From positions 1 through 26,456 of the IMG/VR virus record IMGVR_UViG_3300047481_000351: a DNA stretch of 26,456 nucleotides. One strand, 5' to 3'. Under the pieces are notes generated by a model. It was not told the origin of the DNA and searched no databases. It saw only the letters and a program-made list of their open reading frames with translations. A program made the position numbers and the translations under genes. Position 1 is the stretch's first letter; every line of letters starts with the position of its first letter. This DNA comes from a virus. Shown here one piece after another: positions 1 to 26,456 of this stretch.

Positions 1-168
1 GCGTATTATAACGCCGACATGGACAGCATACAGGTTTATTTTAAAGATACGAGTTCGTACACCCAACCTTTAAACCAGAATGTTGAGGTTCATTTGAGCC
101 ATGATACTGATGAAATTACCGGGGCTACTATATTAAATATCAAACAGTTAATAGAGCATAACAAATGA
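1..168 (+). CDS. DUF2283-like small protein, 5' end outside the window
   Basis: The frame is open from base 1 to a TGA at 166-168, giving 55 residues with no certain start inside the window. The pattern YYNADMDSIQVYF, then a short strand, then an acidic turn followed by ITGATILNIKQLI, resembles DUF2283 proteins, which begin with Y-x-x-x-x-D-x-x-Y and end with G-x-x-I-L-x-A. The function of that family is unknown. The stop overlaps the start of the next gene (ATGA), so the two are probably translated together. The family call is from memory of the pattern only. Confidence 0.5.
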   Translation, partial: AYYNADMDSIQVYFKDTSSYTQPLNQNVEVHLSHDTDEITGATILNIKQLIEHNK

Positions 169-542
169 CCGACACAGACTTTCAAAAACTATTAGACATC
201 CGCAAACTTCTTAAAGAAGCATACGATCATTATTTTGAGAATACAGACGGTCATTGTAAACGTGAAGAAGGTCATATTAGTGTAGAATTTGGCAACTATT
301 GGGAAGACCAAGAATGTCAAATGAAAATAACTTCTGTAAATATTTATAGTTATGTATTTGGAAGTTCTCGTTCACACTATTATGATAGTGTAGACACAGC
401 ACTAGAAGTTGTAAAAGCATGGCACAAAGAAGAAATGGAAACAGATTATGAGGAACAAAGACGATTAGAGGCAGAATATAATGCCGCTCATGCTCCTCGT
501 AGAACATATATAAGAGATGACGAGGATTATATCCATGAATAA
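165..542 (+). CDS. Hypothetical protein, acidic, 125 aa
   Basis: The ORF starts at the ATG of an ATGA overlap with the preceding gene, a typical coupled arrangement. The product is soluble, hydrophilic and very acidic towards the C-terminus (EDYIHE end), with a helical N-terminus. I recognise no catalytic motif and do not know the family. The minus-strand ORF across the same bases is a shadow. It reads as the second gene of a co-directional group of small phage genes. Confidence 0.7.
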   Translation: MTDTDFQKLLDIRKLLKEAYDHYFENTDGHCKREEGHISVEFGNYWEDQECQMKITSVNIYSYVFGSSRSHYYDSVDTALEVVKAWHKEEMETDYEEQRRLEAEYNAAHAPRRTYIRDDEDYIHE

Positions 543-575
543 TCTAATACGAAAGGAAAAATAATAAGTGATATC

Positions 576-1161
576 ATGATATATTTCACATCTGATACTC
601 ACTTTGGTTAGCCTTCGGGCTAACTAAGGTCACAATAATATAATAAAGTATTGCAATCGCCCGTTTGATAATGTTCACATAATGGATCAGGTTATATTCG
701 ACAGAATCAACGAGACTGTTGGGGTTGATGATACTCTGTACATACTGGGTGATTTTTGTTTTAGGGGTAAAAAGCCTATAGACTATAGAGTGCGTATAGC
801 CTGTAGAGATGTTCATATCATATTCGGCAACCATGACAAGAGGACTGACTATTATCCCGATGATCTTGTTACAGACATGAATGGTTTTAGCAGCATACAA
901 GAAGTTAAAGAAATAATATATTGTAATCAACGAATATATCTCAGTCATTACCCTCATCGCTCATGGCCTGCAAGTCATAAGGGTAGTTGGATGCTGTTTG
1001 GTCACGTTCACTCTAAACTAGACAGTGAAGATAAAAATTCTTCCAGAAAAACACTAGATGTTGGTGTGGATAATTGCGTTAATTATGATAAGCCTTTTGG
1101 ACAACCTTTTAGTTTTAAAGAAATCCAACACATTATGAATCATCACAGACAAGGAAGGTAA
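576..1161 (+). CDS. Metallophosphoesterase interrupted by a 22-nt hairpin insert (candidate translational bypass)
   Basis: A calcineurin-like metallophosphoesterase is encoded in two frames. ATG 576 begins MIYFTSDTHFG (11 codons) and then hits TAG at 609. The rest of the family consensus (HNNIIKYCNRPFDNV...) starts at CAC 631, 22 bases after the last Gly codon and in a different frame, and stays open to 1161. Joining the parts gives 187 residues with every metal-site motif in order: DTHFGH (7-12), GDF (51-53), GNHD (77-80), SHYP (116-119) and GHVH (135-138). An internal ATG at 682 would give 159 residues without DTHFGH, probably inactive. Since 22 is not a multiple of 3, stop readthrough cannot join the halves. 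Ribosome bypass from GGT 606 to GGT 628, RNA removal or a dead gene are the options. The substrate is unknown. The family call is firm; the expression route is inference. Confidence 0.8.
606..630 (+). other. Bypass-like element: matched GGT codons around a stop-containing TTCG hairpin
   Basis: Seen directly: GGT (606-608), TAG (609-611), then a perfect hairpin whose 5' arm (606-613) includes the GGT and the stop, a TTCG loop (614-617) and a 3' arm (618-625) with one G-T pair at the base, then AA and a second GGT (628-630). The reading frame continues correctly after the second GGT. In phage T4 gene 60 the ribosome takes off from a GGA codon followed by UAG, within a stem-loop, and lands on a matching GGA 50 nt further on. 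Here the skip would be 22 nt. I found no second copy of the hairpin in the window. It may instead be a small insertion flanked by a GGT duplication. Confidence 0.6.
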
Positions 1162-1164
1162 AAT

Positions 1165-1365
1165 ATGAAATTAGTATTAGAAGGATGTTTATGGATAGTA
1201 GGCTTGGGACTAATTGCTTATAATAATTGGCAAATGGCAATCGGTGTATATCTTTTACTATGGGCTAATAATATGGACTGGAGTAGGAGACTAGATGTAA
1301 ATTTATTTAAAGCCTTGGATTCTATGTCTCATAGTTTTAATATTATTCACAACAAAAGAGAATAA
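1165..1365 (+). CDS. Small membrane protein, 66 aa
   Basis: It starts 3 bases after the phosphoesterase stop, with a strong AAGGAAGG Shine-Dalgarno. Two hydrophobic stretches (about residues 3-18 and 23-34) suggest a hairpin in the inner membrane, followed by a polar tail of about 30 residues ending in charged residues. I know no family for it. It sits in the unit that runs to about 1651. Confidence 0.65.
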   Translation: MKLVLEGCLWIVGLGLIAYNNWQMAIGVYLLLWANNMDWSRRLDVNLFKALDSMSHSFNIIHNKRE

Positions 1366-1366
1366 G

Positions 1367-1651
1367 ATGATTATTCGTAGTACCATAGACAGTTCTTGTG
1401 AAGGGCGCATGTACTACCTTTATAAAAGCATGGGCAGAGAATATAAAGAATATCTCCCCAAAAGCAGAACCAGACTTAGTGAATATAATACGGAAATGAT
1501 GATTCAAGAACTAGAAAAAGATTCTTCTGTTAAAAATATCTATATTTACAAAGTGAGATACGATGATGGTCAAATATCTATTCTGGCTAATCCTAACTAC
1601 CCTATAGATGGCTTGTATTGCGAGGATGATGACGATAAATTTAAGTCTTGA
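1367..1651 (+). CDS. Hypothetical protein, 94 aa
   Basis: The ATG lies one base after the previous stop, with a purine-rich site (GAGAATAAG) in front. The product mixes predicted helix and strand, and ends in a run of Glu/Asp followed by KFKS. No domain recognised. Its last codons overlap the promoter at 1648-1675, so it closes this transcription group. Confidence 0.65.
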   Translation: MIIRSTIDSSCEGRMYYLYKSMGREYKEYLPKSRTRLSEYNTEMMIQELEKDSSVKNIYIYKVRYDDGQISILANPNYPIDGLYCEDDDDKFKS

Positions 1652-1675
1652 CTGTGCAGTAGCCGATGGTATAAT
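1648..1675 (+). promoter_or_regulatory. Sigma70-type promoter
   Basis: TTGACT (1648-1653), a 16-base spacer and TATAAT (1670-1675). The -10 box is preceded by CCGATGG, so a TGG extended -10 is present. The site overlaps the end of the upstream gene and precedes the 29-codon gene at 1684, which leaves almost no leader. It belongs to the set of similar promoters in this window. Confidence 0.75.
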
Positions 1676-1683
1676 GAATAGGT

Positions 1684-1773
1684 ATGAGCAATCCTAAATT
1701 TGATAGTTTCTGGCTGGCAGATATTTTTGTGGTAATTCTAATTTATGTAATTACTTATTACTGGTTTTGGTAA
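1684..1773 (+). CDS. 29-residue single-pass membrane peptide
   Basis: ATG 1684 to TAA 1771-1773 encodes a polar N-terminus of about 10 residues, then one long hydrophobic segment (LADIFVVILIYVITYYWFW) that runs to the C-terminus. The stop overlaps the next start as TAATG. There is no clear Shine-Dalgarno, and the start is only 9 bases after the -10 box, so it would be read from a nearly leaderless transcript. The open frame, membrane segment and coupling make it credible. Function unknown. Confidence 0.5.
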   Translation: MSNPKFDSFWLADIFVVILIYVITYYWFW

Positions 1774-2396
1774 TGCTCTATCTTAAACAAACTCCTTACA
1801 ACTCTTATTGTGTAAGTGCCGATTCAACAATAGAATTAGCCACTGCTTTTTTGCGTTTTCAAGAACACTATGAAAGTCCCAACGATCAATTTCGTGGACA
1901 AGTTTTTACACTAGGGCAATATAGATTATGGTATGAGAAACAATACGGTTGGTTTTCATACTATACTGATTGGACAGGATTTAACGTACATAGTTATGTA
2001 TTAGATCCATTCAGAGAAGGATTATTTGATCCTTTAATCCCAGAAGAACAAAATCTCATTTCATTATTCGCAAGAGCCCCATCAGATAAGTTTTATATTA
2101 TAGGGGCAAACTCAAACGATGTTCTGCACCATGAATTGAATCATGCTCTTTATGCTTATAACAAGGACTACTCAGATGAAGTTAACAAAGTTTTTGATGC
2201 TAATCTAGAACATATCAAATACGCATTGGCTTATCTCTTAGAAAAAGGATACTGCAAATACTTACTATATGATGAATTACAGGCATATATTTTAGACAAT
2301 GATAAAGATATAATGCCGCTAATTAAACACAGCCCAGTTATCTATTCTTTGCATCGTTTGTATTCACAATACTCGGAGAGACATTATGAGACCTGA
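1773..2396 (+). CDS. HExxH zinc metallopeptidase-like protein
   Basis: The start is ATG 1773 within TAATG; a TTG six bases earlier is less likely. The 207-residue protein has a DVLHHELNHALYAY segment near residue 120, containing the zinc site HELNH, and a later DELQAY whose Glu could be the third ligand, as in gluzincin-type peptidases. No signal peptide is visible, so a cytoplasmic enzyme or virion protein is likely. A second HExxH protein is encoded at 5518-6123. The substrate is unknown, and an enzymatic role is inferred from motif and spacing only. Confidence 0.6.
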   Translation: MLYLKQTPYNSYCVSADSTIELATAFLRFQEHYESPNDQFRGQVFTLGQYRLWYEKQYGWFSYYTDWTGFNVHSYVLDPFREGLFDPLIPEEQNLISLFARAPSDKFYIIGANSNDVLHHELNHALYAYNKDYSDEVNKVFDANLEHIKYALAYLLEKGYCKYLLYDELQAYILDNDKDIMPLIKHSPVIYSLHRLYSQYSERHYET

Positions 2397-2754
2397 TATT
2401 GCTGCTGGAGTCAAGCCCGGAGACACTGTTTATAATTGTTTTATGGAACCTCTCAAGGTTAATCAAAAAATAGTACACACATCTGATGTTTATCCGTCAT
2501 CTCATTATATTCAGTTTATCGTAGAGGACAACTCAAACAATACCCATAATTATTATTGTCAAGATTTGTATCTGGCAGACCTAGAGGATGAGGATGATGC
2601 CGAAAAGTCTTGGGTCAATTGGGCTAAAGATAACAAAGATTTTTTAACTACATTCGATCATATAGAAACTACTAAGGAAATTTACAAAACTGCTTTTGCT
2701 AATGGATTTGAGTATCGTAGATATGTTTCCCATAAGGAGCAAATGCAAAAATGA
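2386..2754 (+). CDS. Hypothetical protein, 122 aa
   Basis: The ATG at 2386 overlaps the metallopeptidase gene by 11 bases and follows a GGAGAG site. The N-terminal half (VKPGDTVYNCF..., then alternating polar and hydrophobic strands) looks like a small beta-barrel, with an acidic helical C-terminal half. No known family recognised. It overlaps the next start by ATGA. Confidence 0.65.
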   Translation: MRPDIAAGVKPGDTVYNCFMEPLKVNQKIVHTSDVYPSSHYIQFIVEDNSNNTHNYYCQDLYLADLEDEDDAEKSWVNWAKDNKDFLTTFDHIETTKEIYKTAFANGFEYRRYVSHKEQMQK

Positions 2755-3239
2755 GCGATAAATATTTTACAAGTCCTCAAAGATTCGAGTTTTTGCGTAG
2801 TATTAGAGAGTCTGCTTTTCAACAGGGTCAAATTTCTAAAGAACAACACAAAGATTGGCAGCTTTATATAGATGAATGTCAAAGGAGAGATGCCGTACCA
2901 GATATAAATAATAACCCATCACTAGAACAAGACTTAAGATATTCTAAATATATTTCTGACAAGTGTAAAGAATCCGAAATATACAGTCAAAATTTATATG
3001 CAGCTTTGTGCAACAATGAATTTTCTAAACAAGATAAAATTTGGAGTTGTTCTTGGAGAAGTGCTGGTGGCATAGTGTCTAATCTACGAGAAGAAGGAGA
3101 TTACATAAATTGGTATTGTAGCGGGATTGGATCAGACGTTCCTTTCCTGCCAGAAAGCGTAGTGTCTGATGAAATTCGTAAAGATATAGAAGATTTAGGA
3201 TGGACAATCATAGAAAACATACATGAGGATTCACTGTGA
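2751..3239 (+). CDS. Hypothetical protein, 162 aa
   Basis: Starts in an ATGA overlap. The first 60 residues are helical and polar (FEFLRSIRESAFQQGQISK resembles a short structural helix). The C-terminal half has four Trp residues in a stretch ending with an acidic helix. No motif recognised. The stop overlaps the following GTG start. Confidence 0.65.
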   Translation: MSDKYFTSPQRFEFLRSIRESAFQQGQISKEQHKDWQLYIDECQRRDAVPDINNNPSLEQDLRYSKYISDKCKESEIYSQNLYAALCNNEFSKQDKIWSCSWRSAGGIVSNLREEGDYINWYCSGIGSDVPFLPESVVSDEIRKDIEDLGWTIIENIHEDSL

Positions 3240-3481
3240 CTTGGGATGGAACATTCAAATACGATCCTGTTAATCCTAATAAGGTTAATGAAATATTAAC
3301 TACTTATAAGGGACAGCCTGTACTAGATTATATTATCGAATTATATCGTCTAATAGAATATCAAAGAGATCAGATGGTCGCACAGGAAAAACAAATTATA
3401 TTACTTAAACATATAGAGGCATGGAAACACTACGATAAACCACTGGACCAATACAATCCTAAAACTAGAAAGTATCAGTAA
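3236..3481 (+). CDS. Hypothetical protein, 81 aa, GTG start
   Basis: It starts with GTG in a GTGA overlap, with GAGG about 9 bases upstream. The middle (VLDYIIELYRLIEYQRDQMVA, continuing to residue 60) is a long amphipathic helix, likely a coiled coil. Function not recognised. Confidence 0.65.
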   Translation: MTWDGTFKYDPVNPNKVNEILTTYKGQPVLDYIIELYRLIEYQRDQMVAQEKQIILLKHIEAWKHYDKPLDQYNPKTRKYQ

Positions 3482-3483
3482 TA

Positions 3484-3747
3484 ATGCTGTGGCAAAATAT
3501 AAAAACTTGGGCCAAAGACCAGGGATATAAGGCTGATCGTAAAAAAATAGATGGCGAAGAAAATTCATACAGCTATAATTGGTTCAAGCTTGATGATGAT
3601 ACCATAAAGGGTACTACTACTAGTGTGAGCAAGGTAGCAACAGCAATATTTAACCATATCACAGACAATGCTCATGTTGAATATCAAAAGGAATACAAAG
3701 ACAAGTTAGCACAACAGGATATAAAACATGAAGTCGAAGGATGGTAA
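3484..3747 (+). CDS. Hypothetical protein, 87 aa
   Basis: Opens two bases after the previous stop and runs 87 codons. It begins WQNIKTWAKDQGY and has a middle rich in Asp and Thr (DDDTIKGTTTSVSKVATAIF). The pattern of a short helix, an acidic turn and a second helix is seen in many small phage proteins; no family is named. Its end overlaps the small membrane gene at 3728 by 20 bases. Confidence 0.6.
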   Translation: MLWQNIKTWAKDQGYKADRKKIDGEENSYSYNWFKLDDDTIKGTTTSVSKVATAIFNHITDNAHVEYQKEYKDKLAQQDIKHEVEGW

Positions 3748-3886
3748 AAAATTTAGTATACAGACTATATCTATTACTCTTGCTGGTTTGATAGGTTCAG
3801 CACTGAACGGTATAATAGCATATGTCGCGGTTTATTTTTTTAAACCTCTGTGGGAAAAAATCGTCAAATATTTTCATAAACAGTAA
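3728..3886 (+). CDS. Small membrane protein, 52 aa
   Basis: ATG 3728 overlaps the previous gene. The Lys-rich start (MKSKDGKK) is followed by a hydrophobic segment of about 25 residues (ISITLAGLIGSALNGIIAYV) and a basic tail, so one membrane pass is predicted, probably with the N-terminus inside. It fills a gap that would otherwise be non-coding. Function unknown. Confidence 0.6.
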   Translation: MKSKDGKKFSIQTISITLAGLIGSALNGIIAYVAVYFFKPLWEKIVKYFHKQ

Positions 3887-3895
3887 GAGAATAAT

Positions 3896-4558
3896 ATGAG
3901 TAATTATCTTAATATAGACATTCCCGTATTTACTAGTTATCTAGATTCAGGATTTTTATATAACAAGCCCCCAGATATTGCTAATGATCGAATTCCTGTA
4001 GAAGTTTTTGGATTTGTTAGTATCCCTCAAAGATGTGCTATGTTTAATGTAATGACCGAATACGGCACTCAACACGCACGGGTTCCTATACATTATTTAA
4101 GAACAAAAGAATATAATAAATCAAACACAATAGATTATACTCTGGATTGGTTACAACTATGGGATAGTTTAAGTTATTATGTATCGATTAACCAATACCA
4201 ATATCTAAAAAATAGAGCGGCTAAAATTATCCTCAAGAACCAGACTTTTGCATTTGTAAAGTATATGTTTACTATAGACTGGTGCTTAGGACATGGCTAC
4301 TATAGTGGATATGGTGAAATGGCTGGTGGACATAAATGTGGCCATGTTTTTGAAGGAGATGATCAGTATTTCATACAGCCTAATAATCGTATATTTTGGA
4401 TGGATGGAGGTAGTTGGATCAACAAAACATTACCCAATAAACCATCTTGGAAAGTTTTTACACAAGAATTTAGTTGCGAACACCACGCAAAAAGATGGAT
4501 CACAAAAAACGAAGAAGATGAATGGTTCTATGAATTTAAGGAGGTAAATAATGAGTAG
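3896..4558 (+). CDS. Hypothetical protein, 220 aa
   Basis: ATG 3896 follows an AGAGAATA site. The protein is rich in aromatic residues (many Tyr and Trp) and has a His/Cys cluster (WCLGHGYYSGYG, then HKCGHVF) in its centre that could bind a metal. This is a guess from composition. No family recognised. The stop TAG at 4556-4558 overlaps thyX by 8 bases, and the thyX Shine-Dalgarno lies in its last codons. Confidence 0.65.
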   Translation: MSNYLNIDIPVFTSYLDSGFLYNKPPDIANDRIPVEVFGFVSIPQRCAMFNVMTEYGTQHARVPIHYLRTKEYNKSNTIDYTLDWLQLWDSLSYYVSINQYQYLKNRAAKIILKNQTFAFVKYMFTIDWCLGHGYYSGYGEMAGGHKCGHVFEGDDQYFIQPNNRIFWMDGGSWINKTLPNKPSWKVFTQEFSCEHHAKRWITKNEEDEWFYEFKEVNNE

Positions 4559-5189
4559 TGTAAAGCTGGTATCGGTCACTCCCGACGCTGAAAAACTTAT
4601 GGCTTATTGTGCTAGAGTCAGCAATCCCAACAACCAAGAAAATCCAAATTATGCTAAATTACTTAAGTATTGCATAGATCATCAACACTGGAGTATTTTT
4701 GAACAAGCTTTCATGACTGTTGAGATAGAAACAACAAGGGGTATTGCTGCTCAAATCTTAAGGCATCGTAGTTTTACTTTTCAAGAATTTAGCCAAAGAT
4801 ATGCTGACACTTCTTTACTTTCAGCAGAAATTCCTTTATTTGAATTGCGTCGTCAAGATACCAAAAACAGACAAAATAGTATAGATGATATTGAAGACGA
4901 AATAAAATCTAAATGGAGAGTCAAAATAAGAGAACACTTTGCCAAAGGTAAGGCTATTTATGACGGCATGATACAAGACGGAGTTGCTAAAGAGTGTGCT
5001 AGATTTGTATTGCCTTTGGCTACTCCAACTAAACTATATATGAGCGGTTCTATAAGATCTTTTATTCACTGGATACAATTAAGATCAGCAAACGGAACTC
5101 AAAAAGAACACATGATTATTGCCAATGAAGCCAAAGAAATTTTTAAACAACAATTTCCTATTACATCGGAGGCTTTGGAATGGTCTTAA
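4551..5189 (+). CDS. thyX: Flavin-dependent thymidylate synthase
   Basis: ThyX makes dTMP from dUMP, using methylene-tetrahydrofolate and NAD(P)H through FAD. The signature RHRxxSxxxxSxRY is present in a slightly changed form at 71-84 (RHRSFTFQEFSQRY), with the expected HWSIFEQ and VEIETTRG stretches in front. The C-terminal LRSANGTQKEH segment corresponds to the substrate-binding helix. Length (212) fits the family. A full AAGGAGGT Shine-Dalgarno precedes the ATG, so strong translation is expected. Phages carry ThyX to supply thymidylate for their own replication. Confidence 0.93.
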   Translation: MSSVKLVSVTPDAEKLMAYCARVSNPNNQENPNYAKLLKYCIDHQHWSIFEQAFMTVEIETTRGIAAQILRHRSFTFQEFSQRYADTSLLSAEIPLFELRRQDTKNRQNSIDDIEDEIKSKWRVKIREHFAKGKAIYDGMIQDGVAKECARFVLPLATPTKLYMSGSIRSFIHWIQLRSANGTQKEHMIIANEAKEIFKQQFPITSEALEWS

Positions 5190-5320
5190 GATTTACTCCA
5201 TATTTTGAAACATTATTTGCTGTTCCTCTAATTATAGTAGGATCTTTGCTTCTGTTATTTACTATAACATGGATTGGTTTACGTTTTCTAGATTATATCG
5301 AAAGGAACGATCATGACTAA
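5180..5320 (+). CDS. Small membrane protein, 46 aa
   Basis: ATG 5180 overlaps the end of thyX and follows GGAGG. Residues 12-35 form one strongly hydrophobic segment (LFAVPLIIVGSLLLLFTITW), flanked by charged ends (LRF start; DYIERNDHD tail), so a single-pass membrane protein is predicted. It overlaps the next start. No family recognised. Confidence 0.6.
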   Translation: MVLRFTPYFETLFAVPLIIVGSLLLLFTITWIGLRFLDYIERNDHD

Positions 5321-5507
5321 TACCGTTGAAGAATACCTAGTAACTGCCCAAGGATATGAAAACAACGACGAATACAAACAAACAATATTACTACACGATT
5401 CTTTTTTTGTAGAAAATGAAGACAATGCTACTCAGGCATTTAAAGATAAGTTTGAGCCAACGCATACCGTTATGAACATTTATTCTGTTACGAAAATAAA
5501 TTCCTAA
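5313..5507 (+). CDS. Hypothetical protein, 64 aa
   Basis: ATG 5313 follows AAAGGAAC and overlaps the membrane gene by 8 bases. Alternating strand pattern (EEYLVTAQGYENNDEY..., HTVMNIYSVTKINS) suggests a small all-beta or alpha/beta fold. Function unknown. Confidence 0.6.
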   Translation: MTNTVEEYLVTAQGYENNDEYKQTILLHDSFFVENEDNATQAFKDKFEPTHTVMNIYSVTKINS

Positions 5508-5517
5508 GCATACTACA

Positions 5518-6123
5518 ATGGACACTAAACAATCTTTTGTCATTAAAGTTGTAAGAGAATTACTCTCACACAACTTCTCAGTTTTGCTACACAATAAAAC
5601 ACATATTGATGGATATGGAGGATGGTTTGGCAATGATGAGGGAGAAGAAGAATTTGTGGTGGCAATGAAACATCCTATGAGTTTTGAAATTTTTATCCAT
5701 GAGTATTGTCATTTTTTGCAGTGGAAAACTGATAGAAATTTTTGGGAAAGCTCAACAGAATATTATGACATACTCTTTAACTGGATAAAAAATCCTGAAT
5801 TAATAATATCTATAGATGATCTTACTAAAAGCTTAAATACAATACTGTCTTTAGAGCATGACTGCGAAAAGAGAGTTTTAAAATTAGTACAAAATAATCC
5901 TATTGAAAATTTTGATACTGATAAATATAAAAGAGCAGTTAATGCTTATCTGTGGAGTTATCATCTAAATTTAGAATTAAGGAAAAGGCCAGTTAATCCT
6001 ATTTACTCTGACAGGGTATTGCCTTATATGTCTAATGTGTTTGTTAATGATCTCAGTTATTATCTTGACAAAAATAATCTATCGAATGACGCTCGTAATG
6101 CTTTGCTGGCTGAGTACGAATAA
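5518..6123 (+). CDS. HExxH metallopeptidase-like phage protein
   Basis: Residues around 61-70 read IFIHEYCHFLQW, a zinc-binding HExxH site followed by Gln, and SLEHDCEKR further on supplies a Glu that could be a third ligand. This layout (HEYCHFLQW...ELDCEKR) is one I recall from uncharacterised phage proteins. No signal peptide is seen. With the HELNH protein at 1773 there are two such genes in 5 kb, but the sequences outside the motif are not obviously alike. A peptidase role is inferred. Confidence 0.6.
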   Translation: MDTKQSFVIKVVRELLSHNFSVLLHNKTHIDGYGGWFGNDEGEEEFVVAMKHPMSFEIFIHEYCHFLQWKTDRNFWESSTEYYDILFNWIKNPELIISIDDLTKSLNTILSLEHDCEKRVLKLVQNNPIENFDTDKYKRAVNAYLWSYHLNLELRKRPVNPIYSDRVLPYMSNVFVNDLSYYLDKNNLSNDARNALLAEYE

Positions 6124-6135
6124 TTAAAGAAGCAT

Positions 6136-6164
6136 TTGACAACTTGCCGATACTGTGGTATATT
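6136..6164 (+). promoter_or_regulatory. Sigma70-type promoter of the UV endonuclease gene
   Basis: TTGACA (6136-6141), a 17-base spacer and TATATT (6159-6164), with GCCGATA just behind the -35 and GTGG before the -10. It lies 13 bases after the upstream stop and about 20 before the uvdE start, in the only real gap of this region. Confidence 0.8.
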
Positions 6165-6184
6165 GGAACGGAATAGGAGATTTT

Positions 6185-7114
6185 ATGATTCGTCCCGGCC
6201 TCTGTTGCATTTCCCTGACACTTCAAGAACGTGATCCTCCAGTTAAATTTCAAACAATGACCTTTAAAAGATTTTCTAGTTTGCCTAGAAATGAAGCATT
6301 GAGTATTCTTGGTGACAGGATTCTGAACAACCTTGAAACAACTAACGAGACTATTAAATTCTGTGGTGAAAACAATTGGGTCTATCGTGTATCGTCCGAT
6401 ATTTTTCCACTCATTACTTATGATGAAGCTAACGTATCTCTAGAAGATTTGCCCAATCATGACCTTATCCAAGATGAGTTTGATAATATTGCACAAACTA
6501 TCTCCTCTACTAATGTTCGCGTATCCGCACATCCAAGCGAGTATAACTCTTTAGCTAGTTTGTCTGATAGAGTTGTTGAAAAAACAATTACAGAACTTAA
6601 TTTTTATAGTAGTTTTTTTGACCGAATCGGATTGCCAGCAAATACTAATGCTGCGATGAACCTACACGTTCACAACAATAACGGAACCAGAGAAGAAATT
6701 TCTCGCAGATTTTATGAAAACTTTAGAAAGCTTGACGAGAACTGTCAGGCTCGTCTTACGATAGAATGTGATGACAAACTTAATTGCTGGAGTGTAAAAG
6801 AACTCGTAGATATTTTTCATCCTATTACTCGTATTCCTATCTGTTTCGACTATTTGCATCACAAGTGTCATCCAAATAATTTGACAGAATGTGAAGCTAT
6901 TAATATGTGCTACGACACTTGGCAGACAACTCCGCTTTTTCATTACAGTGAATCAGCACCGGGAAATAATCCTCGCAAACATGCGGACTATGCTATTGAA
7001 CCGATTAATACATACGGTCTTGAATTCGACCTCGATTTTGAGATTAAACAAAAGTGTTTGGCTATTAAGAAGTATCAGGAACTTTACCCAGAATTTTCAC
7101 CAATAGGAGTTTAA
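6185..7114 (+). CDS. uvsE: UV damage endonuclease UvdE (UvsE)
   Basis: UvdE nicks DNA directly 5' of UV photoproducts and other lesions, starting a repair route that does not need the UvrABC system. Family stretches are all present in order: GLCCISLTL at the start, YRVSSDIFP, HPSEYNSL, MNLHVHN, LTIECDD, CFDYLHH, HYSES and HADYA, which carry the His, Glu and Asp metal ligands of its TIM barrel. ATG 6185 is chosen because AGGAG lies 6 bases upstream and because an earlier frame start falls inside the -10 box. The 309-residue length is usual. Phages that replicate in light would profit from it. Confidence 0.93.
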   Translation: MIRPGLCCISLTLQERDPPVKFQTMTFKRFSSLPRNEALSILGDRILNNLETTNETIKFCGENNWVYRVSSDIFPLITYDEANVSLEDLPNHDLIQDEFDNIAQTISSTNVRVSAHPSEYNSLASLSDRVVEKTITELNFYSSFFDRIGLPANTNAAMNLHVHNNNGTREEISRRFYENFRKLDENCQARLTIECDDKLNCWSVKELVDIFHPITRIPICFDYLHHKCHPNNLTECEAINMCYDTWQTTPLFHYSESAPGNNPRKHADYAIEPINTYGLEFDLDFEIKQKCLAIKKYQELYPEFSPIGV

Positions 7115-7115
7115 A

Positions 7116-7262
7116 ATGGCACAAATCGTCTCAATTTCAATTAGTCCTAATGTTAATACACAAGCGGTTATTAACTTGCTCAAACAAGATCCAAAGATTA
7201 CTATTAGTAAAGAGACAATTGCAGAGGATGGAACTCGATATATTCCAATAGAGAAAAATTAA
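7116..7262 (+). CDS. Hypothetical protein, 48 aa
   Basis: The ATG is one base after the uvsE stop, with AGGAG upstream. It begins MAQIVSISISPNVN and continues as a short helix and hairpin ending RYIPIEKN. Coupled to uvsE by position and probably co-expressed. No family recognised. Confidence 0.6.
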   Translation: MAQIVSISISPNVNTQAVINLLKQDPKITISKETIAEDGTRYIPIEKN

Positions 7263-7263
7263 T

Positions 7264-7410
7264 ATGAGTGCATGGCTAATTTTATTGACAGGATGCGTAT
7301 ACGCATACGTTGCTATAGAACAAGGTATGAAGGGTAATACTGGTATGCTTATAGCATATTTAGGGTATGCTTTTTCTAATATCGGTTTGTATATGTTAGC
7401 ATCAAAATAA
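7264..7410 (+). CDS. Small membrane protein, 48 aa
   Basis: ATG 7264, one base after the preceding stop. Two hydrophobic stretches (about residues 3-17 and 27-46) are separated by EQGMKGN, so a two-pass hairpin is predicted. A Cys sits at position 11 after LLTG, but the N-terminus lacks the positive charge expected of a lipoprotein signal. Function unknown. Confidence 0.6.
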   Translation: MSAWLILLTGCVYAYVAIEQGMKGNTGMLIAYLGYAFSNIGLYMLASK

Positions 7411-7419
7411 GGATATGTT

Positions 7420-7632
7420 ATGAATAAACCAAATCCAAAACCAATAAATCCAGAAACTCCTAGAGCAAAAAGTGTTAAATCATATCCTTTAAATAATATA
7501 TATCCTGATTCTATGCAGGATGATGTTTATATAAGACCAGATAACGATTCCATATATACTCCTATAAACTTGGATAAGATCAACGAAACTTTGGACAAAG
7601 CAGCAAATGAAGATACTTCAAAAGACAATTAA
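7420..7632 (+). CDS. Hypothetical Pro-rich protein, 70 aa
   Basis: ATG 7420 follows AAGGA. The sequence is polar, rich in Pro, Asn and Asp, and low in hydrophobic residues, so it is likely disordered apart from a short C-terminal helix. Its last 26 bases overlap the deaminase-like gene. Function not recognised. Confidence 0.6.
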   Translation: MNKPNPKPINPETPRAKSVKSYPLNNIYPDSMQDDVYIRPDNDSIYTPINLDKINETLDKAANEDTSKDN

Positions 7633-8050
7633 ACGAGCTTATGATAATTGGCAACCAGATCCTCTAATTCGTTGTTATCATTATGCTGCTGCTTTTGACG
7701 GCAATAAGATGATTGAGTTTGCACAAAATAATCCTGTTAAAATGAGTACTAAAGCTTTCAGAATTGGTAAAAGATTTAACATATCTAAGTATTTGGAGTA
7801 TCCGTATGTTCATAGTGAATCTCATCTTATTTCTAAACTACTTGATCGCTATAACTCCATTGATCCTAATTGGAGCGTATGTGTCTTACGAATTAACAGA
7901 CTGGGATTGATCTTAGGAAGTAAGCCGTGTGTTAATTGTTCTAAACTATTAAATGCTGTTGGACTTAACAATATCTATCATAGTGATGATGAAGGTAATT
8001 TTGTTTGTCCTACCAAAATTATCAAGATTGAATCATTTATGCCCTTTTGA
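7607..8050 (+). CDS. Cytidine/deoxycytidylate deaminase-like protein
   Basis: Motifs of the zinc-dependent deaminase fold are visible: HSE at 69-71 (the usual HAE/CAE) and PCVNC at 107-111 (PCxxC), about 38 residues apart. Glu71 would be the proton shuttle and His69, Cys108 and Cys111 the zinc ligands. Such enzymes deaminate cytidine or dCMP, or bases in nucleic acid; the substrate cannot be told here. A dCMP deaminase would feed ThyX with dUMP, but that is inference. The 147-residue length fits a minimal member. Its last 18 bases overlap the convergent HNH gene. Confidence 0.65.
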   Translation: MKILQKTIKRAYDNWQPDPLIRCYHYAAAFDGNKMIEFAQNNPVKMSTKAFRIGKRFNISKYLEYPYVHSESHLISKLLDRYNSIDPNWSVCVLRINRLGLILGSKPCVNCSKLLNAVGLNNIYHSDDEGNFVCPTKIIKIESFMPF

Positions 8051-8581
8051 TCCTTTCGATAGATTATCCTTTGCCCATAATGGTTGCAAATTAGTATAGT
8101 GGAAACATTTTTTTTGTGCTTCTGGATCTTTTAAATCAAAACTTGCACAAGGTCTTATATGATCTATATGCCAACCCTTTAATCCGTAATTATTCCAACT
8201 CATACCATCAGTCCACAAGTTTTCTATATGTAATCGCAGTTGTTCTATACTACATCCAGTTAATTTTATGCTAGATTTACTCTTTTTGGATTTTTTTATA
8301 GCATAGTTAATTCTACGTCTTAAATTATCTTTGATTTTATGGTTAATATCTGTTTTTCTTTTAGCTCTAGAATAGTGATTAATTTTTATTTTAGTTTCCG
8401 GTAATGTATAGTATTTTTTTCTTGTTGTGGCTATCTTTTTCTTATTAAGAGCATAGTATAATTTACAATTTTTATTACTGCATTGTTTACATATGCCTCT
8501 ATACCCGGTTTTTAATACTCTATCTTTTGCATATCCTGAAATATCCTTATCTATACCGCAAGAATTACATTTTTTAGTCAT
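8033..8581 (-). CDS. HNH endonuclease with N-terminal zinc ribbon
   Basis: This is the only gene on the minus strand. Its start is set at ATG 8581 (MTKKCNSC), with GGAG 8 bases upstream; a longer frame to 8650 runs into the opposing promoter. Residues 5-37 contain CxxC...CxxC (CNSC, CKQC), a lysine-rich middle could hold DNA, and the C-terminus has the HNH core (GWHIDHIRP...NLQPLWAKDNLSKGSK). It is a free-standing homing-type endonuclease of the sort common in phages. It overlaps the deaminase gene convergently and abuts a forward promoter, as expected for an inserted selfish gene. Confidence 0.85.
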   Translation of the reverse strand: MTKKCNSCGIDKDISGYAKDRVLKTGYRGICKQCSNKNCKLYYALNKKKIATTRKKYYTLPETKIKINHYSRAKRKTDINHKIKDNLRRRINYAIKKSKKSKSSIKLTGCSIEQLRLHIENLWTDGMSWNNYGLKGWHIDHIRPCASFDLKDPEAQKKCFHYTNLQPLWAKDNLSKGSKGHK

Positions 8582-8582
8582 A

Positions 8583-8610
8583 TTGACAACTCCGGTTTCC
8601 AGTGTATAAT
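8583..8610 (+). promoter_or_regulatory. Sigma70-type promoter
   Basis: TTGACA (8583-8588), 16-base spacer, TATAAT (8605-8610), directed at the gene at 8632. It overlaps the Shine-Dalgarno region of the minus-strand HNH gene. It lacks the CCGATA box shared by several other promoters here, but is otherwise a near-consensus site. Confidence 0.75.
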
Positions 8611-8631
8611 ACACTAATTCAGCATGAACAC

Positions 8632-9429
8632 ATGAGAAATTTTTTATCAAAGTGGAATAATATTATGCTAAGAACAAGATGGCATTATTGGACGTGCGGT
8701 AAATTTGCCGATTGGATTAGAGGAGAAAAGAAACCTTATGCTCTTGAGTGGGAAGCATGGGATAATTATTACTCTGATCTAAAAAAGAGAAAGCCTATTA
8801 GGTATTGGATAACAGAACATTTTCTCAAAACTCTGCAAAACATAATCTATTTGCCATACGACATTTATGAGACTATTGATTGCTATGTTCGTAATCGCTG
8901 GATAGATAAGACTCATATGATAGACACTGGATTCAAACCCGGTGGATATTATGAAATTGACCAAAAGATTTTGCATGGTTTGTTTACCGAATTGGTAGAT
9001 TTTGTAGAAAAAGACTTGGCCCATATGGGTGATTATAGCAGTAAGAAGAAATACAAGTTTAAGAGGGGGCGATGTGTTGAGGCTGCTTATGAATACTTTA
9101 ATTGGGCTAGCAGATTAAAGGATACTTATCCAGACGGAACCAAAAAGGCTAGTGAGCAGGCTAAGACCTCAAGAAAAATCAAGAAGCTTTATGAGTGGTG
9201 GACAAAAATCAGACCAGCTAGAGTTGATCCTTATGTTTCTAGCGGGTGGCATGAAGCGTGTAAACATGATGATGACAAACTCTTCAGTCTGCACAATGAA
9301 ACTCCAGCAGAAATGAGAAAAATCAACCAAGCACTTAAAAAACTTGGTAAAATTGAGGAGAAGTATGATAACGAAGACACAAATATGCTGATCGAACTTA
9401 TTAAAATTCGTCACCACCTGTGGTCATAA
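8632..9429 (+). CDS. Hypothetical protein, 265 aa, first in its unit
   Basis: The start is uncertain: ATG 8632 lies about 15 bases after the likely transcription start and has no clear Shine-Dalgarno, while ATG 8665 has a weak GTGGAA site. The protein is helical and rich in Trp, Tyr and Lys (GYYEIDQKILHGLF, YKFKRGRCVEAAYEYFNW). A polar C-terminal half contains KHDDDK and a long helix with repeated ALKKLGKIEEKYD-like charge pattern. It resembles conserved phage proteins of unknown role, but I cannot name the family. Confidence 0.65.
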   Translation: MRNFLSKWNNIMLRTRWHYWTCGKFADWIRGEKKPYALEWEAWDNYYSDLKKRKPIRYWITEHFLKTLQNIIYLPYDIYETIDCYVRNRWIDKTHMIDTGFKPGGYYEIDQKILHGLFTELVDFVEKDLAHMGDYSSKKKYKFKRGRCVEAAYEYFNWASRLKDTYPDGTKKASEQAKTSRKIKKLYEWWTKIRPARVDPYVSSGWHEACKHDDDKLFSLHNETPAEMRKINQALKKLGKIEEKYDNEDTNMLIELIKIRHHLWS

Positions 9430-9444
9430 AGTTTAAAGAATGGC

Positions 9445-9472
9445 TTGACAAACGACGATAGTATGGTACAAA
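9445..9472 (+). promoter_or_regulatory. Promoter with weak -10
   Basis: TTGACA (9445-9450), a 16-base spacer with CGATA, and ATGG followed by TACAAA (9467-9472) where others in the set have TATAAT. The -35 and the spacer box match the set, the -10 is poor. It precedes the zinc-ribbon gene at 9505. Confidence 0.55.
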
Positions 9473-9504
9473 CACGCTACAACCCTTGAACAATGGAGGC
9501 TAAC

Positions 9505-9723
9505 GTGCTGTGCCGATACTGCCAAAGCGTAATCGATAATGACCGACTTGAATTTTTAACAGAATTTCATCGTCCTATGGTCTGTAAAGACTGTTCAACA
9601 GAACAACGTGCTGTGGGTTATATGTCGTGGGAACATAAAACAGCACCTAGTTTGGTTATGGTTCCTGCTAATGCTAAAGAAACTATTCGTAAACTTGATA
9701 GAGCAAATCGGAGGGCTAGGTGA
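9505..9723 (+). CDS. Zinc-ribbon protein, 72 aa, GTG start
   Basis: The GTG at 9505 is preferred over the in-frame ATG at 9493 because GGAGG lies 5 bases in front of the GTG, inside those first codons. CRYC near the start and CKDC near residue 28 form a four-Cys zinc site; the C-terminus (IRKLDRANRRAR) is strongly basic. A small nucleic-acid or protein-binding zinc ribbon is likely. Function unknown. Confidence 0.65.
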   Translation: MLCRYCQSVIDNDRLEFLTEFHRPMVCKDCSTEQRAVGYMSWEHKTAPSLVMVPANAKETIRKLDRANRRAR

Positions 9724-9725
9724 TT

Positions 9726-9884
9726 ATGACTAAAATAAAATTTTTTTGGAACGGATTGGATACTTCTGTGCAAACGTGGCTATATGAAAATCCACATATA
9801 GACATTATATCTACCAATTTTGCTTGTAATAGTCTTGGTTGGGGATATGTTATTCTTTACAAGGAGGGCGAAGCCCATGAATAA
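9726..9884 (+). CDS. Hypothetical protein, 52 aa
   Basis: The ATG is two bases after the previous stop. The 52-codon frame begins MTKIKFFWNGLDTSVQTW and ends at TAA 9882-9884, overlapping the next start by 8 bases. An alternative frame here (starting 9820) is a shadow. No family recognised. Confidence 0.55.
   Translation: MTKIKFFWNGLDTSVQTWLYENPHIDIISTNFACNSLGWGYVILYKEGEAHE
9861..9879 (+). promoter_or_regulatory. Shine-Dalgarno followed by a small hairpin before the start codon
   Basis: AAGGAG (9861-9866) is followed by GGGC-GAA-GCCC (9866-9876), which can fold to a 4-bp hairpin ending at the ATG at 9877. Unfolded, the SD-to-start distance is long (10 bases); folding would bring the two closer. 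This supports ATG 9877 as the start. Confidence 0.45.
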
Positions 9885-10089
9885 AATGACATGGTTAGAT
9901 CTTTATACTTTTTTGCACAATAAAGCAAATAATATTCATAGTGTTGGAACTTTTGACTGGGATAGTCCAGTGTCTATCTATGATGGTGATACTGGGGACG
10001 AGTTTGATTGTGACACTTATTATCTCACAGACAAAGACAAAGAGCGTTTGGTACTAATGTTCAACATTGAGGAAGGAAAGAGTGCTTAA
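9877..10089 (+). CDS. Hypothetical acidic protein, 70 aa
   Basis: ATG 9877 is chosen over the longer frame from 9820 because a strong Shine-Dalgarno lies just upstream. The product begins MNKMTWLDLYTFLHNK and then has a strongly acidic middle (DWDSPVSIYDGDTGDEFDCD). It resembles small phage proteins of a WxxLYxxL...DxPVxIYDxxTGDE type that I have seen without known function. Confidence 0.6.
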   Translation: MNKMTWLDLYTFLHNKANNIHSVGTFDWDSPVSIYDGDTGDEFDCDTYYLTDKDKERLVLMFNIEEGKSA

Positions 10090-10325
10090 TGGATTTGGAA
10101 ATAGAAAGTTTGTTGTTTAAACAAGTTGAGAAGCCTAAGAATTTTTTGATGACTAAAATTGTCAATGTTTACGACAATAGATATCGTATTAATGTATATA
10201 CTGAATTTGAAGAAGATAATCTGACTAAAAAAAGAATCTCTGCTAGTTATTTTTGTCATTATAGTCCTGGTAATTTTGTTATAACTAGCAAAGAAAAAGA
10301 ACCAGATAAAAAGAAACTTTTTTGA
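10089..10325 (+). CDS. Hypothetical protein, 78 aa
   Basis: Starts in a TAATG overlap. The sequence alternates strands (FLMTKIVNVYDNRYRINVYTEF..., ISASYFCHY) in a small beta fold with a Lys-rich tail (KEKEPDKKKLF). No family recognised. It ends 20 bases before the next promoter. Confidence 0.6.
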   Translation: MDLEIESLLFKQVEKPKNFLMTKIVNVYDNRYRINVYTEFEEDNLTKKRISASYFCHYSPGNFVITSKEKEPDKKKLF

Positions 10326-10344
10326 AACTTCTAAAGACTCTCGC

Positions 10345-10372
10345 TTGACAAAGCCGATAACTGTGGTATGCT
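10345..10372 (+). promoter_or_regulatory. Sigma70-type promoter
   Basis: TTGACA (10345-10350), a 16-base spacer and TATGCT (10367-10372). Right behind the -35 is AAGCCGATAACTGTGG, nearly the same spacer as at 6136 and 14676. It serves the gene at 10412. Confidence 0.75.
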
Positions 10373-10411
10373 TAGTGTGTATCAGTTACTCAATCATAGG
10401 AGATATGAACT

Positions 10412-10819
10412 ATGCCAAAAGGAAAAAAAACTTGCCCGTCATGTTCGTTTGAAACAGGGCCGAGGGCTTACTGTTGTTCTAAATGTAACCACATTTTTGC
10501 TTTTAAGCCAAAAAGTAAAGAAGCAAAAAATACAAAAATCATCAAAGATTTTAATTGGCGTGAATTGGTTAAAGGTGATCGCATAAGAGTTTCGTCTGGC
10601 CCCTATTATGTATCCAAGGGTGAGTTTATTCCGATGGGCTATCGTGGTCGCTTTGTTGTAGAAAGTATTGATGAGCATGGTATTCGTGCTTTTGGTCTTG
10701 ACAAACACGCCGGGTTTTGTCACATTTATATGGGGCCAGACATTCAGAACAAAGAAACCAAAGTTTGGAAGATCAAGCACAAACTGTTGAAACTTAAACA
10801 AAAAGAGGTTGCTTCGTGA
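10412..10819 (+). CDS. Zinc-ribbon protein with beta-barrel domain, 135 aa
   Basis: AGGAG lies 7 bases upstream of ATG 10412. Residues 8-25 hold CPSC and CSKC, a zinc ribbon. The rest (WRELVKGDRIRVSSGPYYV, then MGYRGRFVVESIDEHGI) looks like a small SH3-type barrel; this KGDRIxVxxGPY...MGYRGxFxV pattern recurs in phage proteins of unknown role. The minus-strand ORF across it is a shadow. A nucleic-acid-binding role is plausible but unproven. Confidence 0.65.
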   Translation: MPKGKKTCPSCSFETGPRAYCCSKCNHIFAFKPKSKEAKNTKIIKDFNWRELVKGDRIRVSSGPYYVSKGEFIPMGYRGRFVVESIDEHGIRAFGLDKHAGFCHIYMGPDIQNKETKVWKIKHKLLKLKQKEVAS

Positions 10820-11094
10820 GTCTAACAAACGAACAAAAATATCAGCTCAATAAACTAATAGACCATAGAGATCAAATTACTAATAGTTTGTTTCATATTG
10901 AAAGAATTATAAAAGAGTATTTTCCAGAGGAGTTTGATATTGCTTATCAGCACTGGATTCCTCAAATCACAACATCTCTTTATGAAGATCAAAGATGGTT
11001 GCCTAGAGGCGAACAAACTATGCAGCACACCATTAATCGTCTTTTGGACAAGACGGTAGAGAAAAATGATCAAAATGTTTCAAGATTTATTTAG
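10816..11094 (+). CDS. Hypothetical helical protein, 92 aa, GTG start
   Basis: GTG in a GTGA overlap, with AGAGG upstream. Mostly helical and amphipathic throughout (QYKYQLNKLIDHRDQITNSL-like start; LDKTVEKNDQN tail). No motif recognised. Probably translated together with the zinc-ribbon gene in front. Confidence 0.6.
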   Translation: MSLTNEQKYQLNKLIDHRDQITNSLFHIERIIKEYFPEEFDIAYQHWIPQITTSLYEDQRWLPRGEQTMQHTINRLLDKTVEKNDQNVSRFI

Positions 11095-11111
11095 TTTGGG
11101 GGGTGTAAAAT

Positions 11112-11486
11112 ATGGAAGATACAAATATTTATTCGATTATTGATTTAGATGGCTATGCCTCTTCTATTAGAGATGGAGTAGCACAATCTTTTGTTGAAAA
11201 CTATGAAGAAAATTTAGATGAGTATATCACTATTGATCAGGTAAAAAATCTGATTATCGGATATAGTCTTGGTCAAGATGAGGATAATAATTATTTGATT
11301 AATGCTGAAGTTTTTAACGATACATTTGATGATGTAAGAGAATGGTTCTATGAGGCCGGTTTGTCTAAATTGGCAGCAAAGGGTGTAATAGAATGTGCAT
11401 GGGATGATAATGAAGATCGAATGATTTTCTGGGTTAAAGACAATGAACAACAATCAAATAACACAACTGAGACTGGAAATAGATAG
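11112..11486 (+). CDS. Hypothetical protein, paralogue of the one at 24253
   Basis: A GGGGGGTG site precedes ATG 11112. The 124-residue acidic protein ends with LSKLAAKGVIECAWDDNED, then MIFWVKDNEQQ. The protein at 24253-24687 has LNNLVNKGVLETAYDAESN, then FIFWTKNDDTK at the same place. The shared module (LxxKGVxExAxD...FIFWxK) resembles the end of a winged helix, so a DNA-binding or adaptor role is possible. Both genes have a downstream gene overlapping their tail by exactly 44 bases. Confidence 0.65.
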   Translation: MEDTNIYSIIDLDGYASSIRDGVAQSFVENYEENLDEYITIDQVKNLIIGYSLGQDEDNNYLINAEVFNDTFDDVREWFYEAGLSKLAAKGVIECAWDDNEDRMIFWVKDNEQQSNNTTETGNR

Positions 11487-11595
11487 CATTAAAGAATATT
11501 TAGAAACTGAATTGTGTAAAAAATGTGAGGAAATGACCAAAAGACTACAAGAGTGTTATGTTGTCTTAGAAAGGCTCAATGAAAATAATAACTAG
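11443..11595 (+). CDS. Small coiled-coil protein with CxxC, 50 aa
   Basis: ATG 11443 to TAG 11593-11595, starting 44 bases inside the preceding gene. One long amphipathic helix (ITQLRLEIDSIKEYLETELC) interrupted by CKKC, then a second helix. A coiled-coil dimer is likely. The tail overlaps the next gene. No family recognised. Confidence 0.5.
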   Translation: MNNNQITQLRLEIDSIKEYLETELCKKCEEMTKRLQECYVVLERLNENNN

Positions 11596-11797
11596 AATTC
11601 ATCCTATTGCATATATTATATTAGGATTTTTATGTTTATCTCTAGGATTCAATTTGCTGCAAAAATCAGAAAACCAAAGACTTCGCAAAATGCTAGATAA
11701 AAAATCTCAACCCATTATAATAGATCTTCCAGATCCATATCCATATCCACAAAATGAAAAAAATAGCGTAAGAAAAACCTTTAATCATACAACTTAG
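11579..11797 (+). CDS. Membrane-anchored protein, 72 aa
   Basis: ATG 11579 overlaps the coiled-coil gene by 17 bases. Residues 9-24 are hydrophobic (AYIILGFLCLSLGFNL), giving an N-terminal anchor, followed by a basic helix and a Pro-rich stretch (DLPDPYPYPQ). The layout resembles a phage spanin or signal-anchor protein but nothing proves this. The last base of the stop is the first base of the tmRNA. Confidence 0.55.
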   Translation: MKIITRIHPIAYIILGFLCLSLGFNLLQKSENQRLRKMLDKKSQPIIIDLPDPYPYPQNEKNSVRKTFNHTT

Positions 11798-12149
11798 GGG
11801 GCGAAATAGAATCGATTGGATATAGAAGATTATATTAGCAAGTAGTGGTTTATCGACAGGCCACTTTAAAAGTCGATAAAATGCTTTAACTGGCACAAAT
11901 CAGTTAGCCCTTGCTGCTTAATAAATAGTAGCAACAATCTTAGAAAGCGATGAAGGTAGCGTTCAAAAGATTGTCGTAAAATCCTTCGGCTGCTAGAATA
12001 GCCAACGGGTTCTAGCCTGAGATTAGTTGGTACGACAAGATAAATGTTGTTTGTTCTTTAATCTTGTTTAAAATTTATGAATAAAATAAACTTGTAGAAG
12101 ATATAATTAGACATATCGCAAGACGCGGGGGCAGATCCCGCCGCCTCCA
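11797..12149 (+). ncRNA. ssrA: Transfer-messenger RNA (tmRNA)
   Basis: tmRNA frees stalled ribosomes and adds a degradation tag. The acceptor stem pairs 11797-11803 (GGGGGCG) with 12142-12148 (CGCCTCC), discriminator A 12149, and includes the G3-U70 pair needed by alanyl-tRNA synthetase. A pseudoknot precedes the tag: AGTGG/CCACT interlocked with ATCGAC/GTCGAT (about 11845-11880). The tag frame runs from about 11883 or 11892 to 11918, ends in QLALAA and stops at TAATAA (11919-11924). The resume codon is GGC 11892 by analogy with TAACT-GCG in cyanobacteria (tag GTNQLALAA). Further pseudoknots follow. CCA is not encoded. The T-loop is odd (GGCAGAT instead of TTCRANN). Confidence 0.9.
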
Positions 12150-12155
12150 TTTAAT

Positions 12156-12506
12156 ATGAATAGAAAAATTTGTACATATTGCGGTAAAAGGAAGAATAAG
12201 AAAAGCTTTCCTAAACACAGTATGTATAAAGATAATCTAGATAATAGATGTAGACATTGTGTAAAAAAACATTCTAAAATACGTCATAAACTTCATAAAG
12301 AAGCCCCGATAAAGCCAGAGGTTTGTGAGTGTTGTGGTAAAGTACCATATAAATGGTGCTTAGATCATGACCATGACGATAATAGTTTCAGAGGATGGCT
12401 CTGCGAACCCTGCAATACTGGAATAGGTAAATTAGGAGATGATATGCAGGGAATTACAAATGCTATGAATTATTTTCTTTCAAGAATAAAAAGATATGAA
12501 AAATAA
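12156..12506 (+). CDS. Endonuclease VII-like HNH nuclease
   Basis: The ATG lies 6 bases after the tmRNA end. The 116-residue protein has CTYC...CRHC zinc ligands at the N-terminus, CECC in the middle and the endonuclease VII-type core LDHDHDDNSFRGWLCEPCN followed by GIGKLGDD. T4 gp49, the founder, cuts branched DNA; short relatives in other phages are often homing nucleases. There is no Shine-Dalgarno, so it may be weakly translated. Its position next to the tmRNA suggests an inserted homing gene that uses the tmRNA as its neighbour or target, but the intact tmRNA shows no split. Confidence 0.8.
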   Translation: MNRKICTYCGKRKNKKSFPKHSMYKDNLDNRCRHCVKKHSKIRHKLHKEAPIKPEVCECCGKVPYKWCLDHDHDDNSFRGWLCEPCNTGIGKLGDDMQGITNAMNYFLSRIKRYEK

Positions 12507-12711
12507 AATCATACAACATCTTACAGAGAATAAGATGACATATTGGCAACACTTTAAATTCGCTATCCTTTATGGATTATTGTGTTTAATAGCGGGTTTT
12601 TGCTTGGTAATTCATGCCATATTCCCATGCTGGTTTCAGACTGCTGGCAGCGATTTGGTTCAATCTATGGCTATTGTTTTCAAGAAACGACGACGATTAG
12701 ACGATACTTGA
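12496..12711 (+). CDS. Membrane protein, DUF6356-like, 71 aa
   Basis: ATG 12496 overlaps the nuclease gene; an in-frame ATG at 12535 (MTYWQHF) is a shorter option. MTYWQHFKFAILYGLLCLIA, then HAIFPCWFQTAGSD, matches the DUF6356 pattern (MTYxxH...A...G.....AG..L..HA..P..F...GS). One or two membrane passes, with a basic C-terminus (KKRRRLDDT). The role is unknown. Confidence 0.6.
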   Translation: MKNKIIQHLTENKMTYWQHFKFAILYGLLCLIAGFCLVIHAIFPCWFQTAGSDLVQSMAIVFKKRRRLDDT

Positions 12712-12736
12712 CAAGAGGACTGGCGTATGGTATACT
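12708..12736 (+). promoter_or_regulatory. Sigma70-type promoter of the ligase gene
   Basis: TTGACA (12708-12713), a 17-base spacer ending GTATGG, and TATACT (12731-12736), 25 bases before ATG 12762. It overlaps the end of the upstream gene. It has the TGG extended -10 but not the CCGATA box. Confidence 0.8.
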
Positions 12737-12761
12737 TACGCTAAACAACGGAGACTAAAAG

Positions 12762-14075
12762 ATGATTCATGATTTTGATTATGTTTGGGGAATGGTTCGT
12801 GATCTGAGGGCTACTAGTAGTACTAAAGATAAAGAAGGTATTATCCTTGATTATTGTGGACACAACACAGCATCAGCAAATTTTGCTAAAAATATTCTTC
12901 GATATACTTACCATCCTTTGTGGCAATACAATGTAACAAGCGACAATCTTAAAAAGAAGAATCATCTTGTTGCAAGAAAGAATGATTACAAGAATTTTTT
13001 TGATCTTCTTGATGATCTAAAAAGTCGTAAGATTACTGGTCACGATGCTATTGCGGCAGTAAATAGTTTTGTTGAACATCACAGTGACCATGAAGAACTT
13101 ATTCATTGTATTATTGATAAAGACCTTAAAACCAGAGCGGGCGATAAAATTATCAACAAGGCTATTAAGGATCATATTCCAGAGTTTAGTGTGGCTCTGG
13201 CAGATAAGTATGATCCGAATATTGTAGACTGGAAGGATGGTTGGTATGTTAGTCGGAAAATCGATGGTGCTAGATGCGTTGCTATTGTTGACGATAATGG
13301 CGACACTACTTTCTATTCCCGCACGGGAAAAAACTTTGATACTTTGGATATTGTTGCTGGTGGTATTAAGGCTCTTGGCATATCTAGTGTAGTTTTTGAT
13401 GGAGAGCTTTGTCTTGTAGATGAAGATGGCAACGAGGACTTTCAAGGAGTGATGAAAGAACTTCGTAAAAAAGATCACACCATCACTAATCCTTCATACA
13501 AGATATTTGATATGCTAACCCATGACGAATTTTATTCCAAAAAAGGAGAAGACAATAGGCCATTCTCTGTCAGGCTAAACAACCTCAAAGAAATTATGAA
13601 GAAAAATAAGTGTGCTTGTTTGAGCCTACTGGAACAAGTAAAAACTGAAACAGACGATGATTTTGCTTCTATGACTTCATATTCTAGTGAAGAAAATTGG
13701 GAGGGTCTAATCCTTCGTGCTGACGCTCCATATAAAGGTAAGCGATCCAAAGACCTACTTAAATATAAAAGTTTCAGCGATGATGAATATCAGGTCATAG
13801 ATGTAGAGATGGGTCCGTTTCGTTATGTTAAGGATGGTGCAGAATGTGAGGAGACTATGCTATCTTGTGTAACCATCACGCATAAGGGATATCCCGTGAG
13901 AGTTGGTTCTGGGTTTAGTATAGAACAAAGACAGGATTTTTATAAACATCCTAAGAAAATTCTTGGTAAACAAATTACGGTTCAATATTTTTCTGAGAGC
14001 CAAAACCAAGATGGTGGAATTTCGCTAAGATTTCCGACCTTTAAGTTTCTGCACGGAAACACTCGAACAATATAA
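12762..14075 (+). CDS. ATP-dependent DNA ligase
   Basis: The enzyme seals nicks in DNA using ATP. The adenylation motif KIDGAR has Lys166 as the attacking residue; SRTGKNF (186-192) is motif III, DGEL (213-216) the next metal-site motif, EGLILR (314-319) motif IV and LLKYK (332-336) motif V. An N-terminal helical region of about 150 residues precedes the catalytic core and an OB-fold tail follows. The 437-residue length is near that of T4 ligase (487), shorter than bacterial NAD-type ligases. GGAG lies 8 bases upstream. It probably acts in replication and in finishing repair by the UvdE and glycosylase pathways coded nearby. Confidence 0.93.
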   Translation: MIHDFDYVWGMVRDLRATSSTKDKEGIILDYCGHNTASANFAKNILRYTYHPLWQYNVTSDNLKKKNHLVARKNDYKNFFDLLDDLKSRKITGHDAIAAVNSFVEHHSDHEELIHCIIDKDLKTRAGDKIINKAIKDHIPEFSVALADKYDPNIVDWKDGWYVSRKIDGARCVAIVDDNGDTTFYSRTGKNFDTLDIVAGGIKALGISSVVFDGELCLVDEDGNEDFQGVMKELRKKDHTITNPSYKIFDMLTHDEFYSKKGEDNRPFSVRLNNLKEIMKKNKCACLSLLEQVKTETDDDFASMTSYSSEENWEGLILRADAPYKGKRSKDLLKYKSFSDDEYQVIDVEMGPFRYVKDGAECEETMLSCVTITHKGYPVRVGSGFSIEQRQDFYKHPKKILGKQITVQYFSESQNQDGGISLRFPTFKFLHGNTRTI

Positions 14076-14114
14076 TCTTGCGGTGTATCTCTAGATATCT
14101 TCTGGAGATATATA

Positions 14115-14642
14115 ATGTATAAGGTCATTATTCGCACAATATTTTACCATTGGTTAATTTTATGTGCTGGTATTTCAATCGGTTTTATAGCCAATGCAGA
14201 ATGGATAGGGTATAAAAGCGTATTGGTAGAAAGGTCTATTGATAATATCTTTTTTCCAATAGAATTTACTCCAGAGGTTGAAAAACAGGTTCAAGAAATT
14301 GGAGCATCTAAGATTTATACTGAATTAGGTTATCCTAACGAGTTTGAGGTTTTGGGAGAAGTCGTATATTACAATGATGAATTTTATTGGTGCAAATATA
14401 AGTACAGAGATGCTGATGATAAACTGATATTTGGTGAGTCTACCACAAGAGTACGATGGAAAACATGGGAATATAATTATGGTTATGCCGATGAGGTCAT
14501 AGACACTCCACAAAAAGCAAAAGAGAGTATGGATCGATTAGAGTTATGGCACTCTAAGATTAGAGAAGCGATTAAACAAGCCGACGCTAAAGAACAAGAG
14601 CTTTTAGAACAAGAAACATCTAAGAATAAAACGACAACTTAG
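14115..14642 (+). CDS. Membrane-anchored hypothetical protein, 175 aa
   Basis: Residues 5-27 form an N-terminal hydrophobic anchor (FYHWLILCAGISIGFIA), then a soluble region of about 145 residues with a beta-rich centre (VLGEVVYYNDEFYWCKYKY) and a long charged helix (AIKQADAKEQELLEQE). GGAG precedes the ATG and lies inside a short inverted repeat (ATCTC...GAGAT, about 14086-14110) that could control access to the start. No family recognised. Confidence 0.6.
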   Translation: MYKVIIRTIFYHWLILCAGISIGFIANAEWIGYKSVLVERSIDNIFFPIEFTPEVEKQVQEIGASKIYTELGYPNEFEVLGEVVYYNDEFYWCKYKYRDADDKLIFGESTTRVRWKTWEYNYGYADEVIDTPQKAKESMDRLELWHSKIREAIKQADAKEQELLEQETSKNKTTT

Positions 14643-14675
14643 GGCAATACTCTAATTTAGTCTAAAGACGCACTG

Positions 14676-14704
14676 TTGACAAGCCGATAACAGTAGTGTA
14701 GAAT
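14676..14704 (+). promoter_or_regulatory. Sigma70-type promoter of the glycosylase gene
   Basis: TTGACA (14676-14681), 17-base spacer AGCCGATAACAGTAGTG, and TAGAAT (14699-14704). The first half of the spacer equals that at 10345. The -10 covers the first in-frame ATG (14703), so the true start must be further downstream. Confidence 0.75.
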
Positions 14705-14744
14705 GGATAGCATCACAGGACTTAGAAAACTTTTGGAGAACACG

Positions 14745-15446
14745 ATGGATACTGTTTTGGAAACGAAGGAAAAGAAAACAACATACTGTAGGAGCAAGGC
14801 CGATGAATTTTTCACAAACTTTCCTAAAGACAAGATCGTATCCTACAAGGATTATTGGGAGTCCATTCGGCCACAGAATACCGCTGATATTTTCAGGCGT
14901 TATCTCTTTGCTTACTGCTCTGTTCATACTACTTGGAAAGGTAATTGCTCTGGTTATCAAGCCATTAAAAATTTTGACGAATGGATTGACAATCAAGATA
15001 CTCTAAGACAAAAATTAGCTACGTCAGGCGTGGGTCTACACAACAATCGCACCAAGTATATTTGGGATTTTAGTCAGCAGTTTTGGAAGAACCCCAAAGA
15101 TTTTTATCTTACCACTAAGAAGTACCACGTTAAAAAAAGAGATCAGATAGTCAATCGTATCATGGGTCTGGGTATGGCTAAAGTAAGTTTTGCTTTGGAA
15201 ATGATACACCCTAATGAGTGCAGAGTATTGTGTGGTGACGTACACCAATTGAGACTGTACAACATGGAACACTTGACTTATAATAAAAGTAGAGAAGGAA
15301 CGAGAAAATATAAGCAAATGGAGCAACACTGGAGCGTCAACTGCGGAAAACTGGGGGTGCCTTCGTATATTGCACGATCTATTTATTGGGATGCTCTACA
15401 GAAGAAAGAGGATAGTAGATACTGGAGTTATGTTCTAGAATCATAA
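14745..15446 (+). CDS. HhH-GPD superfamily DNA glycosylase, OGG-like
   Basis: ATG 14745 is chosen because GGAG lies 7 bases upstream and ATG 14703 falls in the promoter. In the 233-residue product, MGLGMAKVSFALEM (140-153) fits a helix-hairpin-helix, and GDVHQLR (164-170) supplies the conserved Asp and Arg. Lys146 and Asp165 are 19 residues apart, the same distance as the catalytic Lys249 and Asp268 in human OGG1, where the sequence is also DVH. This suggests a bifunctional glycosylase/lyase that removes oxidised bases. Family membership is inferred from these motifs; the target lesion is unknown. Confidence 0.6.
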   Translation: MDTVLETKEKKTTYCRSKADEFFTNFPKDKIVSYKDYWESIRPQNTADIFRRYLFAYCSVHTTWKGNCSGYQAIKNFDEWIDNQDTLRQKLATSGVGLHNNRTKYIWDFSQQFWKNPKDFYLTTKKYHVKKRDQIVNRIMGLGMAKVSFALEMIHPNECRVLCGDVHQLRLYNMEHLTYNKSREGTRKYKQMEQHWSVNCGKLGVPSYIARSIYWDALQKKEDSRYWSYVLES

Positions 15447-15451
15447 TACCA

Positions 15452-15640
15452 ATGAGATTTAATAGAGTAGCTTTATTAGATAATGAAAAAATTATAGATC
15501 GAGGTTATCTAAATAAAATGATGCCTCAATCTGATTTGTCTTATTTATATGAAATATTTGGCGATTCTGGTAGAACATATTTAGTTACAGAAGATAAGTT
15601 TATGTATATCGTGGAGGAAGAAGATGAGCGAAAATGGTAA
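15452..15640 (+). CDS. Hypothetical protein, 62 aa
   Basis: ATG 15452 starts 5 bases after the glycosylase stop, without a clear Shine-Dalgarno. It has a strand-rich start (RFNRVALLDNEKII), and an acidic end (YIVEEEDERKW). The Shine-Dalgarno of the next gene lies in its last codons. No family recognised. Confidence 0.55.
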   Translation: MRFNRVALLDNEKIIDRGYLNKMMPQSDLSYLYEIFGDSGRTYLVTEDKFMYIVEEEDERKW

Positions 15641-15755
15641 GGGGAGTCGCCCTCGACCAAAAACCGTGGATAGTCAAACTTGGGCAAAGAACTATGATCG
15701 TATTTTTGATAAGAAAAAGAAACACAAAAAAGAAAAATTCAAGTCTGACCGTTGA
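15624..15755 (+). CDS. Small basic protein, 43 aa
   Basis: ATG 15624 follows GGAGGAAG and overlaps the previous gene. GSRPRPKTVDSQTWAKNYDR, then IFDKKKK and a Lys-rich tail, fits a short phage family I recall with an RPRPxxV...NxDRIFGKK pattern and no known role. The alternative frame 15634-15843 crosses the promoter and is rejected. The basic tail could bind nucleic acid. Confidence 0.6.
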   Translation: MSENGKGSRPRPKTVDSQTWAKNYDRIFDKKKKHKKEKFKSDR

Positions 15756-15779
15756 CAGTGCCGATTATGTAGGTATAAT
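15752..15779 (+). promoter_or_regulatory. Sigma70-type promoter
   Basis: TTGACA (15752-15757), 16-base spacer starting GTGCCGATTATG, TATAAT (15774-15779) preceded by AGG. Near-consensus boxes and the strong Shine-Dalgarno of the gene at 15861 suggest high expression. The roughly 75-base leader holds a hairpin, CAGTC-GAGT-GACTG. Confidence 0.85.
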
Positions 15780-15860
15780 GAAGAAAACAACGAGAGGTAC
15801 AATCAGTCGAGTGACTGAGCCTCAAGTTGAACAGGTTGGTTAACTATTTGGAGGTTTATT

Positions 15861-16145
15861 ATGGCTGAAGTTACTACTACTGAGAAGCAGACTCGTGTTC
15901 GTTGCAGTGATGAGCAGTTCCTTGAGGCAGTTTTTTCTAGCAAGACTTACGCTGAGATTGCTAGTAAGACTGGTCAGAAGGTTGCTAGTACGATGGCTCG
16001 TTATGCCCGTACTAAGGCCGCTCTGGCAAAGAAGGGTGTTGAACTGCCCGCTATGGAGAGAGCAAAGCCTGTTAAGACTGTCGATAATGTTGAGGCTATG
16101 GCTGAAACAGTTCGTCGTCTGAAGGCCGCTCATAATAACGGCTGA
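15861..16145 (+). CDS. Small helical protein with HTH-like segment, 94 aa, likely well expressed
   Basis: GGAGG precedes ATG 15861, behind a near-consensus promoter. Codons are richer in G/C-ending CGT, CTG, AAG and GGT than in neighbouring genes, as for abundant proteins. Residues 29-52 (TYAEIASKTGQKVASTMARY) resemble a helix-turn-helix; the rest is basic, rich in Ala and Lys (RTKAALAKKG, then a helix ending RRLKAAHNNG). A DNA-binding or nucleoid-type protein is plausible. I do not know the family. The tRNA-Leu follows 99 bases later and could share the transcript. Confidence 0.65.
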   Translation: MAEVTTTEKQTRVRCSDEQFLEAVFSSKTYAEIASKTGQKVASTMARYARTKAALAKKGVELPAMERAKPVKTVDNVEAMAETVRRLKAAHNNG

Positions 16146-16244
16146 TCAGATAAAATCAATAAGATTCATCATCAATCATATTGGTCAAGGACACAACCTC
16201 CAAGTTTAAATCCTGTGAACTAATATGGTTGGTGGTGAACTTAT

Positions 16245-16530
16245 GGCCTCTTGGCGTAATAGGCAGCCGCAACGGACTTATACAATTTGAGTGCTTAGGA
16301 GGAAACCCCTAAAGTAGAATCGCTTAAATTCGGTGAAAGCTTAACTGCTAATACCGAGCCAAGTCTGAGTAATCAGAAAGGTGTAGAGACTAAACAGGCG
16401 ATACCTAAAACTAGAAGTAGTAATGGTAAAGATATAGTCCAGACCACAAACAGAAATGGCAACGAAAGTTGTAGTGGTAAGAAAATCCGTTGGGAGTAAT
16501 CCCGTGTGGGTTCAAGTCCCACAGAGGCCA
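16245..16530 (+). tRNA. tRNA-Leu(UAA) split by a group I intron
   Basis: The exons are 16245-16279 and 16482-16530. Acceptor stem GGCCTCT (16245-16251) pairs with AGAGGCC (16523-16529), discriminator A 16530. D-stem GCG/CGC; anticodon stem ACGGA (16272-16276) with TCCGT (16486-16490); loop CTT plus AAAA gives anticodon TAA. The long variable arm (GGGA-GTAA-TCCC) is typical of Leu. T-stem GTGGG/CCCAC with loop TTCAAGT. CCA is not encoded. Splicing must remove 202 bases. The extra tRNA probably helps read UUA codons, which are common in this AT-rich genome. Confidence 0.93.
16280..16481 (+). ncRNA. Group I intron (IC3-like) in tRNA-Leu
   Basis: The 202-base intron sits after U34, the position used in cyanobacterial and plastid tRNA-Leu(UAA). 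The 5' exon end ACTT pairs with GAGT in the intron (P1), with a U-G pair at the splice site, and the intron ends in G (16481). Core elements look like the cyanobacterial intron: ACCGAGCCAAG (P4/P5 side), AGAAAGGTGTAGAGACTAAAC and, near the end, ATATAGTCC (two arms of P7). No endonuclease gene is inside, so it relies on RNA self-splicing only. Confidence 0.88.
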
Positions 16531-16559
16531 CTCAATACTTAAAGAAAGAGTTTACTCTT

Positions 16560-16760
16560 ATGACATTCGACCAATGGCTATATCAAGACGAAGGTTTTGG
16601 AGAACGATCAGAAAGATTGTTTGAAGATATAAAAATCTGTGTTGAACAAGAACGGACAGATGATATTATAAAGTGGCTAATGGCAGCGTATGCTATGGGT
16701 CATGCTCAGGGATATGATACTGGATACTATGATTGTACAATAAATAAGGAAGAACTATGA
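16560..16760 (+). CDS. Hypothetical protein, 66 aa
   Basis: ATG 16560 lies 29 bases after the tRNA; the longer frame from 16506 reads through the tRNA 3' part and is rejected. TFDQWLYQDEGFGERSERLF resembles a short phage family of TFDxWL...GFGxRxER type. The end (GHAQGYDTGYYDC) is Gly/Tyr-rich. Function unknown. It overlaps the next gene by ATGA. Confidence 0.6.
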   Translation: MTFDQWLYQDEGFGERSERLFEDIKICVEQERTDDIIKWLMAAYAMGHAQGYDTGYYDCTINKEEL

Positions 16761-16972
16761 GTAAAAACACTATAGAACTAAATGCTATTGGCTCTAAGGT
16801 TAAGTTGGAAGATGATGTTTATGGAATTATTACAGCTATTCATATTACTGATAATAACTCTATAAATTATGAAGTTGGTTGGTGGAATGGGCGATCTTAT
16901 ACCAAAGAAGTATTTTCTCCACAACAAATAACTGTTACCGTAGCAGAAAAATTGAGGATAGGATTTGCATGA
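16757..16972 (+). CDS. Small SH3-like beta protein, 71 aa
   Basis: ATGA overlap with the previous gene. The pattern VKLEDDVYGIITAIHITDNN followed by NYEVGWWNGRSY looks like the small beta-barrel found in many phage and bacterial proteins (VxLxDGxxGxVTxI...YEVxWWDG). No catalytic site. Function not known. Confidence 0.6.
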   Translation: MSKNTIELNAIGSKVKLEDDVYGIITAIHITDNNSINYEVGWWNGRSYTKEVFSPQQITVTVAEKLRIGFA

Positions 16973-17289
16973 AATATTCATCTAATAGATTGTGTCGTGC
17001 TAATGTTCCTTTTGATTGTCATAAATCTCTATTTCAATCATTTGAATTAGTAACAGTAAGAGAATATATTGACCATGATGGTGGTACGTATTTAGATGAA
17101 ATAAATACAGCAGCAGAATATCTGGATGCGTCCGATGCTTATGATGATCCGTTCTATCGGATATATGGAGTCTATAAAAACCCTATGCCAAAAAAAATGA
17201 CTTTTATTGCTGACTTTTTTAATATAGATGATGCTAGAAAGTTTTTATATGAACTTACTGGTGAAAGCGTAGACGTTATATCATACTAA
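16969..17289 (+). CDS. Hypothetical protein, 106 aa
   Basis: ATG 16969 is in an ATGA overlap; the longer frame from 16879 lies within the preceding gene. The product is acidic with a C-terminal helix (FNIDDARKFLYELTGESVD) that resembles the tail of a small alpha/beta domain. No family recognised. Confidence 0.6.
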   Translation: MKYSSNRLCRANVPFDCHKSLFQSFELVTVREYIDHDGGTYLDEINTAAEYLDASDAYDDPFYRIYGVYKNPMPKKMTFIADFFNIDDARKFLYELTGESVDVISY

Positions 17290-17290
17290 C

Positions 17291-17851
17291 ATGATTAATA
17301 ATGATTATCTAGTAGATGATAGTTATGCTGACTCTGGTGGCTATTGTGATTTTTTACCCATAAAAGACTGTTCAGATTTGGGCTTTAAGAGTTTTAAACG
17401 TAAAGACAAAGCACAACAGGCACTGGATTATCAGAAAAAATTAGCCCACTTCGATCTTGCTCCAATTCCCATAACCAATCTTTGCAAGATACCTTATTAT
17501 TTTGATCCAAAAATATTAGCAGTTTGGACTCCATCAGAAACCACTACCGGATGGGGATTCGTAACGGAGAAAGCCCGTCTAATAGATTATAAATACATAG
17601 ACAACAACAAAAGCTCCTATTTGCATAAAATACAAGATTTAGTAGATAAGATTTGGAAAAAAACACGATTAAAATTTTGGGATTGCCACGAACACAATGT
17701 GGGTTATATCAAAAGGGGGCGTAAAAAACATTTTGTTTGTATAGATACGGGTAAAGAAAGTTTCGACCCACACAGCAATGCGTGGGGTTTTGCTGAACCT
17801 GGGCCTAAGTGTTGTTATTGTAATAGATATAATTGTAAATGCGAGGACTAA
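17291..17851 (+). CDS. Hypothetical protein with kinase-like catalytic segment, 186 aa
   Basis: The ATG follows the previous stop by one base. Near the end, FWDCHEHNVGYIKRGRKKHF followed by VCIDTGKESF has the spacing of a kinase-fold catalytic loop (D-x-H-x-x-N) and metal loop (I-D-x-G), as in aminoglycoside-phosphotransferase-like proteins. A classical Gly-rich loop is not visible and the size is small, so it may be a reduced or inactive member. The C-terminal CCYCNRYNCKC could bind zinc. This is a pattern-based suggestion only. Confidence 0.55.
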   Translation: MINNDYLVDDSYADSGGYCDFLPIKDCSDLGFKSFKRKDKAQQALDYQKKLAHFDLAPIPITNLCKIPYYFDPKILAVWTPSETTTGWGFVTEKARLIDYKYIDNNKSSYLHKIQDLVDKIWKKTRLKFWDCHEHNVGYIKRGRKKHFVCIDTGKESFDPHSNAWGFAEPGPKCCYCNRYNCKCED

Positions 17852-17853
17852 TT

Positions 17854-18201
17854 ATGCCTTATATTAAAGAAGAAAATAGACTAAATTTAGATGATTGTAT
17901 AGAATCAATGGTAAAGTGCTTTAAAAATAACATACCAAACGATAACGAAAAAAACCCTTGGTCTAATCCTCAAAATCGAGGAATTTCTAACGAAGAATTG
18001 TTGAGTGTATGTGGAGATATTAACTATTGTTTTTCCCGTATTTTAGGCGGTCTTATTGGTCAGGTATCTTACTCTAAGATTGCAATCATAACTGGTGTAC
18101 TAGAGAATATTAAGCAAGAATTTTATCGTCGTGTAGCAGAGGCTTATGAGGATAAAAAGATATTGGAAAATGGAGATATTAAAGAATATAAAAAACTGTG
18201 A
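17854..18201 (+). CDS. DUF6899-like protein, 115 aa
   Basis: ATG 17854 is chosen over 17839 because MPYIKEENR is the usual N-terminus of the family. GDINYCFSRILGG, then ITGVLENIKQEFYRRVAEAY and EDKKILENGDI match the DUF6899 pattern (GELNYxIT...GxLExxKxExYRRxxxPYEDxKixENGDV). The role is unknown, though it is frequent in phages. Confidence 0.75.
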   Translation: MPYIKEENRLNLDDCIESMVKCFKNNIPNDNEKNPWSNPQNRGISNEELLSVCGDINYCFSRILGGLIGQVSYSKIAIITGVLENIKQEFYRRVAEAYEDKKILENGDIKEYKKL

Positions 18202-18213
18202 CGGAGTTATGTT

Positions 18214-18519
18214 ATGTCAAAAAATATAGATGATGTTTATAAAGAAGTAGCTAAAATTAATAAGGATATTCAGGCTTTAGATAAACAAGTATCAGATGAC
18301 ATAGCACAAATTAAAAAATTCTTCAAAGGTTTTGACAAGAAGCTATCTCTAGTCTTAGAAAAGATACAGGAATTCGAGGTTATAATGGATGCTGCTGAAA
18401 TTATAGAAGAACATATGGAGGAAGAAGAAGAAAAATACAATACAGAATGGAATCCTTACGAAGATGAGGATTATGTAGCAGAAGACTATGAGAGCTATGA
18501 TGATGAAGAGGATGGCTGA
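18214..18519 (+). CDS. Coiled-coil protein with acidic tail, 101 aa
   Basis: GGAG lies upstream of ATG 18214. The first 60 residues are a heptad-like helix (VYKEVAKINKDIQALDKQVS), the last 35 are almost only Glu, Asp and Tyr. The rIIB protein carries a similar acidic tail. A structural or DNA-mimic role is conceivable; function unknown. Confidence 0.65.
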   Translation: MSKNIDDVYKEVAKINKDIQALDKQVSDDIAQIKKFFKGFDKKLSLVLEKIQEFEVIMDAAEIIEEHMEEEEEKYNTEWNPYEDEDYVAEDYESYDDEEDG

Positions 18520-18752
18520 TGGCGAGTTTAGCTCTAATTATTTCTCTGATTTTTTTGAGCTTAATCATTATTGGTCCGCTTAGTTATATCATATGTAGTT
18601 TTGATTGGACACCCAAGTTACTCAAATATTTCTTGGCTATATTTTGTATGATTGTTGGTCTATGGGCTATATTTATTCCTGTGCCATTATTTAAAATACT
18701 AGGCTTGATCAACTTTTCTATAGGATTAAAATTGACTTTAAAGGCAAAATAA
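18519..18752 (+). CDS. Small membrane protein, 77 aa
   Basis: The ATG shares a base with the previous stop (TGATGG). Three hydrophobic stretches (about residues 3-26, 35-52 and 55-70) predict two or three membrane passes. No motif recognised. It ends 15 bases before the rIIA promoter. Confidence 0.65.
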   Translation: MASLALIISLIFLSLIIIGPLSYIICSFDWTPKLLKYFLAIFCMIVGLWAIFIPVPLFKILGLINFSIGLKLTLKAK

Positions 18753-18767
18753 AAACACAACTCAAGG

Positions 18768-18796
18768 TTGACAACGGAGTTGGTCGATGGTATACT
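18768..18796 (+). promoter_or_regulatory. Sigma70-type promoter of the rIIA-rIIB unit
   Basis: TTGACA (18768-18773), a 17-base spacer ending TCGATGG, TATACT (18791-18796). The -10 neighbourhood is nearly the same as at 12708 and 1648. It is 42 bases before ATG 18839. Confidence 0.82.
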
Positions 18797-18838
18797 TGAG
18801 GGATCACAGGACAATTTCACTTTTTGGAGACAGTAGCA

Positions 18839-21505
18839 ATGAAGTTGGCAGATCGCACGGTTGAGATTCATAGTCGCGGGCTTGATAGTTCTAATCAGTT
18901 CACTATCGCCCAAACTAGCAAAATGTTTAAAATCCTTTCGGACTCTCTTTATTCCGATAAGGTTATGGCTGTTATTCGTGAACTTTCTACTAATGCTTAT
19001 GATGCTCATGTAGCAGCGGGAAACAAGAATCCTTTTAAGGTGACTTTGCCTACTCAAGCCAATCCTAATTTCACAGTACGAGATTATGGCACTGGTCTTA
19101 GTCAAAAGGATATGGAAGAACTGTATACCACATACGGTGCGTCCAATAAGAATGACAGTAATGATTTTGTGGGTTGTCTTGGTCTTGGCTCTAAGAGTCC
19201 GTTCGCTTATACTAAGAGTTTTAGTACCACATCTTACTACAACGGCAAGGCGTATAATTATATTGCTGCTATGGACGAGGGTGGTGTTCCTAGTCTGAAT
19301 CTGTTTGGAATCACTGAAACATCTGAGCCTAATGGTCTTGAGATTAGTTTCGCTGTTAAGCAGTATGACTTTACTGAATTCAGTAATAAGAGTAAAAGAG
19401 TTTTCCACTACTTTAAGATGAAGCCGATCATTGAGGGTGGTGTTTGTGATACTCTTAAAGATCACTCGTATTCTCATACTAATACTGTTATTGAAGGCAA
19501 GGGTTGGAAGATCGGACGAGTATCATCTAATCACTATCAATATCCTAGTCATCATTATGGCCCCGGTTCTGGCGTTGTGGCTATCATGGGTAATATTGCA
19601 TATCCTGTCGATGCCACCAAAATTATTGGTGATGAAAAAGAAATCAATAGTAACGATGCTATTCAGCGATGGAATCGTGCTTTTAAGAAAGCGGACGTTG
19701 ATAACTGGAAGAATCTAGTCAGAGAGATTCTAAACTCTGGACTTTATCTTGAAATCCAGTTTGGTATTGGTGAACTTGAAATGGATGTTAGTAGAGAGGG
19801 TTTGCAGTACACAAAGAATGTTATCAATGTATTGCGTGAAAGAACCCAGGAGATTTATCTGACGCTCAAGGAGGATATGAGTAAAAAACTTGAGGCTTGT
19901 ACCAATCTTGTTGACGCATATCAGACATATTATAATCTGAGCGATCTTGCTGGCGGCTGGACTGCTGGTGCGTCTTGGACTGACACTGATGGTAAGACTC
20001 ATGAATTGACCAGTGGTAAAGACCTTGAGTATACTTTCAAGAAAAGTAAGCAGTTGTATGTGTTCAACTTTAGAACTGCTGGCTATCGTTCTAGGCGTAT
20101 GGTTTATCTTACCAATCAGATTCATTACCAAACCATACAAGGTGTTGGTGAGTATTATTGGAGCGGAGCCAAGAAAAACGGCAAGATGGCATTTTTCAGA
20201 TGTGATGTTAAGGGTGCTGAAACCGCTAAGAAAATCGTAACTAAATATTGCAACACAAATGATTGTTTTGCATATCTTATGATCGATAGCGATAATCCAG
20301 AAGATTCGTCGAAAGGTTTTGATAAATTGATCAAAGACATTGGTGGCGAATCTAATGTTCTAAATGTTTCTGATTATCGTAGTCTACTGAGCGGTGGAAC
20401 CCGCCAGAGTAGAGGGTCAACAGGAACTATTAGTAAGGACGAGATTTTTGCTATCTCTAATCTTGGGGCAGATAAGAACTGTGCGTTACTTGGTGGAAAT
20501 GAATTGAATGACTCATCTTATCTTAGAGAGTTGTCTGACGATCTTATGGAATACATCGAAGACGAAGACAACGAGATTGTCTATGTCCCTATCCTGCGAT
20601 ATGCTTCAGTGGACGGCTATCCAGAGATCCACAAGATTGTGTCACTAAGTCAAAATACTGATACATCTCTTGGTAAGAATCTTTTTGATAGTCAGAAGAT
20701 TTTTGCGATCAAGCAAAGTGCTGTAGATAAACTGAAGAAGGAAGGTATCAATCTTGTAAACTTTAATGAGTGGTTCAAGAAATGGGCCGACAAGATTGTC
20801 AACAAGCTCATAGACAAAGTAGCAGTTTATGGCGATATTATCGGATATGTTACGGGCGAATTTAATTGTCAGGACAAAACATTTGGGGACGGGTATTATT
20901 ACTACCACTGTAAGTATAGTGATCGTAAAATTGTATATCATATCTTTAACTTGTTTGGTCTAGACTATCGTAAGCATATTCAAAACAGCGATTTTTGTGA
21001 TGCTCTGGATCAATGGTTAATGATGGAATTTTTCTCGGTCACTATTCATCGTGATAGGTTTGACATTACTAGATTCAAGAAAGATGACTACTATGCTCAT
21101 ATTGCTACAATCTTGAATAAGTATGGTATGAACGGTATTGATCCGTCACAGATCAAAGATAGTCATACTGATCTCAAAAAGGTGAAGTATGTACTAGATA
21201 ATCTTTATGGTGGAGATAATCCGATTACAACATCAAACAAGCATACAAAAATGAGTTCAGATATTATTGCTCAAATGCCCAAGATGACCGATATTCGTAA
21301 AAATCTTAAAGATGGGGTTGACAGCAATCCGATACTCAAGTATATTGTAGGGACGGTTGATGTTGACGGCGAACTGCGTAAACTATCTGGCAGCAACCCA
21401 ATCAAGGTTCATCAGAATAGTTATAACGGTTTGCCAGCGTGGTTCTCTAACATTAGCGATGACAACATTGAAAAGCTAAAGAGTATTGTAGGTAGTGCAT
21501 TTTAA
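18839..21505 (+). CDS. rIIA: rIIA-like protein (GHKL ATPase fold)
   Basis: In T4, rIIA and rIIB together let the phage grow on lambda lysogens (against RexAB) and influence lysis. The N-terminus has the GHKL ATP site: RELSTNAYDAH (47-57) as N-box, RDYGTGLS (81-88) as G1, and GCLGLGSKS (112-120) as G2. The 888 residues exceed T4 rIIA (725). The start is ATG 18839, with GGAG 9 bases upstream; a TTG at 18824 lies at the Shine-Dalgarno. The tail shows no known domain. The 297-codon minus-strand ORF over its start is a shadow. rIIB follows 25 bases on. Confidence 0.85.
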   Translation: MKLADRTVEIHSRGLDSSNQFTIAQTSKMFKILSDSLYSDKVMAVIRELSTNAYDAHVAAGNKNPFKVTLPTQANPNFTVRDYGTGLSQKDMEELYTTYGASNKNDSNDFVGCLGLGSKSPFAYTKSFSTTSYYNGKAYNYIAAMDEGGVPSLNLFGITETSEPNGLEISFAVKQYDFTEFSNKSKRVFHYFKMKPIIEGGVCDTLKDHSYSHTNTVIEGKGWKIGRVSSNHYQYPSHHYGPGSGVVAIMGNIAYPVDATKIIGDEKEINSNDAIQRWNRAFKKADVDNWKNLVREILNSGLYLEIQFGIGELEMDVSREGLQYTKNVINVLRERTQEIYLTLKEDMSKKLEACTNLVDAYQTYYNLSDLAGGWTAGASWTDTDGKTHELTSGKDLEYTFKKSKQLYVFNFRTAGYRSRRMVYLTNQIHYQTIQGVGEYYWSGAKKNGKMAFFRCDVKGAETAKKIVTKYCNTNDCFAYLMIDSDNPEDSSKGFDKLIKDIGGESNVLNVSDYRSLLSGGTRQSRGSTGTISKDEIFAISNLGADKNCALLGGNELNDSSYLRELSDDLMEYIEDEDNEIVYVPILRYASVDGYPEIHKIVSLSQNTDTSLGKNLFDSQKIFAIKQSAVDKLKKEGINLVNFNEWFKKWADKIVNKLIDKVAVYGDIIGYVTGEFNCQDKTFGDGYYYYHCKYSDRKIVYHIFNLFGLDYRKHIQNSDFCDALDQWLMMEFFSVTIHRDRFDITRFKKDDYYAHIATILNKYGMNGIDPSQIKDSHTDLKKVKYVLDNLYGGDNPITTSNKHTKMSSDIIAQMPKMTDIRKNLKDGVDSNPILKYIVGTVDVDGELRKLSGSNPIKVHQNSYNGLPAWFSNISDDNIEKLKSIVGSAF

Positions 21506-21530
21506 TTTCACAGGAAAATAGGAGTTTATC

Positions 21531-22397
21531 ATGAGTGTTCCTTTTATGTGGGTTGATGGTAATCTTACGGTGATCCTTAATAACAAGGCTCATCAGGTTC
21601 TTCCAGATCATATTAATTATCGGCTGATTCTGGAGGCTCTTCCAACTGCTTCTAATGATGAGTTGGCACAGTTGGTTGATCTTGAAAAAGCCGTTGAGAA
21701 CTTTAGTCAGGGTATGGTTGAAGTCAAGAACGGCAAGGTGTTGTATCAAGGCGAAGAAGTTCATGGTAGTATTAGTAAGCGTATTCTGGAGTTTATGAAG
21801 AAGGGACTGCCGTTCCAGCCTCTTGTAAACTTTCTGAATAATCTTATGGAAAATCCAAGTATGCAGAGTCAAACTGAACTGTATGATTTCTTGGAGCATG
21901 AATTGCTTCCGATTACTGAAGACGGTTGTTTTCTTGCATACAAGGCTGTGCGTAGTGATTACATGGATAAGTATGCTGGTACTTTTGACAACCATGTGGG
22001 TAATGTGTGCGAAATGCCAAGATCAAGAGTAGACGATAATCGCAGCGTAGGTTGTTCTAAGGGTCTTCATGCTGGTGCATTGAACTATGTGGCCGGTTAT
22101 GGCAATGCTGATCATGGTGACCGCATTGTAATTGTGAAGATTCATCCCAAGGATGTGGTGAGCGTTCCTAGTGATTGTAATCACGAGAAACTTCGTACCT
22201 GTCGATATGAAGTAGTCGGTGAATATCAGGGCGAATTGCTAAAGCCTCTCTACAAGAGTGAGTTTAGTGAGGATTCTTATTACGAAGACGAAGAGGATAA
22301 TCTGTATGATGAATACGATGATGCGTACTGGGATCAGTATGATGAAGAAGATGAGGATGATGAATGGGGAGGTGCTGTAGACGATGAGGATTATTGA
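21531..22397 (+). CDS. rIIB: rIIB-like protein with acidic C-terminal tail
   Basis: AGGAG precedes ATG 21531. The C-terminal half has the rIIB family pattern: LYDFLEHELLPITEDGCFLA, YKAVRSDYMDKYAGTFDNHV, CSKGLHAG, then VVSVPSDCNHEKLRTCRYEV. T4 rIIB acts with rIIA against lambda exclusion. Here 288 residues, close to the T4 protein (312), with a final stretch of about 40 residues that is nearly all Asp, Glu and Tyr. The same order rIIA-rIIB as in T4 supports the pair. Confidence 0.85.
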   Translation: MSVPFMWVDGNLTVILNNKAHQVLPDHINYRLILEALPTASNDELAQLVDLEKAVENFSQGMVEVKNGKVLYQGEEVHGSISKRILEFMKKGLPFQPLVNFLNNLMENPSMQSQTELYDFLEHELLPITEDGCFLAYKAVRSDYMDKYAGTFDNHVGNVCEMPRSRVDDNRSVGCSKGLHAGALNYVAGYGNADHGDRIVIVKIHPKDVVSVPSDCNHEKLRTCRYEVVGEYQGELLKPLYKSEFSEDSYYEDEEDNLYDEYDDAYWDQYDEEDEDDEWGGAVDDEDY

Positions 22398-22583
22398 TTG
22401 ATAAGGGATGTTGGTCGCCATAAAACGCGACCGGAAGAAGATGGTCCGCTGGGCGGATACTAGTTAAAGTGTGGTTCGATTCCACAACCATCTTTTTAAT
22501 AGGATGTTGATTTTGATAGGTTATGTTATCTATCCCGGCATCTCTATGATTTTGTAGGTAGAGGCACAGGAAAAGGAAAAGAT
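22398..22583 (+). other. Structured non-coding gap between rIIB and primase
   Basis: No gene is seen. In order: hairpin GGTCGC-CATAAAAC-GCGACC (about 22413-22432), the tRNA-like element 22439-22494, then two short stems, GATAG/CTATC and CTCTA/TAGAG (about 22515-22565), before the primase Shine-Dalgarno. GGATGTTG occurs twice (about 22406 and 22502). No intrinsic terminator with a clean stem and U-run is convincing, so rIIA-rIIB and primase may share a processed transcript. Confidence 0.5.
22439..22494 (+). ncRNA. tRNA-like element lacking normal D and anticodon arms
   Basis: AGATGGT (22439-22445) pairs with ACCATCT (22487-22493), followed by T; a TGTGG/CCACA stem with loop TTCGATT (22470-22486) is a perfect T-arm. 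Between them are only 24 bases (a CCGC-TGG-GCGG mini-hairpin and a linker), too short for D and anticodon arms. It may be a deletion relic, a tRNA mimic or a processing signal. CCA is not encoded. Confidence 0.55.
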
Positions 22584-23720
22584 ATGTTTAGTGATAAGTT
22601 GGCTTTTAATCCCTTTGATAAGAATAACGATGTTAACTGCGGTTTTGCTCAAGATGCTAGAGCTAAGTTCCTAGACTCTTTTAAGCAAAGCCATATCTTT
22701 GTTTACAATGGTAATCCACGCAAGAAAATTAGTAGCATGAATCATTCATCTGGAGATAATGGTCTTGCAGAAGCGGTGAGGGCCAATGTAAGCAATCACT
22801 CAGATGTTTATTTCTACGTTAATGGTGGACGTAAACTTTATGCCATCAAGCAGTTTACTTGTTGTTTCTGCGATATGGATGCTGGTCGTGATGAACAAGG
22901 TAGCTATTTCAAGCCAAGTATTGTGATGCAAAAGAAGAAGGACTTTCTTGATGCTATCAATGATTTTCCAGTAAAACCAAGTTGGGTGGTAGATACTCGT
23001 AATGGTTATCAGTGCTACTGGATTTTTGATGATGCTAGTCGAAACATTGTGGGTCATAACAAGACCTTCTGGAATGGTCTGCAAAAGAAGCTAGTGAACT
23101 ACTTTGGTGGAGATCCCCGAGCCATCAAGCCCAATCAGATTTATCGTGTTCCTTATACTTGGTGGCGTAAGGAATGGGAAAAGAAGGCTCCGTATTTTAC
23201 GAGTCTGCTTCCCGGTTGTACTGGTCAACCGATTAATGTGGCAGATCTTAAAGCGGCCCTTACTGGTCAACCAGCCACTCTACAAATCGTTCCTGAAAAG
23301 TGCAGCGATGAATGGTATAAGGGTTATGCTAAGGCTTATAAGCAGTCTGATATTACTGGTGTTCCAGTGTCGGCCTCTGTTGCTACAGACATTCTGAACC
23401 AACTCAGGCACGAAGAGACGGACAAGCAGATAAAGACGATCTATAATAATCCAGACGCTCTAAAGTATTATCGCACCTATGGTAATCCTATGCCGGTGAT
23501 GCCTGTGTCCGATGACGAAAAAGATACGCTACAGACGCTACCAGAGGATACTGGAGACGAGGATATAAACCTTGATGGGTCACAGACGCAACTTTTAAAA
23601 ACCGTTGTGGAGTTCCTAAATCAAGTGAGTACTCCTCTCTACTTTAGTAATAATAGATTCCTCTCTAATGCTGCTAAAGAATTGGCCAATAAGATTAGCG
23701 ATAAATTTTGTATCGGATAA
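22584..23720 (+). CDS. DNA primase of RepB/PrimPol (archaeo-eukaryotic primase) type
   Basis: Its core fits the AEP superfamily: CDMD at 96-99 gives the metal-binding D-x-D, PSWVVDTRNGYQCYWIF (132-148) is the usual S/T-rich strand with Q-x-x-W, and GDPRAIKPNQIYRVP (176-190) is the final motif with GD and R-x-P. It would lay primers (or do primase-polymerase work) for phage replication. Residues 230-378 are a C-terminal extension of unknown fold. AAGGAAAAG precedes ATG 22584. No helicase domain is fused. Alternatives within the superfamily cannot be separated by eye. Confidence 0.75.
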   Translation: MFSDKLAFNPFDKNNDVNCGFAQDARAKFLDSFKQSHIFVYNGNPRKKISSMNHSSGDNGLAEAVRANVSNHSDVYFYVNGGRKLYAIKQFTCCFCDMDAGRDEQGSYFKPSIVMQKKKDFLDAINDFPVKPSWVVDTRNGYQCYWIFDDASRNIVGHNKTFWNGLQKKLVNYFGGDPRAIKPNQIYRVPYTWWRKEWEKKAPYFTSLLPGCTGQPINVADLKAALTGQPATLQIVPEKCSDEWYKGYAKAYKQSDITGVPVSASVATDILNQLRHEETDKQIKTIYNNPDALKYYRTYGNPMPVMPVSDDEKDTLQTLPEDTGDEDINLDGSQTQLLKTVVEFLNQVSTPLYFSNNRFLSNAAKELANKISDKFCIG

Positions 23721-23733
23721 GAACCCTTATCAA

Positions 23734-23804
23734 GCAAGTGTCGTATAATGGTATTACCTTAGATTTCCAATCTAATGACGAGGGTTCGATTCTCTCCACT
23801 TGCT
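23734..23804 (+). tRNA. tRNA-Gly(UCC)
   Basis: Acceptor GCAAGTG (23734-23740) pairs with CACTTGC (23797-23803), discriminator T 23804. D-arm TCGTATAATGGTATTACC resembles bacterial tRNA-Gly; anticodon stem TTAGA/TCTAA with loop TTTCCAA gives TCC. T-stem GAGGG/CTCTC, loop TTCGATT. CCA is not encoded. It reads GGA codons. It lies 13 bases after the primase stop. Confidence 0.93.
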
Positions 23805-23827
23805 TTTCAAACAAACGGAATACAATA

Positions 23828-24247
23828 ATGCATCAAAACGAAGATGACGAAAATTATGATGATGACGAATCATACTATGATAGTCAATATAAATATAAGC
23901 ACTATTTTAAGTTTGATCCTGCTGCTTGGGACGCTTGGGGTAAATGGCTGTATGACGCTATGAAAGAAATAGTTGAAACCAACCCAAACGTCTGGTATAC
24001 TCCAACTTACATCGAAGGATGGCCGACCAAAAAGTTTCCTGTGAATAGTTACTTTCCCAATACTGGTAAAGACCAAAAAACTTTCCAGTATTTGGGGAAT
24101 AACTATGATGGTCAAGCTATTTGGAAGAAAAAATATTTTGTTAGTAATCCCATACAAAGTATCTATATTGATCATTTAGCCGCTAATGCTGCGTATTTTG
24201 TTAAACAACCACATTACTATAAAGGACTGTTCGATATACTGAACTAA
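23828..24247 (+). CDS. Hypothetical protein, 139 aa
   Basis: ATG 23828 is used because the longer frame (from 23708) reads across the tRNA. The N-terminus is a run of Asp/Glu (NEDDENYDDDESYYDSQYKY), the rest is aromatic, rich in Tyr, Trp and Lys (FDPAAWDAWGKWLYDAMKE). No family recognised. Confidence 0.6.
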   Translation: MHQNEDDENYDDDESYYDSQYKYKHYFKFDPAAWDAWGKWLYDAMKEIVETNPNVWYTPTYIEGWPTKKFPVNSYFPNTGKDQKTFQYLGNNYDGQAIWKKKYFVSNPIQSIYIDHLAANAAYFVKQPHYYKGLFDILN

Positions 24248-24252
24248 ATATT

Positions 24253-24687
24253 ATGGCAGCAGAAGTATTCATTATAGATGATCTCGACAAGTTTATAGAA
24301 TGTACCAGGGTATTGATATATCAAAATTTTGGATCAGATACACGCAAAGATATATTAGAAACAAGTTTTGATATAAATAAATTAGATGCTGTAGAGCTTC
24401 AAGAGCTAGATTCTGTACTGTCTCAAACAGAATGTCTTTTAATGGCTAAGGATTATATTAGGTCACAACAGCATAAAACCAACAAGACTATTAGGTATCT
24501 TATATCTAATAATGAATACATGAAAATGATAGAATGTTTTAATAGTCGTATGGTAAGTAATATGCTTAATAATTTGGTAAACAAAGGAGTACTAGAAACA
24601 GCATATGATGCTGAATCTAATGACTTTATTTTTTGGACTAAAAATGACGACACAAAATCAACTAATCAAAAACCAGAAACCGACTGA
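24253..24687 (+). CDS. Hypothetical protein, paralogue of the one at 11112
   Basis: 144 residues, acidic and helical; the C-terminal segment MLNNLVNKGVLETAYDAESN, then FIFWTKND is shared with the protein at 11112 (see there). A winged-helix-like module is possible. The next gene starts 44 bases before its end, as in the other copy. No Shine-Dalgarno is evident. Confidence 0.6.
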   Translation: MAAEVFIIDDLDKFIECTRVLIYQNFGSDTRKDILETSFDINKLDAVELQELDSVLSQTECLLMAKDYIRSQQHKTNKTIRYLISNNEYMKMIECFNSRMVSNMLNNLVNKGVLETAYDAESNDFIFWTKNDDTKSTNQKPETD

Positions 24688-25120
24688 ACTAGACGTACAT
24701 CTAAAATATAGGTGTCCAGAATGTGCGAGAGATCATTGGCTTGCATTGAGAGAAACTCAGACTAGAGGATTTATTATAGTCTGTGAATGTAGTACTATTA
24801 TCAAGCCAAAGCTAATTAAAGATATCAAAATTCAATATAATAAAAAGATTAAAGCTATTGCGCAACCAGCAGTAGAGACCATAGAAACTATAGAAATACC
24901 AGAACCCGTGGTGAATATTATAGTAGAAAAACCTGAGTTGATTCCGCCAGATAGTCTAATAGATAGTTGTGTTTCTGTTTTACAAACTTATGGGTTTACT
25001 GATACCGAAACTAAAGATTTGATTCATAAAACATACCAACAGCACAGCACCTGTACAGTTAGTGAATTTATTCGATACTGTTTAAAAAATATTACTTTGG
25101 GAGAAAATAATAATGGCTAA
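24644..25120 (+). CDS. Zinc-ribbon protein with RuvA-III-like C-terminus
   Basis: ATG 24644 is inside the end of the previous gene. Residues 24-49 carry CPEC and CEC, a zinc-ribbon knuckle. A linker rich in Ile, Pro and Glu follows. Residues 103-150 (LIDSCVSVLQTYGFTDTETK, then EFIRYCLKNI) look like RuvA domain III, the three-helix unit that binds RuvB. Its stop overlaps the ruvB start (8 bases), so the two are likely produced together. I infer a RuvB-recruiting adaptor that lacks RuvA's DNA-binding domains. A chance helical match is possible. Confidence 0.6.
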   Translation: MTTQNQLIKNQKPTELDVHLKYRCPECARDHWLALRETQTRGFIIVCECSTIIKPKLIKDIKIQYNKKIKAIAQPAVETIETIEIPEPVVNIIVEKPELIPPDSLIDSCVSVLQTYGFTDTETKDLIHKTYQQHSTCTVSEFIRYCLKNITLGENNNG

Positions 25121-26006
25121 TCTTGTTAGACCTTCTACTTTTGATGATGTGATTGGTCAAGAAGATGTTGTACAAAGATTAAAGATTGTGGTGGCTGGTT
25201 GCAAGTCTACAGAATCAGTAATGCCTCATATTTTAATTGACGGGCCTCCGGGACTAGGTAAAACCACGATATCTAGTGCTATTGCTAATGAACTAGGAGT
25301 CAATCTTTACACTATTAACGCGGCAAACATTCGTAGTGTAAAAAATCTATTGCCGTATCTAATGGGCATTGCTCCACGTTCTGTATTATTTATTGACGAA
25401 ATCCATAGACTACCTAAGATTGTTGAAGAATTTTTATATCCAGTAATGGAAGACTTTGTATTGAATATTGTACTAGAAAGCAAGCCTGAACAAATTGATC
25501 TACCTATGTTTACTGTGGTTGGGGCTACTACTAGTGGAGGTAGTTTAAGTCAACCATTTTATGATCGGTTTGCAATGAAAGAACATTTGTCTTTCTATAA
25601 CAACACTGAACTAGCTAAACTAGCAGAGTTGAACGCCAAAAAGCTCGGACTAAATATTTCTCAAGAAGCTCTATTAGAGATCGCTAAAAGAAGTAAGGGC
25701 ACTCCTCGTATCCTTAATGCTAGACTGCAATGGTATAAGAGCTTTGTGAGTTATCATAACAATAACAATTCTTCTGTAGATGAGATTTTTATGAGTCAGG
25801 GTATTGACGACAAGGGACTTGATCTGTATGATAGAATGTATTTAGAGGTATTGAAGAAAAACAAAATGAACCCACTAGGTTTAAAGAGCATATCCTCATT
25901 AACGGGGATTGCTATGGAAACTATCGAAAATAGCGTTGAGCCATTTTTGATTAGAATGGGCTATGCTGTCAGGACTCCCAAAGGAAGAGTGATTGGTAAT
26001 GTTTAA
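25113..26006 (+). CDS. ruvB: RuvB-like Holliday junction branch-migration ATPase
   Basis: RuvB is a hexameric AAA+ motor that moves Holliday junctions. Walker A GPPGLGKT (44-51), Walker B LFIDEIH (92-98), sensor GATT (137-140), PFYDRF (148-153) with Arg152 at the arginine-finger position, GTPR (196-199) as sensor 2, and a C-terminal winged helix (about 236-297: LDLYDRMYLEVLKKNKMNPL, ending MGYAVRTPKGRV) all match. Length 297 is slightly shorter than the bacterial protein (about 336). No ruvA or ruvC gene is seen in the window. Confidence 0.93.
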   Translation: MANLVRPSTFDDVIGQEDVVQRLKIVVAGCKSTESVMPHILIDGPPGLGKTTISSAIANELGVNLYTINAANIRSVKNLLPYLMGIAPRSVLFIDEIHRLPKIVEEFLYPVMEDFVLNIVLESKPEQIDLPMFTVVGATTSGGSLSQPFYDRFAMKEHLSFYNNTELAKLAELNAKKLGLNISQEALLEIAKRSKGTPRILNARLQWYKSFVSYHNNNNSSVDEIFMSQGIDDKGLDLYDRMYLEVLKKNKMNPLGLKSISSLTGIAMETIENSVEPFLIRMGYAVRTPKGRVIGNV

Positions 26007-26322
26007 GATTTTCAATTTTGGAATTTTACGATATGCTGCCAGATCATCTAAGTGGTCTCAGGTTAGAAAAAACCATTTAAAGTCCAATGATAAATGTGCT
26101 GCCTGCGGAACAGATAAAGATCTGGAGGTTCATCATATTGTTCCTGTACATATCAATGCAGATTTAGAGCTAGACCCTGATAATCTCATCACTCTATGCT
26201 CTAGGTCATGTCATTTATTAATAGGTCACTTGATGGACTTTAAAAGCTGGAATCCTCATGTAATACATGATGCTAAGAATATTTGTATTAAAATTAAAAC
26301 GAGACCTTATAAAGACGTATGA
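25999..26322 (+). CDS. HNH endonuclease
   Basis: ATG 25999 overlaps the ruvB end. The core CAACGTDKDLEVHHIVPVH, then PDNLITLCSRSCHLLIGH is a classical HNH fold with CxxC...C zinc ligands. It begins with a basic region that may bind DNA (KWSQVRKNHLKSNDK). Phage copies are often homing or packaging-associated nucleases; no terminase is seen in this window, so a homing-type gene behind ruvB is more likely. Confidence 0.85.
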   Translation: MFKIFNFGILRYAARSSKWSQVRKNHLKSNDKCAACGTDKDLEVHHIVPVHINADLELDPDNLITLCSRSCHLLIGHLMDFKSWNPHVIHDAKNICIKIKTRPYKDV

Positions 26323-26456
26323 TTAGATATACAAAAAATTGGTTAAATCATAATGCTTTCAATGCTTTAAATAAATTCAAAGGATTAGATAATCTAAATT
26401 TTTTAGAAATCGGTTCTTTTGAAGGACAGTCTGCTAATTTTTTTATTGATAACTAT
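26319..26456 (+). CDS. SAM-dependent methyltransferase, N-terminal part
   Basis: Overlaps the HNH stop (ATGA) and is open to the window end (46 codons). NFLEIGSFEGQSANFF is motif I of class I methyltransferases (LEIGxxxGxS), as in the Methyltransf_24 type. The target (DNA, sugar or small molecule) cannot be told from this fragment. Confidence 0.6.
   Translation, partial: MIRYTKNWLNHNAFNALNKFKGLDNLNFLEIGSFEGQSANFFIDNY

Follow-up and report, generated by a model that had tools for sequence, protein, structure and literature searches.

A 22-nt insert in a phage phosphoesterase gene as a probable translational bypassing element of the gene 60 kind

The 26,456-nt stretch of viral DNA analysed here as a whole (the window) carries a calcineurin-like metallophosphoesterase gene interrupted by 22 nt, and sequence comparison together with predicted RNA folding makes it highly likely that this insert is a programmed translational bypassing element of the gene 60 kind. 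We favour this interpretation, which an earlier note on the same DNA had proposed, because the insert is conserved, the joined protein is under selection, the gene 60-like hairpin covaries through compensatory changes, a 5′ stem-loop accompanies it, and a second gene carries an element of this design. To our knowledge, T4 gene 60 is the one case in bacteria and phages where efficient bypassing is firmly proven; the present elements suggest that bypassing, known chiefly from T4 gene 60 and its relatives, may have a wider distribution and can operate over much shorter gaps. New relative to gene 60 are the other genes concerned, a gap less than half as long, and the lack of room for a nascent-peptide signal.

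Results

One phosphoesterase in two coding parts

The upstream reading frame opens at ATG 576, encodes MIYFTSDTHFG (576–608), and ends with GGT (606–608) directly before TAG (609–611); the family sequence HNNIIKYCNRPFDNV resumes at CAC 631, immediately after a second GGT (628–630), and stays open until the stop at 1159–1161. The earlier note had placed the stop at codon 12, after the glycine of DTHFG, and the continuation 22 nt further on behind an identical GGT, and both placements proved exact. The features of the window are listed below.

547–574, + strand: leader, ATACGAAAGGAAAAATAATAAGTGATAT, with an AAAGGA Shine-Dalgarno-like site at 552–557
566–604, + strand: 5′ stem-loop, AAGUGAUAUC (566–575) with GAUACUCACUU (594–604), −9.6 kcal/mol
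576–608, + strand: upstream coding part, MIYFTSDTHFG, containing the phosphoesterase DxH metal motif (D7, H9)
601–630, + strand: take-off hairpin, 13 bp (601–613 with 618–630), UUCG loop at 614–617
606–608, + strand: take-off codon GGT (Gly); GG(N) is invariant in eight phosphoesterase genes, in contigs L058 and L236, and in gene 60 relatives
609–630, + strand: 22-nt gap proposed to be bypassed, TAGCCTTCGGGCTAACTAAGGT, with TAG at its start and the landing codon at its end
628–630, + strand: landing codon GGT, identical to the take-off codon (GGC in L058)
631–1161, + strand: downstream coding part, 176 codons plus stop, the rest of the calcineurin-like metallophosphoesterase

The metal motifs GDF, GNHD, SHY and GHVH are all present in the 631–1161 part, as the note had held, and DxH alone precedes the gap. 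The joined protein scored 27.6 bits against Metallophos_2 (Pfam cut-off 27), whereas the downstream part alone scored 22.7, below the cut-off; the nearest solved structure to the joined protein is Aquifex aq_1665 (1xm7). As in gene 60, a single conserved protein lies in two coding parts with a non-coding gap between them. An alternative start at GTG 568 was rejected, as it shares the ATG frame in the L008/L014 type only.

The insert is shared by related phages

Eight contigs, which come from several metagenomes, share both the 22-nt element and the codon at which it lies: the window, L008, L010, L014, L015, L021, L022 and L273. A protein search of viral contigs yielded L008, L010, L014 and L015, four relatives starting exactly at residue 11; L021 and L022 came from a pattern search and L273 from an alignment search. 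The GGT-TAG take-off and stop, as well as the matched GGT/GGT codons, occur in 8/8 bearing phosphoesterase genes. Other relatives (L002, L006, L007, L009, L011, L012, L013, L016 and others) are uninterrupted and in frame through GH. By this comparison the insert is not a private mutation of the window. The earlier note had named homologues in related phages as a check on the bypass: seven more contigs keep the insert with an intact, selected reading frame beside the uninterrupted relatives. In isolated phages, no insert-bearing phosphoesterase was found among the matches listed. The protein tree of the phosphoesterases forces at least two gains or losses of the element, and five of the bearing genes cluster in it (support 86/93).

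These alignments also bear on stop readthrough or +1 frameshifting in place of bypassing, which we regard as extremely improbable. The insert shifts the frame by +1, so readthrough across the 22 nt fails; moreover, TAA 625–627 closes the downstream frame immediately 5′ of the landing GGT, and the two parts in the window are therefore not joinable by readthrough or a single +1 shift. One contig would permit frameshifting, since L273, with CAA for TAA, has no stop in the +1 frame of its insert, but in the other seven TAA shuts this frame right before GGT, and the in-frame gap of L058 (see below) contains both TAG and TAA.

A further phosphoesterase relative (L297:1105–2531) has IWLTSDTH in one frame within a perfect 13-bp hairpin and FGHSNIIKY in another, with TAA after GGT. 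Its interruption differs from the 22-nt element and may represent either decay or another recoding device; the endonuclease-like gene described below lies upstream here as well.

The downstream part is under selection

A frame-shifting insertion that brings in a stop is normally fatal, and a selfish or accidental hairpin insertion might simply have inactivated the phosphoesterase. We consider such a broken gene unlikely. None of the eight bearing contigs shows the further decay that the earlier note had named as evidence against a bypass, and the downstream parts of the bearing genes gave a dN/dS of 0.10–0.17 at dS from about 0.8 to saturation, a sign of strong purifying selection. Of the note's two alternatives for this part, still selected or hit very recently, these values agree with the first. 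In the cleanest pair, the sisters L010 and L021 (support 100/99), both genes bear the element and are equally diverged on either side of it, with 48 differences that are synonymous and 32 that are not (pN/pS 0.16; Fisher p 3e-19). The hairpin covariation described below likewise argues against a dead gene. In many pairs, identity was highest at the element and decayed both ways in a co-conversion-like manner, which is consistent with recent spread and means that selection may predate the insertion in some pairs. The element and downstream parts with a long history of selection may have been brought together by recombination or homing, and only some pairs look vertically inherited.

Selection at the protein level also extends to codons 12–28, the 17 codons that follow the landing site up to the first downstream ATG (682), with a pooled pN/pS of 0.19, and no Shine-Dalgarno sequence precedes that ATG. 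Both observations weigh against two readings, a dead gene and internal initiation. The latter would yield two polypeptides, with termination at TAG and reinitiation past the gap at ATG 682 or at a non-AUG codon such as AUA, using UAAGG at the landing site as a Shine-Dalgarno sequence. This UAAGG matches the anti-Shine-Dalgarno sequence well and lies about 10 nt 5′ of AUA codons, and ATG 682 is conserved; however, the product would be without the DxH metal motif, and the hairpin and L058 would be left unexplained. We therefore judge reinitiation to be very unlikely.

The take-off hairpin covaries

RNA folding predicted 13 continuous pairs between ACUUUGGUUAGCC and GGCUAACUAAGGU around a UUCG loop, so that the take-off codon, the stop, the gap and the landing codon all fall within the hairpin (601–630). 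The TTCG-capped hairpin over GGT, TAG and gap that the earlier note had described was recovered, although it is larger than stated there, having 13 bp and including the landing codon. It is the sole hairpin with 13 bp and a 4-nt loop in the 26-kb window (dinucleotide shuffles, 0.075 per window). Among the phosphoesterase elements, the loop varies between UUCG and UGCG and the foot between CUAAG, UUAAG and UCAAG, with all 13 pairs always kept. The nine different hairpins compared, from four gene sets, had standard pairs in 97% of pair cells, and both sides had changed in 7/13 pairs; 0/500 shuffles, and no slid register, approached the observed pairing.

A perfect hairpin could also serve as a processing site, and a group I intron is present elsewhere in this phage; the mRNA might lose the 22 nt by hairpin cleavage and religation or as a minimal intron. 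We assign this explanation next to no probability: 22 nt are too small for an intron core, there was no Rfam match at the insert, and the flanking matched Gly codons and the stop are kept though unnecessary for RNA removal.

Searches of the window and of its relatives' complete contigs found the hairpin at the known sites and nowhere else. In degenerate hairpin scans of viral contigs, where the count of in-frame sites is to be read as "at least", the matches listed were mostly intergenic cyanophage-type hairpins or out of frame. In the control, the remaining matches to the pairing pattern were intergenic or out of frame, and the 21-nt pattern had 0 matches in GTDB contigs. L127, L178, L200 and L216 were rejected on inspection as further element sites. 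As a caveat, UUCG hairpins of the take-off sequence are also common between marine phage genes. One of them, ACTTTCTCAATTGGGTAGCCTTCGGGCTACCC, is highly repeated between genes in L030, L031, L074 and about 50 other marine-looking phage contigs; these hairpins, whose core is the same as that of the take-off hairpin, are probably terminators.

A 5′ stem-loop adjoins the take-off codon

A 5′ stem-loop, recognised post hoc, was predicted beside the take-off codon in all element-bearing genes; in the window it stops 1 nt short of that codon. The folding energies in silico were −9.3 to −11.4 kcal/mol for the bearing genes and L058, and −10.8 for T4, whereas the uninterrupted relatives, which are without the 5′ arm, gave 0 to −8.0 kcal/mol and no such fold. 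L008 and L014 form 9 bp here without a mismatch; L058 has its 5′ arm within extra N-terminal codons absent from its relatives; and the leader of L273 is nearly the same as that of L022. All bearing genes have CAC as codon 9, whereas the close uninterrupted relatives have CAT; both stems need CAC. The Shine-Dalgarno interaction is likewise stronger in the bearing genes (−4.9 to −8.4) than in the uninterrupted ones (+3.0 to −4.5).

Elements in two other genes

A 14-kb contig (L058, a single case) carries a comparable arrangement in a gene for a family 9 glycosyltransferase (GT9), unrelated to the phosphoesterase: MDAQRILIFRSGAFG leads to GGT, followed by TAGCCTTCGGGCTAACTAGGC and then DNIILTPVIRFLK. 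The gap is 21 nt, the take-off codon GGT, the landing codon GGC, the hairpin 13 pairs, and 15 codons lie upstream; relatives with 58–68% identity are uninterrupted.

The second is a split topoisomerase gene on a 213-kb phage contig (L236:3693–7167), a gene 60-like candidate bypass with a covarying stem. TGA stands for TAG, the opposite stem strand is changed to TCA, the gap is 45 nt, and the landing codon is GGC. A reading frame between the topoisomerase parts (5531–6628) appeared endonuclease-like by eye; it had no Pfam match.

Comparison with gene 60 and proposed mechanism

Efficient bypassing in bacteria and phages is firmly established for T4 gene 60 only, and the existence of shorter-distance counterparts with matched codons has "long been presumed" (PMC5009743). 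The plan here is that of gene 60: a Gly take-off codon with a stop next to it, a matched landing codon and a stem-loop that includes the take-off codon, all of which the earlier note had recognised, and in addition a 5′ stem-loop. The tetraloop hairpin is near-identical to that of gene 60 and bears compensatory changes. The T4 sequence GAT GGA TAGCCTTCGGGCTATCTATAG corresponds to GGT TAGCCTTCGGGCTAACTAAGGT in the window; both hairpins have GGN-TAG-CC-UUCG-GG-CTA-N in common, and at the stem top they differ solely by a compensatory change from an A-U to a U-A pair.

The differences are equally clear. T4 gene 60 encodes a topoisomerase and has a 50-nt gap (48 nt in Salmonella phage S16 and 52 nt in Shewanella phage Thanatos-1, both read from the sequence with GGT take-off), whereas the gap here is 22 (or 21) nt in other genes. 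Unlike in gene 60, the landing codon lies within the hairpin foot, the separate gap segment is absent, and UAAGG overlaps the landing codon instead of forming a Shine-Dalgarno-like site 6 nt before it. The weak pairing predicted after landing may or may not correspond to the 3′ stem-loop with which ORF2 of gene 60 begins.

In gene 60, three things bring about take-off: the nascent peptide, the 5′ stem-loop and a small stem-loop located in the A site; EF-G powers sliding, and peptidyl-tRNA-Gly re-pairs with the landing codon (PMC11194080, PMC5009743). By analogy, ribosomes would read 11 codons, GGT being the last, and TAG would then stand in the A site, whereupon the downstream mRNA would fold into the UUCG hairpin, occupy the A site and exclude termination. 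Peptidyl-tRNA-Gly would release GGT and the ribosome would slide across 22 nt, aided by the 5′ stem-loop, which would close in its wake; re-pairing at the landing GGT would then let decoding restart at CAC, giving a single intact phosphoesterase. We infer each of these ribosomal steps from the sequence and its likeness to gene 60.

The main argument against bypassing is that gene 60 depends strongly on its KKYK nascent-peptide signal, which lies some 30 residues away from the P site (PMC5009743, PMC11194080). With 11 codons upstream (15 in L058) there is no room for such a peptide; 11 residues at take-off make the signal impossible in the window gene, and the doubt that the earlier note raised on this account stands. 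A nascent peptide may be unnecessary over so short a distance; alternatively, a low efficiency may be offset by the stronger initiation site.

Short non-coding gene inserts skipped by ribosomes, as proposed here, are represented by the byp elements of Magnusiomyces capitatus mitochondria, where mitochondrial ribosomes pass 81 sites at which the A-site codon is an unused one; their matched codons are sometimes dispensable, and they are apparently independent of mRNA context (PMC5009743). The reported 29-nt hop in the Prevotella loescheii adhesin gene and the likely terminase bypass of Streptomyces phage Hau3, likened to the present elements by description only as short-distance cases, were not followed up or are unproven (PMC5009743).

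An endonuclease-like gene upstream and a possible homing origin

Directly upstream of the phosphoesterase in L022 and L273 lies a gene for a 283–284 aa protein (71% identical between the two) whose 3′ end forms the leader. The window leader (547–574) retains 28 nt identical to the 3′ end of the L022 gene (..YERKNNK, TGA), while the gene itself is absent, and is probably the scar of a lost endonuclease gene. The encoded protein, a putative homing endonuclease, gave weak HNH-family matches and no catalytic domain match (in L273, NUMOD3 at E 7.5e-4, just under the cut-off), and its AlphaFold model was too poor for use (pLDDT 47). We rejected a relationship to MobA, as there is no real similarity to MobA of HY03 or S16, and no relatives were found in GTDB contigs.

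For T4, mobA-gene 60 has been proposed to be a homing cassette (PMC2988022, PMC5009743). The T4 endonuclease gene adjoins the bypass site, and S16 and HY03 have one at the corresponding place before gene 60; here a putative one is present in 2/8 bearing contigs. Interrupted and uninterrupted alleles coexist among the relatives, with identity peaking at the insert. The upstream gene, the leader scar and the patchy distribution thus fit a cassette of the mobA-gene 60 type, and the element probably came in as the resistant target site of such a cassette, in the way proposed for mobA and gene 60 in T4.

On balance, we lean towards a small class of phage bypass elements, consisting of a 5′ stem-loop and a GGN-stop-UUCG hairpin, which unrelated homing endonucleases would have brought into topoisomerase, phosphoesterase and glycosyltransferase genes; the minimal 21–22-nt forms would act near the gene start without a nascent peptide and land in their own hairpin foot. 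The conserved family of candidate sites adds two new genes and the short-distance matched-codon kind, and its natural variants in loop, stem, stop codon and gap (21, 22, 45–52 nt) make the minimal requirements testable, chiefly the need for a nascent peptide. If the endonuclease link is true, mobA-gene 60 would exemplify a general route for homing elements into genes without breakage.

Other RNA features of the window

The window also encodes a tmRNA (11797–12152; Rfam RF00023, 99 bits), present too in the relative L009, and a group I intron (16243–16531; RF00028 at 16270–16463) that seems to interrupt a tRNA-Leu-like gene at its anticodon loop. A phage tRNA-Gly with anticodon TCC lies at 23733–23805 and is relevant in that the proposed bypass uses glycyl-tRNA; GGU codons are normally decoded by the tRNA-Gly with a GCC anticodon.
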